Shown here piece after piece: positions 1 through 64,000 of a DNA stretch of 64,000 nucleotides. The position numbers and the translations under genes were made by a program. The first letter of the stretch is position 1. Each line of letters starts with the position of its first letter. Origin of the DNA: Collinsella aerofaciens (GTDB lineage Bacteria > Actinomycetota > Coriobacteriia > Coriobacteriales > Coriobacteriaceae); assembly GCF_020181355.1 (NCBI RefSeq), contig NZ_CP084004.1, positions 2,170,001 to 2,234,000 of the forward strand, written 5' to 3'. The notes under the pieces are model-generated. The model saw nothing but the letters and a program-made list of their open reading frames with translations. It was not told where the DNA came from and did no database searches.

Positions 1-2
1 TG

Positions 3-986
3 GGCACCTGGTACCTGGGCTGGCCGCCCGTTTTGGTACCGCACCCGCGCCTTCACATCAGCTACCCCGTGCTGGCACTCTCCTTTACCGTGATCTTTGC
101 GACCGGCGCGATCGATGATGTCTTCCAGCTCAAGCCCAAGCAAAAGCTGGCCGGCCAGGTGCTCGCCGCGCTCATCGCCTGCATCGGCGGCTTAAAAATC
201 GGCGTCATCATCAACCCGTTTGCCCCCGGCGAGATCATGCTTGGCTGGCTCGCCTACCCCATCACCGTGATCTACCTAGTGGCGTTCACCAACATCATCA
301 ACCTCATCGACGGCCTCGACGGCCTGGCCACGGGCATTTGCGGCATCGCATCGTTCACCATGTTTTCGATGGCCGTTCTCTCGGGCCGCATCGACGCCGC
401 CGCGCTCTCCATTGCGCTCTTTGGCGCCTGTCTGGCCTTTTTGCGCTACAACTTCAACCCCGCAAGCATCTTCTTGGGCGACTCGGGGTCGCTGCTTCTG
501 GGCTTTGCGCTGGGCTCCATCTCGCTGCTCAACGTGAGCCGCACCGCCGCACTCACCTCGCTTATCATTCCGCTCATCGTTGCCGGCGTGCCCATCATCG
601 ACACGTTCAGCGCCATCGTGCGTCGCAAGCGCGCCCACATTAGCATCGGACAGGCCGACAAGGGCCACATCCACCACCGCCTGATCCAAGAGGGCTACAA
701 CCAAAAGCAGGCCGTGCTGCTCATCTACGCCTGGTGCATCATGCTTTCGGCCGGCGCCGCCGCGATCAATCAGGTCGAGGTGCCCACGCGCGTACTCATC
801 TTTGTCGTGCTCGCTATTGGCTCGGCGGCCTTCGCCAAGCACCTGCACCTGTTTGAGCCCGTCCTGCGCCACCATTACAACAAGCGCACACACGAGGACG
901 AGCTGGTAACCCCCGACGACCCCGCCTTTAAACAGGAGGAGCAGGCAGCCGAAGAACGTAAAGAAGAGCGCCACCACAAGCTCTAG
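3..986 (+). CDS. WecA/TagO-type UDP-GlcNAc:polyprenyl-phosphate GlcNAc-1-phosphate transferase (5' end cut by window)
   Basis: Integral membrane enzyme that transfers a sugar-1-phosphate from a UDP-sugar to the lipid carrier at the cytoplasmic face, starting cell-wall glycopolymer synthesis. The MraY/WecA family is shown by an IDD motif near the start, the NIINLIDGLDGLA loop, FLGDSGS and the late KGHIHHRL histidine motif, set among about nine hydrophobic segments. The frame is open back to the first bases, so the true start and first membrane spans lie outside the window; the TTG at 33 is not a credible start. The tail after the last span is charged and cytoplasmic (E/K/H-rich). WecA is favoured over MraY by the HIHHRL motif. 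The substrate sugar is inferred from the family. Confidence 0.88.
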   Translation, partial: GTWYLGWPPVLVPHPRLHISYPVLALSFTVIFATGAIDDVFQLKPKQKLAGQVLAALIACIGGLKIGVIINPFAPGEIMLGWLAYPITVIYLVAFTNIINLIDGLDGLATGICGIASFTMFSMAVLSGRIDAAALSIALFGACLAFLRYNFNPASIFLGDSGSLLLGFALGSISLLNVSRTAALTSLIIPLIVAGVPIIDTFSAIVRRKRAHISIGQADKGHIHHRLIQEGYNQKQAVLLIYAWCIMLSAGAAAINQVEVPTRVLIFVVLAIGSAAFAKHLHLFEPVLRHHYNKRTHEDELVTPDDPAFKQEEQAAEERKEERHHKL

Positions 987-1146
987 GATAAGCTGCCGAG
1001 GATGCGCCCAGGCAACGCTGGCCAAGCGCAGCCTCGCCGCACCCATCGCACAAGCCGCCCCTCTCCCGCCCCTCGCCTACTTACGCCCTACCCCTTTCAA
1101 TAAACGCGTTATCATCTTGACCAATACGCATACGTTAGGAGCAATC

Positions 1147-2196
1147 ATGCCAAACGAGAACAGCTACGAAGTCGCGCTGCAAAAGAGCAACGCCATTCGC
1201 GAGGGCCTGGCCAAGACGCCCGAGAAGTTCACCATGCTCACCGGCGACCGCCCCACCGGCCGCCTGCACCTGGGCCACTACTTTGGCACCCTCAAGGGCC
1301 GCGTTGAGCTGCAGAACATGGGCGCCAAGACCAACGTGCTCATCGCCGACTACCAGGTCATCACCGACCGCGACACGACCGAGCACATCCAGGACAACGT
1401 GTACAACATGGTCATGGACTACCTTGCCTGCGGCATCGACCCCGACAAGACCATGATCTACGCGCACTCCGCCGTGCCCGCAGCCAACCAGCTCATGCTG
1501 CCGTTCCTGTCGCTGGTGTCCGAGGCCGAGCTGGCGCGCAACCCCACGGTAAAGGCCGAGATGGAGGCCTCGGGCCACGAGCTCACCGGCCTTCTGCTCA
1601 CCTACCCGGTGCACCAGGCCTGCGACATCCTGTTCTGCAAGGGCAACGTGGTGCCCGTCGGTCGCGACCAGCTACCGCACATCGAGCTTACCCGCACCAT
1701 CGCTCGCCGCTTTAACAACCGCTACGGCAAGGTGTTCCCCGAGGTCGACGCGCTGCTGTCCGAGACCCCGCTGCTGCCGGGCCTGGACGGTCGCAAGATG
1801 AGCAAGAGCTACGGCAACGCCATCAACATCTCGATGACCGCCGAGGAAACGGCCAAACGCATCAAGAAGAGCCAGACCGACTCCGAGCGCATGATCACGT
1901 TCGATCCCGAGAACCGCCCCGGCGTGTCTGGCCTGCTTTCGACAGCCGCCATCTGCACCGGTCGCTCCGAGGTCGAAATTGCCGAGGAGATCGGCATGGG
2001 CGGCTCCGGCCAGCTCAAGAAGTACGTGACCGAGGCCGTCAACGAGTACTTCGCACCGATCCGCGAGCGTCGCCAGCGCTACGAGAACGATCTGGACTAT
2101 GTGAAGGACGTCCTGCACGAGGGCAACCGTCGCGCCAACGAGATCGCCGATCAGACCCTGGCAGAGGTTCAGGACGCCATGGGCATGGTGTACTAG
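1147..2196 (+). CDS. trpS: Tryptophanyl-tRNA synthetase
   Basis: Class I aminoacyl-tRNA synthetase that charges tRNA-Trp in the cytoplasm. The nucleotide-binding signature appears as TGDRPTGRLHLGHY (residues about 30-43, HIGH-like) and the second signature as GRKMSKSYGN near residue 216. Length is 349 aa, normal for bacterial TrpRS. The ATG at 1147 is chosen because TAGGAGC lies a few bases upstream and the family N-terminus begins near here; the TTG at 1117 adds non-conserved residues. No T-box or attenuator is evident in the 160 nt upstream. An intrinsic terminator follows directly. Confidence 0.96.
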   Translation: MPNENSYEVALQKSNAIREGLAKTPEKFTMLTGDRPTGRLHLGHYFGTLKGRVELQNMGAKTNVLIADYQVITDRDTTEHIQDNVYNMVMDYLACGIDPDKTMIYAHSAVPAANQLMLPFLSLVSEAELARNPTVKAEMEASGHELTGLLLTYPVHQACDILFCKGNVVPVGRDQLPHIELTRTIARRFNNRYGKVFPEVDALLSETPLLPGLDGRKMSKSYGNAINISMTAEETAKRIKKSQTDSERMITFDPENRPGVSGLLSTAAICTGRSEVEIAEEIGMGGSGQLKKYVTEAVNEYFAPIRERRQRYENDLDYVKDVLHEGNRRANEIADQTLAEVQDAMGMVY

Positions 2197-2231
2197 ACCG
2201 ATCTACTGGCTTGAGCTTTCGATTGCTTTAG

Positions 2232-2258
2232 GGCGGGCGCTGCGGCGTCCGCCTTTTT
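2232..2258 (+). terminator. Intrinsic terminator of trpS
   Basis: A 9-bp GC stem (GGCGGGCGC with GCGTCCGCC, one G:T pair) is followed by a run of six T. It lies 35 nt after the trpS stop. A second small hairpin, GAGCCG...CGGCTC, follows at 2261-2280. Confidence 0.8.
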
Positions 2259-2532
2259 TGGAGCCGGACCGCTTCGGCTCCGTCCATCGCACCCCCTCGA
2301 CAAACAGGAACAGGCCCGCCGGCAGTTAGCTGCCAGCGGGCCTGTTCCCGAAGTACACCGTTGAATCGCACAGAGGGGAGGGATGCGAATCAAACTCAAC
2401 AGGGCAGGCTTTTTCATCGCCTATTGCCTGCTCCCTTGCTGAAACCAATATAGTTCACCGTGGTTTACTTTCTGACGGCAAAGTACGCCGCCACACCTTC
2501 TCCATAAGTTAGCTCTGGTAAACCTACAGTGT
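2259..2532. other. Gene-free convergent spacer with strong hairpins
   Basis: No credible gene. The spacer lies between the convergent 3' ends of trpS and the ogt-like gene. It holds a perfect 11-bp hairpin, AACAGGCCCGC (2309-2319) with GCGGGCCTGTT (2336-2346), whose interior can also pair (GGCAG with CTGCC). A second imperfect stem is GGGCAGGC near 2402 with GCCTGCTCCC near 2427. The function is unknown; it could be a second terminator or a small structured RNA. Confidence 0.5.
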
Positions 2533-2573
2533 AAAACCACCACAAAGGGGACAGGCGCCTTTGTGGTGGTTTT
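2533..2573. repeat. Dispersed palindrome, family A copy 1
   Basis: The arms AAAACCACCACAAAGG and CCTTTGTGGTGGTTTT form a near-perfect hairpin around a GGGGACAGG core on the + strand. It lies just 3' of the ogt-like gene. Five further copies lie at 2940, 4518, 5476, 23932 and 36573. Confidence 0.85.
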
Positions 2574-2589
2574 CGCCACGGAAGAACCG

Positions 2590-2910
2590 CTAGAGCCCGG
2601 CAAGCCAGCGACAGGCGGCCAAGTCGACGTGCACGGGATCGGTAAACGTCACACCCTCCCCCATCAAGAGCTCACGCTGAGCATCGGGGCCGCCAAAGGC
2701 AAAGCCCTCACAGATACGGCCGTCGGCAAACACCACGCGATGACAGGGAATTTGGCCAGGGCGCGGGTTGCTGTGCAGCGCATAGCCCACATAGCGCGCG
2801 CTCCGCGGACGACCGGCGAGCAGCGCCACCTGACCGTACGTAGCGACCATCCCCTCGGGAATCTGCTCGACCACCTCGTACACCCGCTCAAAAAAGCCCT
2901 CAGACGCCAT
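2590..2910 (-). CDS. MGMT/Ogt-family DNA-binding domain protein (single-domain alkyltransferase)
   Basis: A 106-aa protein made only of the C-terminal DNA-binding and active-site domain of O6-alkylguanine-DNA alkyltransferases. It carries the IPCHRVV motif with the acceptor cysteine, preceded by the winged-helix segment PEGMVATYGQVALLAGRPRSARYVGYAL. Cys rather than Trp argues against a catalytically dead ATL protein, but the N-terminal domain of classical Ogt is missing. The ATG at 2910 has GGGAGC upstream; the longer reading starts inside a repeat. It follows degV on the same strand, separated by a family A palindrome. Repair activity is inferred. Confidence 0.85.
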   Translation of the reverse strand: MASEGFFERVYEVVEQIPEGMVATYGQVALLAGRPRSARYVGYALHSNPRPGQIPCHRVVFADGRICEGFAFGGPDAQRELLMGEGVTFTDPVHVDLAACRWLAGL

Positions 2911-2939
2911 CGATCGCTCCCTTCCACCCTGAAAAGCAT

Positions 2940-2979
2940 AAACCACCACAAAGGTACCTGTCCCCTTTGTGGTGGTTTT
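2940..2979. repeat. Dispersed palindrome, family A copy 2
   Basis: Same arms as the 2533 copy, but the core is inverted (CCTGTCCCC on +). It sits between the degV stop and the ogt-like start. Confidence 0.85.
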
Positions 2980-2989
2980 GACCGGAAAG

Positions 2990-3844
2990 CTAGTTGGCGG
3001 GGCGGAAGAAGGCTACGGCTACGGCGCCGGGGCCCACGTGGGTGCCGATGGTGGCGCCAATGGTGTGGATGGGCAGCTCGTTCTCGGTGTGTCCAGCCCA
3101 CAGCGCGGCGCTGTCCTCGATGTACTTCTTGAGCACAGCGTCCGAAAGGCCCGTATAGCCCAGTGCCAGCGGCATGGAAAAGTCGACGCCGCCCGCCTTT
3201 TCGACCTTCTGGTTGAGCAGGTTACGGCCGTTCTTGGAGCCACGAGCCTTGCCCAGCTGCACAATCAGGCCGTCCTCGGCGGCCACTACGGGCTTCACGT
3301 TGAGCAGCGTGCCCACAGCGCCCGCAGCGGCAGACAGGCGACCGCCGCGCACCAAGTACTCCAGCGTCTCGAGCAGGCCGATGACGACCACGCGGTCACG
3401 GACGGCCTCTACGGCCGCCGCGATTTGGGCCGCACTACGGCCCTCGTCCACCAAGCGCAGCGCATACTCGACCAGGACACGTTCGCCCAGGGTGACGTTA
3501 TTGCTGTCTACCACGAACACGTCGCCGCCCGGCGTCTCGGCAAGTGCGGTACGGGCACTCTGATTGGTGCCCGAAAGCTTGGCGCCCACGGTAATAATCA
3601 CTGCCTCGTCGCCGGCCTCACGCGTCTCGGCAATCGCCTGTGAAAACGCGTACGGGTTGACCTGACCGGTCTTGGGCAGCTCATCGCGCTCCACGAGCAT
3701 CTCGTAAAAGCGCTGGTGATCGATGTCGACGCCATCCATGTACACATCGGTACCAAAGGTAACGGACAGCGGCAGAACACGCAAAGCGGGGTGCTCAGCC
3801 GGCGACATATCGCTTGCGGAATCGGTAATAATACGAATGGACAT
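2990..3844 (-). CDS. DegV family fatty-acid-binding protein (paralogue 1)
   Basis: DegV proteins bind a long-chain fatty acid; FakB members present it to the kinase FakA for phosphorylation. Visible family marks are IRIITDSASDMSP at the N-terminus, GAKLSGTNQSA and the late IHTIGATIGTHVGPGAVAVAFF signature. Length is 284 aa. The ATG at 3844 gives the canonical N-terminus and has AAAGGAT upstream. No fakA is in the window. Two further DegV genes lie at 42984 and 60334, so ligand specialisation is likely. It may share a transcript with the upstream marR gene. Confidence 0.92.
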   Translation of the reverse strand: MSIRIITDSASDMSPAEHPALRVLPLSVTFGTDVYMDGVDIDHQRFYEMLVERDELPKTGQVNPYAFSQAIAETREAGDEAVIITVGAKLSGTNQSARTALAETPGGDVFVVDSNNVTLGERVLVEYALRLVDEGRSAAQIAAAVEAVRDRVVVIGLLETLEYLVRGGRLSAAAGAVGTLLNVKPVVAAEDGLIVQLGKARGSKNGRNLLNQKVEKAGGVDFSMPLALGYTGLSDAVLKKYIEDSAALWAGHTENELPIHTIGATIGTHVGPGAVAVAFFRPAN

Positions 3845-3963
3845 AGCGAATCCTTTCTTGCGCAGGTCACGCGCGGGGAATTTTGACAGCAATGCCCCGG
3901 CACGGTATACGCGCTCAAACGGGACTATGCAGTTGTTAATGGAAAGCAAATGCCTGGGCGGCC

Positions 3964-4413
3964 TTAGATCTCGCGCAGGGTGTTGAGAATCGTACGCAGC
4001 GACGCATACATCTGCTCGCGCTGCTCCACACCCATAGCCTTACCGGTGGTATCGAGCACCTCGCGAATGATGCGGTCCGCCTCGCTCATGCTCTCGCCGC
4101 CCAGAGCGGTCAGGCGCACCGGAGCACGATACTTAACGGCGGCATCGCCCGAATCATCGACCTCGACGTAGCCGCCCTCCTCCAGATGCGCGAGCGTACG
4201 CGAGACGGCGGCGCGGGTCACGCCTGCCATGCGAGCCAGGTCAGCGCCAGTCAGGCCGTCCTTGCTGCGCTCAAGATAGTACAGGCACATCACGTCGGAG
4301 CCCTTGAGGCCCAGCCTTGCGCCCTCGGATGTCTTAATGCGCTGGATCTCCTTGTAGAGCCCACTGATCAGTCCGACAAAGTCCTCGAAACGTGTCTCGT
4401 CGTTCTGCTGCAT
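3964..4413 (-). CDS. MarR family transcriptional regulator
   Basis: A 149-aa winged-helix regulator. The helix-turn-helix reads LTGADLARMAGVTRAAVSRTLAHLEEGGYVEV (about residues 55-88), followed by the wing and a C-terminal dimerisation helix. The ATG at 4413 is preceded by AAAGGCGG. It lies upstream of degV on the same strand with about 120 nt between, so it may control degV in response to a lipid or phenolic ligand; that link is positional inference. Confidence 0.88.
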   Translation of the reverse strand: MQQNDETRFEDFVGLISGLYKEIQRIKTSEGARLGLKGSDVMCLYYLERSKDGLTGADLARMAGVTRAAVSRTLAHLEEGGYVEVDDSGDAAVKYRAPVRLTALGGESMSEADRIIREVLDTTGKAMGVEQREQMYASLRTILNTLREI

Positions 4414-4517
4414 GGGAGACGACCGCCTTTCGCTTGCATAATGCTTACGGGTAAACATCTTAACCGCATGCGCGAACCCCCATACCCAAATATCTCAATT
4501 GTTAACCCATCAACATA

Positions 4518-4557
4518 AAAACCACCACAAAGGGGACAGGCACCTTTGTGGTGGTTT
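4518..4557. repeat. Dispersed palindrome, family A copy 3
   Basis: AAACCACCACAAAGG arms around GGGGACAGG on +. It sits between the 3' end of the B3/B4 gene and the 5' end of marR. Confidence 0.85.
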
Positions 4558-4583
4558 GGGGCATCAATAGGTTCTAGGCGCCG

Positions 4584-5303
4584 CTACAGCTCCACGCAAG
4601 GATTGTCGCAGGTCACAAGCGTCTTAATGACAACCGTCGCTCCCAGATAGCGCTCAAGCAGCTCGGCTAAGCGATCGATCGCAGCCTGGCAATCCCCCAT
4701 CCGCTCGGACTCCACGCACTCAATCGCCAGGAACGCATCGGCCGAATTATCGGACAGCGCCGTGCGAACGCCGTCGCGCCAGTTCCAGCAGCGGCACACA
4801 GCGCCCGCATCGTCGATATAGGCGAGCTCGCCGGGCAGCGTCGGATCGTCCGCCTCCTCGCCAAGCGGCAAGAACGCATCGCCACCGTCGGTCACCTTCA
4901 AGCGAAGGTCTCCCTCGATCGCATGCAGATCCTCGCCTCCCACGGGCAGCGCGTAGGTCAGCGACACCGTGTTGTAAATATCCACCGCGGGCGTAATGTG
5001 GCCCACCGGCTTGCCTTTGAGCACGCGTTTGAGCAAGTTCTCGATCGAGCAGCGCGCGCCTTTCTTGGTCTTGAACAGACGATAGGCCTCGCGCCATGCC
5101 TTGACCGGTGCGTTCTCGCTGATAGTGTCACTGGTCAGATGACGCTCCGCATCGATATTGGCGCGGTCGAGCAACGCCGCAATCGCATCCACGTCCTCTT
5201 GAGGAATCTGAGCCGTGGGCTTCATGCCCTCCACGACCACAACACCGACCGCTGCCTGCGGAAACAGCTCCCAGAATGAATCCTCGGCAATAAAGCTCTT
5301 CAT
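4584..5303 (-). CDS. B3/B4 domain protein (PheRS beta-related, possible tRNA editing factor)
   Basis: A 239-aa stand-alone B3/B4 domain, the editing module of phenylalanyl-tRNA synthetase beta. Conserved stretches include APVKAWREAYRLFKTKKGARCSIENLLKRV and the TPAVDIYNTVSLTYALPVGGEDL region typical of free-standing B3/B4 proteins. In the synthetase this fold hydrolyses Tyr-tRNA-Phe; a trans-editing role here is inferred. The ATG at 5303 has GAAGGGAG upstream. A promoter-like pair lies at 5448-5476. Confidence 0.82.
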   Translation of the reverse strand: MKSFIAEDSFWELFPQAAVGVVVVEGMKPTAQIPQEDVDAIAALLDRANIDAERHLTSDTISENAPVKAWREAYRLFKTKKGARCSIENLLKRVLKGKPVGHITPAVDIYNTVSLTYALPVGGEDLHAIEGDLRLKVTDGGDAFLPLGEEADDPTLPGELAYIDDAGAVCRCWNWRDGVRTALSDNSADAFLAIECVESERMGDCQAAIDRLAELLERYLGATVVIKTLVTCDNPCVEL

Positions 5304-5447
5304 ACGCTCTCCCTTCATTGTGCGCGCCCGAGTGAGGGCGCCTAAACAAAAAGCGCCCTTACAACGGCCACCTTCAAAGTCCTACGGTGCCGTCACAAGA
5401 ACGCTTGCGCTGTCCCCATCCGGAGAAGGGGGCGATATGTCAGGCGT

Positions 5448-5476
5448 ATTGTAACCCGAGTCATCCACGCGAGCAA
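5448..5476 (-). promoter_or_regulatory. Candidate sigma-70-type promoter for the B3/B4 gene
   Basis: On the minus strand, TTGCTC (5476-5471) and TACAAT (5453-5448) are separated by 17 nt, about 145 nt upstream of the start codon. The long leader contains a hairpin, GGGCGC with GCGCCC, near 5337-5358. Confidence 0.45.
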
Positions 5477-5511
5477 AACCACCACAAAGGTGCCTGTCCC
5501 CTTTGTGGTGG
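5476..5511. repeat. Dispersed palindrome, family A copy 4
   Basis: AAACCACCACAAAGG arms with the core inverted (CCTGTCCCC on +). It lies 3' of pckA and overlaps the -35 region proposed for the B3/B4 gene. Confidence 0.85.
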
Positions 5512-5530
5512 ATATGGACTCACGGCGAAG

Positions 5531-7201
5531 CTAGTGGCGAAGTCCCAGCAGCCCGCGGCCGCGATGACGGGCGTCGGCGTGTACTTGAACGTGCGGGCCG
5601 GCGGCTTTGACGGACTCGGGCAGGTGCGAGTACTTCTTCTCGAAGTTCTCCTCGAACATCACCGCCAGGTTGTGCGCGGCCTCGTCATAGCGCGCGGTGC
5701 TCTGCCAGTATTGGCGCGGCACCAGGATGCCATCGGGCACGCCGTGGCACGTCGTGGGAATGTCGACGTTAAAGATGTCGTCGTGCACGAACTCGCTGTC
5801 CTCGATGGTGCCGTCGAGGGCGCGCGCGACCAGCGAGCGCGTGTAGGCAAGCTCGATGCGATGGCCCACGCCGTAGCCGCCGCCGATCCAGCCGGTGTTG
5901 ACCAGGTACACGCGCGTGCGGCCGTCGGCAATGCGCTCGCCAAGCATCCTGGCGTAAACCATGGGGTCGAGCGGCATAAACGGCTCGCCGAACAGCGAAG
6001 AGAACGTGGGCGTGGGCTCGGTGACGCCGACCTCGGTGCCGGGAATCTTAGCCGTAAAGCCCGTCACAAAGTGGTACATGGCGGCGTCGGCCGTCAGGCG
6101 CGAGATGGGCGGCAGCACGCCAAAAGCGTCGCAAGTCAGGAACAGCACGACACTCGGAGTGGTGCCCATGCCCTTAGTCCACGCGTTAGGAATGTGCTCC
6201 ACGGGATAGGCCACGCGCGTGTTGTGCGTGATCGAGATGTCGTCGTAGCTGGGCTTGCGGTTCTCGTCGAGCACCACGTTTTCGCAAATGGCGCCAAAAC
6301 GGACGGCGCTGAAGATCTCGGGCTCGTGAAAGGCGTCCAGGCCCTCGCATTTGGCGTAGCAGCCACCTTCGATGTTGAAGATGCCCATGTCGGACCAACC
6401 GTGCTCGTCGTCGCCGATCAGCAGCCGCGTGGGGTTGGCCGAAAGCGTGGTCTTGCCCGTGCCCGAAAGGCCAAAGAACACGGCGGTCTCGTGCGTGACG
6501 GGATCCATGCTGGCCGAGCAGTGCATGGGTAGCACGTCGTCCTCGACGGGCAGCAGGTAATTCATGACGCTGAAGATGGACTTTTTGATTTCGCCGGAGT
6601 AACCGGTGCCGGCAACCAAAATCACGCGCTCCTGGAAGTTGATGACCACGGCGGCGCTGGAGTTGAGGCCCTTAATGGCGGGATCGCACTGGTAGCCGGG
6701 AGCGGCGAGCACGCAGAAGTCCGGCTCGCCGGTGCGTGCGATTTCACGGGCAAGCGGGCGGGCGAGCATCTGCTTAATAAAGAGCGCTTGGCTGGCACGC
6801 TCGCAGGCGACAAGCAGGCGACGCGTATGGTTGCGATCGGCACCGGCCATACCGCGAGTGACGAACACATCGCGCTCGTTGAGGTAGTTGACGATACCGG
6901 CCTTGATGGCCTCGTAGCTCTCGGCAGAAAGCGGGCGGTTGACGGCACCCCAGGCAATCTTGTCGTGAACATCGGGGGTGTCAACGATAAAGCGGTCATT
7001 GGGGGAACGACCAGTGCGCTCCCCCGTCTCGATCACCAGCGCGCCGTTGGATGCCATGCGGCCTTCTTCGCGGCGGATGGCGTGCTCGACGAGCTCCGCG
7101 GCGGATAGATCGACCAGCAGACGGGGCTGATTCTCGGCGGGATCTTCGACCAGCGCAATACCAAAGTTGGACAGAACTTCTGCAGGGGTAACACCAGGCA
7201 T
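5531..7201 (-). CDS. pckA: Phosphoenolpyruvate carboxykinase (ATP)
   Basis: Interconverts oxaloacetate + ATP and PEP + CO2 + ADP, the first committed step of gluconeogenesis or, in reverse, a CO2-fixing step in anaerobes. ATP-type marks are the P-loop GLSGTGKTTLSANP (about residue 245), the metal-binding LIGDDEHGW, RTGRSPNDRFIV near the N-terminus and the late NTGWIGGGYGVG motif. Length is 556 aa. The ATG at 7201 is preceded by AGGAGG. A 16-bp perfect palindrome lies upstream at 7276-7291. Together with fbp at 61.5 kb it supports active gluconeogenesis. Confidence 0.96.
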   Translation of the reverse strand: MPGVTPAEVLSNFGIALVEDPAENQPRLLVDLSAAELVEHAIRREEGRMASNGALVIETGERTGRSPNDRFIVDTPDVHDKIAWGAVNRPLSAESYEAIKAGIVNYLNERDVFVTRGMAGADRNHTRRLLVACERASQALFIKQMLARPLAREIARTGEPDFCVLAAPGYQCDPAIKGLNSSAAVVINFQERVILVAGTGYSGEIKKSIFSVMNYLLPVEDDVLPMHCSASMDPVTHETAVFFGLSGTGKTTLSANPTRLLIGDDEHGWSDMGIFNIEGGCYAKCEGLDAFHEPEIFSAVRFGAICENVVLDENRKPSYDDISITHNTRVAYPVEHIPNAWTKGMGTTPSVVLFLTCDAFGVLPPISRLTADAAMYHFVTGFTAKIPGTEVGVTEPTPTFSSLFGEPFMPLDPMVYARMLGERIADGRTRVYLVNTGWIGGGYGVGHRIELAYTRSLVARALDGTIEDSEFVHDDIFNVDIPTTCHGVPDGILVPRQYWQSTARYDEAAHNLAVMFEENFEKKYSHLPESVKAAGPHVQVHADARHRGRGLLGLRH

Positions 7202-7242
7202 GGGGCCTCCTTTAAAAGCGCGACACGTGGACGCGGCGCGCA

Positions 7243-7258
7243 CTTTACTCACGTAAAG
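7243..7258. promoter_or_regulatory. Small inverted repeat in the pckA leader
   Basis: CTTTAC-N4-GTAAAG, 42 nt upstream of the pckA start codon. It could be a small hairpin or a regulator site. Confidence 0.3.
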
Positions 7259-7275
7259 CCCGTTGTACCCGATAT

Positions 7276-7291
7276 GCAAAAACGTTTTTGC
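7276..7291. promoter_or_regulatory. Candidate LacI-family operator upstream of pckA
   Basis: GCAAAAACGTTTTTGC is a perfect 16-bp palindrome with a central CG, the form bound by LacI/GalR and CcpA-type regulators. It lies 75-90 nt upstream of pckA, where the promoter is expected. A TACAAC -10-like hexamer is on the minus strand at 7267-7262. Confidence 0.5.
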
Positions 7292-7340
7292 GGCAACGGC
7301 GAAGCGCCCGCCCAACGGTCAAAAATCGCAGGCAAGCGGC

Positions 7341-7487
7341 CTAGTCGTTAGGGACGCTTTTAAACGACTAGTCATTGGGGACACTCTTGAACAGACAACA
7401 TTCAAGGAGTGTCCCCGGATGCCGGCACTTAGGGACGTTCCCAAAGTGCCGGCACATAAGGAACGTCCCTAAGTGCCGACTACAGCG
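7341..7487. repeat. Composite of three GGGAC-core palindromes (family C copy 1)
   Basis: Three hairpins in tandem: CTAGTCGTT...AACGACTAG (7341-7371, loop AGGGACGC), GGGGACACTC...GAGTGTCCCC (7377-7416) and GCCGGCACTT...AAGTGCCGGC (7421-7453, loop AGGGACGTTCCC). A partial fourth, GGAACGTCCC, follows at 7460. It lies between pckA and the 3' end of the lactate permease. Relatives are at 33829 and 46213. Confidence 0.8.
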
Positions 7488-9051
7488 GCAGGCCTTGGCC
7501 GAGCATGGCTATGGCGCTCATCAGGACCAGCATGCCGGCGGCGTAGGGCAGGACGGCGCCCAGGAGTTCGGCATCCTTACCGCGCACGAGCACGGCGGCA
7601 AGACCAATGGCGAGGGTCTGCGGCGAGATCATCTTACCGGCGGCGACGCCCAGGGCGTTCAACGCGACCATCCAGTAGTCGCTCACACCCAGCGCAGTGG
7701 CAGCCTGGCTCTGAATGGGGCCAAACAGCATGCCCGAGGACGTGCCCGAGCCGGTCACAAACGCACCGACTGCGCCGATCCACGGAGCCAGAATCGGGTA
7801 CAGCCCACCGGCGACGGCGATGCAGAACGCGCTGATCGAAGAGATCATGCCCGCATAGCCCATCACCTTGGCACAGCCCAGCACCGAAAGCATCGTGATC
7901 ACCGTCGGCATCATCTGCTTCACAGTCGCGGCCAGCACCTCGCCCATCATGCGTGGCGAAGCACCCTGAATGGCACCGCCGGCAAACGCCGCCAGGAAAA
8001 TCCAGACGCCCGGCGTGTTGATCCACGAAAACGTAAGCGTACCGGGATTCTCACCGCAATACACCTGCACGTGGCTCGCAAAGGGCGCAAGCGCGGCATG
8101 CACGGCGGGCACCAGGTTGGACGTACCCAACAGCAGTACAAAAATCAGGATGAAACACGACCAGGCAGAAAGCGCCGACTTAGCGGTGAGCTGCTCACCG
8201 GCCTCGATATTCATGTGAAAGCGCGCGTCCAGGTGACCGGACTTCTCGGCGCGCATGGCAAGCGCGGCGGTCAGCGCGAGCGACACGATGGAGCCCACGA
8301 CCACGGCAAGCTCGGGGCCCACAAACATAGCGACGACCAGGGCAGCGCCGACAAAGGACGCGCCAGAGAGCAGCGCGATACCGGCCACGCCGTGCAGGCG
8401 CTCGCCTACGCTCGCAACATCGCCTTGATCGTCGGTCACGCGGCCCGCAACCAACACGATGAGCAGCGGCATCACCACAAAGAACGGTGCGAGCTGCACC
8501 AGCTGAACGGTCGCCAGGTGCAGGGAATCCAGACCCACCAGGTCGGCAACGGACACCGTGGGGATGCCGATGGAGCCGTAGGGCGTGGGCACGCCGTTGG
8601 CCAGCAGGCAGATCAGCACGGCAGGCACGGCCTCAAAACCAAGGCCCGCGAGCATGCCGGCGGGAATGGCGACAGCGGTACCAAAGCCAGCCATGCCCTC
8701 CATAAAGCCGCCGAAGCACCACGCCACGAGCAGCGCCAGCAGACGGCGATCGCTGCTGATGGAGGTGATCATGCTGCCGATCACGTCCATGGCGCCCGTG
8801 CGAACGCAGAGGTTATACGTAAAGACGGCGGCGATAATCACCAACACGATGGGCCACAGCGCCATCAAAAAGCCCTCGAGCGAGGCCGTGGCTATCTGCG
8901 CCACCGGCAAATGCCACCACGCAAAGGCGAGCACGCACGAAAGAACAAACGAACCAATCGCGGCTTTCCAGGCCGGCCATTTAAAGCACAGCAGCATCAC
9001 GACAAGCCAGATGATAGGCACAAGAGCCAGCAAAAATGCGGCGACGTCCAT
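7480..9051 (-). CDS. L-lactate permease family transporter
   Basis: A 523-aa polytopic membrane protein of the LctP/GlcA family, importing lactate or glycolate with protons. About 12-13 hydrophobic segments are visible, with family motifs GFMEGMAGFGTAVAIPAG (about residue 120), LANGVPTPYGSIGIPT and GSGTSSGMLFGPIQSQAA near the C-terminus. The ATG at 9051 has GGAGC upstream. No lactate dehydrogenase is adjacent, so lactate versus glycolate cannot be decided. It is divergent from the flippase gene, sharing a 180-nt region with a TTGAAC-N5-GTTCAA inverted repeat. Confidence 0.92.
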   Translation of the reverse strand: MDVAAFLLALVPIIWLVVMLLCFKWPAWKAAIGSFVLSCVLAFAWWHLPVAQIATASLEGFLMALWPIVLVIIAAVFTYNLCVRTGAMDVIGSMITSISSDRRLLALLVAWCFGGFMEGMAGFGTAVAIPAGMLAGLGFEAVPAVLICLLANGVPTPYGSIGIPTVSVADLVGLDSLHLATVQLVQLAPFFVVMPLLIVLVAGRVTDDQGDVASVGERLHGVAGIALLSGASFVGAALVVAMFVGPELAVVVGSIVSLALTAALAMRAEKSGHLDARFHMNIEAGEQLTAKSALSAWSCFILIFVLLLGTSNLVPAVHAALAPFASHVQVYCGENPGTLTFSWINTPGVWIFLAAFAGGAIQGASPRMMGEVLAATVKQMMPTVITMLSVLGCAKVMGYAGMISSISAFCIAVAGGLYPILAPWIGAVGAFVTGSGTSSGMLFGPIQSQAATALGVSDYWMVALNALGVAAGKMISPQTLAIGLAAVLVRGKDAELLGAVLPYAAGMLVLMSAIAMLGQGLPL

Positions 9052-9154
9052 GGGTAAAAGCTCCTTGGTACCGCGAGGGCGGCATCGGGGGTGTCATAAA
9101 ACTTGAACAGGATAACGCACGCTTACCGACAATTTTCTGCCGTCTGCCGAAATA

Positions 9155-9171
9155 TTGAACAATCCGTTCAA
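9155..9171. promoter_or_regulatory. Inverted repeat TTGAAC-N5-GTTCAA in a divergent promoter region
   Basis: A perfect 6-bp dyad with a 5-nt spacer between the lactate permease and flippase starts. Another TTGAAC half-site lies at 9104. It is a candidate operator for the permease; the regulator is unknown. Confidence 0.4.
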
Positions 9172-9196
9172 AAACACGAGCAAACACCGCCGCGTC

Positions 9197-9202
9197 TATA
9201 CT
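9197..9202 (+). promoter_or_regulatory. -10 element TATACT of the flippase gene
   Basis: TATACT, 28 nt upstream of the TTG start. The -35 region is not clearly conserved. Confidence 0.4.
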
Positions 9203-9230
9203 AGAGCGCAGCAATAGAAAGGACTCCGCC

Positions 9231-10805
9231 TTGAGCATCACGCCCCTCGATAGCATCCGCCGCGCCATCGCCCGCCGCAACGGCGTCACCGACCCCACCG
9301 TATCGGGCGGGGCGCACGGGCAGGGCGGACGCATCGAGAACGGCCTGTTCCCCGCATCGCACACCGCCGAGGAGCTCGCACGAATCCAAGAGCTAAGCCA
9401 GCGTAACGCCGGCGGTCCCGACAGCAACCAGGCCACACGCCGTCGCCGCGAGCGCGATCGCCAGCCCGGCCCCATCCACCGCATGGTCAATGCCTGGTGG
9501 AACCGCCTGCTCGGAGCCGTCTACGGCGGCGGTTTCTCCACGCAGGAAGCCGAATACGAAGAGCACGCCACCAGTCGCGACTATCTTTGGAACACCCTCG
9601 GCACCGCCGTATGGGGCATGGCGTTTCCGCTGCTCACCATCGTGTCCACGCAGCTTGTGGGCGCCGAGGAGGCCGGCAAGTTCTCCATCGCCTTTGTCAC
9701 CGGCACGCTCATCATGATCGCGTGCAACTACGGCGTGCGCAATTTCCAGGTCTCGGATATCGACGAGAAGACGTCCTTTGCCTCCTACCAGCTCAATCGC
9801 TGGCTTTGCGGAGCGATCGCGCTGGCCTGCGGCCTTGCATACAGCAGCGCCCGCGGCTACGACGCGCACATGGCGACGATCGGCCTGGGCGTCTACCTGT
9901 ATAAGGTGATCGACGGCGTCGCCGACGTATACGAGGGCCGCCTGCAGCAGGCCGATAAACTCTACCTGGCCGGCATGAGCCAAACGCTACGCTCCGTCGG
10001 CGTCATCGCGGTCTTTAGCGTGGCGCTGTTCCTTACGCGCAGCATGCCCATCGCGGCGATGGCCATGGGTGTCACCGCCATCGCCTCGCTCATGCTGGTC
10101 ACCGCGCCGCTCGCTCTGCTCGAGACCGAAAAATCGCGCCACGTGAGTCTGCGCGAGGTCGGCCACCTGTTTGTCCAGTGCGCCCCGCTCTTTGGCGCGC
10201 TCTTTTTATTCAACCTTATCGAGAGCATGCCCAAGTTTGTGATGGAAGGCACGCTGGCCTACAAATACCAGCTGTACTTTAATGCCCTGTTCTTTCCAGC
10301 GCAGGCTATTTTGCTGAGCATCGGATTTGTCTATAAACCGCAGCTCCTGCGTCTGTCGAGTATTTGGGCGAACCCGCGCAAACGCCGCCGTTTTGACTTG
10401 ATTATTATTGCCGTTATGGCACTAATCGTGGCCATCACCGGCGTGTGCGCCGCATTTATGGCCGGTCCCGGCATTCCCCTCATGAGCTTTATGTACGGCC
10501 TCAGCTTTGAGCGCTACCGCACATTGGCGCTGCTGATGGTCGTCGCCGGCGGCGTAACCGCGGCCATCGATTTTATCTACGCCATTATCACGGTGGTGCG
10601 CCACGCCGGCGACGTCACCAAGATTTACCTCATCTGCTTTGCCGTGAGCGTAGTGCTCCCGGTGATCCTGATCAACCTGCTTGGCCTGATGGGTGCCGTC
10701 GTAAGCTACCTGGCTATCATGGCCCTACTGCTGGTGCTGTTGATTGTCGAATACGCCCACATCCGCCAGCGCATAGAACGAGCCCGCAACCCATACGGCG
10801 CCTAA
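9231..10805 (+). CDS. Polysaccharide flippase-like membrane protein (MOP/Wzx type)
   Basis: A 524-aa protein with a hydrophilic, Arg-rich N-terminal region of about 100 residues, then about 12 membrane segments in the pattern of Wzx/MATE-superfamily exporters that flip lipid-linked glycans. SRDYLWNTLGTAVWGMAFPLLTIV begins the transmembrane core. The start is a TTG at 9231 with GAAAGGA upstream; there is no in-frame ATG nearby. No glycosyltransferases are adjacent, so the substrate is unknown. Teichoic-acid-like or capsule repeat export is possible but unproven. Confidence 0.75.
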   Translation: MSITPLDSIRRAIARRNGVTDPTVSGGAHGQGGRIENGLFPASHTAEELARIQELSQRNAGGPDSNQATRRRRERDRQPGPIHRMVNAWWNRLLGAVYGGGFSTQEAEYEEHATSRDYLWNTLGTAVWGMAFPLLTIVSTQLVGAEEAGKFSIAFVTGTLIMIACNYGVRNFQVSDIDEKTSFASYQLNRWLCGAIALACGLAYSSARGYDAHMATIGLGVYLYKVIDGVADVYEGRLQQADKLYLAGMSQTLRSVGVIAVFSVALFLTRSMPIAAMAMGVTAIASLMLVTAPLALLETEKSRHVSLREVGHLFVQCAPLFGALFLFNLIESMPKFVMEGTLAYKYQLYFNALFFPAQAILLSIGFVYKPQLLRLSSIWANPRKRRRFDLIIIAVMALIVAITGVCAAFMAGPGIPLMSFMYGLSFERYRTLALLMVVAGGVTAAIDFIYAIITVVRHAGDVTKIYLICFAVSVVLPVILINLLGLMGAVVSYLAIMALLLVLLIVEYAHIRQRIERARNPYGA

Positions 10806-11122
10806 TTAGCTGCCCCGGTCACCGGAATTTGCGATGGAATCACCCCGGCCGGGGTCTCGTTGCGGACAATATGCATCACGCAAAACTAAGTGAGTAGACT
10901 TTTACCGAATCCCCGATCACACCGACAAAGCACAAGTCTGTGACCTGCGGTTTTATTGAGGCAAATATGTTGAGTGCTCGGCATTTCCAAAAAAGTCTAC
11001 TCACTTAGCCAGCGGGCGGCCAAATGATTATTTAATCCCCGTCCCAGAAAAATCAATTAGCGGGCAGAAGGGCAAAAGTAGTCAAAAAGGCCCCGTCCCA
11101 AATTAGCTACCCTTTGTAGCGA
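10806..11122. other. Gene-free region with long inverted repeat
   Basis: No gene. It contains the inverted repeat described at 10886-11008, then two short stretches, ATCCCCGTCCCAGA-like at about 11035 and GGCCCCGTCCCAAATTAGCTAC at about 11089. These resemble halves of the family D hairpin at 43940 and the sequence at 53245. Confidence 0.5.
10886..11008. repeat. 18-bp perfect inverted repeat with 87-nt spacer
   Basis: CTAAGTGAGTAGACTTTT at 10886-10903 pairs perfectly with the arm at 10991-11008. The spacer is non-coding. It is MITE-like or a long hairpin RNA; no target duplication is evident. Confidence 0.75.
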
Positions 11123-11962
11123 TTATTCGCCCGGGTTGATGTTCGCATAAAACTCCGCCCCGTCGTCCAGACGCAGGATCCCGACGCGGCCGAACTCGGA
11201 ACCGGTGGCCGCCGCGCAGTCGATATCGATGCGATCGGGCACACCGGCGGTATCCTCGCCACCCAAGCGCACCATTTGCCCGCGGCCCGACTCCTCATCG
11301 AGCCCTGCCAGGCCGCCAACCTCGCAATAGCGCCCCAGCGACACCGTGGGCGTGTGGCCGCTCACCACGACCGGACCCTTGCCCTCGGCAGAAAGCAGCC
11401 CCGTCGGGGCATCCCAATAGCCATGGCGAATCCAGAGCAAGTCATCGGACGACTGCACGGCGAGCATTTGCTGCAGCAGCTCGCAATCGGCATCGACCGC
11501 TCCCCTGCCGTCGCCGCAATCGACGCCATGCTCAAGCAAAAACGCGCGCGCCGCCTCGGTCTGAATACCGGCGTGCACCAGCAGGTACGGCCGCTCGACA
11601 GTCTCTGTCACCGCATAGAGCGGCAGGGCAGCAGCCCAACGCACTAGCTCCTCGTATGCCTCAAACTCCATTTCGTTGAGCTGCTGGCGCGTGGTCCAAC
11701 CGCCGTTGATATCCCAGGTCTCGGCATCGAGCGGGTCCTGGCCAATGATCGCGTCGAGCATAATCTGCTCGTGGTTGCCCTTAAGCACGCGAGCGTTGGG
11801 CAGCGACCGCACCAAGTTGATGACACCGACCGGATCGGGACCGCGGTCGATCATGTCGCCCAGCACATATAGCGTGTCGTCGGACGTCAGCGAGATCTTG
11901 GAAAGGGCCTCGTCCAGTGCGTGCACGTGCCCGTGAGCATCAGATGTCACATAGATCGCCAT
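11123..11962 (-). CDS. Metallophosphoesterase, ApaH/PrpE-like
   Basis: A calcineurin-like phosphoesterase of 279 aa. All metal-binding blocks are present in order: SDAHGH at the N-terminus, GDMIDRGPDP (about residue 36), GNHEQ (about 62), VHAGIQ and VVSGHTPTVS in the second half. The family includes diadenosine tetraphosphatases and Ser/Thr protein phosphatases; the sequence alone does not choose. The ATG at 11962 has AAAGGCG upstream. It is transcribed away from the IS110 element that follows. Confidence 0.88.
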   Translation of the reverse strand: MAIYVTSDAHGHVHALDEALSKISLTSDDTLYVLGDMIDRGPDPVGVINLVRSLPNARVLKGNHEQIMLDAIIGQDPLDAETWDINGGWTTRQQLNEMEFEAYEELVRWAAALPLYAVTETVERPYLLVHAGIQTEAARAFLLEHGVDCGDGRGAVDADCELLQQMLAVQSSDDLLWIRHGYWDAPTGLLSAEGKGPVVVSGHTPTVSLGRYCEVGGLAGLDEESGRGQMVRLGGEDTAGVPDRIDIDCAAATGSEFGRVGILRLDDGAEFYANINPGE

Positions 11963-12159
11963 GGAACGCCTTTCCCTGCATTACGGCCGAAGCCCGATGC
12001 CACGACTAAAACTTCAAGTTGAACTTAAACGTTACCCATTGTACTCCGTTGCAATAACGGTGGAAAGTGCCACCACAGCCAACGGCCACAAGCGGCCGCC
12101 CGCACGCTCCGGAAATACCGCGCCACCATCATCAACGCTCCACCCAGCACCACCCATTA
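11963..12159. other. Upstream region of the phosphoesterase, left flank of the IS110 element
   Basis: No gene. It holds GTGGAAAGTGCCACCAC (12060-12076), a small hairpin, and a GC-rich stretch ending at the IS left end. Confidence 0.4.
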
Positions 12160-12184
12160 CAGTCTGAAGTGGGCCACCGATAAA

Positions 12185-12411
12185 TTTCGATGGCGAGCAT
12201 TCGGCGCATTGCCTACGATACGGGCAAGCCCCGAGGGGCCGCCGATCGGGCGCCTCCGGATGGCCGTCTGCCCCTGCCCCGTAGAGGGCCCGGGGGGTGT
12301 TGCCACCGGGGGCGCTCGCCGCTCCGGACGACTGATAGGAAACTGCCGGGCGCAAGCGCCACGGCCAGGTAATGTGGGTGTCGCAGGGAGGGGTTCCGAT
12401 CGGCCTACCGA
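12185..12411 (+). ncRNA. Candidate bridge RNA region of the IS110 element
   Basis: Published IS110-group elements encode their bridge RNA in the left non-coding end. This 230-nt non-coding stretch, very GC-rich and self-complementary (for example GGGCGCCTCCGG...CCGGGGGGTG...GGGGGCGCTCGCC), is the only segment of the element long enough. Fold and guide loops were not computed. Confidence 0.4.
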
Positions 12412-12426
12412 TTGGAGGATAACACC

Positions 12427-13584
12427 GTGGCACCACCTAGAATGCCGGAAGCCGTCATCGGGCTCGATGTCGGGAAATTGTCCCATTGGGCATGCGTCGC
12501 GACCCGGGACGGCGAGATACTGCTGAGCGCCCCCGTCGCGAACAGGGAGGGCGATCTGGACTCGCTGTTCGGCCGCTTCCCCGACGCGCTCGTGGTCGTC
12601 GACCAGTCGCGCAACATAGGCGCCCTCGCGCTCGCCCGCGCCAAGGCGGCCGGGATGTCGGCGGCGTACCTACCGGGACTCGCGGCACACGGGGCCGCCA
12701 GGCTCTTCGCCGGCGACGCCAAGACCGACGAGCGGGACGCAATGGTCATCGCGAAGACGGCGCTGGGCATCCCCGACGCACTCCTGCCGGTCGGGGATCC
12801 GGGCCCGACGGTCGCGGCGGCGAGGGCGCTGGCCGCCCAGAGAAACTTCCTGACCTGCGAAAACACCAGGAGCAAGAACCGGCTGCGCAGCATCCTGCTG
12901 GAATCGTGCCCCGCCTTCGAGGCGTTGGTCGACCTGTCCGACGGTCCCCAGCTGAGGCTCATGGCATCCCTCGGCGGGGCCTGGTCGGTGGCCGACGCCG
13001 GGCCCCGCAGGGCGGCGGCGCTCACGCGCGGGGCGGCGCGCGGCAAGATCGAGGCCCTCGTCCGCTCGACGGCCTCCTCGACAAGGCCGGACGCGGCGGC
13101 CATCGCCGCCGAGGACCGGGCGGTGAGGCTGCTCGCGCGCAGGATCTCCGAGAACTCGGCGGAGATCGATGTGATCACGGCGGAGATATCCGCCCTCCTC
13201 GAGGGCGACGATACCTACCGATGCCTCCTGACGGTGCCGGGGATCGGCCCCAAAACCGCTTCCGAGCTCGCGATCTCCATAGATATCGAAGACTTCCCAA
13301 GCCACGACAGGCTCGCGTCGTACTGCGGCCTGGCGCCGCGCAACCGCCAGTCGGGGACCTCGATCTCCTCGGTGACGGCATCGCGCCAAGGCAACAAGAG
13401 GCTGAAGAACCTGCTCATATTCTCGTGCAACTGCCTTACCCGGACAGAGGGAAGATGGGGCGATTACTACGCTAGGTGCCGAGAGCGGGGCATGCCGCAC
13501 GGCAAGGCGCTCAAGGCGCTGGCACGAAAGAGGCTGAAGGTCATCTACGCGATCATGCGGGACAGGGTGCCCTACGCCGCCTAG
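12427..13584 (+). CDS. IS110 family transposase (DEDD recombinase)
   Basis: A 385-aa IS110 transposase. The N-terminal RuvC-like domain shows GLDVGK, VVVDQSRN and DAKTDERDA, the acidic residues expected for DEDD catalysis; the second position is Asp in a VDQ motif, as in many actinobacterial relatives. The C-terminal Tnp20 domain shows LLTVPGIGPKTASELA, SYCGLAPRNRQSG and the serine-containing SRQGNKRLKNLL region. The GTG at 12427 is chosen because GGAGG sits 8 nt upstream. The gene appears intact. Its codon use and GC are higher than those of neighbours. Confidence 0.93.
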   Translation: MAPPRMPEAVIGLDVGKLSHWACVATRDGEILLSAPVANREGDLDSLFGRFPDALVVVDQSRNIGALALARAKAAGMSAAYLPGLAAHGAARLFAGDAKTDERDAMVIAKTALGIPDALLPVGDPGPTVAAARALAAQRNFLTCENTRSKNRLRSILLESCPAFEALVDLSDGPQLRLMASLGGAWSVADAGPRRAAALTRGAARGKIEALVRSTASSTRPDAAAIAAEDRAVRLLARRISENSAEIDVITAEISALLEGDDTYRCLLTVPGIGPKTASELAISIDIEDFPSHDRLASYCGLAPRNRQSGTSISSVTASRQGNKRLKNLLIFSCNCLTRTEGRWGDYYARCRERGMPHGKALKALARKRLKVIYAIMRDRVPYAA

Positions 13585-13824
13585 TCGAAGCGCTCCGAAC
13601 AGATTGGAGCCCATCGGCCGAAAGGCCTGGCGTTAGCATGTCGCGATTCAATCTCGAAAACAGCATTGCCCAGTTGACAAAACTATAGGAACACCCCCCG
13701 CCCCGGCCTCGTGTCGATAATGCGAACGCCCGCGGCTCGGCCCCATAAACCCACCACCTTTGGGTACAAATAACCACAGATAATTGACCGTGCCACGCAA
13801 ACCACCCAGAAGCGGACACTATCC

Positions 13825-15426
13825 ATGAACCAGATACTTCTCTTTATCGGCCTCGTCATCATTTTGTGCCTGACCATCAAACCCGTCGGCAAAAAGCTCC
13901 CCTTCCCCACCCTGCTCATCTTTATCGCGCTGGGCATGCTGCTGGGCGTCAACGGCCCCGCGCACATCGACTTTAGCGACTACGCGCTTACCGAAACCGT
14001 CTGCAGCACGGCGCTGCTGTTCATCATGTTCTACGGCGGCTTTAACACCAACATCGACCGTGCCAAGCCCGTCGCCGCGCCCGCGGTACTGCTGAGCACG
14101 CTCGGCGTCGTCATCACCGCCGGCATCACGGGCGCCTTTGCGCACTTCGCGCTGGGCTTCGACTGGATAGGCGGCCTGCTGCTAGGCTCGGTCGTGGCGT
14201 CGACCGATGCGGCGAGCGTCTTTAGCGTGCTGCGCGAGCACAGCCTGTCACTAAAGGGCGGCACCGACTCGCTGCTCGAGGTCGAATCAGGCTCCAACGA
14301 CCCCGTCGCCTACATGCTCACCGCGGTGCTCGCGACCCTCGCGGCGGGCGGCAACATCGACATTCCCGTGTTGCTGGCCAAGCAGATCATCCTGGGCGTG
14401 GGGCTGGGCCTTGCCATCGGCTGGACATCCAGCCGCCTGATTGAACGCGCACATGCAACGGCCGAGGGCGCGCAGACCATCTTCTTGTTCGCCGTGGCGA
14501 TCGTGGCCTACGCGCTGCCGAGCTACCTGGGCGGCAACGGCTTTTTGGCCGTATACCTGGCAGGTATCGTTCTGGGCGCGAGCGACATCACCGGCAAGGT
14601 CGAAATGGCACACTTCTTCGATACCCTCACCGAGATGGCCGAGATGACTATCTTCTTCTTGCTCGGTCTGCTCGTGACGCCCGCACGCCTGCCGCAAATG
14701 CTGCTACCGGGCCTGGCACTCATGGCGTTTATGCTCTTTGTGAGCCGCCCCATCGCCGTGGGCCTGCTGTTGGCGCCCTTTAAGACTAACTCTCGCCAGG
14801 TTGCGCTCGTAAGCTGGGCGGGTCTGCGCGGTGCCGCTTCGGTCGTGTTTAGCCTCTTTGCCGTGGTGTTCGGTGTTCCCGGTGGTCACGACCTGTTTGA
14901 CCTGGTATTTGTGATCGCCGTGTCGAGCATTGTGGTGCAGGGCTCGCTGCTGCCGGCGGTGGCGAAGAAACTCGATATGATCGACGCGGAAGGCGACGTG
15001 CGCCGCACGTTTAACGACTACCGCGACGAGGACGGCATGTCTTTCGTTAAGCTCAAGGTGGGTGTAGGGCATCCGTTTGCGGGGCGCTCGCTCGCGGACA
15101 TTGGCAGTGCGACGGACATGCTCGTAGTCCTGGTGCTGCGCGACGGCGCGCACCCGGTGCTGCCCAACGGCGATACCGTGATCGAAGAAGGCGACCTTCT
15201 GGTTATGGCCGCGCCGACGTTTGAAGAGCGTGCCGAGGTTACGCTGCGCGAGGTCACCGTGACACCCCACGGTCGCCTGGCAGGACTGCGCCTGCGCGAT
15301 GTGCCACAAGGCAAGCACCCCTTTATCGTCGTGATGCTCAAGCGCGACGGCCAAACCATCATCCCCGACGGCAACACCCTCATATACGCCGGCGACGAAG
15401 CCGTCATCGCCACGCTGGCGTCGTAG
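13825..15426 (+). CDS. NhaP2/CvrA-like potassium/proton antiporter
   Basis: A 533-aa cation:proton antiporter. About 12 membrane segments (residues 1-390) carry VVASTDAASVFSVLR and LEVESGSNDPVAYML, the acidic ion-binding motifs of the CPA family. These are followed by a cytoplasmic TrkA-C/RCK_C region (FVKLKVGVGHPFAGRSLADI) and a further C-terminal segment. The architecture matches NhaP2-type K+/H+ exchangers used in pH and osmotic balance. The start at 13825 has only a weak ribosome site (AGAAGCGG). Confidence 0.9.
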   Translation: MNQILLFIGLVIILCLTIKPVGKKLPFPTLLIFIALGMLLGVNGPAHIDFSDYALTETVCSTALLFIMFYGGFNTNIDRAKPVAAPAVLLSTLGVVITAGITGAFAHFALGFDWIGGLLLGSVVASTDAASVFSVLREHSLSLKGGTDSLLEVESGSNDPVAYMLTAVLATLAAGGNIDIPVLLAKQIILGVGLGLAIGWTSSRLIERAHATAEGAQTIFLFAVAIVAYALPSYLGGNGFLAVYLAGIVLGASDITGKVEMAHFFDTLTEMAEMTIFFLLGLLVTPARLPQMLLPGLALMAFMLFVSRPIAVGLLLAPFKTNSRQVALVSWAGLRGAASVVFSLFAVVFGVPGGHDLFDLVFVIAVSSIVVQGSLLPAVAKKLDMIDAEGDVRRTFNDYRDEDGMSFVKLKVGVGHPFAGRSLADIGSATDMLVVLVLRDGAHPVLPNGDTVIEEGDLLVMAAPTFEERAEVTLREVTVTPHGRLAGLRLRDVPQGKHPFIVVMLKRDGQTIIPDGNTLIYAGDEAVIATLAS

Positions 15427-15444
15427 CCATCCCCACCCATAAGT

Positions 15445-15505
15445 TGCGGTGAAATAGGGACTGAATAGGCCTTCTAGCAGCCCAAACAGTCCCCATTTCA
15501 CCGCA
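15445..15505. repeat. Dispersed palindrome, family B copy 1
   Basis: TGCGGTGAAAT...ATTTCACCGCA arms with AGGGACTG inside. It lies between the convergent antiporter and small-protein genes. Other copies are at 40584, 43860 and 49461. Confidence 0.85.
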
Positions 15506-15541
15506 TCTTATTGAAGGGATGGGGTTGAAGTTCAATCGCGG

Positions 15542-15766
15542 CTACCATTCCTCGTCTGCGCCGTAGTCATCGTCCGCGTCACCATCGACGGCAAAGTCGC
15601 AGAGGTCGAGGCCTTCGCGTTCGGCTCGGGCTAGGAGCTCTTGGGGCGACTCGTCCTCGATATCCATCACGTCGAGCATGGCGGCCGGAAAACCCACGCC
15701 CGCCGCACTCCCCGCGCGGTCGAGCAGACTCTCGCGCAGTTGGTCTACATCAACTTCGATTTTCAT
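15542..15766 (-). CDS. Small acidic hypothetical protein
   Basis: A 74-aa protein, strongly acidic at the C-terminus (a D/E-rich tail ending DDDYGADEEW). The N-terminal half, MKIEVDVDQLRESLLDRAGSAA, is predicted helical. The ATG at 15766 has AGGAGG upstream, so translation is credible. The family is not recognised. It is divergent from the MazG/GIY-YIG operon with about 115 nt between starts, so it could be part of the same accessory unit. Confidence 0.65.
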   Translation of the reverse strand: MKIEVDVDQLRESLLDRAGSAAGVGFPAAMLDVMDIEDESPQELLARAEREGLDLCDFAVDGDADDDYGADEEW

Positions 15767-15880
15767 GGTGAAACCTCCTACCGGCAATCGCGACCGAACA
15801 AACCGCATGCCCCAAATGAGGTGCAATAAATCCCAGATACCGCCATAATAAAACAATGAACATCAGGGAGGTTGCGGACG

Positions 15881-16237
15881 ATGGATAGGCTCGATGCCAT
15901 GACGGAACAAGTCAGGGACTTTTGTGATGCACGCGACTGGCGCAAGTATCACACGCCAAAAGAGCTCGCCATCGGCATGGCAACTGAGTCCTCCGAGCTC
16001 CTTCAGCTCTTTCGTTTTATGAGCGACGAGCGCATTGCAGAAATGTTCGAAGACACCGAGCAACGCCAAGCCATCGAAGACGAAGTCGCCGACACGCTCC
16101 TTTTCCTTCTGCGTTTCGCAGATTTAAATGAAATCGACCTGCCAGCGGCGCTTTCGTCCAAGCTCAAGCGCAATGGTGAGCGCTACACCGTCGACGCATC
16201 ATCTAATGAATACAGAAAGGCGGACCATCATGAGTAA
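15881..16237 (+). CDS. MazG-like nucleotide pyrophosphohydrolase
   Basis: A 118-aa all-alpha NTP pyrophosphatase-like protein. The metal-binding pattern is visible: ATESSELLQLFRF (ExxE, about residues 35-47) and EDEVADTLLFLLRFAD (ExxD, about 70-85). Relatives such as RS21-C6/DCTPP1 hydrolyse dCTP or modified dNTPs. The ATG at 15881 has AGGGAGG 9 nt upstream. Its last 8 nt (ATGAGTAA) overlap the start of the next gene, so translation of the two is coupled. Base composition is lower in GC than that of the surrounding genes. Confidence 0.85.
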   Translation: MDRLDAMTEQVRDFCDARDWRKYHTPKELAIGMATESSELLQLFRFMSDERIAEMFEDTEQRQAIEDEVADTLLFLLRFADLNEIDLPAALSSKLKRNGERYTVDASSNEYRKADHHE

Positions 16238-17972
16238 TGAGTTCGCCCTTCGGCAATACACGCTTCCCCTGCCCCAGCCCTTTGAGACAAGCGAATCTCT
16301 TCAGGACTTTGGCACGCCAAAGCCTGGAGCCCATCATGACGAGAGTTGGCCCGTCCTTTACATTCTCACCAACAGCAGAAACAAGACGGCATACATCGGC
16401 CAAACAACCAACTACCAGCGCCGTATGAAACAACACGCTGCAAACGTGGACAAGGACTTCGACCGGACCCTTCTGATCGACAATCCCACCTTCAACCAAT
16501 CCGCAACGTTCGAGTTCGAGAATCGACTTATTGAGCTGTTCTGTGCCGACGAAAAATACCAGGTCACCAATGCCAACAACGGCTATGCCCAATTCGATTA
16601 TTTTGAGCGGCCTCAGTATCGCCAGAGGTTCCGAGACCTCTGGACAAAGCTTCGCGAAGAAAACTACGCGATTCATCCGATTGAAGAGCTCGAGAACTCC
16701 GATCTGTTCAAGTTCTCGCCTTTCAAGACGCTTACGCCCGACCAATACGAAACGATCGAGACGATTTATAAACGTCTCGAACAGGAGCATGAAGACATTA
16801 AACACGGCGGCCCCAAGAAAGAGCGCGTAACCGTCGTAAACGGCGCTCCGGGAACAGGCAAAACAATCCTCGCCATCAGTCTCATGTTCAAAATCAAAAA
16901 TGAACCGAACCTTTCCGGTCTACGGGTCGGCTTCGTGACGCCCATGGAGTCTTTGAGCAAGACGCTCAAAAAGCTCACGCACTTCCTTCCCGGGTTAAAG
17001 CCCAGCGATATCCTGAGCCCCAGCGATGTCACCAAAAACGATCGGTATGACATCTTGCTTGTCGACGAGGCACACCGACTGGGAAACTACTTGACCGCCG
17101 GCGCCGGCATCGGAGCTTTTTACAACACATGCGAACGACTCAACTTGCCGCGCACGAGCAGCCAGGTGGATTGGATTTTTAAATGCTGCGACAAGGCCTA
17201 TCTGTTCTATGACCCCAAGCAGCAGGCCCGTGCATCCGGATTTAATCGGGACGACCTCGAGCAGCGACTCAACCAACTCGAAGAAGCAGGAATCGAGACC
17301 GAAGAATTCAACTTGAGCACCCAAATGCGTGTGCGTGGCGGCGATGAGTACCTCGATTTTGTCTACGACCTGCTTGATAACAAAGCGTACATGCATGCCG
17401 GCATGAAGTTTGATGAGCTCTTTGCCTCGCAGCCCTACGACTCGCAAGCCGGCGATCCTGACAGTGATATCCCCAGGTACCAGTTTGGCATCGTCGACCG
17501 ATTTGAGGATTTCTGTTCTCTGCAGCAAGCCAAGGAAGAAGAAGTTGGTCTATCCCGCATGACGGCAGGTTTTGCGTGGAAGTGGGAAACGAAGACCAAT
17601 AAAGATGCGTTCGATATCGTCATCGAGGGCATTCGCAAACGCTGGAATTCAACTCAAAAGGATTGGGTCAACTCTGCCAACGCTGTCAATGAGGTTGGTT
17701 GCATTCACACAGTGCAGGGCTACGACCTCAATTACGGATTCGTAATTCTGGGTCCCGACATTTACTACGACAACGACAAAGGGGGCGTCTGCGTTAACAA
17801 GGCAAACTTCAAAGATACCGTCGCAAAGAAAAAGGCAAGCGACGACGACCTACGAAAGATTATCGTCAACGCCTACTACGTTCTCATGACGCGCGGCATG
17901 CTGGGAACGTTTCTTTATGTATGCGACCCAGCGCTCAAGGAGTATTTGTCACGGTATATCCCGGTGATATAG
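16230..17972 (+). CDS. GIY-YIG nuclease fused to DUF2075 SF1-type helicase/ATPase
   Basis: A 580-aa two-domain protein. An N-terminal GIY-YIG domain reads VLYILTNSRNKTAYIGQTTNYQRRMKQH (about residues 41-68). It is followed by a DUF2075 P-loop module: Walker A NGAPGTGKT (about 205), Walker B LLVDEAHR (about 277), a DPKQQ motif III-like site, LSTQMRVRG, HTVQGYDLNYG and a final VLMTRGM arginine motif. This suggests an ATP-driven nucleic-acid motor with a cutting domain. It is translationally coupled to the MazG-like gene. Function is unproven; context and composition suggest a horizontally acquired defence or stress module. Confidence 0.85.
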   Translation: MSNEFALRQYTLPLPQPFETSESLQDFGTPKPGAHHDESWPVLYILTNSRNKTAYIGQTTNYQRRMKQHAANVDKDFDRTLLIDNPTFNQSATFEFENRLIELFCADEKYQVTNANNGYAQFDYFERPQYRQRFRDLWTKLREENYAIHPIEELENSDLFKFSPFKTLTPDQYETIETIYKRLEQEHEDIKHGGPKKERVTVVNGAPGTGKTILAISLMFKIKNEPNLSGLRVGFVTPMESLSKTLKKLTHFLPGLKPSDILSPSDVTKNDRYDILLVDEAHRLGNYLTAGAGIGAFYNTCERLNLPRTSSQVDWIFKCCDKAYLFYDPKQQARASGFNRDDLEQRLNQLEEAGIETEEFNLSTQMRVRGGDEYLDFVYDLLDNKAYMHAGMKFDELFASQPYDSQAGDPDSDIPRYQFGIVDRFEDFCSLQQAKEEEVGLSRMTAGFAWKWETKTNKDAFDIVIEGIRKRWNSTQKDWVNSANAVNEVGCIHTVQGYDLNYGFVILGPDIYYDNDKGGVCVNKANFKDTVAKKKASDDDLRKIIVNAYYVLMTRGMLGTFLYVCDPALKEYLSRYIPVI

Positions 17973-18113
17973 ACCTAACGACCGCCCTCCCCCATGTAAC
18001 CATCCTGTAAATCATAGCGGCGCACTCGAGTTTTACCGTGATGCGGTCGCGCCCGGCGCTCCACTGTGCTAAAGTATCCCGAACGCTCAAACGACTACGA
18101 GGGGAACTAGAAG

Positions 18114-19238
18114 ATGGCACGTGTGCACAACTTCTCAGCTGGCCCGGCCGCACTGCCCACAAGCGTGCTCGCCGAGATCGCCGACGAGATGATGGACTAC
18201 CGCGGTTGCGGCATGTCCGTGCTCGAGATGAGCCATCGATCTAGCATGTACCAGCAGATCATCGACGACGCCGAGGCAACCCTGCGCCGCCTGCTGAGCA
18301 TCCCCGACAACTACCGTGTCCTGTTTTTGCAGGGCGGCGCCACGCTGCAGTTTGCGGGCATCCCCATGAACCTCATGCGCCGCGGCCGCGCCGGCTACGT
18401 CGTGACCGGCAACTTTGCCAACAAGGCGTACAAGGAGGCCGCCAAGTACGGCGAGGCCGTGCTGCTCGCGAGCTCCGAGGACACCAATTTCGACCGCATC
18501 CCAGACATGGCCGACGTCAACGCGCGCATTGCCGCCGAGGCCGCGGGCGACGGGCTCGACTACGTCTACATCTGCCAGAACAACACTATCTTTGGCACCA
18601 TGTACCACGAGCTGCCCAACTGCGGCGATGTGCCGCTGGTCGCCGATGTCTCGAGCTGCTTTTTGTCACAGCCGCTCGACGTTGAGCGCTACGGGCTCAT
18701 TTACGCCGGCGCGCAGAAAAACGCCGGCGCCGCAGGCGTGACCGTGGTCATCGTGCGCGACGACCTTATCGCCGAAAGCCCCGCCTTTGCGCAGACGCCG
18801 CAGTACCTGGACCTCAAGACCCAGGTCGCCAAGGGCTCCATGCTCAACACGCCCAACACCTTTGGCATCTACGTGTGCGGCAAGGTGTTCCGTTGGGTTG
18901 AGCAGACCGGCGGACTTGCCGCCATGGCCGAGCGCAACTGGGCCAAGGCCAACCTGCTCTACGACCTGCTCGAGCACAGCGAGCTGTTCCATGGCACCGC
19001 GCAGGCCGACAGCCGCTCCATCGCCAACGTCACCTTCCGCACCGGCGACGCCGAGCTCGATGCGGCCTTTGTTGCAGGCGCGGCCGAGCACCAGATTCAA
19101 AACGTCAAGGGCCATCGCCTCGTCGGCGGCATGCGCGCAAGCGTGTACAACGCCGTCACCATGGAGGACGTGCAAGCGCTGGCCACGTACATGAAGGACT
19201 TCGAAGCGCAGCATAGTTTGAGTCCGCGATCTAACTAG
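18114..19238 (+). CDS. serC: Phosphoserine aminotransferase
   Basis: A PLP enzyme converting 3-phosphohydroxypyruvate and glutamate to phosphoserine, step two of serine synthesis. It is 374 aa. Family marks are NFSAGPAALP at the N-terminus, LFLQGGATLQF, and YAGAQKNAGAAGV with the PLP lysine near residue 199. The ATG at 18114 has GAGGGGA upstream. It is followed after 69 nt by serA, forming the expected operon. TAAAGT at 18070 may be a -10 element. Confidence 0.96.
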   Translation: MARVHNFSAGPAALPTSVLAEIADEMMDYRGCGMSVLEMSHRSSMYQQIIDDAEATLRRLLSIPDNYRVLFLQGGATLQFAGIPMNLMRRGRAGYVVTGNFANKAYKEAAKYGEAVLLASSEDTNFDRIPDMADVNARIAAEAAGDGLDYVYICQNNTIFGTMYHELPNCGDVPLVADVSSCFLSQPLDVERYGLIYAGAQKNAGAAGVTVVIVRDDLIAESPAFAQTPQYLDLKTQVAKGSMLNTPNTFGIYVCGKVFRWVEQTGGLAAMAERNWAKANLLYDLLEHSELFHGTAQADSRSIANVTFRTGDAELDAAFVAGAAEHQIQNVKGHRLVGGMRASVYNAVTMEDVQALATYMKDFEAQHSLSPRSN

Positions 19239-19307
19239 CCCGCAACACGCGGGCCGACCAGCCACTTCAAACCACCTGTTTTAGACAAACCTGCTAAGGA
19301 GTTTTTC

Positions 19308-20471
19308 ATGCGTAAGATTAAGACCATCGACGACATTACCAAGGACGGCAAGGTCGAGTTTGGCGAGGGCTACGAGTTTGTGGGCACCGCCGAGGAGGCC
19401 GATGCCGTCCTGATGCGCTCCACCGACCTGCACGGCTACGAGCTGCCTGAGGGCATCCGCGCCATCGCCCGCTGCGGCGCCGGCGTTAACAACATCCCCG
19501 TCGAGGAGTACGCCAAGAAGGGCGTCGTCGTCTTTAACTCCCCCGGTGCCAACAGCAACGCCGTCAAGGAGCTCGTCCTGGGCATGCTGGTGCTTTCGAG
19601 CCGCGGCGTGGTGCAGTCGATGAACTGGGTGCGCGACAACGCCGACGACCCCGACATTCAGGTCGATGCCGAGAAGGCCAAGAAGGCCTTTGTGGGACGC
19701 GAGCTCAAGGGCAAGCGCATCGGCGTCATCGGCCTGGGCAACGTGGGCTCCAAGGTCGCCAACGCCTGCGTCGACCTGGGCATGGACGTTTACGGCTACG
19801 ATCCGTTTATTTCCGTCGAGCACGCGTGGGTGCTGAGCCGCGAGGTGCAGCGCGTGGGCACGCTCGAGGATCTGTGCCGCGGCTGCGACTACCTCACCGT
19901 GCACGTGCCCAGCAAGGCAGACACCATCGGCATGATCAGCACCGAGCAGATCAACTTACTGGCACCCGACGCCGTGCTCATCAACTACGCACGCGAGACC
20001 ATCATTGACGAGGACGCCGTTGACGCCGCCCTGCGCGAGGGCAAGCTCAGCTGGTTTAGCTGCGACTTCGCCACGCCCAAGACCGTCAAGATGCCCAATA
20101 CGTTTATCACCACGCACTCGGGCGCCGGCACCGGCGAGGCCGAGGCCAACTGCGCCGACATGGCCATCAGCGAGCTCAAGGATTACCTGGAGAACGGCAA
20201 CATAGCGCACAGCGTCAACTACCCCGCCTGCAGCATGGGCAAGGCGCGCGCCGCAAGCCGCATCGCCTGCCTGCACGCCAACGTGCCCAACATGATCGGC
20301 CAAATCACGGCGATCCTGGCCAAGGACAACGCCAACGTGCAGCGTATGACCAACGAGTCCGCCGGCGAGAACGCCTACACCATGTTCGACACCGACGAGC
20401 ACCTGGACAGCAGCACCATCGAGGCGCTCAAGCAGATTCCGTCGATGTATCGCGTGCGCGTAATCAAATAG
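19308..20471 (+). CDS. serA: D-3-phosphoglycerate dehydrogenase
   Basis: Catalyses the first step of serine synthesis, oxidising 3-phosphoglycerate with NAD+. It is 387 aa. The Rossmann motif GVIGLGNVGSKVA is near residue 142, the catalytic Arg is in INYARE (about 226), and the catalytic His is in THSGAGTGEAE (about 270). A C-terminal ACT-type segment (ANVPNMIGQITAILAKDNANVQRM) suggests feedback control by serine. The ATG has AAGGAG upstream. Two hairpins follow, the second an intrinsic terminator. Confidence 0.96.
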   Translation: MRKIKTIDDITKDGKVEFGEGYEFVGTAEEADAVLMRSTDLHGYELPEGIRAIARCGAGVNNIPVEEYAKKGVVVFNSPGANSNAVKELVLGMLVLSSRGVVQSMNWVRDNADDPDIQVDAEKAKKAFVGRELKGKRIGVIGLGNVGSKVANACVDLGMDVYGYDPFISVEHAWVLSREVQRVGTLEDLCRGCDYLTVHVPSKADTIGMISTEQINLLAPDAVLINYARETIIDEDAVDAALREGKLSWFSCDFATPKTVKMPNTFITTHSGAGTGEAEANCADMAISELKDYLENGNIAHSVNYPACSMGKARAASRIACLHANVPNMIGQITAILAKDNANVQRMTNESAGENAYTMFDTDEHLDSSTIEALKQIPSMYRVRVIK

Positions 20472-20483
20472 CGCCGGCTGATC

Positions 20484-20516
20484 TGACGGGCAGTTCCCCA
20501 TGTGGCCTGCCCGTCA
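20484..20516 (+). repeat. Hairpin 3' of serA
   Basis: TGACGGGCA/TGCCCGTCA, a perfect 9-bp stem directly after serA, without a T run. It may protect the transcript end. Confidence 0.5.
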
Positions 20517-20533
20517 CTGACATTGAATGCCCG

Positions 20534-20570
20534 CGGGGACGCCTTTCGCACGAGAGGCGCCCCCGTTTTT
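20534..20570 (+). terminator. Intrinsic terminator of serCA
   Basis: CGGGG-A-CGCCT pairs with AGGCG-C-CCCCG, followed by five T. Confidence 0.75.
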
Positions 20571-20603
20571 GTGAGCACTCCATTAAATACACCGAGCCGC
20601 TTC

Positions 20604-20634
20604 TTGACATACAATCTGTATATTGACCTAACTA
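20604..20634 (+). promoter_or_regulatory. Candidate promoter and operator of the M20 gene
   Basis: TTGACA at 20604-20609 is followed 19 nt later by TAACTA. The palindrome ATACA-ATC-TGTAT (20609-20621) overlaps the -35 edge, a plausible repressor site. Confidence 0.4.
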
Positions 20635-20648
20635 TCTGTGAGGTGCCT

Positions 20649-21869
20649 ATGGTTGATACAGATTTTGCTTGGCGGCTTACGCAAGGACTCGTGCGGATCG
20701 ACAGCTCAGACCCGGGTGCGTATGAGGACGAGATTGAGCGCTATATCAAAGCGTTGGTTGAGGAACGGGTGGCACAGCTGAGCCATCCGGTGCTCCATGC
20801 CGTGCAGGTTGAGGAACTCGAGGTGCTGCCCGGGCGCCGCAACCTTATGGTCACCGTGCCGGGACTGAGCGACGAGCCACGGCTCGTCTATATCTGCCAT
20901 ATGGATACCGTTACGCTGGGCGATGGCTGGGACGCGGACATTCCGCCGCTCGGAGCGATCGTGCGCAACGATAAACTCTATGGCCGCGGTGCCTGCGATA
21001 TGAAGGGTGGCCTGGCCTGCGCCATTGCCGCACTGGTCCATACGCTCGAGCGCGTGGCGGCGAATGGCGCGCTGCCCCGCCGCGGCTTTTCGCTCATCTG
21101 CTCGGTCGACGAGGAAGACTTTATGCGAGGCTCCGAGGCAGCCATCGATGCCGGCTGGGTCGGTTCGCGCGAATGGGTGCTGGACACCGAGCCCACCGAC
21201 GGACAGATCCAGGTGGCGCACAAGGGGCGTACGTGGTTCGAGATTGAAATGGATGGCGTGACGGCGCATGCAAGCCGGCCCTGGAAGGGCGCGGATGCCG
21301 TCGCCGCCATGGCCGAGGTCGTGTGTTCGCTCCGTCGCGCGTTTGTGGCGCTGCCCGCGCACGATGAGCTGGGGCCTTCGACCATCACGTTCGGCCAAAT
21401 CGAGGGCGGATATCGCCCCTACGTCGTACCCGACCGCGCCAAAGTCTGGGTCGACATGCGCCTGACCCCGCCGACCGATACGGCCGCCGTAACGCGCATG
21501 GTAGAGCAGGCCATCGCCGTCGCCGAAGCCGCCATTCCCGGTTGCCACGGCAGCTACGTCGTGACGGGCGACCGCCCCGCCATCGAGCGCGACCCAAACT
21601 CTCCCCTTCTAGCAGCGCTCAAGCGTGCCGCCGATGACGTGACGGACGCGGACACGACCGTTGGCTTCTTTACCGGCTACACCGACACCGCCGTCATTGC
21701 CGGCAAGACAGGTAACCGCAATTGCATGAGCTACGGTCCCGGGTCGCTCGCGCTCGCGCACAAGCCCAACGAATATGTGCCCCACGCCGATATCGTTCGT
21801 TGTCAGCAGGTGCTAATCGCGCTCGCCGATAACGTGCTCTGGGACGCGAGCGGCCAAGTTGGGGCATAA
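20649..21869 (+). CDS. M20 family metallopeptidase/deacylase
   Basis: A 406-aa zinc hydrolase of the ArgE/DapE/YgeY type. Metal ligands are visible in order: YICHMDTV, GRGACDMKGG, the SVDEEDFMRGSE pair, DTEPT and a C-terminal AHKPNEYVPH. The dimerisation domain occupies the middle (about residues 200-310). The ATG at 20649 has GAGGTG upstream; the longer open frame starts in the serA terminator. The substrate is unknown. A YgeY-like role is possible, but no selenium or purine genes are adjacent. Confidence 0.85.
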   Translation: MVDTDFAWRLTQGLVRIDSSDPGAYEDEIERYIKALVEERVAQLSHPVLHAVQVEELEVLPGRRNLMVTVPGLSDEPRLVYICHMDTVTLGDGWDADIPPLGAIVRNDKLYGRGACDMKGGLACAIAALVHTLERVAANGALPRRGFSLICSVDEEDFMRGSEAAIDAGWVGSREWVLDTEPTDGQIQVAHKGRTWFEIEMDGVTAHASRPWKGADAVAAMAEVVCSLRRAFVALPAHDELGPSTITFGQIEGGYRPYVVPDRAKVWVDMRLTPPTDTAAVTRMVEQAIAVAEAAIPGCHGSYVVTGDRPAIERDPNSPLLAALKRAADDVTDADTTVGFFTGYTDTAVIAGKTGNRNCMSYGPGSLALAHKPNEYVPHADIVRCQQVLIALADNVLWDASGQVGA

Positions 21870-21908
21870 TAAGCCGCGAACAAACCGACTCGCGCGTTAG
21901 GACCGCCC

Positions 21909-22592
21909 ATGAAAGCACTTCCGTTTCCCTGCATCCGCCCGGCTCAGGACCGCGTGCTCGAGGCGCTGCCTGCAATGGGCAGCATCCTAAGCGGCAACGA
22001 TGCCCTGCGCGGAGCCATTGCCGATGGTCTGATGCTCAAGGACCCGGGTGCGGCGTATTACGTGTACGAATGCTCGGGCGAGCCGGGACGTGTGACGGGT
22101 GTCGTGGCGATCTGCCCGACGAGTGTACTTGCGGGCGGCAAGGGCGATGCCAGCGCCGACGTGGCCGCCGCCGCGCGCGCGATCGCCGAACTCAAAGTTC
22201 AGCCGCGCCCCGTGTCGCTCGCCTACGAGGCGTCGCCCGTCATGGACATCATCCTGGGCGCCGCCAAAGAGGGCGCCTCGCTCTACGCCGTCACCGATCC
22301 TGCGGGCATTACACACCGCGTGTGGGAGGTTAAGCGCGAGGACGCCGTCGGCGCCATCCGTGCCATGCTCGACCAGGCGCCGGAGCCGGTACTGGCCGAC
22401 GACCCTGCCTACGCTGGCGCACTAGTCGGGGTATCACAGCTCCTGGCCGATGAGGCCCGTTCCGCCGGAACGTACACCGGCAAGGAGCCGTTCAACTTTA
22501 CCGTTGCCGCGCTCTTCCCCGCTGCGCAGGTCAGCGGCGGCGCACCGCAGGTTCCGACGGGTCTGCTCACGCACCAAGTCGCGCGGTTCTAG
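21909..22592 (+). CDS. DUF1015-like protein, short form
   Basis: A 227-aa cytoplasmic protein. The opening MKALPFPCIRPAQDRVLEALPAMG resembles the start of DUF1015 proteins, which commonly sit beside serC and serA in anaerobes, as here two genes downstream. Typical DUF1015 proteins are about 400 aa, so this is roughly half length, with only the N-terminal part plus a divergent tail. The biochemical role is unknown; a link to serine metabolism is positional inference. It ends in a strong terminator. Confidence 0.6.
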   Translation: MKALPFPCIRPAQDRVLEALPAMGSILSGNDALRGAIADGLMLKDPGAAYYVYECSGEPGRVTGVVAICPTSVLAGGKGDASADVAAAARAIAELKVQPRPVSLAYEASPVMDIILGAAKEGASLYAVTDPAGITHRVWEVKREDAVGAIRAMLDQAPEPVLADDPAYAGALVGVSQLLADEARSAGTYTGKEPFNFTVAALFPAAQVSGGAPQVPTGLLTHQVARF

Positions 22593-22636
22593 CAAGACCA
22601 GACCGCGCAGCACAAAAATCGGCAGCTCAACAAACA

Positions 22637-22678
22637 GGGGGCGGAGATGCAGCAGGTACATGCATCTCCGCCCCTTTT
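22637..22678 (+). terminator. Strong terminator 3' of the DUF1015-like gene
   Basis: A 15-bp stem GGGGCGGAGATGCA.../...TGCATCTCCGCCCC with an 8-nt loop and TTTT. It probably serves both convergent genes. Confidence 0.8.
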
Positions 22679-22721
22679 GCGTCGAGAAGTTATGCCGGCG
22701 ACCCGAGCCGCCACGCTCGCG

Positions 22722-23357
22722 TTATCCGCGCTGCGGACCTGCAGTAGCCACAAGCGGTTCAAGGCCCAGCTCGCGTGCGTAATCCTCCTGCGTAAAAATC
22801 TCAATCAGCTCAAACGTGTCGGATTCGTCGTCAAACGCAAAGTGCAGCACCGAGCAGTTGCCCGGCACGCGTTCGCGCTCGTCTGCCGCCGCGCCCCGCA
22901 CGTGGTCCAAAAACTCCTTGATAGCCGAGCCGTGGCTCACCGCGAGCACGCACTCGTGGTCCGGACGTCGCATAAGCTCGGTCAGCGTCGCCACCATGCG
23001 CTCACGCACCTGCATCTGGCCCTCGCCGCCAAACTGACGATAGAAATCGCGCCACGGGCGCTCGGGCATAAGCATCACGCGCTCGGCCTCAAAGTCGCCA
23101 AAGAACCACTCGCGCAGACCGTCCAGGCGCTCGTACGCCAAGCCCGGCCACAGGTTGGCGATAGTCTGCTCGGTGCGATGAAGCGTGGAGGTGTAGGCAT
23201 GATCGGGCTCAATGCCGCGCGCACGTAAAAACATGCCGGCGCGCGCCGCCTGGTCGCAACCCAACTGCGTAAGCGGCGAGTCACTCCACCCCTGAATGAT
23301 ACGCTTAAGGTTGAATATCGTCTGTCCATGACGGACCAGATACAGATCTTTATTCAT
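22722..23357 (-). CDS. Histidine phosphatase (phosphoglycerate mutase-like), paralogue 1
   Basis: A 211-aa member of the branch-1 histidine phosphatases. LYLVRHGQTIFN at the N-terminus holds the phospho-accepting His and RHG motif, SDSPLTQLG follows, and LAVSHGSAIKEF carries the second catalytic His. The ATG at 23357 is preceded by AAAGGA. It lies 17 nt downstream of a close paralogue, indicating tandem duplication. The substrate is unknown (small phosphosugars or phosphate esters). Confidence 0.9.
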   Translation of the reverse strand: MNKDLYLVRHGQTIFNLKRIIQGWSDSPLTQLGCDQAARAGMFLRARGIEPDHAYTSTLHRTEQTIANLWPGLAYERLDGLREWFFGDFEAERVMLMPERPWRDFYRQFGGEGQMQVRERMVATLTELMRRPDHECVLAVSHGSAIKEFLDHVRGAAADERERVPGNCSVLHFAFDDESDTFELIEIFTQEDYARELGLEPLVATAGPQRG

Positions 23358-23374
23358 AGGGGTCCTTTCGTTCG

Positions 23375-23917
23375 TTACCAATCAAGGAGCGAAAACGCAC
23401 CGTCGCAATAGCCAAAATGAAGCACGGCACCGTTGTCGGGTAGCTCTCCCCTGCCAGTCACATACTCAAGAAACTCCTGGCAGGAAGAGCCGTGGGAGAC
23501 TGCCAGCACACAGTCGTGCTGCGGCATGGCCATGATGTGGGACAGCGCCGCGACCATGCGCGACTGGAGCTCGCCTTCAGACTCGCCACCAAAGGCCACC
23601 GGATAATCACCCCAGGGCTGCGGCGGCATCTCGCGATTTGATGTACCCTCCAGCGAGCCCAAATGCCACTCGCGCAGGTCATCGACCAGCTCTATCGAGC
23701 AGCCCTCACCAGCAATTAGCTCAGCCGTATGCCGCGCCCGGCCCAACGGCGAGGAATACACACGGTCAAAGGTCACGCCACGCGCCTCAAACGCCGCGCG
23801 CGTCGCCAGCGCCTGCTCGCGCCCGCGCGCCGTAAGCGGCGAATCGTGCCCACCCTGCAAAATGTTCTGCACATTGAGCTCAGTCTGCCCATGCCGCACC
23901 AAATACAAATCTGCCAC
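23375..23917 (-). CDS. Histidine phosphatase (phosphoglycerate mutase-like), paralogue 2
   Basis: A 180-aa protein with the same plan as its neighbour: LYLVRHGQTELN, HDSPLTARGREQ, SSPLGRARHTAE, a LREWHLGSLEG segment and LAVSHGSSCQEF. It shares the LREW-FG/LG-LE block and the PW-D--FGGE region with the downstream gene, supporting duplication. It is the first gene of the pair, with the start at 23917. Confidence 0.9.
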   Translation of the reverse strand: MADLYLVRHGQTELNVQNILQGGHDSPLTARGREQALATRAAFEARGVTFDRVYSSPLGRARHTAELIAGEGCSIELVDDLREWHLGSLEGTSNREMPPQPWGDYPVAFGGESEGELQSRMVAALSHIMAMPQHDCVLAVSHGSSCQEFLEYVTGRGELPDNGAVLHFGYCDGAFSLLDW

Positions 23918-23931
23918 ACGTCCTCCCCTCG

Positions 23932-23969
23932 CACCACCGCAAAGGGGACAGGTACCTTTGTGGTGGTTT
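23932..23969. repeat. Dispersed palindrome, family A copy 5
   Basis: CACCACCGCAAAGG arm (one change) with GGGGACAGG core on + and arm CCTTTGTGGTGG. It sits between the nitroreductase 3' end and the phosphatase 5' end. Confidence 0.85.
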
Positions 23970-23999
23970 ACCGCCGGATCACACCACGGTGACGCTCAG

Positions 24000-24671
24000 C
24001 TACACCAGTACGTCGGCAAGCGGGCGCTTGGGTACGTGGTGCACCTGCGCCTCGTCACGCCAGTAATTAATAGAGCCGTCGGGGTTGGAATCGATCGCAT
24101 CGATAACTTGAGTCTCGGCCGGAACGCCAAACGCCATGATCAGCTTGAGCTCATATTTGTCGTTATCGAGCCCCATGGCATCGATCGCGCGGGGCGTAAA
24201 GGCCTTGAACATACAGGCTGCCACCTCGGGCGTGGCGCTGCGGGCGGCGAGCATCATCGTCTGCGCGGCAATGCCCGTGTCGACCTCGGTAATGGGAGCG
24301 GCTGGCTTGCCCGGAACGGCGCGCTCAGCCAAAATCGCGATGTAGCCGGTCGGGCGCTCACCCTCGGCAGGACCCGGCCAATCCTTAAGCGCACCGGCCC
24401 ATGCAAGCTCATCAAATACACGCGCGCAATCCACGGCACCGCTCACCACATGAAAACGCAGACGCTGAGCATTGGCGCCGCAGGGAGTCAGGTGAGCCAG
24501 CTCTGCCAGCTCGAGCAAAAACTCACGCGGCACGCGCATGGACTCGTCAAAACGGCGGCACGTACGGGCACGACGGACCAGCGCATCAAACGCTTCCAAG
24601 CCGAGCTTTTCGCAACCCTGCTCTGCCATCGATTCGACACTCGACGGCGCCTCGGGAACTGCTTCGTTCAT
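24000..24671 (-). CDS. Nitroreductase family protein
   Basis: A 223-aa FMN-dependent nitroreductase-fold protein. RRARTCRRFDESMRVPREFLLEL near residue 30 is the FMN-phosphate binding start; TPCGANAQRLRFHVV and the late GVPAET/VPKRPLADVLV segments fit the family. GIAAQTMMLAA is the typical mid-domain helix. The ATG at 24671 gives a normal length. A DtxR-box-like palindrome lies 29-47 nt upstream, suggesting iron-responsive control. Confidence 0.85.
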   Translation of the reverse strand: MNEAVPEAPSSVESMAEQGCEKLGLEAFDALVRRARTCRRFDESMRVPREFLLELAELAHLTPCGANAQRLRFHVVSGAVDCARVFDELAWAGALKDWPGPAEGERPTGYIAILAERAVPGKPAAPITEVDTGIAAQTMMLAARSATPEVAACMFKAFTPRAIDAMGLDNDKYELKLIMAFGVPAETQVIDAIDSNPDGSINYWRDEAQVHHVPKRPLADVLV

Positions 24672-24699
24672 AGGGACCCCCAATACAAGCCAATTGTCC

Positions 24700-24718
24700 T
24701 TAGGAAAATCTAACCTAA
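24700..24718 (-). promoter_or_regulatory. DtxR/IdeR-type iron box upstream of nitroreductase
   Basis: TTAGGAAAATCTAACCTAA has the outer TTAGG/CCTAA dyad of the 19-bp DtxR/IdeR box and agrees with the consensus at 14 of 19 positions by eye. It lies in the expected promoter zone of the nitroreductase gene. A DtxR-family regulator is encoded at 33273. Confidence 0.5.
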
Positions 24719-24906
24719 AACGTAGGCAATAACGAACAGGGCTGCAATGTTCTACACCTGTTGAATAGAAAATCGCAACGTGGGGAACAACGGAAACAAT
24801 TCGGGGCCTTTGGGTTACGTTTCGCCCTCTCCGACCCATACGCCAGCGCCTTTAGGCGATACTGGTTGTAACGATCAAGGCTTACGCCGCACGGAAAGGA
24901 GACATT

Positions 24907-25509
24907 ATGGGCATCTTTAAGAACGATGACCAAAAATCGAGCCAGTTTGGATTTGACGAGAAAAGCATGGCGGGCAAAGCCGTCAAGGCCGTGCGCTGGA
25001 TTTACGCCATCACGGGCGTCTTGGCGCTCGTCGCCGGCATCGCACTGCTGTTTGCGCCTGCCAAGTCCCTCGTCTTCCTAACGACCGTCTTGGGCTTCTA
25101 CTTTGTGATCACGGCCGCGATCAGGCTGTTTACCGCTGTTTTCGAGCCACTGCTGCCCACCGGCTGGCGCGTGACGAGCATCATCTCCAACCTACTCATT
25201 ATCTTGGGCGGCGTCATAATCCTGCGCAACCAGGCCTTCTCGACCGCGACGCTCACCACGATGGTGGTTATCGTGGCCGGCTTTGGCTGGATCGTCGAAG
25301 GTGTCATGTCCATTCTGGAGTCCGAGCTTTCGTCCAACCGTGCCCTCGCCATCCTGAGCGGCGCACTCTCCATCATCGCCGGCATGTTCGTGTTTATCTA
25401 TCCGCTGTGGTCGGCCAAGATGCTCGTCATCTTTAGCGGCGCCGCACTGCTGGTGTTTGGCGTAACGCTGATTGTTCGCGCTATTCAATTTGGCAAACTG
25501 GTGCACTAG
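24907..25509 (+). CDS. HdeD-like DUF308 membrane protein
   Basis: A 200-aa protein with a hydrophilic N-terminus (about 25 residues) then six hydrophobic segments in three pairs, the DUF308/HdeD plan. HdeD of enterobacteria contributes to acid resistance; here the role is unknown. The ATG at 24907 has AAAGGAG upstream. The next gene starts immediately after its stop codon. Confidence 0.85.
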   Translation: MGIFKNDDQKSSQFGFDEKSMAGKAVKAVRWIYAITGVLALVAGIALLFAPAKSLVFLTTVLGFYFVITAAIRLFTAVFEPLLPTGWRVTSIISNLLIILGGVIILRNQAFSTATLTTMVVIVAGFGWIVEGVMSILESELSSNRALAILSGALSIIAGMFVFIYPLWSAKMLVIFSGAALLVFGVTLIVRAIQFGKLVH

Positions 25510-25992
25510 ATGCCGCGAACGCTCTTTATTGATGCAGACGCCTGCCCGGTCACGCGCGAGTCGATTGACTGCGCGCGGCGGGCGGGCGTTGCCGTCGTTA
25601 TCGCCGGCAACAGCACGCAGAACCTGGAACGCCACATTCGCCGCAACGATCCGCGCGACGTCGAGCATGCGCGACGCGGATTTTGGGTCACGACGCTCGA
25701 TGTGAGCGTGGGCGCCGACAGCGCCGACTTTGCCATTGTCGAACGCCTGCAGGCGGGCGACGTAGTCGTGACGCAGGACATTGGCTTGGCGAGCATGGTG
25801 CTCGGGCGCGATGCCGCCGCCATCGGCGTGCGCGGGCGCGTCTACGATAAGGCGACCATCGACATGCAACTGTTTATTCGCCACGAGGAAAAGAAGGTGC
25901 GCCGCGCCGGCGGTCGCACTCGCGGTCCGGCGGCATTTACCAGCGAAGACCGGGCCCGCTTTAAGCGCAACCTCACCGAGCTGCTGCGCTAA
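25510..25992 (+). CDS. YaiI/YqxD family DUF188 protein
   Basis: A 160-aa protein of UPF0178/DUF188, a PIN-like fold. Markers are LFIDADACPVTRE at the N-terminus, the GADSADFAIVERLQAGDVVVTQDIGLA core and a basic C-terminus GGRTRGPAAFTSEDRARF. The start abuts the upstream stop (TAGATG), so the two are co-translated. Acidic residues match nuclease-like PIN positions, but activity is not established for the family. Confidence 0.9.
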   Translation: MPRTLFIDADACPVTRESIDCARRAGVAVVIAGNSTQNLERHIRRNDPRDVEHARRGFWVTTLDVSVGADSADFAIVERLQAGDVVVTQDIGLASMVLGRDAAAIGVRGRVYDKATIDMQLFIRHEEKKVRRAGGRTRGPAAFTSEDRARFKRNLTELLR

Positions 25993-25994
25993 CC

Positions 25995-26034
25995 AAGGTA
26001 GATTTTCGGGACATGCCTAAAAATCTACCTTTTT
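25995..26034. repeat. Family E palindrome copy 1, likely terminator
   Basis: AAGGTAGATTT...AAATCTACCTT with an inner CGGGACATG core, then TTTT. It lies 3' of the DUF188 gene and can act as its terminator. Confidence 0.7.
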
Positions 26035-26065
26035 GTTTTGGCAGCGGGGAATGCCCTGGTCACAG

Positions 26066-26100
26066 GGGTAGATCGTAAGACATGTCCCAATAATCTACTT
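26066..26100. repeat. Family E palindrome copy 2
   Basis: GTAGAT...ATCTAC with ACATGTCCC inside, inverted relative to copy 1. It overlaps the stop codon of the metal permease gene on the minus strand. Confidence 0.65.
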
Positions 26101-27187
26101 AAAGGCCAACGGCGGATAGGATGAGGCCCCAGCCGGCACCGATGACGTACATCATGATCAGGAACAGGACGTTTTCGCGGGCGCTGCGGTTGGTGCGGAA
26201 CAGCACCAGGTAGCCCACACCAGCAGAGATGAGCGTGCCGGCGAGCATCGGGGCCAGCTGCAGCGCGCCTTCCAGGTACAGTTGTGTGATAACGACGCTG
26301 GCCGAGCAGTTGGGAATCAGGCCGACAAGCGCCGAACCCAGGACGGCGAGCGTCTCGTTGCCACGCAGGAACTGCTCGATCGCGGACTCGCCGAAGGTCT
26401 CGAGCACGGCGACCAGAATCAGCGTCACCAGAAAAATGAATACCGATACCTGCACGGTGTGCGAGATGGCGCTGCGAATAATCGACAGGAGGGGCGCGCC
26501 CTCGTGAGAGCGGGAGTGACCGTGGCCATCATGGTGTTCATGCTCGTCCTCATGACCGTGATCATGGCCATGTCCGTGTTCGTGCTCGTCCTCGTCTTCA
26601 TCGCAACCGCAATGGTCGCGCTCGCACAGCTCATGGATGTGATCGGCGCTCACGCCCGCCTCGGCCACCTCGTCGATGATGTCACCGCCAGTGTGGTCGT
26701 CGTGCGCGCAGTTCACGTGGGCCGGGTTGGCCGCGGTTCCCAGCACGGTACGGCGAATCGCCGCATGCGCGCGAGCGTTACGACGCAGGCCGCGAATGGC
26801 GGCGTCCACGATAAAGCCCGTGACCAGCGCGATCAGTGCTTTCGAAGCCAAAAGCATCGCCATGGTCTGCACGGGCACCTGCTCGGCGAGCAACAGCGGC
26901 AGCATCTCATCGGAGGTCGAAAGGAACACCGCCACCAACGTGCCCAAGGTCACGACGCGACCGGCGTACAGTGTGGCCGCCATTGCCGAAAAGCCGCACT
27001 GCGGCACCATGCCCAGCAACGAGCCAACCACGGGACCCGCGGCGCCGGCGCGCTTGATGGCCCCGTTAACGCGGTCACCCGCGACGTGCTCCAAGGTCTC
27101 GAGAGCCAGATACGTCACCAACAAGAATGGCACCAGCGAGAGCGTGTCCTTGCCGGCGTCAAGCAGAATATCAATCAGCAAATCCAT
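26099..27187 (-). CDS. Putative manganese/metal permease (ArsP_2-like) with His-rich loop
   Basis: A 362-aa polytopic protein. Two homologous membrane halves each carry a P-[QN]-C-[GS] motif (GMVPQCGFSAMA and GLIPNCSASVVI). They are separated by a long cytoplasmic or periplasmic loop packed with His, Asp and Glu (HEHGHGHDHGHEDEHEH type) that should bind transition metals. This is the family annotated as putative manganese transporter (formerly DUF2899). The ATG at 27187 follows AAAGG. A CCTAG-N7-CTAGG dyad lies upstream. Confidence 0.82.
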   Translation of the reverse strand: MDLLIDILLDAGKDTLSLVPFLLVTYLALETLEHVAGDRVNGAIKRAGAAGPVVGSLLGMVPQCGFSAMAATLYAGRVVTLGTLVAVFLSTSDEMLPLLLAEQVPVQTMAMLLASKALIALVTGFIVDAAIRGLRRNARAHAAIRRTVLGTAANPAHVNCAHDDHTGGDIIDEVAEAGVSADHIHELCERDHCGCDEDEDEHEHGHGHDHGHEDEHEHHDGHGHSRSHEGAPLLSIIRSAISHTVQVSVFIFLVTLILVAVLETFGESAIEQFLRGNETLAVLGSALVGLIPNCSASVVITQLYLEGALQLAPMLAGTLISAGVGYLVLFRTNRSARENVLFLIMMYVIGAGWGLILSAVGL

Positions 27188-27231
27188 GACGGATGGAACC
27201 TTTCGTGTCTTTCGGCAGCATTGTAAAAGTC

Positions 27232-27267
27232 CTAGCGGTCAACTAGGGTATTGTAGTTGTCCTAGGC
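27232..27267 (-). promoter_or_regulatory. CCTAG-type inverted repeats upstream of the metal permease
   Basis: CCTAG-N7-CTAGG (27232-27248) is followed by the palindrome CCTAGG (27262-27267); GTCCTAG occurs as a direct repeat. It is a plausible metalloregulator site in the region shared with the divergent exonuclease gene. Confidence 0.45.
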
Positions 27268-27359
27268 GCGATGCCAATAGTTGCCCATGGTAAACTATCA
27301 TCTCGCCACATCTCAATGAACCCGAGCCGCGCGGTGCGGCCCGTCCAAGGAGCAGTTAT

Positions 27360-28328
27360 ATGAACGTTTCACAAGCACTCGAATACGAGCGCCAGCCGTT
27401 TATTCCCATGTTTATCTATGGCGATCACGGCGCCATGGAGTCCGAGCGCCAGAAGGGCGAGGAGGCCCTCAAGGTGCTCGAAACCGAGTACTTTACCGCC
27501 GAGGGCGACCCCAGCTTCGACTTTGCCACCGTGCGCGACCTGGCCGACCGCAACCGCGACCTGTGCGACCAGATTGGCGAGGCACGCCTGCGCAACGTGA
27601 CGCCCGCGACGCTTTCGCGCGGCCTGTCCGATGCCGACACCTGCGCCGCCATCGGTAAGATGCAAAAGCGCACCGCCGCGTCGGTCATGCGCGAGATCCG
27701 CGGCGACCGCGACGCGCTCGGCGTGGCCTACGCCCGCAAGCCCATCCAGGGCACCGTGCTCGGTATCGACATCGAGACCACCGGCCGTGCACCCGAGCGC
27801 GGCTATATCATCAACGTGGGCTGGGAGATCATGGATCTCACCAGCGACGCCGTGCCGCATGACGCCGAGACACACTACTGTGGCCTGCCCGACATCTACC
27901 GCGGCGAGGATGTGCCGTTGTCGAATATCCACCACATCACCTGGGACGACATTGACGGCAAAAAGCCGTTCCGCGAGAACAAGGAATTGCAGAAGCAGCT
28001 GCTCAAGCTTATGAAGAAATACCCGTACATGGCGCATAACGCCGCGTTCGAGGACAGCTGGTTCAAAATTCATCTGGACGGTTACGCCGAGGCACGCCGC
28101 GCCGGCAAGATTATCGTCATCGACTCGCGCCAGATCTGCCGCAGCCTGGATGCCGACGTGCGCTCGCTCCCCCGCGAGTCCGCGCCCGCCGCGCTCGAGA
28201 ACTGGGCCCGCCGCCGCGGCACCCTCGCCGCCGACGCCAACGAGCAGCACCTGGGCCTCGACGACACCGACCTCATGCTCCGCACCGTCCAAGCCGAGTT
28301 CAACCTCAAGAACCTGTTTGCCAAGTAG
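27360..28328 (+). CDS. DnaQ-like 3'-5' exonuclease
   Basis: A 322-aa DEDD exonuclease. LGIDIETTGRAPERGYIINVGWE (about residue 138) is ExoI, HNAAFEDSWF (about 225) is ExoII-like, and LGLDDTDLML near the C-terminus supplies the last Asp. An unusual N-terminal region of about 120 residues precedes the nuclease domain and is predicted helical and charged. RNA or DNA preference is unknown. The start has AAGGAG upstream. Confidence 0.83.
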   Translation: MNVSQALEYERQPFIPMFIYGDHGAMESERQKGEEALKVLETEYFTAEGDPSFDFATVRDLADRNRDLCDQIGEARLRNVTPATLSRGLSDADTCAAIGKMQKRTAASVMREIRGDRDALGVAYARKPIQGTVLGIDIETTGRAPERGYIINVGWEIMDLTSDAVPHDAETHYCGLPDIYRGEDVPLSNIHHITWDDIDGKKPFRENKELQKQLLKLMKKYPYMAHNAAFEDSWFKIHLDGYAEARRAGKIIVIDSRQICRSLDADVRSLPRESAPAALENWARRRGTLAADANEQHLGLDDTDLMLRTVQAEFNLKNLFAK

Positions 28329-28679
28329 AAACGTCTACGACAAACTCCGACGTAGATCACGAGCGGCCTCGCAGCGGGAAACCCCGCAGCGGGGCCGCCC
28401 TACGTTCCACAGATAGATCTGCCATCACAAATTCTGAACCCTCATTTTGAACGATTTCGACCAATTCCCAACACGCAATTCGTTGTCGGATGGTGATACA
28501 TCGATATCAAATGTGCAGCAATTGAGTATTTATATGCTATAGCTAAGCTGCGAAAACTTTTATTTAGGGCATACCAACTCATAATTGCGTCAAGCTTTTG
28601 GACAGCATTTGGTTAGACCTCTAAAACGGCTTTTCCACTCAGCGCCGTCAACACGGCATTAGCTGACACGATATATATC
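28329..28679. other. AT-rich spacer with one strong hairpin
   Basis: No gene. A GC hairpin, GCGGCC..GCGGG-AAA-CCCCGC..GGCCGC (about 28361-28396), probably ends the exonuclease transcript. The following 240 nt are much more AT-rich than the surroundings and lead into the next gene, suggesting imported DNA. Confidence 0.5.
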
Positions 28680-29870
28680 ATGAGTATCGTATTGTCACAT
28701 ACCACTGCAAAAGCGGTCTACCAGGCCGCGCATTCGGTGTCTGCGAAAGGCATCGAGTCCTGTAACCCTGCCGCGATTTACGGATCATGTCCCACCGGAA
28801 CGCTCCTTGACGCAGCCGCAGAATGGCTCACCAAACATGATGTTTCCCTCGACGCGAATGATTCCCTCGAGGTGATGGTGTTTGATCGCAGGAATGCGCG
28901 CTATGCAATGAACTGTCAATGCCACGTTTCGTCAAAACGATTCTCGAACTCACGCTTTATAGAGCTTGAAGATGGCATCTTCATTGTTGGCGTTGAGCTT
29001 TGCGCACTTCAAGCCGACACCTATCTCCCTTTTCGCGAACTGGTGGAGTACTACTTTGAACTGTGCGGCGCTTACTCCCTTGGAACCGGCTCTTCCACCT
29101 CTTATAACGAGCGTTTCGCGCTCACCTCGACCGAGAGGTTAAAGCAGTTCTTTAATTCCATTACCAGATGCGACGGTTTGGCCCTTGCCCGAAAGGCGAT
29201 CCAATGTGTACGCGACGGATGCCGGTCTCCCATGGAAACGGCATTTGTCATGATGCTAACGCTGCCCAAAAGCGAAGGAGGGCTTGGTATTAAGGGAATT
29301 GAGACCGATTACGAGGTGCAGGTCACCGCCGCCGCAAAGAATCTCACGAGACGCAAAAAGTTCTTTATGGATGCGTATCTAAAGAAATCTCGCACAGACA
29401 TTGAATACAACGGTTTTTATCATGACGCGGAAGAAGACCGCGCCATCGATGAGGAACGCAAGAATGCGCTTGCGTCCATGGGATACGGAATCATCACCGT
29501 CAGCCGTTATTCCTTTATGCATGCCAGCTCTTTCGTTAGGGTCATGGAAGCAATCCAGCGGAAAGAGGGCGTACGCCCCTCGCGTCTACCAAAAGACTTT
29601 CAAATCATGCAAGAGGACCTGAGACAGTTTGTGCTCAGAAGGTTTATAGAAGAGAAAAGGCGAATTCAGAAGCAGCTTCGCCAGGATTCCGAAGAGCGCC
29701 AACGAATCGACCTCGAAATAGCAACACTCGAAGGCATCACGCTGGATGACCCGACAATTAATGAAGTTCCGGCAATCGATGACATGCAGACAGTCGAATC
29801 CGACAGCCCATCATTTGCCCAAACAAGCAGCCTCGCGCCCGAGGGCAGGATCTTCGGGGCCGGGAGCTAG
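28680..29870 (+). CDS. AbiEi/DUF559-like protein with Vsr-type nuclease segment
   Basis: A 396-aa protein. The C-terminal third holds TDIEYNGFYHDAEEDRAIDEERKNALASMGYGIITVSR, a pattern matching DUF559/Vsr-like PD-(D/E)xK nucleases (D-x-E-Y-x-G-x-x-H, then R..AL..MGY). The N-terminal LSHTTAKAVYQAAH and central IFIVGVELCALQ segments resemble the AbiEi-type region often fused to DUF559 in actinobacteria. No strong ribosome site precedes the ATG. AT-rich flanks suggest transfer. Function is unproven; defence or toxin-antitoxin related is plausible. Confidence 0.6.
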   Translation: MSIVLSHTTAKAVYQAAHSVSAKGIESCNPAAIYGSCPTGTLLDAAAEWLTKHDVSLDANDSLEVMVFDRRNARYAMNCQCHVSSKRFSNSRFIELEDGIFIVGVELCALQADTYLPFRELVEYYFELCGAYSLGTGSSTSYNERFALTSTERLKQFFNSITRCDGLALARKAIQCVRDGCRSPMETAFVMMLTLPKSEGGLGIKGIETDYEVQVTAAAKNLTRRKKFFMDAYLKKSRTDIEYNGFYHDAEEDRAIDEERKNALASMGYGIITVSRYSFMHASSFVRVMEAIQRKEGVRPSRLPKDFQIMQEDLRQFVLRRFIEEKRRIQKQLRQDSEERQRIDLEIATLEGITLDDPTINEVPAIDDMQTVESDSPSFAQTSSLAPEGRIFGAGS

Positions 29871-30215
29871 ACCGGCTAACAAGGTGGGCACCTTAGCGAC
29901 GTGCAAAATTGCGAGTATTCAGCAGAGCCGGGTGTCTATCACCCTCGAGTGGATCCAAATGTGAAGCGAAATCACTCTTGCGTGAGAGCGTTAGGCAACA
30001 TTTGAGGAAGAACTCATCGGATTAACACCCTAAGATAACTCTTTAGCTGCATTATTTGGCCTGCGATAAATTAACGGACCCCCTATCGTTGCAGAATACT
30101 CCAATTTTTGCACGGCTCAAGGGCACCCACCCCGGCATCGGCTATCAAAACCGCTCAGTCCGGGATCTCGTCCACTATTCCCCATCATTTTGTGCAACGA
30201 ATTACCTGAACGTCA
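29871..30215. other. Gene-free spacer before the zinc operon
   Basis: No credible gene on either strand. It contains short segments without long pairing; a GCGAAATCACTCTTGCGTGAGAGCG stretch near 29963 can form a weak hairpin. Nothing else was recognised. Confidence 0.4.
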
Positions 30216-30243
30216 TTGACATATGAACATACACTCATATAAT
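30216..30243 (+). promoter_or_regulatory. arsR-hma-zntA promoter with operator in the spacer
   Basis: TTGACA (30216-30221), 16-nt spacer, TATAAT (30238-30243). The ArsR-type dyad ATATGA-N8-TCATAT (30221-30240) fills the spacer, so bound repressor should block RNA polymerase. Confidence 0.8.
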
Positions 30244-30255
30244 CGGAAGCAAGTT

Positions 30256-30275
30256 ATATGAGCGCATGTTCATAT
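30256..30275 (+). promoter_or_regulatory. Second ArsR/SmtB-type operator
   Basis: ATATGA-N8-TCATAT, identical in plan to the first, 15 nt before the arsR start codon. Confidence 0.75.
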
Positions 30276-30289
30276 GAAAGGATATTGCA

Positions 30290-30655
30290 ATGAGCATTCG
30301 CGTTGATGAAACGAAACCCGACATCGAGGCCACCGAACCCGCGATCCCCACCACCTGCTCGCCCGAGGACCTTCCCGACGAGGAACTGCTGTACGACCTC
30401 GCCGACCTGTTCAAGGTCTTCAGCGACACCACGCGTATCAAGATCCTCTACGCCCTTATGGGCCGCGAGCTCTGCGTGGCAGACATCGCCGAGGCGACCG
30501 AGACCTCGCAGTCCGCGGTGTCGCACCAGTTGCGAACGCTCAAGCAGTCGCACCTGGTTAAATTCCGGCGCGACGGGCGCAATATCCTCTACTCGCTTGC
30601 CGACGACCATGTCTACACCATGCTCAACCAAGGCATGAGCCACATCTGCGAATAG
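30290..30655 (+). CDS. ArsR/SmtB family metal-responsive repressor
   Basis: A 121-aa winged-helix sensor, probably for Zn/Cd/Pb. The helix alpha3 motif ELCVADIAE (about residue 62) matches the ELCV(C/G)D metal site zone, though the second Cys of the classic site is replaced by Ala. The recognition helix is TSQSAVSHQLRTLKQ. An N-terminal acidic extension includes one Cys. The start at 30290 has AAAGGA. It heads an operon with an HMA protein and a P-type ATPase and likely binds the three ATATGA-type sites. Confidence 0.9.
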   Translation: MSIRVDETKPDIEATEPAIPTTCSPEDLPDEELLYDLADLFKVFSDTTRIKILYALMGRELCVADIAEATETSQSAVSHQLRTLKQSHLVKFRRDGRNILYSLADDHVYTMLNQGMSHICE

Positions 30656-30718
30656 CGATCAGCCACGGTACCAGCGCGGCCTGCACCCAAGCCGCAAAAA
30701 CAGGGAAAGGAACCCGCC

Positions 30719-30937
30719 ATGAAAAAGCAGTTTAAACTCGACGAGATCGACTGCGCCAACTGCGCGCGTAAGCTTCAGGACGAGCTGGCCAAGCTCGATG
30801 GCGTCAAGTCCGTTTCGGTCAACTTTATGACCCAAAAGTTGACGCTCGAAGCCGACGACGCCGAGTTCGACGAGGTCCTCGATCGCGTCGTGGAGTTTAC
30901 CGCCGACGCCGAGCCGGACTGCGAGATCATTCTCTAG
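30719..30937 (+). CDS. Small HMA-domain metal-binding protein
   Basis: A 72-aa heavy-metal-associated domain with the ferredoxin-like beta-alpha-beta pattern and the metal site DCANCARKL (CxxC at about residues 12-15). It lies between the repressor and the P-type ATPase. Because that ATPase lacks an N-terminal HMA domain, this free domain probably replaces it, delivering metal in trans. Confidence 0.9.
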   Translation: MKKQFKLDEIDCANCARKLQDELAKLDGVKSVSVNFMTQKLTLEADDAEFDEVLDRVVEFTADAEPDCEIIL

Positions 30938-30958
30938 CCCAGGTTTACGCTGACCCAC

Positions 30959-30983
30959 AAGGCCGCGCTTGCTGCGGCCTTTG
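30959..30983 (+). terminator. Hairpin between hma and zntA
   Basis: AAGGCCGC/GCGGCCTT, 8 bp, 7-nt loop, no long T run. It may act as a partial terminator or processing site before the internal zntA operator. Confidence 0.4.
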
Positions 30984-30994
30984 CTCGCAAAATT

Positions 30995-31014
30995 ATATGA
31001 GCGAGTGTTCATAC
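30995..31014 (+). promoter_or_regulatory. Third ArsR-type operator, upstream of zntA
   Basis: ATATGA-N8-TCATAC, one mismatch from the two sites before arsR. It indicates a second regulated promoter for the ATPase gene. Confidence 0.65.
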
Positions 31015-31036
31015 ATTCAAATGGGAGGTTTGAATC

Positions 31037-32989
31037 ATGGCGGCTGCCGATCCCAAAAAGAAAAAGAAGAAGCGCAAGAAGAAAGAGTCCCTTGAGCATA
31101 AGCGCAACCGTATCCTGGTAGCGCTAGGCATTTTTGCGGTGGTGTACGCCCTCGACGAGCTCGGTACCCTTACCGCCGCATTCGGCGCCCCGGGTGACGT
31201 CTACGCCAGCTTCGTGCTGTTCCTGGTGCCGTTCCTAATTGCCGGCTACGACGTGCTCCAAAAGGCGTTCAATAACATCCGCCGCGGCAAGGCCTTCGAC
31301 GAAAGCTTCCTCATGGCCGTCGCGATCATCGGCGCGTTTGCCATGGTGCTCTTCCCCGATACCGACCCGCACATGGCCGAAGGCGCCGCCGTCATGCTGT
31401 TCTATCAGGTTGGCGAGCTATTCCAGGCATACGCCGTGGGCAAAAGCCGCAAGTCGATCAGCGCCATGATGGACATCGCGCCCGATTACGCCAACATCGA
31501 GCAAGCCGACGGCACACTCGAGCAGGTCTTCCCCGACGACATCGCCGTCGGCACCGTCATCGTCATTAAGCCCGGCGAGCGCGTGCCCATCGACGGCGTC
31601 ATCGTCGAAGGCGAGACACAGCTCGATACCGCCGCCCTTACCGGAGAGTCGGTCCCCCGCCCGGCCAAAACTGGAGACGATATCATCAGCGGCTGCATCA
31701 ACATGACGGGTCTCCTCCACGTGCGCACCACCAAGCCCTTTGGCGAGTCCACCGTCGCGCGCGTCCTGGAGCTCGTAGAAAACGCTAGTGAGAAGAAGGC
31801 ACGCACCGAGAACTTCATCACGCGCTTCGCCCGCGTCTACACGCCCGCTGTCACCGGCGCGGCCGCGGTACTCGCGCTCGGCGGTGGCCTGGTCACCGGT
31901 GCCTGGTCCGACTGGATCCTGCGCGGCCTGACCTTCCTGGTCGTCAGCTGCCCATGCGCGCTCGTGATCAGCGTGCCGCTCAGCTTCTTTGGCGGCATCG
32001 GCGGCGCATCCAAGCTGGGCGTCCTCATCAAGGGCTCCAACTATCTCGAGACGCTCGCCGATGTGGACACCGTCGTCTTTGACAAGACCGGCACGCTCAC
32101 CAACGGCACGTTTTCGGTCGTGGCGGTACACCCCGAGGCAGGCTATACCGAGCAGTCGCTGCTCGAGGTCGCGGCCCTTGCCGAGTCGTTCTCCGACCAT
32201 CCCATCGCGCAGTCGGTACGCACCGCCTTCCAGGGCGAGCTCGATCCCAAACGCGTAAGTGACTCCACCAATGACGCGGGCCATGGCGTGACGGCGAATA
32301 TCGACGGCAAGCGCGTCATCGTCGGCAATGCCAAGATGCTTGCTGTGGCCGGTATCGAAGCGCCCAATTGCGAGATCGTCGGCACCATCCTCCACGTGCT
32401 GGTCGATGATACGTACGCCGGCCACATCGTAATTGCCGACACCATAAAGGCCGATGCCGAGCAGACAATTCGCGACCTGCACGCCGCCGGCGTCAAGCGC
32501 ACCGTCATGCTCACGGGCGACCGTGAGGAAGTTGCGGCATCTGTGGCCAAGCAACTCGGTCTCGACGAGTTCCATGCGCAGCTGTTACCGGGTGATAAGG
32601 TCGAGCGTGTCGAGGCGCTGCTTGCAGCAGAATCGGGCAAGGGCAAGCTCGCCTTTGTAGGCGACGGCATCAACGATGCGCCTGTGCTCACCCGTGCAGA
32701 CGTTGGCATTGCCATGGGCGCCATGGGTTCCGACGCCGCAATTGAGGCCGCCGACGTGGTGCTGATGGACGACAAGCCTTCCAACATCTCCCGCGCGATC
32801 CGCGTGGCGCGCAAGACCATGACGATTGTTTGGCAGAACATCATCTTTGCGCTGGGCATTAAGCTGCTGATTCTGGTGCTCGCGGCGCTCGGCATTGCCA
32901 ACATGTGGCTCGCCGTCTTTGGCGACGTGGGCGTGGCGATCATAGCCATTCTGAACGCCATGCGCGCAATGGGCGTCAAGAACGCCTAG
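31037..32989 (+). CDS. zntA: Zn/Cd/Pb-translocating P-type ATPase
   Basis: A 650-aa P1B-type ATPase exporting divalent soft metals. The membrane metal site is SCPCALV (about residue 304). The phosphorylation loop DKTGTLTNG is at about 348, LTGDREEVA and GDGINDAPVL (about 541) follow, and the A-domain TGES motif is near 205. The N-terminus is a short Lys-rich tail (about 15 K/R) with no HMA domain; the separate 72-aa HMA protein upstream fills that role. Zn specificity is inferred from CPC plus the operon repressor. Confidence 0.93.
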   Translation: MAAADPKKKKKKRKKKESLEHKRNRILVALGIFAVVYALDELGTLTAAFGAPGDVYASFVLFLVPFLIAGYDVLQKAFNNIRRGKAFDESFLMAVAIIGAFAMVLFPDTDPHMAEGAAVMLFYQVGELFQAYAVGKSRKSISAMMDIAPDYANIEQADGTLEQVFPDDIAVGTVIVIKPGERVPIDGVIVEGETQLDTAALTGESVPRPAKTGDDIISGCINMTGLLHVRTTKPFGESTVARVLELVENASEKKARTENFITRFARVYTPAVTGAAAVLALGGGLVTGAWSDWILRGLTFLVVSCPCALVISVPLSFFGGIGGASKLGVLIKGSNYLETLADVDTVVFDKTGTLTNGTFSVVAVHPEAGYTEQSLLEVAALAESFSDHPIAQSVRTAFQGELDPKRVSDSTNDAGHGVTANIDGKRVIVGNAKMLAVAGIEAPNCEIVGTILHVLVDDTYAGHIVIADTIKADAEQTIRDLHAAGVKRTVMLTGDREEVAASVAKQLGLDEFHAQLLPGDKVERVEALLAAESGKGKLAFVGDGINDAPVLTRADVGIAMGAMGSDAAIEAADVVLMDDKPSNISRAIRVARKTMTIVWQNIIFALGIKLLILVLAALGIANMWLAVFGDVGVAIIAILNAMRAMGVKNA

Positions 32990-33007
32990 CTTAGTTGTGG
33001 TCCCTCC

Positions 33008-33136
33008 GGCCGGGGCCGGGCTTGGTTTTGAAAACGTCCTCGACCAATGAAGTGCCCCCGTTCTGCTCCTTCGGAGCTACGAACGGGGGCACTCCTGGTC
33101 TGCGGAATGTTTTCAAAACCAAGCCCGGCCCCGGCC
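33008..33136. repeat. Nested perfect hairpin, 28-bp outer stem
   Basis: The outer arms at 33008-33035 and 33109-33136 are perfectly complementary over 28 nt. Inside, AGTGCCCCCGTTC (33051-33063) pairs perfectly with 33081-33093, and GCTCC/GGAGC closes the tip. It lies between the convergent zntA and dtxR-like genes. It may act as a bidirectional terminator or be a MITE-like element. Confidence 0.85.
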
Positions 33137-33272
33137 TGCAGTAACATCGCTGGCGGTTCTTGGGCATCGCTTGCTGGCGAGGTTCCTTTGCTGAAATGGA
33201 CTTGGCCGAAAGGGCCGCTGGTCCCGGTCGCTGGTTCGCGCTTTGCGCGAACTCCGCGCTACTGTGGGTCAG
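33137..33272. other. Remainder of the zntA-dtxR spacer
   Basis: No gene. It contains GTTCGCGCTTTGCGCGAAC (33233-33251), a 9-bp hairpin, just beyond the 3' end of the DtxR-like gene on its strand. Confidence 0.4.
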
Positions 33273-33662
33273 TTAGGCTTCTGTTGTTGAACCCGCTACG
33301 TCTTCCCGGCCCAACATCGCCCGTAGCTTCTCGAAGCTCTCCTCGCTCAGGCAGTGCTCCATGTGGCAGCCCTCTTGCGACGCGACCTCAGCCGAAACAC
33401 CCGCATCCTCCAGCAGCCCCACGAAAAAGCAGTGACGCTCCCACATTTGACGAGCGACCTCCAGCCCTCGCTCTGTCAGATGAACATCTCGTTTGCCCAT
33501 TTCGACATAGCCGTTGCTTTCCAGCGTCGCCATGGCCTTGGAAACGCTCGCCTTGGTTACGCCGAGGTACTCCGCAACGTCGATCGAGCGCACGATGCCC
33601 TGACGCTCCGACAGAACGTAGATCGATTCGAGATAGTCTTCTCCGGATTCACGTAGGGCCAT
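33273..33662 (-). CDS. DtxR/MntR family metal-dependent regulator
   Basis: A 129-aa iron- or manganese-sensing repressor. SGEDYLESIYVL at the N-terminus, VAEYLGVTKASVSKAMATLESNGYVEM (recognition helix, about residues 28-55), the dimerisation helix with ERHCFFVGLLEDAGV, and metal ligands in EEGCHMEHCLSEE-like sequence are visible. It lacks the SH3 domain of classical DtxR, closer to MntR. It may bind the box at 24700 and the dyad at 27232. Confidence 0.9.
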   Translation of the reverse strand: MALRESGEDYLESIYVLSERQGIVRSIDVAEYLGVTKASVSKAMATLESNGYVEMGKRDVHLTERGLEVARQMWERHCFFVGLLEDAGVSAEVASQEGCHMEHCLSEESFEKLRAMLGREDVAGSTTEA

Positions 33663-33828
33663 GGGCCGCCTTTCGCGATGGCTTCTAGTTAGCCTTTGGA
33701 TACTTTTGCTTGATTTACTTTACCGCAAAAGTTGCCCATGTCTTACTACGTTGTTCAAAAAGTTAACCGTGTTTCACAAAATGCGCGGGGTAAGCAAGGC
33801 GACACGGCACGCAGCGCGCAAGGAGTGT

Positions 33829-33873
33829 CCCCCTCTGCCGGCAGAAAAAGGAACGTCCCCAAGTGCCGAATCC
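33829..33873. repeat. Partial family C palindrome
   Basis: GGAGTGTCCCC, GCCGGCA and GGAACGTCCCCAAGTGCCG fragments, the same words as at 7377-7477 but with arms missing. It looks like a decayed or rearranged copy. Confidence 0.6.
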
Positions 33874-33877
33874 GCAG

Positions 33878-34648
33878 CTACAGCAGACCAAAGTGCTTCG
33901 CAGCGTTGTAGATCCCGTCGTCATCCACGGCGGTCGTCACGTAGGTCGCCGCGGCCTTCACGGTATCCTGCGCATTACCCATGGCCACACTCGTGCCCAC
34001 GGCGGAAAACATCGACAGGTCGTTCTCGCCGTCGCCAAAGGCAATCGCCTCGCTCGCGTCGACACCCAGGCGCTCCAGCGTCGCCGCCACGCCCAGGTCC
34101 TTGCCGCCGTTAGCGGGAATAATGTCGCAGAACAGGTCGCACCAGCGCGTGGTGAGCGAATGCGACACGGCGTCGGTCACGATATATTCGTCGGTAGGGT
34201 CCACAAAGGCGCAGAACTGATAGACCGGCGCGTCAAAGGCGTGCTCAAACGGCTCCTCGTGGTAGACGATCCCCGCGTTGTTGCCAGCCGTCACCACGCG
34301 CTCGGACAGGCAGTTCACAAACGAGTTCTCGCCCTGCATGCACAGCGAGTCGTAGCGCCCCTGCGCCACCTGGTCCACAATCACCGCAACATCGTCTGAA
34401 TCGATCGGGCAGCTGCGATAAACGCCCTTGGCATCAAAACAGTGCTGGCCCGAAAGCGTAATGTACGCATCCCAACCCAGGTCGAACAGCCAATCCGGCA
34501 TCTGGTAGGTCGGGCGACCCGTGGCGATCACGCACGCAATCCCCTGCTCGCGAAAGCTGTCGAGCACCTGCTGCGCCGACGCCGGAATCCGATGGGTCTT
34601 AAAGCTCAGCAGCGTGCCATCGATATCGAAAAACGCGGCTTTGATCAT
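33878..34648 (-). CDS. Cof-type HAD-IIB phosphatase
   Basis: A 256-aa haloacid dehalogenase superfamily phosphatase with a C2 cap. Motif I FFDIDGTLLSF (residues 6-16), motif II IATGRP, motif III Lys in the GGKDLGVAA region and motif IV FGDGENDLSM (about 208). Such enzymes dephosphorylate sugar phosphates or FMN. It lies 6 nt downstream of the ABC-F gene and is probably co-transcribed with it. Confidence 0.92.
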   Translation of the reverse strand: MIKAAFFDIDGTLLSFKTHRIPASAQQVLDSFREQGIACVIATGRPTYQMPDWLFDLGWDAYITLSGQHCFDAKGVYRSCPIDSDDVAVIVDQVAQGRYDSLCMQGENSFVNCLSERVVTAGNNAGIVYHEEPFEHAFDAPVYQFCAFVDPTDEYIVTDAVSHSLTTRWCDLFCDIIPANGGKDLGVAATLERLGVDASEAIAFGDGENDLSMFSAVGTSVAMGNAQDTVKAAATYVTTAVDDDGIYNAAKHFGLL

Positions 34649-34654
34649 CCTCGT

Positions 34655-36514
34655 CTACTCCTCGCCCTCGAGCTTCTCGCTCGCCTCGAGCCACGCCATC
34701 TCCAGCTCGTCCATGGCGGCGTGAGCCTCGTCAATCTTTGCCTGCTGCTCGCCCAGCGCCGTGTAGTTGGTGGGGTCGACCTGGGCCATCGCGGCCTCGG
34801 CCTCCTCCACGCGGGCGCGCTGCGTCTCCATCTTGCGCTCGAGCGAGCTCACCTCGCGGCGGAGCTTCTGGCGCTCGGCGTTGGAAAGGCCATTGGGCTG
34901 GCCGCTCGACTTGGGTTTTTCGGCCGCAGCCGCCGCAGCACCGGTGTCGAACGTGCCGGTCTTGGCACTCGGCGCACCCACGGGTTCACCCTCGGCGGTG
35001 GCATTGCACATACGCAGGTACTGGTCGACGCCGCCGGGCATATGCGTCAGGTGGCCGTCGAGCAGCGCCCACTGCTGGTCGGTCACGCGCTCCATCAAGA
35101 AGCGGTCGTGCGTCACCAGGATCAACGTGCCGGGCCAGCCGTCGAGCAGGTCCTCGACAATCGCAAGCATGTCGGTATCCAGGTCGTTACCGGGCTCGTC
35201 CAGGATGAGCACGTTGGGCTCGTCCAGAATCGTCAGCAACAGCGACAGGCGACGGCGCTGGCCGCCCGAAAGATCGCCGATGCGGCTCCAGAGCTGCTGC
35301 GTCGTAAAGCCCAGGCGCTCGCAGAGCTTCTCGGGCGAAGTCTCCTTACCGTCGATGACGTAGTACTTCTTATAGTTGCCGAGCACCTCGCGGATCGTGT
35401 CGCCCATGTAGGGTTCGAGCTCCTCGAGCTGCTGCGACAGCACGCCAAAGCGCACTGTCTGGCCAATCTTCACGCGGCCGCGCGTGGGCTCAATCTTGCC
35501 CTGGATCACGTCGAGCAAGGTCGACTTGCCGGCGCCGTTCTCACCCAAAAGGCCATAGCGGTCGCCCGCACCGATGAGCCAGGTCACATCGTTGAGCACC
35601 TGCTTGGGCGCGCCATCGGTATCCGCATAGCCGGCGTCCACGTCGACCACGTCGATAACCTGCTTGCCCAGGCGACTCACCGCCAGGCGCTTGAGCTCCA
35701 GCTCGTCACGTACGGGCGGTACGTCGGCTATCAGCTCGCGAGCGGCGTCCACGCGAAACTTGGGCTTGGTGGAGCGCGCCTGGGCACCGCGGCTCAGCCA
35801 CGCGAGCTCCTTGCGCGCCATGTTGCGACGGCGCTCCTCGGTAACCGCGGCCATGCGGTCGCGCTCCACACGCTGCAGGATGTAGGCCGAGTAACCGCCC
35901 TCGAAGGGATCGACCTGGCCGTCGTGGACCTCCCACATGCTGGTGCAGACCTCGTCCAGGAACCAGCGGTCGTGCGTGACCACAAGCATCGCGCCCTGAC
36001 CGCGCTGCCAGCGGGCCTTTAAGTGACGCGCGAGCCAGTTGATGGTACGCATGTCCAGGTGGTTGGTAGGCTCGTCGAGCATGAGCACGTCGTAGTCGCC
36101 GATCAGCAGGCGCGCGAGGTCCACGCGGCGGCGCTGGCCGCCCGAAAGCTCGCCCACCGTGCCCTCCCAGGGCACATCGCTAATAAGGCCGGCCAGGATC
36201 TGACGCGTACGCGGGCTCGAGGCCCACTCGTACTCGGGCGCGTCGCCGACGACGGCATGATGCACGGTGTCGGTATCGGCCAGGTTGTCCTTTTGGCCGA
36301 GCAATCCGATCGTCGTGTCACGGCGATGCGTCACGCGGCCGTCGTCGGGCTCCAGCGTGCCGGCGAGCACGCTCAACAGCGTCGACTTGCCGTCGCCGTT
36401 TTTGCCGACAATACCAATGCGGTCGCCCTCGCCCACGCCGAGCGTCACGCTATCGAAAATATGCTTGGTGGGAAACTCTAGGCTGATGGAATCGCATCCC
36501 AAAAGAATCGCCAT
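34655..36514 (-). CDS. ABC-F ATPase, Uup-like
   Basis: A 619-aa soluble protein with two ABC domains: first Walker A GIVGKNGDGKST (about residue 37) with signature LSGGQRRRVDLARLL; second Walker A GLLGENGAGKST (about 330) with LSGGQRRRLSLLL. A linker lies between, and a C-terminal coiled coil rich in E/K/A (about 550-619) is typical of Uup. ABC-F proteins act on the ribosome or, for Uup, on structured DNA and ribosome states. The ATG at 36514 has AAGGAGC upstream. Confidence 0.92.
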   Translation of the reverse strand: MAILLGCDSISLEFPTKHIFDSVTLGVGEGDRIGIVGKNGDGKSTLLSVLAGTLEPDDGRVTHRRDTTIGLLGQKDNLADTDTVHHAVVGDAPEYEWASSPRTRQILAGLISDVPWEGTVGELSGGQRRRVDLARLLIGDYDVLMLDEPTNHLDMRTINWLARHLKARWQRGQGAMLVVTHDRWFLDEVCTSMWEVHDGQVDPFEGGYSAYILQRVERDRMAAVTEERRRNMARKELAWLSRGAQARSTKPKFRVDAARELIADVPPVRDELELKRLAVSRLGKQVIDVVDVDAGYADTDGAPKQVLNDVTWLIGAGDRYGLLGENGAGKSTLLDVIQGKIEPTRGRVKIGQTVRFGVLSQQLEELEPYMGDTIREVLGNYKKYYVIDGKETSPEKLCERLGFTTQQLWSRIGDLSGGQRRRLSLLLTILDEPNVLILDEPGNDLDTDMLAIVEDLLDGWPGTLILVTHDRFLMERVTDQQWALLDGHLTHMPGGVDQYLRMCNATAEGEPVGAPSAKTGTFDTGAAAAAAEKPKSSGQPNGLSNAERQKLRREVSSLERKMETQRARVEEAEAAMAQVDPTNYTALGEQQAKIDEAHAAMDELEMAWLEASEKLEGEE

Positions 36515-36572
36515 ATGCCCTGCTCCTTCGTAGAAATACAACGTTGTCCATGATAGCAGCGAGCCCCACCCC

Positions 36573-36610
36573 AAACCACCACGAAGGTGCCTGTCCCCTT
36601 TGTGGTGGTC
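36573..36610. repeat. Dispersed palindrome, family A copy 6
   Basis: AAACCACCACGAAGG arm with core inverted (CCTGTCCCC on +). It lies between pstB and the ABC-F gene. Confidence 0.85.
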
Positions 36611-36718
36611 GTTTCGGTCGCAGAGCAAAAGGCGGGCCATCTCGCAAAAGAGATGACCCGCCTCTCCAATCAGTCCCGCGGCAACCGTAACCGCCGCGGG
36701 CCTCAAGCATGTCCCGGA

Positions 36719-37591
36719 CTAGGAGAACATGCCGGTGAGGTAATCATTCAGCCGCTTATCCTTGGGCCGTTGGAAAATCTCGTCGGTCTCGTCGTACTCG
36801 ACCATATCGCCCATGTAGAAGAACGCCGTGCGGTTGGACACGCGCGACGCCTGCTCCATGTTGTGCGTCACGATGACGATGGCGCGCTCGGCCACAATCG
36901 ATGACATGAGGTCCTCGATCGCCAGCGTCGAGATGGGGTCGAGCGCCGAGCAGGGCTCGTCAAACAGGATCACGTCGGGGTTGAGCGCCAGCGTGCGCGC
37001 GATGCACAGACGCTGCTGCTGGCCGCCCGAAAGCGCGTAGGCGCTCTTGTCGAGCTTGTCCTTGACCTCGTCCCACAGCGCCGCACCACGCAGACTTTCC
37101 TCGACCATACGATCAAGCTCGTCGCGGTCGGTGATACCGTGGCGTTTAGGCGCAAACGTGATGTTGTCGCGAATGGACTTGCGGAAAGGATTGGGCTGCT
37201 GGAACACCATGCCAATGGAGCGGCGCAGCTCGTAGGTGTTTTCGGTCTTGGTGTTCACGTTGCGCCCGCGGTAGCTGATCTCGCCCTCCACGCGGCAGCC
37301 GCGAATCTCGCGATTCATAAGGTTGAGGCTGCGCAAGAAGGTCGACTTACCGCAGCCCGAAGGCCCGATGAGCGCCGTGATCTCGCCCTTGTGAAAGTCG
37401 AGCGACGTATCGTGCAGGGCATGGTGGTCGCCATAGTACACGTTGACGTCCTTGGTGGAGAGCACGACCTTGTCGCTCACGGCCCTGCCGCTCACGCGAA
37501 CGCGTTTCTCGCTCTCCCCCACACTCGACAGAAAGTCCTGGGTCTCGGACGGTGCCGCTTCGGCTGCGGGTGTTGCTTTCATCTCGCTCAC
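36719..37591 (-). CDS. pstB: Phosphate ABC transporter ATP-binding protein
   Basis: ATPase of the high-affinity phosphate importer. It is 290 aa with a non-conserved N-terminal tail of about 40 residues. Walker A is GPSGCGKSTFLR (about 77), Q-loop VFQQPNPF, signature LSGGQQQRLCIARTLA, Walker B VILFDEPCSALDP, H-loop IVTHNM. The GTG at 37591 overlaps the pstA stop by 4 nt (GTGA) and lies about 11 nt after AAGGAGG. No phoU follows. Confidence 0.95.
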   Translation of the reverse strand: MSEMKATPAAEAAPSETQDFLSSVGESEKRVRVSGRAVSDKVVLSTKDVNVYYGDHHALHDTSLDFHKGEITALIGPSGCGKSTFLRSLNLMNREIRGCRVEGEISYRGRNVNTKTENTYELRRSIGMVFQQPNPFRKSIRDNITFAPKRHGITDRDELDRMVEESLRGAALWDEVKDKLDKSAYALSGGQQQRLCIARTLALNPDVILFDEPCSALDPISTLAIEDLMSSIVAERAIVIVTHNMEQASRVSNRTAFFYMGDMVEYDETDEIFQRPKDKRLNDYLTGMFS

Positions 37592-38514
37592 TCGGCCGTC
37601 ATCCTCCTTGCCAGTTGCTTGCCCACGATACGGGCGATTACGTTAAACAGCAGCACGCAAATCATCAGCAGCGCAGCGGTACCCCAAACGATCTGCTGGG
37701 CCTCGGGGCTGCCCTCGCCATAGATCTTGTAGATGTGCACGGCGAGCGACTCACCGGGGCGGAACACGTTCCAGGCGCAGGTGGGACTCGACAGGTTAAA
37801 GCTCAAGAAGTTCAGGCGAACCGGCGAGCTCATGCCCGAGGTAAAGAGCAGTGCCGCGGCCTCGCCAAACACGCGGCCGGCCGAAAGCACGATGCCGGTC
37901 ACGATGGCGGGCATGGCCTCGGGAATCAAGATGTGCAGCGTGGCCTCCCAGCGGGTAAGGCCCATGGCCAGGCACGCATCGCGCTGGGCCTGCGGCACGT
38001 CCTCGAGCGCCTGTTGGATCACGCGCACCAGGATGGGAATGTTGAACATGGTGAGCGCAACGGCGCCGGAGATGATGGAGTACTTCCAGCCCAGCTGCAC
38101 CGAGAAGACCAGGAAACCGAACATGCCGACGACGATGGAAGGCAGCGAGGACAGCGTCTCGATGGCGGTGGAGGCGATGTCGCGGATGGGCCCATTCGGC
38201 GCGTACTCAACCAAAAAGACCGCGCCGCCCAGGCTGATGGGCACCGAGATGATCAGGGTGATCAGCAGCAGATAGAACGAGTCGAACAGCTGATAGAGCA
38301 CGCCGCCCTGGGTTCCGTTGGCACGCGCGGGCTGCGTGAGGAAGCTCGGCTGGAACAGCGTCGAGATGCCCTCGAACAGGATATAGGCCACCATGGAAAT
38401 GACGACGAGCATGACGATGGCGACGATCGCCGTCAACACGCCCGTGGCGATGCGGTCCTGTTTTTGGACACGCCCGAGTCTCGCCTCGTCGATATGGATG
38501 CGCGTGCTAGCCAC
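37588..38514 (-). CDS. pstA: Phosphate ABC transporter permease PstA
   Basis: A 308-aa inner-membrane permease with six predicted spans. The EAA-type cytoplasmic loop is ACLAMGLTRWEATLHILIPEAMPAI (about residue 195). The GTG at 38514 is chosen because it overlaps the pstC stop by 8 nt (GTGGCTAG), fitting a coupled operon; a TTG at 38538 is the alternative. It pairs with PstC to form the channel. Confidence 0.92.
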   Translation of the reverse strand: MASTRIHIDEARLGRVQKQDRIATGVLTAIVAIVMLVVISMVAYILFEGISTLFQPSFLTQPARANGTQGGVLYQLFDSFYLLLITLIISVPISLGGAVFLVEYAPNGPIRDIASTAIETLSSLPSIVVGMFGFLVFSVQLGWKYSIISGAVALTMFNIPILVRVIQQALEDVPQAQRDACLAMGLTRWEATLHILIPEAMPAIVTGIVLSAGRVFGEAAALLFTSGMSSPVRLNFLSFNLSSPTCAWNVFRPGESLAVHIYKIYGEGSPEAQQIVWGTAALLMICVLLFNVIARIVGKQLARRMTAE

Positions 38515-39415
38515 GAGCCTTCGCCCCCTTGCGGCCAATGAGATGGATAATCAGGATGAAGATGAGGCTCATGCCCATCAGCAGCAGACCGAGCGCCCAC
38601 AGAACGTCGTCCTGGGCTGAGCCCTCGGCATAGACAGCCATAGACGTGGTGAGCGTGGTGGTGATGGTGGACGCCGGCGACAGCAGCGACGTCGGCATGG
38701 CCTCGATGCCGCCGATAACCATGCGCACGGCGAGCGTCTCGCCAAAGGCGCGGGTCATGCCAAGGATGACCGCGGTCATGAGCGAAGGCATGGCGCTCTT
38801 GAGCACCACGTGCCAGATGGTCTGCCAGCGGGTATAGCCCAGCGAGAGCGAGCCCTGGCGGTAGCTGTCGGGCACGGCGCGCAGGCCATCGACCGAAAGC
38901 GTGGTCATGGTCGGCAGGATCATGACGGCCAGCACGATGGCGCCGGGTAAGATGCCCAGACCCGTGCTCACATGGAAAACACTCTTCATAAGGCCGACAA
39001 CCACGTGAAAGCCGATCAAGCCAAAGACGACCGAGGGAATGCCGGTCAAAAGCTCAATAAGCGGCTGAAAGATCTTGGAACCAAACTTAGGCTGGATCTC
39101 AACTGCAAAGATGGCAGAGCCGATGGCGATGGGCAGCGCGATGAGCGTGGAGAGCACCATGACTGCAAACGAGGTGACGATCAGGGGCAGGGCGCCGGTA
39201 TAAGGCAGGCCGTTTTCGGCCGTGTTGGCCAGGTCCCACTTGGTGCCGGTAAAGAACTCGACGACCGAGACGCCGTCCTTGATAAAAGCCGAGAGGCCCT
39301 TTTGGGCGACCATAAAGATGAGTGCGGCAACGACAAGCGTCACGAGCGCAACGCACGCGCCCGTGACGCCCAGGCCCACGTTCTCAAGGTCGCGCTTTGG
39401 CAGCTGTTTTGCCAT
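38507..39415 (-). CDS. pstC: Phosphate ABC transporter permease PstC
   Basis: A 302-aa permease with six spans. LTGIPSVVFGLIGFHVV and the EAA-like loop SLGYTRWQTIWHVVLKSAMPSLMTA are diagnostic. The ATG at 39415 has GAAAGG upstream. It lies 25 nt after pstS. Confidence 0.95.
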   Translation of the reverse strand: MAKQLPKRDLENVGLGVTGACVALVTLVVAALIFMVAQKGLSAFIKDGVSVVEFFTGTKWDLANTAENGLPYTGALPLIVTSFAVMVLSTLIALPIAIGSAIFAVEIQPKFGSKIFQPLIELLTGIPSVVFGLIGFHVVVGLMKSVFHVSTGLGILPGAIVLAVMILPTMTTLSVDGLRAVPDSYRQGSLSLGYTRWQTIWHVVLKSAMPSLMTAVILGMTRAFGETLAVRMVIGGIEAMPTSLLSPASTITTTLTTSMAVYAEGSAQDDVLWALGLLLMGMSLIFILIIHLIGRKGAKARG

Positions 39416-39440
39416 TGCAAACCTTTCCGGGGGCGATTAC

Positions 39441-40379
39441 CTATTTAGCGGAGACCTTGCCGCTGGCGTCCTTGACGACCTTCATGGCAGAGACGGGGAT
39501 AAAGCCCTGCTCCTCGACAAGTTTGCCCTGGACGTCGTCGGAAAGCATAAAGTCCAGGAAGGCCTTGGTGGCCTCGTCGGCGTCCTTGGCGCAGTACATG
39601 TGCTCGGTAGCCCAGATCTTGAAGGAGTCGTCGGTGACATTCTTGCTCTTGGGCTCGACACCCTCGACCTTGACGGCGTTGAACTTGGAATCGTCAAAGT
39701 GCGAGAAGTCGAGGTAGGAGATGGCGTTGTCGGTGCTGCCCATCTGAGTCTGAACGTCGCCGGACTTGTCGAGCTCGGCGTCGCCCTTAAAGTCGACAAC
39801 CTCGTCGCCAAAGACGGCGGCCTCGAAGGTGGCGCGAGTGCCGGAGCCGGCCTTGCGGTTGAGAACGACGATGGTGGCGTCGTCGCCGCCGACCTCCTTC
39901 CAGTTGGTGATCTGGCCGGAGAAGATGCCCTTGAGCTGCTCGAGGGACAGGTCGTCGACCGTCACGTTCTTGGAGACGACGGGACCCATGCCCACGACAG
40001 CAACCTCATGGTCGACGAGGTTCTTGACCTGGTCGGCCTCGAGCTTGGTCTCGGCGAAGACGTCGGAATTACCGATGGTAACGGTGCCGGCGGCGACAGC
40101 GGTCAGGCCCTTGCCCGAACCGTTGCCCGAGCCGGAGACGGAGACGTCCGGGTTGGCATCCATGAACTTCTCGGCAGCGGCCTCGACGAGAGCCTGGAAC
40201 GAGGAGGCGCCGTCGTAAGTCACCTCGCCGGAGACGGACTCGGCAGCAGCGGCGCTACCCTCGGCAGCGGTGTCGGCGGCGTTGGAGCCACCGCAGCCAA
40301 CGAGGCCGAGACCGACGATGCTGGCAAGACCACCAGCGAGGCCGAGGAACTGACGACGAGAATAAGCCTGATCGAGCAT
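39441..40379 (-). CDS. pstS: Phosphate-binding lipoprotein PstS
   Basis: Substrate-binding protein of the phosphate importer, 312 aa. The N-terminus has a twin-arginine-like SRRQFLG followed by a hydrophobic stretch and the lipobox LVGC (Cys29), so it is a membrane-anchored lipoprotein, possibly exported by Tat. GASSFQALVEAAAEKFM, GSGNGSGKGL and RKAGSGTRATFE match phosphate-contact loops. The ATG at 40379 has AAAGGAAG. First gene of pstSCAB, presumably phosphate-starvation induced. Confidence 0.94.
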   Translation of the reverse strand: MLDQAYSRRQFLGLAGGLASIVGLGLVGCGGSNAADTAAEGSAAAAESVSGEVTYDGASSFQALVEAAAEKFMDANPDVSVSGSGNGSGKGLTAVAAGTVTIGNSDVFAETKLEADQVKNLVDHEVAVVGMGPVVSKNVTVDDLSLEQLKGIFSGQITNWKEVGGDDATIVVLNRKAGSGTRATFEAAVFGDEVVDFKGDAELDKSGDVQTQMGSTDNAISYLDFSHFDDSKFNAVKVEGVEPKSKNVTDDSFKIWATEHMYCAKDADEATKAFLDFMLSDDVQGKLVEEQGFIPVSAMKVVKDASGKVSAK

Positions 40380-40583
40380 GATCTTCCTTTCATACATGCG
40401 ACTCGCGGGCACCCCGCCCGCTTTGCTGTTTGGAAAGATACGGCCCCGACCGGGCATCGCCCGCGCCAACTACGGTTTCTTACGGGCATTTGATAGACCC
40501 TTACCGCAAGCGCAGCACGGCCTTTACAAACGAATAACAAACCCGCCACCAAGCATGACCCGCCTTTTACACCAATAAAAACA

Positions 40584-40652
40584 AAGTTGCGGTGAAATAG
40601 TTCCTGCTTGGCCATCAAATGGCCCATTCTAGGAACTATTCCACCGCAACTT
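40584..40652. repeat. Dispersed palindrome, family B copy 2
   Basis: AAGTTGCGGTGAAATAG...CTATTCCACCGCAACTT arms with GTTCCTG and AGGAAC inside. It sits between the pstS promoter region and the 3' end of the M20 gene. Confidence 0.85.
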
Positions 40653-40673
40653 AGATTGGGAAACCGCGAGACC

Positions 40674-42110
40674 TTAAAGCTCTAATTCATTCAAACGGAG
40701 GATCGCAACAATATAGATCTTGAGCGCCTGCTTGAGCTGTTCCTCGTTGGCGCACTCGTTGGGGCCGTGCATCTGGCCGCCCCACGAGGGCAGCTCCAGG
40801 CCGGTCTCCTCGGGGCCAAACGAGACGGCGCGGGCAAAGTTGCGCGCGTACGTGCCGCCGCCCATGGCAAAGGGTTCAGCATGCTTGCCGGTGAACTCGT
40901 TATAGGTATCGATAAGCGCCTTCACGGCCGGATCATCGGCAGAGACCGAGAACGGCACCTTCGCGCGACCCAGCTGGCACGTCACGCCGAAACGGCCCAC
41001 GAGCGGATCGAGCTGCTCGCGGATGGTATCGGCACTCGTGCTGTCGGGGAAGCGCACGTCGATGACCTGCTCGATATGGCCATCCGCCACGCGGATGACG
41101 CCAGCGTTGCAGGTAAGCGGGCCAAACGCCGGACTCGTCGCATCGATACCCAGGCCGCGGCCATAGGCGTCCGCATGCACAAAGGCCAAAAACTTGACAA
41201 ACTCGTGCTCGGCGGGCGTCAACAGGCGCTTGTCACGGGCGCCAAACGCGTCCTCGGCCTCGCGCAGATACGCCACGATCAGGCCGACAGCGTTGATAGT
41301 GCCCTCAGGCATCGAGGCATGACCGCCAATACCGTGGGCAAAAATCTGCGCATGCCCGTTATCGAGCGTCGTGATCTCCAGGCGGTCGGCGTTCTCGACC
41401 GGTGCCGGCAGCTCATCGGCGGCAATCGCGAGTTCGCAGATAGACTGCGACGGAATGGCGTTGCTCGCCTCGGCACCGCTCCAGGACACGATGCGCCCGC
41501 CGTCGATCTTGGGGCTCACAAACGTCGCCCCAAACTGGCCCTTCTCGGCATTGCAAACCGGGAACTCGGCATCGGGCGTAAACAGGAAATCGGGGTCTGC
41601 GTGGTTCTCCAGATAATGGTGAACGTCGGACATGCCCACTTCCTCATCGCAGCCCAGCAGCGCGCGGAAGGTATAGCGCGGCACAATGCCGTGCCTGAGC
41701 AGATAAGCACCAGCGTAGAGCGACAGCACCGCCGGGCCCTTGTCATCAATCACGCCACGGCCGAGCAGCCATCCCTCGCGACGCTCCATCGCAAACGGGT
41801 CGGTGTTCCAACCGGGGCCGGCAGGCACCACGTCCACATGGCAGATGGTCGCAAGCTGCTTATCGCCGCGCCCCGGGATATCGGCGATGCCCACATAACC
41901 CTCGTCATCGCTCGTCTGGTAGCCGAGCTTTTGCGCAATGCCGAGCGCGCAATCGAGCGCATCACGGACCGGGCGGCCAAACGGCACACCGGGCTCCGCA
42001 TCGGCAGCAACGGCCACGGACGGATAGCTCACCAGCTGCTCGATATCGGCGACGACATCCTCCCAGACCTCGTCGACATACTCGGCGACGCTCTGCTCCA
42101 CCTGATTCAT
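40674..42110 (-). CDS. M20 family dipeptidase (PepV/Sapep-like)
   Basis: A 478-aa zinc peptidase, longer than ArgE-type M20 enzymes and fitting the PepV/Sapep group that cleaves Xaa dipeptides. Metal and catalytic sites are TICHVDVVPAG, LGRGVIDDKGPAV, LGCDEEVGMSD, FTPDAEFPV and the late QMHGPNECA His. The lid domain is inserted mid-protein. The ATG at 42110 has AAGGAGG 7 nt upstream. Confidence 0.9.
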   Translation of the reverse strand: MNQVEQSVAEYVDEVWEDVVADIEQLVSYPSVAVAADAEPGVPFGRPVRDALDCALGIAQKLGYQTSDDEGYVGIADIPGRGDKQLATICHVDVVPAGPGWNTDPFAMERREGWLLGRGVIDDKGPAVLSLYAGAYLLRHGIVPRYTFRALLGCDEEVGMSDVHHYLENHADPDFLFTPDAEFPVCNAEKGQFGATFVSPKIDGGRIVSWSGAEASNAIPSQSICELAIAADELPAPVENADRLEITTLDNGHAQIFAHGIGGHASMPEGTINAVGLIVAYLREAEDAFGARDKRLLTPAEHEFVKFLAFVHADAYGRGLGIDATSPAFGPLTCNAGVIRVADGHIEQVIDVRFPDSTSADTIREQLDPLVGRFGVTCQLGRAKVPFSVSADDPAVKALIDTYNEFTGKHAEPFAMGGGTYARNFARAVSFGPEETGLELPSWGGQMHGPNECANEEQLKQALKIYIVAILRLNELEL

Positions 42111-42164
42111 GGACGACCTCCTTAGCAATGAGCGGCGAGCGTGCCCGCCCCTCACATTACGTCA

Positions 42165-42827
42165 TTAGATAGCGAAAAGTTTAGCAAGCTCGGCCACCGA
42201 GTGCACCACCGCATCGGCACCCGCTGCCTCATGCTCGCCCGGCGCCGCCGCGCCCGAATAGATGCCAATGCACGGCACGCCCATCGCGTGCGCGCCCTCC
42301 ACATCGTTGAAGCGATCGCCGATCATCACGGCATCGTCGGCCGTCGCGCCGAGCGCCGCCAGGGCATCGCGGACCGAATCGGCCTTGGTCTCGCGTCCCT
42401 GCGGCGGATTCATGCCAACCACCGCCTCAAACTGAGAAAGTCCGAGCTCACGTACCATGTCGATACACTTTGCCTCCATGCGCGACGTCGCCACGGCCAT
42501 ACGCTTGCCCCGGGCGGCCAACCCATCCAGCAGCTCGGGGATCCCATCGAACACGGGGTACTCCTCCGGTCCCAGCTCATCAAAAAAGGCGCGGTACTCG
42601 TCGGCCACCACAAGCGACTCCTCGCGCGAGAAGCCATAAAAGTCGTGAAAGCTCTTCCACAGCGGAGGCCCGATCATGCGGCGCAGATCACCCATCTGCG
42701 CCTCCGAAAACCCGCGCGCAGCCAGCGTCTTGCGCGTCGAGGTCATCACCGCCCGGCCCGTATCTGCCACCGTGCCGTCAAAATCGAACAGCACAACCGG
42801 CCGTTTGCCTATCTCCAACGCCCCCAT
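42165..42827 (-). CDS. HAD-family phosphatase (Gph-like)
   Basis: A 220-aa HAD subfamily IA phosphatase. Motif I VVLFDFDGTVADTG (residues about 11-24), motif II VATSRM, motif III Lys in ETKADSV, motif IV MIGDRFNDVEGA. It is similar to phosphoglycolate phosphatases and pyrophosphatase PpaX; the substrate is not determined. The ATG at 42827 has GAGGA at 6-nt spacing, better than the ATG at 42833. Confidence 0.88.
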   Translation of the reverse strand: MGALEIGKRPVVLFDFDGTVADTGRAVMTSTRKTLAARGFSEAQMGDLRRMIGPPLWKSFHDFYGFSREESLVVADEYRAFFDELGPEEYPVFDGIPELLDGLAARGKRMAVATSRMEAKCIDMVRELGLSQFEAVVGMNPPQGRETKADSVRDALAALGATADDAVMIGDRFNDVEGAHAMGVPCIGIYSGAAAPGEHEAAGADAVVHSVAELAKLFAI

Positions 42828-42875
42828 CGGCATTCCTCTTCCCCAGTTGACGATTTCCACACCGACACTTCAAAC

Positions 42876-42906
42876 TGTTGACTATTCAACAATTGAACCT
42901 AGTAAT
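42876..42906 (+). promoter_or_regulatory. Candidate promoter and dyad upstream of degV paralogue 2
   Basis: TTGACT (42878-42883) and AGTAAT (42901-42906) are 17 nt apart. TGTTGA-CTAT-TCAACA (42876-42891) overlaps the -35. Confidence 0.35.
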
Positions 42907-42983
42907 GTGGAACGACTCTACTATACTTGTCGCACTTTGCTCTCAGAAGGCGGCGCGCAAGCGTCCCAACGAAAGGTGCAATT

Positions 42984-43844
42984 ATGTCTTTTGCCATCAT
43001 AACCGACTCCACGTCGGACATCTCCCCCGCCCGCGCCCAAGAGCTCGGCATTTACGTGATTCCGCTGCATGTGATTATCGAGGGCGAGGACCTGCTCGAC
43101 CAGGTGCAGATTACCGCCCAGGAGTACGTCGCGCGCATGGCCGGCTCCGAGCAACTGCCGCACACCTCGCAGCCGAGCGCCGGCGAGTTCAAGGCACTCT
43201 TTGACCGCGTGCTCGCCGACGGCCACGACAGCGCCATCTTTATCTCGCTGTGCGGCGAGTGGTCCGCCTGCTATGCCAACGCCAGCCTGACGGCCGAAAC
43301 ACACGAGCTCGACGTGCGCTGCATCGACTCGCGCACCGGCTCGGGCGCCGAGGGCCTGCTGGTGGAGTACGCACTGGCCATGCGCGAGGACGGTCGCAGC
43401 CTGGACGAGACCGAGGCGCAGATCCGCGCGACGCTGCCCGACGCCCACCTGCTGCTGATTCCCCGCACGCTCGAGAACCTCGTTAAGAACGGCCGCGCGC
43501 CCAAGCTCGCCGGCCAGCTCACGCAGATGCTCAACATTCGCCTGGCCGTTTCGCCGGAGTGGAAAACGGGCGAGATCAAGGCCATCAAAAAGGGCCGCGG
43601 CGCCAAGCGCATCGTCGCCAACACCATGGCCGATTGCCTCGCATTTTTGGCCGAGCACCCGGGCTCCAGCGTGCGCGTGCTCACGACTGGCGCCGCCGAG
43701 GAGCAGGAGCTCGTCAACCAAGCGCTCGCAGGCCAGGACTACGTAGACGCCGGCACCGGCCCCATCGGCTGCACCATCGCCACCCACGTAGGCGTCGACG
43801 CCATCGCCATCAGCTACTGCCCCCGCTACCAACCCATCCACTAG
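42984..43844 (+). CDS. DegV family fatty-acid-binding protein (paralogue 2)
   Basis: A 286-aa protein with the DegV plan: FAIITDSTSDISP at the N-terminus, QPSAGEFKALFD, IDSRTGSGAEGLLV and GPIGCTIATHVGVDAIAISY. It differs from the copy at 2990 in the ligand-side segments (FISLCGEWSACYANA instead of TVGAKLSGTNQSA), suggesting different lipid preference. The ATG has AAAGGTG upstream. Confidence 0.92.
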   Translation: MSFAIITDSTSDISPARAQELGIYVIPLHVIIEGEDLLDQVQITAQEYVARMAGSEQLPHTSQPSAGEFKALFDRVLADGHDSAIFISLCGEWSACYANASLTAETHELDVRCIDSRTGSGAEGLLVEYALAMREDGRSLDETEAQIRATLPDAHLLLIPRTLENLVKNGRAPKLAGQLTQMLNIRLAVSPEWKTGEIKAIKKGRGAKRIVANTMADCLAFLAEHPGSSVRVLTTGAAEEQELVNQALAGQDYVDAGTGPIGCTIATHVGVDAIAISYCPRYQPIH

Positions 43845-43859
43845 GGGCACCTTTACCAC

Positions 43860-43924
43860 TTGCGGTGGAATAGGGACTGTTTTTGGCTCATCAGCCGCAA
43901 ATCAATCCCTATTCCACCGCAACT
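43860..43924. repeat. Dispersed palindrome, family B copy 3
   Basis: TTGCGGTGGAATAGGGACTG...CTATTCCACCGCAA. It lies between the convergent degV and LOG genes, beside the family D hairpin. Confidence 0.85.
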
Positions 43925-43939
43925 TAGAAGCAGTTCATT

Positions 43940-44001
43940 TGGGACGGGGCTAAAAAGACTGGTATCAAACGTTTCAGACCAGTCTTTTTAGCCCCGTCCC
44001 A
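43940..44001. repeat. Perfect 24-bp hairpin, family D
   Basis: The arms 43940-43963 (starting TGGGACGGGGC, ending AAAAAGACTGGT) and 43978-44001 are perfectly complementary with a 14-nt loop. T-rich runs on both strands allow bidirectional termination. Half-sites with the same words occur near 11035, 11089 and 53245. Confidence 0.85.
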
Positions 44002-44012
44002 TTTTAGCTACT

Positions 44013-44771
44013 CTACATCAGCCCGCTCAGGGCGATGTCGACAGCCTCGTTGAGGTCATCGGTAATGTGTACCAGATCCGGATCGAGCGGGCTGATCATA
44101 CCGGCGCTCATCACCGGGCCGTTGAGCCAGTCGAACAGGCCCTGCCAGTACTCGGTACCCACCAAAACGAGCGGCATACGCTTGACCTTGTGCGTCTGCA
44201 CCAGCGTGAGCACCTCGAACATCTCGTCGAGCGTGCCAAAACCACCGGGAAACACGATGGCGCCCGAGCTGTATTTGACGAACATGGTCTTGCGTACAAA
44301 GAAGTAGCGGAAGTCCATACCGAGGTTCACGTATTTGTTGAGCCCATGCTCGTGCGGAAGCTCGATACCCAGGCCGACTGACTTGCCGTTGACGCTCGCC
44401 GCTCCCTTGTTGGCCGCTTCCATGATGCCGGGGCCGCCACCGGTGATAACCGCCACGCCGCGCTGGGCAATCTTACGGCCGACCGTGCGCGCCGCCTTGT
44501 AGAGCGGATCGGTCTTGGGCGTACGGGCACTACCGAAGATGGTCACCGCAGGCCCTAACTCGGCAAGTGCGCCAAAGCCATCGACAAACTCGGCCTGGAT
44601 GCGCAGTACGCGCCACGGATCGGCATGCAGCCAGTCGGTCGACTCCTCGGGCGCCAGTAGGTTGGCGTAGGTGTTGTCCTTAGGAATCATGGGGCCGCGC
44701 ATGACCACGGGACCGCGGCGGTACGTCTCGTCGTAGGCAGGCTCGCCCTCGACATTCTCGTTCTTAATCAT
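44013..44771 (-). CDS. LOG family protein (TIGR00730)
   Basis: A 252-aa Rossmann-like protein of the lysine-decarboxylase-like/LOG group. The nucleotide-monophosphate motif PGGFGTLDE (about residue 185) and GGGPGIMEAANKGA are present. Plant and bacterial LOGs release cytokinin bases from riboside monophosphates; in most bacteria they act as nucleotide 5'-monophosphate phosphoribohydrolases. The ATG at 44771 has AGGAGC. A terminator of the upstream tgt gene lies just before it. Confidence 0.9.
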   Translation of the reverse strand: MIKNENVEGEPAYDETYRRGPVVMRGPMIPKDNTYANLLAPEESTDWLHADPWRVLRIQAEFVDGFGALAELGPAVTIFGSARTPKTDPLYKAARTVGRKIAQRGVAVITGGGPGIMEAANKGAASVNGKSVGLGIELPHEHGLNKYVNLGMDFRYFFVRKTMFVKYSSGAIVFPGGFGTLDEMFEVLTLVQTHKVKRMPLVLVGTEYWQGLFDWLNGPVMSAGMISPLDPDLVHITDDLNEAVDIALSGLM

Positions 44772-44794
44772 GGGTGCTCCTATCGAGAAAAAGA

Positions 44795-44835
44795 AAAACG
44801 GGCGGGGTCGACGCCATGCGCCAAACACCCGCCCG
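44795..44835 (-). terminator. Intrinsic terminator of tgt
   Basis: On the minus strand, CGGGCGGG(T) pairs with (C)CCCGCCCG, followed by TTTTTCTTTTT. It lies between tgt and the LOG gene. Confidence 0.75.
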
Positions 44836-44984
44836 AACATCAACTATTCGGTATGGTACCCACGAAGCATCAAGCGCTTGCAAGCTATCGGTCAGCGGTC
44901 GTGCAGCCAGCGTCAGAGAATGTGACGAGCGGCTGCCGCTCAGCCTTTGCCGTTGCCCACGCTCTGCAAGCGTGTCTGTCGCCC
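44836..44984 (-). other. tgt 3' untranslated region with small hairpins
   Basis: No gene. CACGCT-CTGCA-AGCGTG (44960-44976) and GAGCGG-CTG-CCGCTC (44925-44939 area) form short stems. No repeat elsewhere in the window. Confidence 0.4.
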
Positions 44985-46124
<1,140 letters not shown>

Positions 46125-46212
46125 AAACTGGAACTCCTTGGTTGCGGTTCATACGCAAACCATTATACGGGCAACCCGCAAGAAGCACCGACTCGACAGA
46201 AACTGATGCATT

Positions 46213-46351
46213 AAACGACTAGTCGTCGGGGACAATCTTCAGCGCCATCTTGCAAAGAAGTGTCCCAATCTGCCGGCACTTAGGGACCGTCCCCAGGTGC
46301 CGGCAAGAGCGTCCCTTTCGACTAGTCATTTAAGAACGTCCCCAACGACTA
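46213..46351. repeat. Composite GGGAC-core palindromes (family C copy 2)
   Basis: CGACTAGTCG (46216) and CGACTAGTCA (46319) bracket a GGGGACAATCTTC...GAAGTGTCCC stem and the hairpin GCCGGCACTT...AGGTGCCGGC (46272-46304) with loop AGGGACCGTCCCC. Same word set as at 7341-7487, in altered order. Confidence 0.75.
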
Positions 46352-46368
46352 CATCTGGGATTATTTCC

Positions 46369-46556
46369 AACGGCCAAGGCAACGCCGATGCTCTGACAAC
46401 GTCAGCGAGCGGTCGCCAGAGCGAACAAATTGGCATGAAAAGAGGACGGCATAGACCTTCTGGTCATGCCGTCCTCTTTGAATGACAAGTTGTCGCTCTG
46501 GTGACCGCGCAGCGTCGGCTGGTCCGCCGTTCGTTAGAACGGCGGAACCTGAGACG
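46369..46556. ncRNA. Structured repeated element, copy 1 (intact)
   Basis: About 188 nt, immediately 3' of the SDR gene. An outer stem GCCAGAGCGA.../...TCGCTCTGG encloses a 14-bp stem AAAGAGGACGGCAT/ATGCCGTCCTCTTT capped by GACC-TTCT-GGTC. A terminal hairpin CCGCCGTTC-GTTA-GAACGGCGG follows. A second copy at 49651 and 51212-51357 keeps the same stems with different bases, which supports selection for RNA structure. Transcribed strand unknown. Confidence 0.6.
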
Positions 46557-46562
46557 TAACCC

Positions 46563-47363
46563 CTACGGCCGCTGGCCCATGCCACCCTCGAGGGTGACGG
46601 TCTCGCCGTTCATGTACTTAAAGTCGGGACCGCAGAGCTGAACGACCACGCGGCCGATTTCCTTCTCGACGTCGCCGTAGTGACCAGCCGGCGGCATGTG
46701 GACGTTGGCCTTGAACGCCTCGGGATAGGCATCCTGGAAGTTCTCGAGCGCAGCGGTCCAAGCAAGCGGGCACACGATGTTGACGTTAATGCCGTCCTTG
46801 CCCCACTCGTTGGCGGCAACGCGGGTCAGGCCGCGGATGCCCTCCTTGGCGGCAGCATAGCTGCACTGGCCATAGTTGCCAAACAGGCCGGCGCCCGAGG
46901 CAAAGTTGACCACGGAGCCCTTGGTCTCCTTCAGGTGCGGATAGGCCTTCTGCATGTACAGATAGGTAGCATACAGACCGGAGTAAATGGCCAGGTTAAA
47001 CTGATCCATGGTGTGATCGGCGATGGTCACGCCCGAGGCGCTAGCCTGAGCATTGTTGACGACGGCGTCGATGCGGCCGAACTCCTCAATGGCCTTGTCG
47101 ATGACGTTCTGGACGACGGCCTCGTTGTCCTGACCAGCCGAGACATCGGCCTGAACAGGCAGAACCTTGACACCGTACTCGGCCTCGAGAGACTCCTTGG
47201 CGGCCTCGAGCTTGGCGACGTTGCGGCCGGTGATGACGAGGTTCGCGCCCTCCTTGGCAAATGCGATATCGATGCCGTAGCCGATGGAGCCAGCGGAACC
47301 GTCCTTAAGCGTGGCCTTGCCGCCGCCGGTGACGATCACGGTCTTACCAGTGAAAAGTCCCAT
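46563..47363 (-). CDS. Short-chain dehydrogenase/reductase
   Basis: A 266-aa SDR. The catalytic YAAAK lies in GNYGQCSYAAAKEG (about residue 165), with upstream Ser in NFASGAG and NNAQ in place of the usual NNAG. The cofactor loop is extended: TGGGKATLKDGSAGSIGYG instead of the compact TGxxxGIG. The C-terminal MNGETVTLEGGMG is typical. The substrate is unknown; gut Coriobacteriia carry steroid and bile-acid SDRs, but nothing here proves that. The ATG at 47363 has AAAGGA. Confidence 0.85.
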   Translation of the reverse strand: MGLFTGKTVIVTGGGKATLKDGSAGSIGYGIDIAFAKEGANLVITGRNVAKLEAAKESLEAEYGVKVLPVQADVSAGQDNEAVVQNVIDKAIEEFGRIDAVVNNAQASASGVTIADHTMDQFNLAIYSGLYATYLYMQKAYPHLKETKGSVVNFASGAGLFGNYGQCSYAAAKEGIRGLTRVAANEWGKDGINVNIVCPLAWTAALENFQDAYPEAFKANVHMPPAGHYGDVEKEIGRVVVQLCGPDFKYMNGETVTLEGGMGQRP

Positions 47364-47657
47364 ACAAAGTCCTTTCAAATCGCGACGGGCGCACCCGCCG
47401 ACTGCGCGCATCCAAATAAACGCGCCAAAAGCTGAAATGCAACTTTAACGGGTTCAAGTGAAAAATAAAGCCCATGGCAGGCGAACGGCGCAACGTCTTT
47501 CGGCGAAGGGAATGTCAAGTAAAAATTGGATAGAGTGGCCGAGTTTTTGCTATCGACGCGAGCCATCGAACACGTTTTGAAACTTTGCTGCGGCGCGCGG
47601 GAAGTCGGCGCGAGACTTTATCATAGGGTGACAAACAACGATGAGGAGCACATGCCT

Positions 47658-49433
47658 ATGACAGACGAGCTGGACCCCCAGACTCAGCAGCATATTGATC
47701 ATTCCGAAGACGCCGTCGACGACTGCGATACTCCTACCTGCGTCGACGCCTCCACCGATGCGCCCGCCACCGCAGATGCGCACGCCGGTGCGGATAAGGC
47801 AACAGACACAGACGATACTGTCGAGCATGATGAAAGCGAGCAGCCGGAGCCGAGCGATGCCGAACCTGACACGGACCCCGCCCCGCAAGCAGCGGGCCCC
47901 ATCGAGGTGTCTTCGGAAGAAGAGCTCGATGCCGTCATGGACTCCATGATGGATGCCGTCAAAGCGATGAAAGACGCCGTGGCCGATGCCGATATTGATG
48001 CCGAGGAAGAGGAGGCCGCCGAGGCGGCCTCGACCTTTGTACCCGGCGAGACCCCCGTTGCCGACCAGGGCAGCACCATGCCCTCGTTTCTGCAGCTCGA
48101 GCACCCCACGATTGGCGCCGATGCGGTCGATCCGCACGCAGCGGACTTTTCTGTGGTCGAGGGCGGTACCGGCAATATCGCCGCGCCGCAGGCTGCCGAT
48201 GCGGACGCTGTCGACACCGCTCGCCCGATCGCCCCGCACTCCCCCGACGCGAACCGCGATCTGGGGACCGCTGTCTCGAACACCGCGAACGCCGTGGGCA
48301 CCTTTATTGCCCAGGGCGCCTCGGCCATGCGCGAGATGAACGCCGCGAAAAAGGCACTTGCCGATGCCCGCGCCCACCTGGCCGAACTTGAGCAGCGCAT
48401 TGTCGATCAGGCCGAGGAGCTCGAGACGCGCCAGGATATCGCAGGCCGCTACGACCAGATCGTCGCCGACCAGCGTCAGGCGATCGCCACAGCGCAAAAG
48501 ACCGCTGCGGCAGCCGAGATTGACCGTGATGCCCACGCCGCCAAAGCGACAGAGCTCAAGAGTCAGCTCGAACAAATGAAGACAGAGGATGACGCGACTG
48601 AGCTCCGCCTGAAGGCCGCGCTCGACGCCGTGGAGGCCCGCGAGGCAAGCTCGCGCGAGACCGGCAACCGCCTCGTTCGACGTCTTGAGGATTCCAAGCG
48701 CATCCGCGACAAGGTGCAGGCCGAGCGAGACGCCGGCATTGCCGCCGCACAACAAACCGTCGACGCCACGCGCGCCCAGCTCGAGACGCTGCGTAATGAG
48801 TATGCCGAGCTGCAACGCAATCCCTCGGCAAATCCCGCCAACTATACGGTGCGCACCAGCGAGCTCTCGATGCAGATCTCCGACACGGCAGATGCCCTGC
48901 GTAAAGCCGAAGAAGATGTCCCGTGCATCACCGCCGACCTTGAGCACTCGCTTGCCGCAGCCGAGCAGGCCGTCGAGCAGGCTCAAGCCCCTATCGCCGA
49001 CGCCAAACGCGCGCACCAAGCCGTGACGACTGAGGCCGATGCCGCGCGCGACGAGCTGCAGACGGCGAAAACTGCCGCCACGACGCGCCAGCGCGAACTG
49101 CGCGAGAAGATCGCCGCCGAGGACAAGGCACGCCGCGACCAAGAGCAAAGCATCGCCAACGCCCAAGCAGATGCCGCACATGCACAGTCGATCATCGAGC
49201 AGGCGACCGAGGTACATGACCATCCAGAGATCACTGAGTCGCTTGCAGGATCCTTGGCCCGAGACAAAGCCGAACACGCCGAGACTGAGCGAGAAGTCGC
49301 CCAGCTCGAGGCCACCGAGGACGCGGTGCGCGAGCGTACCCGCGACTCACGCATCAAATTCACCGGCGCCATCGTCTGCATCATCGCCGTGATTCTGGTG
49401 ATCATCCTGGTCTGGCTGTTCGCGAGCAAGTAA
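47658..49433 (+). CDS. Tail-anchored coiled-coil protein of unknown function
   Basis: 591 aa. Residues 1-110 are acidic and low-complexity (D/E/A/T/P-rich, likely disordered). Residues about 200-555 form a long Ala/Glu/Gln/Arg-rich coiled coil. A single hydrophobic segment near the C-terminus, TGAIVCIIAVILVIILVWLFASK, would anchor it with the bulk in the cytoplasm. The ATG at 47658 is preferred (GGAG 9 nt upstream) over 47652. Family not recognised; a structural or envelope-linked scaffold role is conceivable. Confidence 0.7.
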   Translation: MTDELDPQTQQHIDHSEDAVDDCDTPTCVDASTDAPATADAHAGADKATDTDDTVEHDESEQPEPSDAEPDTDPAPQAAGPIEVSSEEELDAVMDSMMDAVKAMKDAVADADIDAEEEEAAEAASTFVPGETPVADQGSTMPSFLQLEHPTIGADAVDPHAADFSVVEGGTGNIAAPQAADADAVDTARPIAPHSPDANRDLGTAVSNTANAVGTFIAQGASAMREMNAAKKALADARAHLAELEQRIVDQAEELETRQDIAGRYDQIVADQRQAIATAQKTAAAAEIDRDAHAAKATELKSQLEQMKTEDDATELRLKAALDAVEAREASSRETGNRLVRRLEDSKRIRDKVQAERDAGIAAAQQTVDATRAQLETLRNEYAELQRNPSANPANYTVRTSELSMQISDTADALRKAEEDVPCITADLEHSLAAAEQAVEQAQAPIADAKRAHQAVTTEADAARDELQTAKTAATTRQRELREKIAAEDKARRDQEQSIANAQADAAHAQSIIEQATEVHDHPEITESLAGSLARDKAEHAETEREVAQLEATEDAVRERTRDSRIKFTGAIVCIIAVILVIILVWLFASK

Positions 49434-49460
49434 ACCAGCTGCCAAAAAACACTCAACGCA

Positions 49461-49525
49461 GTTGCGGTGAGATAGTTCCTGTTTAGCCATCAAAAAGGCC
49501 AATTCAAGAACTATCTCACCGCAAC
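49461..49525. repeat. Dispersed palindrome, family B copy 4
   Basis: GTTGCGGTGAGATAG...CTATCTCACCGCAAC with TTCCTG and AAGAAC inside. Compensatory A-to-G and T-to-C changes in both arms relative to copies 1-2. It may also terminate the coiled-coil gene (TTTTT follows). Confidence 0.85.
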
Positions 49526-49530
49526 TTTTT

Positions 49531-49559
49531 GGTGCAAAGGGGTCAGGCTACTTTGCACC
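49531..49559. repeat. GGGGTCAGG-core hairpin (family G)
   Basis: GGTGCAAAG/CTTTGCACC arms around GGGTCAGGCTA, a relative of the family A core with different arms. Single copy in the window. Confidence 0.65.
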
Positions 49560-49613
49560 AACTTGGTGAATATAAACCAGTCCCCATTGCGCCAACAACG
49601 TTTGCCCAAATAA

Positions 49614-49650
49614 AACCTGCCAAAATAAACCTGTCCCTTTTTGGCAGGTT
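49614..49650. repeat. CTGTCCC-core hairpin (family H)
   Basis: AACCTGCCAAAA/TTTTTGGCAGGTT arms around AACCTGTCCC. Single copy; it abuts the left half of the split structured element. Confidence 0.65.
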
Positions 49651-49689
49651 GAACCACGGCAACGCCGATGTTTTGGCGCGGACAGACAC
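49651..49689. ncRNA. Structured repeated element copy 2, left fragment
   Basis: CACGGCAACGCCGATG matches the left edge of the copy at 46369 (CAAGGCAACGCCGATG), then is cut by the IS1111-type element. The remainder lies at 51212-51357. Confidence 0.5.
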
Positions 49690-49813
49690 TATGACCCAAT
49701 CCGAGGGCACTAAAAAGATAGGAGCCCCCGCTCGTGACCGCGGGTCGGGGCTGCGACAATGATGTTGAAGTGCCATAGGCGCAGCCGCGCCGCAACGAGG
49801 TTGGGAGGCTCCC

Positions 49814-50935
49814 ATGCCAAAGTATTCTACCGCGTTCGGGATGGACGTCCACCTGAGGTCGACCACCGTCTGCGCCCTCGACGCGGACACCGGCGAGGCC
49901 GTGACGAGGAGGTTCCCCGGCAACCCCTGGGGCGAGATCGCCGGGTGGATGGATGGGTTCCCCGGGCCGTCGCTCGCGGCCTACGAGAGCGGCTACCTCG
50001 GCTTCGCCCCGCAAAGGGAGCTCGCCGGGCTCGGCATCGAGTGCGTCGTCGCCGCGGTCTCGAAGATCCCCAGGTCGGCCGCCGACTCGGCCTCCAAGAA
50101 CGACAGGAACGACGCCGCCAGGATGGCCAAGGCGATACTCGCCCACGACATCTCCCCCGTATGGGTCCCCTCCCCCGAGGTCGAAGGCATCAGGGACCTC
50201 GCCGGCGCCTACGACGGGGCGACCGCGCGCCTGGCGACCGCCAAGCAGCGGCTGCTCGCCTTCCTCGCAAAGCGGGGGTTCGTCTACGGCGGCACCACGC
50301 CCGCCGGCAACCCGAGGAAGTACTGGGCCTACGACTTCCTGAGGTGGCTCGACAAGGTCAGGCCGGAGGACGATGGCGGGGTTCGGGCGCTCGCCGCCCT
50401 GAGGAACGAGGTCGAGGCCGCGGCGGAGGCCCGGGCGGACCTGCTCTCCGAGTACAGGGCCGCCGTGGATGCCGGCCCGATCGCCGCGGAGGTGGCCGCC
50501 CTCCAGTCGATCAAGGGCTGCGCCTTCGCGCTGGCCGCAGCCTTCTCGGCCGAGGTCGGCGACTTCACGAGGTTCCGTTCCGGAAGGCAGGTCACGGCCT
50601 ATTTCGGCCTCGCGCCGAGTCAGAGGTCGAGTGGCGACTCCGTGCGGCTCGGAGGCATCAGCGGTGCGGGCAACGCGCTCGTGAGGAAGCTGGCCGTTGA
50701 GGGCTCATGGTGCTACGCCGCGGCACGGCACCAGCCGAAGCTCATGCCAAGGGACACGGGCGTGCCCCTCGAGATAAGGATGCACGGGAGGAAGGGGTCC
50801 GAGCGGCTCCTGCGGCGGCGCGAGGAGATGCTCGCCCGCGGCATGCCCGCGGCGAAGGCCAACGCGGCCACCGCGGCCGAGCTCGTGAGGTGGCTCTGGG
50901 CCCTCGGCATGATGTGCCGGGAGGGCGCGGAATAG
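49814..50935 (+). CDS. IS1111-group (IS110 family) transposase
   Basis: A 373-aa DEDD transposase. The N-terminal domain shows GMDVHLRSTTV, AYESGYLGF and SASKNDRNDAARMA acidic positions; the C-terminal Tnp20 domain shows LQSIKGCAFALAAAFSAEVGDFTRF and YFGLAPSQRSSGDSVRLGGISGAGNALVRKLA. The ATG at 49814 follows GGGAGG. It appears intact. It is only distantly related to the IS110 transposase at 12427. Confidence 0.93.
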   Translation: MPKYSTAFGMDVHLRSTTVCALDADTGEAVTRRFPGNPWGEIAGWMDGFPGPSLAAYESGYLGFAPQRELAGLGIECVVAAVSKIPRSAADSASKNDRNDAARMAKAILAHDISPVWVPSPEVEGIRDLAGAYDGATARLATAKQRLLAFLAKRGFVYGGTTPAGNPRKYWAYDFLRWLDKVRPEDDGGVRALAALRNEVEAAAEARADLLSEYRAAVDAGPIAAEVAALQSIKGCAFALAAAFSAEVGDFTRFRSGRQVTAYFGLAPSQRSSGDSVRLGGISGAGNALVRKLAVEGSWCYAAARHQPKLMPRDTGVPLEIRMHGRKGSERLLRRREEMLARGMPAAKANAATAAELVRWLWALGMMCREGAE

Positions 50936-50939
50936 ACAT

Positions 50940-51190
50940 GGCCCCCGTCCCGGCGAGCCGGGCGGCCTTCGGGGATACCCCCTATTTCGCTGTGCGCGCG
51001 GAGCCCTCCGCATGCGCCTCGACAGACTTGGGGAACCCCGCCGAAGGAATGGAGTGCGGGCCGACAGAACGGTATCCGCGGATATGAGACTGAGCCGAAG
51101 GCGTCGATTACATGCCGGGGGCGGACCGGGACGGGTTAACGGCAGGCCCCGCCGACCGATTGCAAGCGGTCGGCGGGGCCATTGTGGCTC
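50940..51190 (+). ncRNA. Candidate bridge RNA region of the IS1111-type element
   Basis: In IS1111-group elements the bridge RNA is encoded in the right end. This 250-nt non-coding stretch is the larger non-coding end and contains a 13-bp perfect stem, GGCCCCGCCGACC/GGTCGGCGGGGCC (51144-51180). Guide loops were not computed. Confidence 0.4.
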
Positions 51191-51211
51191 TTGACAGCGG
51201 ATTGGGTCATA

Positions 51212-51357
51212 TGAGCGAAAGCCCGCCAGGGCGAGCAAGGTGCCTTGAAGCGAGGTGGCATTGACCTTCTGGTCATGCCGCCGAAGTTGAAAGGCAGATT
51301 GCCGCTCTGGCGGGTTTGCAGCGTCGAGCAGTTACGCGGTTCGTAGAACCGCGTAAC
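51212..51357. ncRNA. Structured repeated element copy 2, right fragment
   Basis: Outer stem CCCGCCAGGGCG.../...CGCTCTGGCGGG, inner stem GGTGGCAT/ATGCCGCC capped by TGACC-TTCT-GGTCA, then terminal hairpin AGTTACGCGGTTC-GTA-GAACCGCGTAACT ending at the queA stop codon. Stems differ in sequence from the 46369 copy but pair in the same places. The shared core is GACCTTCTGGTCATGCC. Confidence 0.6.
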
Positions 51358-52574
51358 TAACAAATGAGCATGGCGTCGCCAAAGCTGAAGAAGCGGTAAC
51401 GCTCCTCGATAGCAGCAGCGTAGGCATCCATGATCTGGTCGCGGGTGGCAAGTGCGCTCACGAGCATCATGAGCGTGGAGCGCGGCACGTGGAAGTTAGT
51501 GATCAGTGCGTCGACCACGTGATAGGTCGAGCCAGGCATGAGGTAGAGCTGCGTTGTCGCGTTCTCGCGTACCACGATGTCACCGCGGCCAAGCGTGTCG
51601 GCCCCGTCCTCGCGGTCCTCAAAATAGCGCGCCGTCACGGCCGGATCGGACACCGGCGCGTCCGCGTCAAAAGCGCTCTCGAGCGAGCGCACGGCGGTGG
51701 TGCCGACGGCGATCACGCGGTGTCCCTCGGCCTTCGCCTTATGCACGGCGTCGACAACCTCCTGCGATACGTGGTAACGCTCGGTGTGCATGACGTGCTG
51801 CGTAGGGTCGTCCTCCTCCACCAAGCGGAAGGTATCAATGCCCACCTCGAGCTCGACGGCGGCAAACTTCGCACCCTTGGCCTCGATAGCGGCCATGAGC
51901 TCGGGGGTAAAGTGCAGACCCGCCGTGGGAGCGGCAGCCGAGTGCTCCTCCTTCATGGCGTAGACGGTCTGGTACTTCTCGGGATCGCCCTCGTAATCGG
52001 TAATGTAGGGCGGCAGCGGCACGTGGCCGGCAGCATGGATGGCCTCGTCGAGCGTGCGCGGGTCGCCGGCGGCATTGCAGCCGGCCGGCTCAAAACGCAC
52101 CAGGCGGCCGCCGCGGCTATCGGTGACAAAGTCGACGACCTCGGCCGTCAGCACCACGGGAGCCCCCACGGGCGCATGGGCGCCACCGGCGCGATACTCA
52201 ATCTGTGCACCGGGCTTCAGGCGCTTGCCCGGCTTGACCAGGCACTCCCAAACATGGCCCAGCGGGTCAATATCCTCGCGGCGCTTGAGCAGCAGCGTCT
52301 CGACCACGCCGCCCGAGCCGGCCTTGCGACCGATCAGGCGGGCCGGCATCACGCGCGTCTTGTTGATGACGAGCACATCGCCCGGCTCGATATAATCGAT
52401 GATGTCGCGGAAGATGCGGTGCTCGACGGTGCCGCCGTGCTCCAGCGGCATTCCCGCCTGGGAGCCTTTGCGATCCACCACCAGCAGGCGGCAGGAGTCG
52501 CGCGGCTCGGCAGGCGCTTGGGCGATGAGCTCTTCGGGCAGGTTATAGTCAAAATCATCGGTACGCATAGACAC
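51357..52574 (-). CDS. queA: S-adenosylmethionine:tRNA ribosyltransferase-isomerase
   Basis: Adds the ribosyl moiety of SAM to preQ1-tRNA, making epoxyqueuosine. It is 405 aa, longer than the usual 340-360. DFDYNLPEELIAQ, INKTRVMPARLIGRK, HVPLPPYI and TAGLHFTPEL are family blocks. The extra length lies in the middle barrel (around GGAHAPVGAPVV and the PAGCNAAGDPRTLDEA insert). The GTG at 52574 has AGGAG at 8-nt spacing; ATG 52568 is the alternative. queH lies directly upstream. Confidence 0.95.
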   Translation of the reverse strand: MSMRTDDFDYNLPEELIAQAPAEPRDSCRLLVVDRKGSQAGMPLEHGGTVEHRIFRDIIDYIEPGDVLVINKTRVMPARLIGRKAGSGGVVETLLLKRREDIDPLGHVWECLVKPGKRLKPGAQIEYRAGGAHAPVGAPVVLTAEVVDFVTDSRGGRLVRFEPAGCNAAGDPRTLDEAIHAAGHVPLPPYITDYEGDPEKYQTVYAMKEEHSAAAPTAGLHFTPELMAAIEAKGAKFAAVELEVGIDTFRLVEEDDPTQHVMHTERYHVSQEVVDAVHKAKAEGHRVIAVGTTAVRSLESAFDADAPVSDPAVTARYFEDREDGADTLGRGDIVVRENATTQLYLMPGSTYHVVDALITNFHVPRSTLMMLVSALATRDQIMDAYAAAIEERYRFFSFGDAMLIC

Positions 52575-52638
52575 GTCGGATACTCCTTATATAGCTAAAG
52601 TCCGCTCTACATCCTAGCAGGCTGACGTCCCAAATGAA

Positions 52639-53214
52639 CTACTTTTTGGACGCTTTGCGCTCGTCGCGGATGCGGGCGCGGTCCATGGCCGCCTCGACGG
52701 CCGAGAATCGGCAGCCGCAATAATTCTGCCGATACATGCCCAGCTCGCGCGAACGACGCGTGGCCTCGGGGTAATACGGACGAAAATCGCGAATCACCGG
52801 AGTGAGACCGCGGGCGGCAGCCAGACGCTCCAACACATCATTGCAGGTTTCGAACAACTGATACGGCGAGACGGCGAGCGTCGTGCCCACAAACTCAAAC
52901 CCACGCTCCTGAGCCACACGGCATGCCTCGGCCAGACGCAGGGCATAGCACGTGCGACAGCGACGGGGTCGATCGGCGCCCAGCGGGGCCACGCCGACCT
53001 CCCAGCGCTCGCGGTCCTCCCCCGCCTCGATAAGCTCGATGTCGCCATCGGCACACCACCGGCGCAGCTCGTCCAAGCGGCGCTGCCATTCATCGTGCGG
53101 CTGAATATTGGGATTGGTCCAGCAAATTGTGGGTTCAAACCCCTCCTCGCGCAGCAGGCGGACTGGCTCAAGCGAGCACGGCGCGCAGCAGGCGTGCAAC
53201 AACAACGGCTTCAT
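52639..53214 (-). CDS. queH: Epoxyqueuosine reductase QueH
   Basis: Reduces epoxyqueuosine to queuosine in tRNA; it replaces QueG in many anaerobes. It is 191 aa. Metal-cluster and redox cysteines appear as LHACCAPCSL at the N-terminus, RCRTCYALR mid-protein and QNYCGCRFS at the C-terminus. It lies 64 nt upstream of queA, completing the last two steps as an operon. The ATG at 53214 has GGAGGAG upstream at 6-nt spacing. The tail is Lys-rich. Confidence 0.93.
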   Translation of the reverse strand: MKPLLLHACCAPCSLEPVRLLREEGFEPTICWTNPNIQPHDEWQRRLDELRRWCADGDIELIEAGEDRERWEVGVAPLGADRPRRCRTCYALRLAEACRVAQERGFEFVGTTLAVSPYQLFETCNDVLERLAAARGLTPVIRDFRPYYPEATRRSRELGMYRQNYCGCRFSAVEAAMDRARIRDERKASKK

Positions 53215-53220
53215 CAACAT

Positions 53221-53278
53221 CTCCTCCCCCGCAATGATTTTTTAATCCCCGTCCCAGAGAAAAATCATCTCAAAAAGA
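53221..53278. repeat. Half-site of family D words
   Basis: TTTTTAATCCCCGTCCCAGAGA, nearly identical to the stretch near 11030. No full arm partner is present. Confidence 0.4.
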
Positions 53279-53848
53279 CTACCTTGCGAAAAAGCGGACA
53301 CCAAAAGACGTGTCCTCGCAGGCGACAATGCGGCGGTCGCGCAAAATGGTCCGCACGTAATACCAGTCGCCCACACAGCCCGACAAATGCAAGCCGGCCG
53401 CCAGGTAGCACAGCAGCGGATAGTCCGAGAACGCAAACCCCAGGGCAAACGCCGCCGTCACAACAACCGTCGGCGCCAGGCAAACCGCCACGTACCGCCG
53501 GCGCGAATACACCACGCCCTCGGCGCAGGCGTAAATCATGCAGGTTTCGCGATTCGCCCCAAAGGTCACCTGCGCGCCCGCAGGCGCCAGCAGCTTAAAA
53601 AACACACCGTGCACTAGCTCGTGCACGGCAAATGACGCCGCCGAAACCGCAGCCAAGCCGACTAGCCAGCCCAAGACTGCCGTCCAGCCACCCGCGTCAG
53701 CCGCATCCAGATCCGCGGGCCCACCCAGCAGCATAAACACCGGCACCAGGCACACGGCAAATGCGCCAAGCACGGCCATCCCCCACACAAAGCAGGCGTG
53801 CAGAAAATCCTCGTCCTCAAACGCATGTATGTTGGAAATCTCATTCAT
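53279..53848 (-). CDS. DUF3267 family putative membrane metalloprotease
   Basis: A 189-aa protein with four to five hydrophobic segments. HELVHG in the second third (about residue 75) is a zinc HExxH motif in a membrane context, as in DUF3267 proteins distantly related to site-2 proteases. A second metal ligand may be the late D of GDWYYV. Substrate unknown. It is divergent from metG. Confidence 0.8.
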   Translation of the reverse strand: MNEISNIHAFEDEDFLHACFVWGMAVLGAFAVCLVPVFMLLGGPADLDAADAGGWTAVLGWLVGLAAVSAASFAVHELVHGVFFKLLAPAGAQVTFGANRETCMIYACAEGVVYSRRRYVAVCLAPTVVVTAAFALGFAFSDYPLLCYLAAGLHLSGCVGDWYYVRTILRDRRIVACEDTSFGVRFFAR

Positions 53849-53980
53849 AGCATCTTAGGATAGCGCCCCTGTCACGTACCCGTCCGCATGTGCGATAATG
53901 TCGAACGATATGCACGAATTGACCACCGCACAGCCAGGCCCTGTGCCCGGGTGCGCTCTCACCATATGCGAAGGAGTCCC

Positions 53981-56131
53981 ATGGCATCCAAATACTCCAT
54001 GAACGACCGTCCCAGTTGGCCTCGCCGCGCCATCGTTACCGCCGGCGAGCCCTACGGCAACAAGGGCCTTCACTTTGGCCACGTTGGCGGCGTCTTTGTC
54101 CCGGCCGACTTCTTCGCCCGCTTCCTGCGCGACCGTCTGGGCCGCGAGAACGTCATCTTCACCTCGGGCACCGACTGCTACGGCTCGCCCATCATGGAGA
54201 GCTACCGCAAGCTCAAGGAGAACGAAGGCTACGACAAGTCCATCGGCGAGTATGTCGAGTCCAATCACTCTCGCCAGGCCGCGACCCTCAACAACTACAA
54301 CATCAGCTGCGATATCTACGGCGGCTCGGGCCTAGAGCCGGCTGCGCAGATTCACAACGAGGTTACCGCCGAGATCATCGAGCGCCTGCACGAGCAGGGC
54401 ACCATCTCCAAGCGCTCCACGCTGCAGTTCTACGACGCCAAGGCCGGCACGTTCCTCAATGGCCGCCAGGTGATCGGCCGCTGCCCCATCCAGGGCTGCA
54501 AGTCCGAGAAAGCCTACGCCGACGAGTGCGACCTGGGTCACCAGTTTGAGCCCGAGGAGCTCATCGCGCCCAAGAGCCAGCTCACCGGCGAGGTGCCCGA
54601 GCTGCGCCCGGTCGACAACCTCTACTTTGACCTGCCAGCCTACCTCGACTTTATGAAGACGTACACCGCCAAGCTCGCCCAGAACCCGCAGGTTCGTTCC
54701 GTGGTCTCCAAGACCATGGAAGAGTGGCTGCTGCCGGCGCAGCTCTACATCCAGAACAAGTTCCGCGAGGCCTTCGACGCCGTCGAGGACCAGCTCCCCG
54801 AGCACACCGTGCTGGAGCCCGAGGGCAACAAGAGCAGCTTTACCGTCACCTTCCCCAGCTGGAAGGAGCGCGACGACGCCCATGCGGTGCTCGCCAACGG
54901 CGGAGTGCGCTTCCGCAGCGGCAAGGCGCTCGTGCCCTTCCGCATCACCGGTAACATCGACTGGGGCGTTCCGGTACCCGAGGTCGACGGCGTGAACGAC
55001 GTCACCTGCTGGTGCTGGCCCGAGAGCCTGTGGGCGCCCATCAGCTACACCCGCACCGTGCTCGCACGCGATGCCCAGGCCGCCGGCGTAACTGAGGGCG
55101 TCGCCGCCCAGGATGCCGCCCTCATGGGCGAGCCCGCCGCCGATTCCACGCAGGTCCCCACGCCCACCTATCAGCACAGCTCACTCGACTGGCGCGACTG
55201 GTGGTGCTCGGACGATGCGCAGATCTACCAGTTCATCGGTCAGGACAACATCTACTTCTACTGCATCGCGCAGACCGCCATGTGGGAGGCCCTGGGTTGG
55301 GACCTTACGCAGAGCACCGTTAGTGCCTGCTATCACCTGCTCTACATGGGCAAAAAGGCCAGCTCGTCCTCGCAGACGCCTCCCCCGCCGGCAGACGACT
55401 TGCTCAACCACTACACCTGCGAACAGATGCGCGCTCATTGGCTGTCGCTCGGCCTGTCCGAGAAGCCGGTGAGCTTTAGCCCCAAGGCATATGACACGCG
55501 CGTGACCGGCAAGGACAAGGACGGCAACGAGGTGCGCGCCTGCGACGACAAGCGCGTCATCGATCCGGCCCTTAAGGAGAGCGCCCTGCTGACTGGCGTG
55601 TTCAACCGCCTGGCCCGCAGCTGCTTCTACGGCGTCGCCGTCAAGGAGGGCGACGAGAGCCCCTATCGCAACGGCTGCATTCCCGCCGGTGCCGCCTCCG
55701 CCGCCGTGGTCGAGGCTGCCGAGCAGGCCGCCCTTGCCTTTGAGCAGGCCATGTACAAGTTCGAGACGCACCGCGCACTCGCCGTGTGCGACGACTACCT
55801 GCGCGCCGCCAACAAGCGCTGGAGCGATGCCTCCAAGGCCGCCAACAAGCTCGAGGGCGAGCCGGCCAACACCGCCATGAAGCAAGCTCTGGTCGACGCC
55901 TTCACCGAGCTGCGCGTGGCGACCGTGCTGATGCACGGCATCGTCCCGGCCGGCTGCGAGCTCATCTGCGAGTACTTCGACGTCGATCCGGTCGCCTTCT
56001 TTAGCTGGGACAACATCTTTGCCTCCACGGACGAGTTTGTGGAGAGCCTGGGCGAGAAGCCCGGCGAGCACCGCGTGAAGCCGCTGCCCCCGCGCTTCGA
56101 CTTCTTTAGCAAGCACGAGAGTCAGTACTAA
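53981..56131 (+). CDS. metG: Methionyl-tRNA synthetase with divergent KMSKS loop
   Basis: A 716-aa class I synthetase. EPYGNKGLHFGHVGG (about residues 23-37) is the HIGH-type signature. The zinc-knuckle-like CPIQGCKSEKAYADECDLGH (about 165-185) and WCSDDAQIYQFIGQDNIYFYC match MetRS. The expected KMSKS loop reads YMGKKASSSSQTPPPP (about 455), keeping only the first Lys and a Ser, and is followed by an unusual Pro run. The ATG at 53981 has AAGGAG. It could be the sole MetRS or a specialised paralogue. Confidence 0.85.
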   Translation: MASKYSMNDRPSWPRRAIVTAGEPYGNKGLHFGHVGGVFVPADFFARFLRDRLGRENVIFTSGTDCYGSPIMESYRKLKENEGYDKSIGEYVESNHSRQAATLNNYNISCDIYGGSGLEPAAQIHNEVTAEIIERLHEQGTISKRSTLQFYDAKAGTFLNGRQVIGRCPIQGCKSEKAYADECDLGHQFEPEELIAPKSQLTGEVPELRPVDNLYFDLPAYLDFMKTYTAKLAQNPQVRSVVSKTMEEWLLPAQLYIQNKFREAFDAVEDQLPEHTVLEPEGNKSSFTVTFPSWKERDDAHAVLANGGVRFRSGKALVPFRITGNIDWGVPVPEVDGVNDVTCWCWPESLWAPISYTRTVLARDAQAAGVTEGVAAQDAALMGEPAADSTQVPTPTYQHSSLDWRDWWCSDDAQIYQFIGQDNIYFYCIAQTAMWEALGWDLTQSTVSACYHLLYMGKKASSSSQTPPPPADDLLNHYTCEQMRAHWLSLGLSEKPVSFSPKAYDTRVTGKDKDGNEVRACDDKRVIDPALKESALLTGVFNRLARSCFYGVAVKEGDESPYRNGCIPAGAASAAVVEAAEQAALAFEQAMYKFETHRALAVCDDYLRAANKRWSDASKAANKLEGEPANTAMKQALVDAFTELRVATVLMHGIVPAGCELICEYFDVDPVAFFSWDNIFASTDEFVESLGEKPGEHRVKPLPPRFDFFSKHESQY

Positions 56132-56190
56132 AGCACGGCAGCAGCAGCGTGCCCGGAAAGTAACCAATTTGGGACGGGAAGGAAAGACGG

Positions 56191-57294
56191 ATGTCCAAGC
56201 CGCGTCGTCGTAAGCAAAAAAAGCAGGTTAAGCCCGAGCTCAGGCTCAGGCAATTTGCCGCTACCGAGCTTTCCGACCAGCTTGCCGCCCTTCCCTGCGC
56301 CGCCGACCTGCCGCGTTTTATGGTCGACACGGTCGCCGGCGCCTATGTCCCCACCGATGCCGAGCTCATGATCGAAGGCTTTGGCGCCGCGGCCACACGC
56401 CCAGTCACACTGCGCGCCAACACGCTCAAGGCGACCGCCGAGGGCATCGCCGCCGCACTCGACGAGGCCGGCATCGCGCACCGCCCCGTCGCATGGCATC
56501 CGGACGCCTTCATCCTGCCCGAGGCCCAAGTTTCCGACCTATGGGACCTCGACATCTACCGTGACGGCAAGATCTACCTGCAGAGCCTGTCGTCGATGAT
56601 GCCGCCGCTCGTGCTGGGCGCTCAGGCCGGCGAGGACATCCTGGACATGTGTGCGGCCCCCGGCGGAAAGACGACGCAAATCGCCGCCCTCACCCAGGGA
56701 CAGGCGCACCTCACTGCCTGCGAGATGAGCATTCCCCGTGCCGAAAAGCTCGAGGCCAACTTGGGCCGCCAGGGCGCCAAAAACGTGCCCGTCATGCGTA
56801 TTGACGCACGCGAGCTTGACGAGTTCTTCCGCTTTGACCGCATCCTGCTCGACGCTCCCTGCACCGGCACGGGCACCGTCATCAGCGGCAACGAAAAGAG
56901 CTTGCGCGGCCTCACCGAGCAGCTGCTCGTCAAGTGCGCCCGCTCGCAGCGCGCGCTTCTGGATCGCGCCATGGGGGCACTCAAACCGGGCGGCACGCTC
57001 GTCTATTCGACGTGTTCGATCTTGCCGCAGGAAAACGAGGATGCCCTGCAAGAGGCCCTCGACAAGCACATGGACTGCGAGCTCATCCCCCTCGACGGCA
57101 CGCCGAGCGAAAGCGAAGCGCGTCGCGCCCAGGAAGCTGGTGAGGAACCCCGCATCGAGTCCAACGCTCTCACCGAGGCAATCGCCGCGGGCCACATCTC
57201 GGCCATTGCCAACGGCATGCCCGGCACGCTGACCATTCCGCCCAGTCGCGACTTTGAGGGCTTCTATATCGCCCTGGTCCGAAAACGCAGCTAG
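56191..57294 (+). CDS. NOL1/NOP2/Sun-family RNA m5C methyltransferase (RsmF/RsmB-like)
   Basis: A SAM-dependent cytosine-5 methyltransferase acting on rRNA or tRNA. It is 367 aa. The SAM loop MCAAPGGKTTQ is near residue 154, DAPCTGTGT with one catalytic Cys near 222 and STCSILPQEN with the nucleophile Cys near 272. The N-terminal Lys/Arg-rich tail may bind RNA. There is no PUA domain at the C-terminus. It lies 59 nt downstream of metG, probably in the same transcript. Confidence 0.92.
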   Translation: MSKPRRRKQKKQVKPELRLRQFAATELSDQLAALPCAADLPRFMVDTVAGAYVPTDAELMIEGFGAAATRPVTLRANTLKATAEGIAAALDEAGIAHRPVAWHPDAFILPEAQVSDLWDLDIYRDGKIYLQSLSSMMPPLVLGAQAGEDILDMCAAPGGKTTQIAALTQGQAHLTACEMSIPRAEKLEANLGRQGAKNVPVMRIDARELDEFFRFDRILLDAPCTGTGTVISGNEKSLRGLTEQLLVKCARSQRALLDRAMGALKPGGTLVYSTCSILPQENEDALQEALDKHMDCELIPLDGTPSESEARRAQEAGEEPRIESNALTEAIAAGHISAIANGMPGTLTIPPSRDFEGFYIALVRKRS

Positions 57295-57318
57295 CGCACG
57301 GATTCAAAACTCAACAAG

Positions 57319-57489
57319 CTATCGCCGTGCGCGCCTGTCCTGCTGGTCCTTATGCCGCGCAAGCGCTTCACGCTCCTTGCGCTCGGCCTTTTTGCCCTTA
57401 ATGGCCGTGACCACAAAGTAGATGACCGCGGCGGCAACGATTGCGCCCACGCATAGGCCAATCGAGCCCAACATTGCCGAGAATTCCAT
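57319..57489 (-). CDS. Small single-span membrane protein, 56 aa
   Basis: MEFSAMLGSIGLCVGAIVAA begins the protein; one hydrophobic segment (about residues 7-30) is followed by a highly charged K/R/E tail (KGKKAERKEREALARHKDQQ, then DRRARR). The ATG at 57489 is preceded by AGAGAGGTG. Codon use is like that of the neighbours. Convergent with the methyltransferase. No known family is recognised. Confidence 0.65.
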   Translation of the reverse strand: MEFSAMLGSIGLCVGAIVAAAVIYFVVTAIKGKKAERKEREALARHKDQQDRRARR

Positions 57490-57681
57490 ACCGCGTCACC
57501 TCTCTTTTGTATACGGGACATTCAAGATAGCACCTCGATTCCCGCCACCACAGCTCCTTCACGTTCGCCGGCCCCTCAGTCTAACGGATGGCGCGGCGGG
57601 GAAAAATCAACTCGTCAAACGATTTAGCACTCGCAACGCCGGTCGTACACTGCCGACCGCACAACATAGAAACGGACCGCC

Positions 57682-58773
57682 ATGGATTCTCTCAACGATT
57701 TGAACGAGCGCGTCGACGCCTTTGTCGCCACCAGTTCCTTCGATACGCCTGCCGCGACTAACGACCAAGCCCCCATTGATGTTCCCGCCGAGGTTCACGA
57801 GGACATCGTCGCCTCGGTCGACTTCTCCGAGGTAGAGCTTGCAAACGAATTTACCGAGCCCCAGGTGGCCGTAACTCCCAACGGCCTTTTGCCCATGGAG
57901 CCGCTGCCCATCGACGGACGTCTGCGCAAGGCGGCCCTCCGCATGCCCGATGAGATCGAGGAGGCCAGCGGCTTTACGCTCTTTGGCCGCCGCATCAAAT
58001 CGCTCATCTACACCACCGACGTGGCGGTCATCCGCAATTCCAATGCCGACGCCGTGTTTGCCGTCTACCCCTTCACGCCGCAGCCCGCCATTACGCAGGC
58101 GCTGCTGACCGTTGCCGAGTGCCCGGTCTTTGTGGGCGTTGGCGGCGGCACCACCACCGGTAAGCGCTCCGTGCAGATGGCGGCCGTTTCCGAGATGCAA
58201 GGTGCGGCGGGCTGCGTAGTCAACTCCCCCGCTACTGCCGAGATGGTCGAGCACATCACCAACATCGCCGACATCCCCGTCATCGCCACGGTCGTACGTT
58301 GCGACGACGATGCTCACGCCAAGGTGCGCGCCGGAGCCAAGATCCTCAACATCGCGGCCGGCAAGAACACGCCGCAGGTCCTGCGTGAACTGCGCGAGCA
58401 CTATCCCAACCTGCCGCTCATCGCACCGGGCGGCAAGACGCCCGAGAGCATCCGTGAGACCATCGCCGCCGGCGCCAACGCCATCATCTGGACGCCGCCA
58501 TCGGCCCAGCAGCTGCAGACCGACATGATGCAGCGCTATCGCAAGATGAAGGAAGACGCCACGCCCGTCATCTCGCGCGACGATGTGCCCATTATCGACC
58601 AGGTCGCCGCCGCCGAGGTCAGCCAGGTCGAGAACATGAATCCCGATGTGCCGATCCCCGACGAAGTCATCGAACGCGTCGCTTCAATCCACGATCATAT
58701 CGAGGAGCGTCGCGCCAACCGCGGACTCAAGCCCTCGCTGCACGGTTTCTTCTTCCGCGGAAAGAAACGCTAG
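57682..58773 (+). CDS. TIM-barrel-like protein of unknown function
   Basis: A 363-aa cytoplasmic protein. The N-terminal 75 residues are variable and acidic. The core has repeated beta/alpha units, with FVGVGGGTTTGKRSVQMA, IPVIATVVRCDDDAHAKVRAGAKILNIAAGK and NLPLIAPGGKTPESIRETIAAGANAIIWTPP, the last resembling the phosphate-binding end of KDPG-aldolase or ThiE-type barrels. The C-terminus is basic. No catalytic assignment is made. Its terminator hairpin is interrupted by the IS150-type element. Confidence 0.65.
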   Translation: MDSLNDLNERVDAFVATSSFDTPAATNDQAPIDVPAEVHEDIVASVDFSEVELANEFTEPQVAVTPNGLLPMEPLPIDGRLRKAALRMPDEIEEASGFTLFGRRIKSLIYTTDVAVIRNSNADAVFAVYPFTPQPAITQALLTVAECPVFVGVGGGTTTGKRSVQMAAVSEMQGAAGCVVNSPATAEMVEHITNIADIPVIATVVRCDDDAHAKVRAGAKILNIAAGKNTPQVLRELREHYPNLPLIAPGGKTPESIRETIAAGANAIIWTPPSAQQLQTDMMQRYRKMKEDATPVISRDDVPIIDQVAAAEVSQVENMNPDVPIPDEVIERVASIHDHIEERRANRGLKPSLHGFFFRGKKR

Positions 58774-58783
58774 CCGCAACAGC

Positions 58784-58796
58784 AAGGCCCGTCCCG
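58784..58796 (+). terminator. Left arm of a terminator split by an IS
   Basis: AAGGCCCGTCCCG is complementary to CGGGACGGGCCTT at 60256-60268, which is followed by a T run. The IS150-type element sits in the 7-nt loop. Confidence 0.8.
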
Positions 58797-58838
58797 CAAA
58801 TGAACTGCGTCCCAAATCTTGGACGCCCTAAATAGCGA

Positions 58839-59750
58839 CTAGGCCGCGAGGGCCTGATTCCGGAACTCCTCCGGGGTCAGGCCCTTCAATCTTACCTGCC
58901 TCCGGCTCGTGTTCCAGTGGACTATGTATTCCTCCAGGTCGCGTTTGAAATCCTCGAACGTCTCCCACTCGCGGCCCCGGTAGAACTCGTCCTTGACGTG
59001 GCCGAAGAGCTGCTCGGTGGCGGCGTTGTCGATGCAGTTCGCCTTCCTGGACATGCTCTGGACGATGCCGGCGGCCTCGAGCCTGGATGTGTACGAGGCG
59101 TGCTGGTACTGCCAGCCCCGGTCCGAGTGCATGGTCGGGGCGGCGCCCTCGGGGATCTTGGACAGCAGCTCGTCGAGCATCCTGACCTGCTGGGCCATGT
59201 CGGGCGTGGTCGATATGTCGCTCGCCACGATCTCCTTGGTGCAGAAGTCCAGCGTCGGGGCCCAGTAGGCCTTGCCGCCCGCCACCTTGAACTCGGTGAC
59301 GTCCGTTCCCAGCTTCCGCCACGGGGCCCCGGCGTCGAAATCCCTCGCGATCACGTTCTCGAACGTCCTGCCGACGACGCCCCTGTACGAGTTGTACCTG
59401 TGGTAGGCCGTCTCGCGTCTGATACCGCAGCGAATCCCCATCTCGCGCATCATCTTGAGCACGGTCTTGTCGGCTATCACGGTCCCCTCTTCCGCCCTGA
59501 GGCACATCGCTATCTGCCGGTGCCCGCAGCCGTTGGCGGTGCGCGAGAAGATCTCGGCGGCCGCCTCCCAGAGCTCGGGGCGCGTGGGCCTCGGCGGGTG
59601 CGCGAGGGCGTAGTAGTAGGTCGACCGCTTGAGCTCGGCGCATGCGAGCAAGTGCCCGAGCGCGTGCCCCTCGGCGCGCAGGGCCGCGACCGCTTCGGCC
59701 TTCGCCCTGGTCAGAGCCCGTCCCTCTCGACCAGGGCGCGTAATTTTTTT
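58839..59750 (-). CDS. IS150-type transposase OrfB (DDE integrase), made as OrfAB fusion
   Basis: The catalytic rve domain shows GTDVTEFKVAGGKAYWAPTLDFCTKEIV (first D), MHSDRGWQYQH (second D) and SMSRKANCIDNAATEQLFGHVKDEF (E). The N-terminal HTH_21 region reads NGCGHRQIAMCLR. The frame is open from the A7 slip site at 59750 and is -1 relative to orfA. No good start codon precedes it, so it should be translated only by frameshift; TTG 59651 is a poor alternative. Confidence 0.92.
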   Translation of the reverse strand, partial: KKITRPGREGRALTRAKAEAVAALRAEGHALGHLLACAELKRSTYYYALAHPPRPTRPELWEAAAEIFSRTANGCGHRQIAMCLRAEEGTVIADKTVLKMMREMGIRCGIRRETAYHRYNSYRGVVGRTFENVIARDFDAGAPWRKLGTDVTEFKVAGGKAYWAPTLDFCTKEIVASDISTTPDMAQQVRMLDELLSKIPEGAAPTMHSDRGWQYQHASYTSRLEAAGIVQSMSRKANCIDNAATEQLFGHVKDEFYRGREWETFEDFKRDLEEYIVHWNTSRRQVRLKGLTPEEFRNQALAA

Positions 59751-60202
59751 AGGTAGGCCACCTCGGCCTCGAGCCTACGGCACCGCTCCTCGAGCTCCTC
59801 CTCGCGGGTCCGCGGCCTCGCCTTGGAACCCTTCGGCCGGCCCTTGGGCCTCGGGCGCAGGGCCTCCGCGCCGCCCCGGCGGTATAGCGCGCACCACTTC
59901 TTGAGCGGCGACATCGACATTATGCCGAACGCCGCCATCGCCTCGGTCTTCGTCATGCCGCCGTCGACGACGGCGGAGGCGGCGGCGACCTTCTGCTCGT
60001 ATGTGTACCTGCCCTGCTTTCCGTCCATGCGCAGCAGCACCTCGCTCCCGAATGCGCGGTATATCTCCTGCCATCTTCTCACGGCTTCCACGGGAAGCGA
60101 AAGGGCAATCGCGGCAGATTTATACCCGTGCCCGAGCTCGAAGAGCCCTATGGCCGCCTTCCTGGCCTCGATATCATGCTTCACTCTCAAATCAACGCGC
60201 AT
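59711..60202 (-). CDS. IS150-type OrfA (helix-turn-helix)
   Basis: 163 aa. The tandem helix-turn-helix region includes ELGHGYKSAAIALSLPVEAVRRWQEIYRA and VDGGMTKTEAMAAFGIMSMSPLKKWCALYR. A C-terminal leucine-zipper-like stretch is EELEERCRRLEAEVAYLKKLRALVE. The A AAA AAA heptamer (59750-59744) lies near the end of the gene, within the codons for YLKKL. The ATG at 60202 has GGGAGG upstream. Confidence 0.92.
   Translation of the reverse strand: MRVDLRVKHDIEARKAAIGLFELGHGYKSAAIALSLPVEAVRRWQEIYRAFGSEVLLRMDGKQGRYTYEQKVAAASAVVDGGMTKTEAMAAFGIMSMSPLKKWCALYRRGGAEALRPRPKGRPKGSKARPRTREEELEERCRRLEAEVAYLKKLRALVERDGL
59744..59750 (-). promoter_or_regulatory. Programmed -1 frameshift site A AAA AAA
   Basis: Seven A on the minus strand, read CTA AAA AAA TTA in orfA. 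Shifting -1 enters the orfB frame, which stays open through it. Canonical for the IS3 family. Confidence 0.85.
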
Positions 60203-60255
60203 AAAGAAAGCCTCCCATTTCTCATGTCCAAGAAATGGGAGGCAGTTCAAAACAA

Positions 60256-60271
60256 CGGGACGGGCCTTTTT
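60256..60271 (+). terminator. Right arm of the split terminator
   Basis: CGGGACGGGCCTT plus TTT. See 58784. Confidence 0.8.
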
Positions 60272-60333
60272 CTGTTATCAAATGTCAGGAGGGACAGGCG
60301 CAGCCGTTAAAACCGTCAACCAGCCCACAAACG

Positions 60334-61224
60334 CTAATCCACGCGCTTGTCGCCCATAAAGAAGACGGCCACCGTGCCAGGACCGGTATGCGAGCCAATC
60401 AGAGCACCGATGCTATTGATCTCAATCTTGCCTTTGAGCTGCGGAACTTGTTCCTCTATCAGCGCCGCAACGGCCTCGGCGTCCTCGCGGCACGCCGAGT
60501 GCGACATGATGCACTTGCCCGAATAGTTCGCGCCGTCCTGCACATGCGCCATCACGGTCTTGGCCATCTCGGAGATCGCGCGCTTCTTGGTGCGAATCTT
60601 CTCACGCGGCGCCAGCTCACCTTCACAATCGACCGTCATGAGCGGGCAAATCTTGAGTGCCGTGCCGATGATCGCGCTCGCGGCCGAAATGCGACCGCCG
60701 CGCAGGTAGCTCGACAGATCGGTCGAGAAAAACCAGTGGTGAAGGTTGAGTTTATGCTCCTCAATCCAAGCGGCCGTCTCGTCGAGCGAAGCGCCGCTAT
60801 CGCGAACGTCGGCGGCACATTCCGCCAGCAGGCCAAAGCCCGAAGACGCCGCCAGCGAATCGATGACGCGCACCTTGCCGCCCTGGGGATAGCGATCCGC
60901 GAGCATCTGCGCCGCAACGCAGGCCGATCCATACGTGCCCGAAATACCCGACGACAACGCCAGGTGCAGCACGTCTTTACCCTCGGCAACAAACGGCTCC
61001 CAAAACTCCTCGTACTCACCAACACTCACCTGAGACGTCTTGGGCATGGCGCCCGCGGCAATCTGGGCAAAAAAATCGTCCGGCGCAATCGACTGATACA
61101 GATCGTCCGTATAGACAACATCGTCGATCTCGTAATGAAAACACACGACAGGGATATTGCGCGACGCAAAGAACTCACGGGTTCGATCGGCGGCGGATTC
61201 ACAGGTCAGGACAAAATCACTCAT
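60334..61224 (-). CDS. DegV family fatty-acid-binding protein (paralogue 3)
   Basis: A 296-aa protein. FVLTCESAADRTREF replaces the usual IITDSTSD start, the lipid-site segment reads HLALSSGISGTYGSACVAAQ, and the C-terminus NSIGALIGSHTGPGTVAVFFM is typical. It is the most divergent of the three DegV copies at the N-terminus. The ATG at 61224 has AAGGAG upstream. It lies between an IS element and fbp. Confidence 0.92.
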   Translation of the reverse strand: MSDFVLTCESAADRTREFFASRNIPVVCFHYEIDDVVYTDDLYQSIAPDDFFAQIAAGAMPKTSQVSVGEYEEFWEPFVAEGKDVLHLALSSGISGTYGSACVAAQMLADRYPQGGKVRVIDSLAASSGFGLLAECAADVRDSGASLDETAAWIEEHKLNLHHWFFSTDLSSYLRGGRISAASAIIGTALKICPLMTVDCEGELAPREKIRTKKRAISEMAKTVMAHVQDGANYSGKCIMSHSACREDAEAVAALIEEQVPQLKGKIEINSIGALIGSHTGPGTVAVFFMGDKRVD

Positions 61225-61486
61225 ATGAGGCTCCTTACTCATTGCTGCGCAAATTATCGCACTGCAAGCGTGAATACGGTACAAATGTCCACTATTTACC
61301 AAATTGAAGCAAAGGTAGTGAACATCTTTACCGTCATCATCTCTATCGATCCCGGAGGCATGCGTCTGCAAAAACGACCCTGCGTCTCCACTCAACCGCC
61401 ATATCTACCTCAACTAAATCGATTTACCAAACCGTTCGGCAAACAATTCGACCTCTCATCTCCAATCGAAACAAAAGCGGCGCATA
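61225..61486. other. Divergent spacer between degV paralogue 3 and fbp
   Basis: No gene. It is AT-richer than its neighbours. CACTATTTACC (61290 area) and GGTAGTG (61315 area) form an imperfect dyad nearer degV. No other structure seen. Confidence 0.4.
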
Positions 61487-61515
61487 CTGATAAACGTTTG
61501 ACGATGCTTTATCAG
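61487..61515 (+). promoter_or_regulatory. Operator-like inverted repeat upstream of fbp
   Basis: CTGATAAA-N13-TTTATCAG, perfect 8-bp arms, overlapping TTGACG (61498-61503), a -35-like hexamer, 30 nt before the fbp start. Candidate repressor site. Confidence 0.5.
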
Positions 61516-61543
61516 TTTTACCAACCACATCGGAAGGTGCTTC

Positions 61544-63460
61544 ATGGCCGCATTCGATCACAATCCGCACGACTTCAAGTATCTGCGCCTGCTGTCGAGA
61601 CAGTTCCCCACCGAGCAATCCGCATTCACCGAGATTATCAATCTCTCGGCCATCCTCAACCTGCCCAAGGGCACCGAGCATTTTATGAGCGATGTGCATG
61701 GCGAGTACGAAGCCTTTATGCACATCCTCAATAACTGCTCGGGCGTCGTGCGCGAGCATGTCGACGAAATCTTTGGCGACACGCTCTCCTTTGGCGAAAA
61801 GGGCGAGCTGTGCACGCTCATCTACTATCCGCGCGAGAAGATCGATCTTGTCCGCAGCCGGCGCGAGGACTCGCCCACCTGGTACAAGACCATGCTCGAC
61901 CAGCTCATCGTGGTTGCCCGCTCGCTTTCGAGCCGCTATACCCGCTCTAAGGTACGTAAGGCCATCCCGCGCGATTACGCCTACATCATCGACGAGTTGC
62001 TGCACACGCATCCAGACGAGAACAACTACCGCGTGCGTTATCACGAGCGCATTATCGAATCCATCTTAGAGACCGCCAGCGCCGACGACTTTATCGAGTC
62101 GCTCGCCTCGCTCATCAAGCGCCTCGCCGTCGACCACCTGCACTTGGTGGGCGACATCTTCGATCGCGGTGGCGGCGCGGCCAAGATTATGGACTGCCTG
62201 CTCACCTATCATTCGCTCGATATTCAGTGGGGCAACCACGACCTGCTGTGGATGGGTGCCGCTGCCGGCGAGCCCGCCTGCATCGCCACGGTACTGCGCA
62301 ACAACCTGCGCTACGACAACTACGAGATTCTCGAGAACGACTATGGCATCTCGCTGCGCGAGCTTGTCGCCTTCGCCGACGCCACCTATACCGCCGGCGA
62401 GTCCATCAGCCCGCTGATCAAAGCCATCAACGTCCTGCTTTTTAAGCTCGAGGGCCAGATTATCCAGCGCCACCCCGAGTTCGACATGGCAGACCGCCTG
62501 CTGCTCGACAAGATCGATCACGACGCCGGCACGGTCGCCCTCGCCGACGGCAGCGTATGGCCGCTCACGACCAACGACTTCCCCACCGTCGATCCGGCGG
62601 ACCCATACACGCTCACGCCCCAGGAGCAACACATCATCGACAAGCTCGTGTCCGAGTTTGTCACCGCCGATCACCTGCATCGCCATATCGATTTCCTCTA
62701 CACCCACGGCTCGATGTACAAGGTCACCAACGGCAACCTGCTGTTCCACGGCTGCGTGCCGCTCAACGAAGACGGCACCTTTAGCAGCATGAACTGCCTG
62801 GGCACCTGGCATGCTGGCCGCGATTACTTCGATTTTTGCGACCACATCGCCCGCCGCGCCTGGCGCGTCGGCGACCGCGATGCCCTCGACTGGATGTGGT
62901 ACCTGTGGATTGGCTTTAACTCACCCGCCAGCGGACGCGTGGTGCGCACGTTCGAGCGCGCCTACATCGCCGACAAGAGCACGTGGGTCGAGCCGATGGA
63001 CCCGTACTATACGCTCACCACGTCCTCGTCCGTTTGCGACGACATCATGCGCGAGTTTGGCGTCGCCCCCATGGCCTGCTCGCCGACGGGCCACATCATC
63101 AACGGCCATACCCCGGTCAAAACCACCAAGGGCGAGCAGCCCATCCGCGCCAACGGCAAGTTGCTGGTCATCGACGGCGGTTTCTGTCGCGCCTACCATC
63201 CCAAAACGGGCATCGCCGGCTACACGCTCATCTCGAGCTCGCGCGGATGCCGCCTCAAGTCGCACCAGGCCTTTACCACCGTTGCCGAGGCGCTCACCCG
63301 CAACATCGACATCGAAAGCGAGACCAACCGCTTTGACGAGGCCGACCGGCGCCGCATGGTGAGCGACACCGATACCGGTGCCAAGATTCGCAGCCAGATC
63401 CAGGACCTGCGCCAGCTGCTCGATGCATATAGAAACGGTGCTATCGAGGAGCGTGCCTAG
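61544..63460 (+). CDS. fbp: Fructose-1,6-bisphosphatase class III
   Basis: Hydrolyses fructose-1,6-bisphosphate in gluconeogenesis. It is 638 aa, the Firmicutes-type class III enzyme with a metallophosphatase core: SDVHGEYEAF (about 49), GDIFDRGGGA (about 203), QWGNHD (about 230) and NGHTPVKTTKGE (about 520). It is unrelated to class I FBPase. The start has GGAAGG upstream. With pckA it gives both control points of gluconeogenesis in this window. Confidence 0.96.
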   Translation: MAAFDHNPHDFKYLRLLSRQFPTEQSAFTEIINLSAILNLPKGTEHFMSDVHGEYEAFMHILNNCSGVVREHVDEIFGDTLSFGEKGELCTLIYYPREKIDLVRSRREDSPTWYKTMLDQLIVVARSLSSRYTRSKVRKAIPRDYAYIIDELLHTHPDENNYRVRYHERIIESILETASADDFIESLASLIKRLAVDHLHLVGDIFDRGGGAAKIMDCLLTYHSLDIQWGNHDLLWMGAAAGEPACIATVLRNNLRYDNYEILENDYGISLRELVAFADATYTAGESISPLIKAINVLLFKLEGQIIQRHPEFDMADRLLLDKIDHDAGTVALADGSVWPLTTNDFPTVDPADPYTLTPQEQHIIDKLVSEFVTADHLHRHIDFLYTHGSMYKVTNGNLLFHGCVPLNEDGTFSSMNCLGTWHAGRDYFDFCDHIARRAWRVGDRDALDWMWYLWIGFNSPASGRVVRTFERAYIADKSTWVEPMDPYYTLTTSSSVCDDIMREFGVAPMACSPTGHIINGHTPVKTTKGEQPIRANGKLLVIDGGFCRAYHPKTGIAGYTLISSSRGCRLKSHQAFTTVAEALTRNIDIESETNRFDEADRRRMVSDTDTGAKIRSQIQDLRQLLDAYRNGAIEERA

Positions 63461-63538
63461 CCCCGCCCACGGGGATTGGCTAAACTTTCTGGGTTTGTCG
63501 TCCCCACGGCGCCCCGGCGCCACCCTAAGGCAGGTACC

Positions 63539-63934
63539 ATGCAAAAGCTCCTTGCACAGATCATGAAATTCGGCGTCGTCGGCGTCATTGCCACTGTCAT
63601 CGACTTTGGCATCATGAATCTGCTCCACTACGGTCTGGGTCTCAACATCCTAATCGCCAACACCAGCGGCTTTATCGTCTCGCTCATCTTTAACTACGTC
63701 GCGAGCATGAAGTACGTGTTTGCGCACAAGGAGGGCATGAGCCGCCGCCGCGAGTTCATCATCTTTGTCGTGCTGTCCGTTATTGGCCTGGCGCTCAACG
63801 ATGGCATCGTGCTGGCCCTCAACGCCGGCCTGGGCCTCGAGGCCAATATCGCCAAGATTTGCGCTACCGCGCTGGTCATGGTCTACAACTTTGTAACGCG
63901 CAAGATCTTCCTGGAGGGCGAGCAGACCAAGTAG
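63539..63934 (+). CDS. GtrA family membrane protein
   Basis: 131 aa with four membrane spans. KFGVVGVIATVIDFGIMNLLHYGLG at the N-terminus and LIFNYVASMKYVFAHKEG, then ALVMVYNFVTRKIFLE, are GtrA/DPMS motifs. GtrA proteins are thought to flip or assist polyprenyl-phosphate sugars for cell-surface glycosylation. The ATG at 63539 follows AAGGCAGG. It may relate to the WecA- and Wzx-like genes earlier in the window. Confidence 0.9.
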   Translation: MQKLLAQIMKFGVVGVIATVIDFGIMNLLHYGLGLNILIANTSGFIVSLIFNYVASMKYVFAHKEGMSRRREFIIFVVLSVIGLALNDGIVLALNAGLGLEANIAKICATALVMVYNFVTRKIFLEGEQTK

Positions 63935-64000
63935 CCCGGCCTCCTCGTTGCACTACGGGGCCCACGGACGACGCGCGTCGAGCGCTGCGTTGTTCGTGGG

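What the first reader, a model, noticed from the sequence alone, without database searches (positions are those of the whole stretch)
46369..51357. A ~190-nt structured element occurs twice with compensatory stem changes
Copies at 46369-46556 and at 49651-49689 plus 51212-51357 share GGCAACGCCGATG, GCCAGRGCGA, GACCTTCTGGTCATGCC, CGCTCTGG and GCAGCGTCG in the same order. The stems between them differ in sequence but still pair (14-bp versus 8-bp inner stem, two unrelated terminal hairpins). Both end at the stop codon of a minus-strand gene (SDR, queA). This pattern suggests selection on RNA or cruciform structure. I do not recognise a known family.
Basis: seen in the sequence. Interest (0 to 1): 0.82.

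Follow-up and report, generated by a model that had tools for sequence, protein, structure and literature searches.

The report
Stop-codon-anchored structured repeat in gut bacteria
The two look-alike stretches are copies of a ~190-base folding repeat that occurs dozens of times in Collinsella and related gut bacteria, mostly directly behind the stop codons of genes and facing one way, and whose folded shape has been kept by evolution.

Summary
The window copies belong to a dispersed family: 28 strong copies in this genome, matches in 35 of 43 same-genus genomes and 70 of 297 genomes drawn from the order. Rfam has no match. A unit is a ~114-nt hairpin P1 with G·A-rich loops and a 1-nt bulge, a short linker, and a ~28-nt hairpin P2. 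Pairing is conserved: 23 of 40 pairs show two-sided changes in an alignment not fitted to the structure. G·U over A·C counts and recurrent UUCG loops mark the + strand as the folded one. The unit lies directly behind the stop codon of an antisense gene: 13 of 13 copies in 300 kb of annotated DNA against 7.2% by random placement, 24 of 28 here, 28 of 35 in other species and genera. At fixed sites P1 types swap and copies are gained or lost; one copy stands where relatives have a terminator-like hairpin. Copy 2 is split by an IS110 element. Best reading: a REP/BOX-like non-autonomous repeat specialised for gene 3' ends; mobiliser and host role unknown.

The parts
46369..46401 (+). left (5') module of copy 1
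   Evidence: GGCAACGCCGATG... shared with other copies
46402..46516 (+). P1, long hairpin of copy 1 (type A, 14-bp inner stem)
   Evidence: R1 match 120.4 bits; fold
46521..46548 (+). P2, terminal hairpin of copy 1
   Evidence: pattern scan of own genome
46563..47369 (-). SDR oxidoreductase gene whose stop codon the element faces (start codon chosen by me inside ORF 46563-47411)
   Evidence: adh_short_C2 and adh_short
49651..49685 (+). left piece of copy 2, cut off by the IS110 insertion
   Evidence: sequence; junction comparison
49686..51213 (+). IS110-family insertion sequence inside copy 2 (ends inferred from junctions; AG present on both sides)
   Evidence: same junction in 9 distinct places; second copy 98.9% identical over 1703 nt, element flank included
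49814..50935 (+). IS110 transposase ORF, 373 aa
   Evidence: Transposase_20 6.6e-20, DEDD_Tnp_IS110 2e-10
51214..51325 (+). P1, long hairpin of copy 2 (type A', 8-bp inner stem)
   Evidence: R1 match 51212-51325, 120.2 bits
51331..51357 (+). P2, terminal hairpin of copy 2, last base shared with the queA stop codon
51357..52574 (-). queA, the anchored gene
   Evidence: Queuosine_synth 1.3e-123

Best explanation
A family of short, non-autonomous, structured interspersed repeats of Coriobacteriales, of the same general kind as REP, ERIC and BOX sequences. SHOWN: the unit is a left module, P1, linker and P2; P1 is kept by compensatory change and its + strand is the better-folding one; most copies sit right behind a TAG or TAA stop codon with P2 towards the gene and the folded strand antisense to it; copies are present or absent between close strains; P1 types swap at fixed sites; some sites carry ordered half-elements. 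INFERRED: new copies arise by a directional insertion or copying process at gene ends that needs the folded strand and an unidentified trans-acting enzyme; afterwards P1 cassettes are exchanged between strains or copies by recombination through the conserved linker. INFERRED and weaker: once in place the hairpins serve as the 3'-end structure or terminator of the host gene, which makes the site tolerable and keeps it occupied.
For: Copy number and spread. Structure. Strand: G·U 56 against A·C 23, + fold better in 43 of 44 non-redundant copies; UUCG is the commonest apical loop, 9 of 44. Anchoring: 13 of 13 within -3 to +36 nt against 7.2% for random placement; 24 of 28 in the own genome, -10 to +95 nt; 28 of 35 in other species and genera, -10 to +70 nt, mirror side 6 of 35; one GTAG-type REP family in the same DNA 2 of 13 within 10 nt. 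Turnover: 8 of 14 orthologous sites have more than one P1 type; one site has full, P1-deleted, remnant and empty alleles among 10 genomes; 9 of 78 loci with hits are composites, in the order 3-5-5 (6) or 3-3-5 (3) from the stop codon. Terminator-like hairpin in its place: site 2164632, G001 and G002, by eye.
Against: No clean empty site with a target duplication was found. No linked transposase: R1 matched at only 2 of 40 partly overlapping loci around Y1 transposase genes, one beside an IS200-like gene and one weak. Strict one-way anchoring is unusual for REP-like repeats. Type swapping can be explained by ordinary recombination between strains, and some composites share one ancestry. The terminator role has no direct support: a simple scan found no terminator at either copy, though it allows no bulges. 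P2 shows no strand preference. No transcript data were available. The strand result is partly circular because the model fixes the orientation.
Confidence: 0.55

Rival explanations
1. A host-serving 3'-end cassette: the gene-strand transcript folds P2 and P1 behind the stop codon and terminates or protects the mRNA. Copies spread only by recombination, not as a mobile element.
For: Position behind stop codons; stands where G001 and G002 have a terminator-like hairpin and where some outgroup Collinsella (L118, L121, L124) have one behind queA, all by eye; a T-rich stretch follows the inner stem on the gene strand in the Collinsella types (by eye).
Against: G·U bias and UUCG loops belong to the other strand; 8 of 43 genus genomes have no match (strict filters); by eye 7 of 14 sites lack an intact P1 in at least one of five genomes.
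Confidence: 0.25
2. A single-stranded-DNA repeat moved by a Y1/RAYT transposase, as proposed for GTAG REPs.
For: The 6 Y1-free genus genomes carry no element, or one weak match in G015; DNA parameters also favour the + strand, 44 of 44.
Against: 3 of the 8 element-free genomes (G026, G028, G039) do have a Y1 gene; Y1 genes with clear flanking inverted repeats (L198, L200, L202) carry other repeats; element at 2 of 40 Y1 loci; co-occurrence may only reflect the C. aerofaciens clade; UUCG loops point to RNA.
Confidence: 0.1
3. A family of trans-acting small RNAs expressed antisense to gene 3' ends.
For: The folded strand is the antisense one; RNA-type loops.
Against: The simple scan of 46100-51500 shows no promoter-like site on the + strand; many near-identical copies and fast turnover are unlike sRNA genes.
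Confidence: 0.07
4. It is the end of a known mobile element (IS110 or IS200).
For: An IS110 splits copy 2; an IS200-like gene lies beside one copy.
Against: IS110 junctions lie inside the element at one fixed point and many uninterrupted copies exist.
Confidence: 0.02

Closest known systems
REP sequences (GTAG and CGTC superfamilies; PMC3733652, abstract and passages read)
   Same: Palindromic, multi-copy, extragenic, mostly downstream of genes; REPs are targets of insertion sequences (PMC1525189, abstract read).
   Different: REPs are 20-40 nt hairpins with a tag; this is ~190 nt with two hairpins, G·A-rich loops, compensatory change across the order and stop-codon anchoring. A GTAG-type REP family occurs beside it and is not anchored (2 of 13).
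BOX, RUP and SPRITE repeats of Streptococcus pneumoniae (PMC3049150, passages read)
   Same: Small structured repeats thought to be parasitic; BOX is modular; in 36 cases a BOX copy supplies the stop codon of a gene.
   Different: No sequence link was tested or seen; here P1 and P2 types combine freely, orientation to the gene is fixed in most copies, and the range is an order.
ERIC/IRU repeats (recalled; abstract starts in the listing only)
   Same: About 127 nt, long imperfect palindrome, intergenic.
   Different: Enterobacterial; not compared by sequence here.
IS621/IS110 targeting of REPs (recalled; search listing)
   Same: An IS110 member uses an intergenic palindromic repeat as its fixed target.
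   Different: Here the target is this repeat, in Collinsella; guide RNA not examined.

Membership tests
Rfam families (release 15) | score above gathering threshold | tested here: not met
   0 matches in the window; 12 weak matches at E up to 10, none on P1 or P2 of either copy
GTAG/CGTC REP | single 20-40 nt hairpin with GTAG or CGTC tag at its foot | tested here: not met
   two hairpins of ~110 and ~28 nt; a CGTC stands near P1 and P2 in many copies, not in all and not directly at the P2 stem (by eye)
GTAG REP | copies flank a RAYT gene | tested here: not met
   2 of 40 partly overlapping Y1 loci carry a match, one beside an IS200-like gene and one weak
Small interspersed structured repeats (REP/ERIC/BOX kind, broad sense) | multi-copy, non-coding, intergenic, folding, polymorphic between strains | tested here: met
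MITE | terminal inverted repeats and target-site duplication | tested here: inconclusive
   no terminal inverted repeats seen by eye; at one site TA stands on both sides but the empty allele is not clean
Intrinsic terminator | GC-rich stem followed by a T run on the gene strand | tested here: inconclusive
   scan finds none at the copies but allows no bulge; T-rich stretch by eye in Collinsella types, weaker in other genera
IS110 element end | present only at IS boundaries | tested here: not met
   uninterrupted copies

The most novel reading that the evidence does not exclude
A bacterial SINE-like retroelement: the + strand RNA is copied into DNA from its 3' end (P2), primed by the gene strand at a TAG/TAA stop codon. 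This would explain together the fixed orientation, the abutment of P2 on the stop codon, the folded strand being antisense, the lack of TGA among adjoining stop codons (0 of 24 in the own genome; 0 of 13; 0 of 28 by the longest ORF listed; one TGA seen at another strain's site), and the half-elements that keep the P2 side next to the gene (3 of 9 composites).
Probability: 0.12. Interest if true: 0.92.

Novelty: new variant of a known kind. Interest (0 to 1): 0.66.

Why it matters
It adds a large family of structured repeats to common human gut bacteria; the paper searches showed no description of it. It is unusual in being tied, in one orientation, to stop codons, so it makes a concrete question testable: how can a repeat find gene ends? 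It also gives a fixed natural landing site for a Collinsella IS110 element, and it accounts for contig breaks and allele differences at gene 3' ends such as that of queA.

Tried and rejected
Rejected: an Rfam family, including Collinsella-1 (RF01700 in the table of PMC2864571, passages read); an IS end; a RAYT partner by adjacency; phage or plasmid cargo (no phage record at E 1e-3; one plasmid record is a 900-kb record that carries tgt, queA, rpoB and rpoC; four viral contigs match a 17-mer but carry no element); a replication-strand explanation (dnaA at 752,932; taking the terminus as opposite, 22 of 28 copies have the folded strand against fork direction, counted by eye, which may only follow gene orientation).

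P2 showed no strand preference (29 G·U against 29 A·C over 55 hairpins, some of them shadow rows or over-extended). Left-module to linker pairing (GCCGATG with CGTCGGC) was seen by eye in some copies and is not general in single folds.

Dropped rows and soft spots: one search dropped three coding chance hits; model A1 also left out the copies at 610893, 877741 and 628359. One search dropped 9 opposite-strand shadow rows of A2; one search kept them. One search left out L088, L089 and L094, and its L063 and L090 are identical. In one search site 202721 (five genomes) and one 1641190 allele read 'none' because the type patterns missed them; its printed count of 7 sites is therefore not used, and the 7 of 14 given here is by eye. 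In one search the random window was -2 to +36, which holds 12 of the 13 copies; one search repeats it for -3 to +36. The 300 kb were chosen because they held known copies. Searches scored only 12 and 9 candidates per genome, so their misses are soft. One search listed 20 of 1,561 papers.
Full report
OBSERVATION. The window lies at 2,170,001-2,234,000 of contig 1 of a 2.28-Mb genome; close relatives are named Collinsella aerofaciens. Both copies are as described. The block GACCTTCTGGTCATGCC with up to 2 mismatches has 29 places in the genome, most of them further copies and some coding chance hits. A covariance model R1 from 22 own copies (A1) finds 43 rows in the genome: 28 distinct copies of 71 bits or more, 11 opposite-strand shadows of these, and 4 weaker places. 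In the genus 35 of 43 genomes match, 21 of them with 22 or more rows, shadows included. In a draw from the order, 70 of 297 genomes and 17 of 107 genera match (12 candidates scored per genome). In 22 genomes outside the genus, picked because they had matched, from 13 genera, there are up to 21 rows. In a draw from the phylum 9 of 396 match, all in the own family (9 candidates scored per genome, so weak copies in other families were missed).

ANATOMY. Read on the + strand: a variable left module of about 35 nt; AGCGA; P1, a hairpin of about 110 nt; GCAGCG and a linker of about 8 nt; P2, a hairpin of about 28 nt with a 9-12-bp stem, perfect in most copies and missing in some. P1 has a variable outer stem, internal loops rich in G·A, a variable inner stem with a single bulged A or T in most copies, and an apical loop that is mostly C(UUNN)G. 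Within one genome there are several P1 types (called A, A', B, C and D here). Copy 1 is type A, copy 2 type A'.

SELECTION ON STRUCTURE. On the MAFFT alignment A1, 23 of 40 RNAalifold pairs show two-sided changes that keep the pair. On A2 (104 rows, 95 distinct, fitted to the model, 9 of them shadows) 95.7% of cells pair, 37 of 40 pairs have two-sided changes, the covariation score is 0.643 against 0.173 shuffled (0 of 500), and slid structures pair in 29-45% of cells. Among 44 non-redundant copies there are 1567 Watson-Crick, 56 G·U, 23 A·C and 86 other cells, and the + strand folds better than its complement in 43 of 44 with RNA and 44 of 44 with DNA parameters. On A1 alone G·U is 24 and A·C 6. 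UUCG is the commonest apical loop, 9 of 44, seven of these closed by C-G. That UUCG favours RNA over DNA is an argument made for the STAXI motif in PMC2864571 (passage). P2 gives no strand signal.

POSITION. In 300 kb of annotated C. aerofaciens TSDC17.2-1.1 sequence (stretches chosen because they held known copies), R1 finds 13 distinct copies (18 rows with shadows, the weakest copy at E = 1.4e-4). In 13 of 13 the stop codon of an annotated antisense gene lies from 3 nt inside to 36 nt beyond the core's 3' end, which is directly behind P2 where P2 is present. Random placement in DNA not covered by simple gene calls gives 7.2% for that window. Own genome: 24 of 28, window -10 to +95 nt; several of these sites are orthologous to those in TSDC17.2-1.1. 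Other species and genera: 28 of 35, window -10 to +70 nt, mirror side 6 of 35. One GTAG-type REP family in the same DNA plus the window: 2 of 13 within 10 nt of a stop, so anchoring is not a property of every repeat there. Adjoining stop codons: TAG 16, TAA 8, TGA 0 of 24; TAG 7, TAA 6, TGA 0 of 13; background TGA 7 of 55 and 44 of 236 by the same simple gene calls. One TGA neighbour was seen, at site 348625 in G007. The lack of TGA is suggestive only.

TURNOVER. Fourteen own-genome sites were compared with G001, G002, G007 and G018. Eight of 14 carry more than one P1 type. By eye 7 of 14 lack an intact P1 in at least one genome: 681383, 2164632, 1641190, 11994, 1543978, 1801669, 491773. At 2164632, G001 and G002 have a terminator-like hairpin where G000, G007 and G018 have the element. 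At queA all 18 complex loci L098-L115 and the window carry an element or part of one (L100 and L106 are cut by the contig end), and types B, C and A' occur with both P2 types; the more distant loci printed show none there, and some (L118, L121, L124) show terminator-like hairpins by eye. At the L071 site, among 10 genomes, 5 are empty (stop codon, REP, terminator-like hairpin), 1 is full, 2 have lost P1 between GACG repeats, and 2 have remnants fused to a REP. Of 90 sequences given, 78 had element hits; 66 were simple, 9 composite and 3 partial. Of the composites 6 show a whole element followed by an extra RNA-5' half and 3 show an extra RNA-3' half between the stop codon and a whole element; no other order occurs, though three of the six share one relic at the SDR site. 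This fits repeated directional arrival at the stop codon followed by deletion of hairpin arms; recombination alone is not excluded.

INSERTION SEQUENCES. Copy 2 is split by an IS110-family element. Its ends are found at the same point of the element (GACAG / AGCGA) in 9 distinct places among the held loci, in types A' and B and in two relic-like copies. This resembles IS insertion into REPs (PMC1525189, abstract). The loci were fetched for the element or for queA, so this is not a survey of all copies of this IS.

PARTNER. PF01797 Y1 transposases occur in 36 of 42 genus genomes; the 6 without have no element or one weak match, but 3 of the 8 element-free genomes do have Y1. Y1 genes with clear flanking inverted repeats carry other repeats and the element is at 2 of 40 Y1 loci. 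No partner is claimed.

INTERPRETATION. A selfish or commensal structured repeat specialised for gene 3' ends fits best. A pure host terminator cassette is the main rival. The most novel open reading is a SINE-like RNA-copied element primed at stop codons. Nothing here measures transcription, termination or transposition.

LITERATURE. Searches for Collinsella with 'intergenic repeat' (0 papers), with 'repetitive extragenic palindromic' (4 papers), with RNA-motif terms (20 of 141 listed), and for Coriobacteri with repeat terms (20 of 1,561 listed) showed no description of this family in what was listed or in the passages read. PMC8040213 (passages) reports 250 palindromic candidates in supplements that could not be read here and might include pieces of it. 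PMC3733652 has none of the words Collinsella, Atopobium, Eggerthella, Olsenella or Actinobacteria in its main text.

Mended on recount: the random-placement window, the number of sites in the joined query (14, not 15), Y1 genes in element-free genomes, relic-like IS110 targets, and the wording on outgroup terminators.

Noticed in passing
window 49686-51213 and L009: IS110-family element whose ends lie at one fixed point inside this repeat in 9 distinct places. Another IS110-family gene stands just beside the copy behind tyrS in L308.
   Followed up: partly
L198 and L200 (own genome, about 2.06 and 2.03 Mb): RAYT-like Y1 genes (269 and 263 aa ORFs) flanked by inverted REP-like repeats, a RAYT-type system in Collinsella.
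   Followed up: partly
window 49460-49526: A strong 67-nt palindrome (GTTGCGGTGAGATAGTTC...) between the ORF ending at 49433 and copy 2; similar stretches lie behind the element in other strains. Probably another repeat family.
   Followed up: no
NZ_OY725717.1: A 899,693-bp record labelled plasmid 6 of C. aerofaciens carries tgt, queA, RNA polymerase subunit and ribosomal protein genes, so it looks like a chromosome piece.
   Followed up: no
L011 7933-8046 (own genome 610832-610945): A copy whose apical loop reads AGAA instead of TTNN, as if the tip of the hairpin had been inverted.
   Followed up: no
L105 and L179: An IS200-like transposase gene sits beside the inner stem of a copy of the repeat (behind queA in L105).
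   Followed up: no
window 47664-49433: 589-aa ORF between SDR and queA that looks coiled-coil with a C-terminal membrane segment (by eye); no Pfam match.
   Followed up: no
L100, L103, L106, L110, L112, L113: Draft contigs of C. aerofaciens end inside or just past the element behind queA, so the repeat or its IS breaks assemblies.
   Followed up: no
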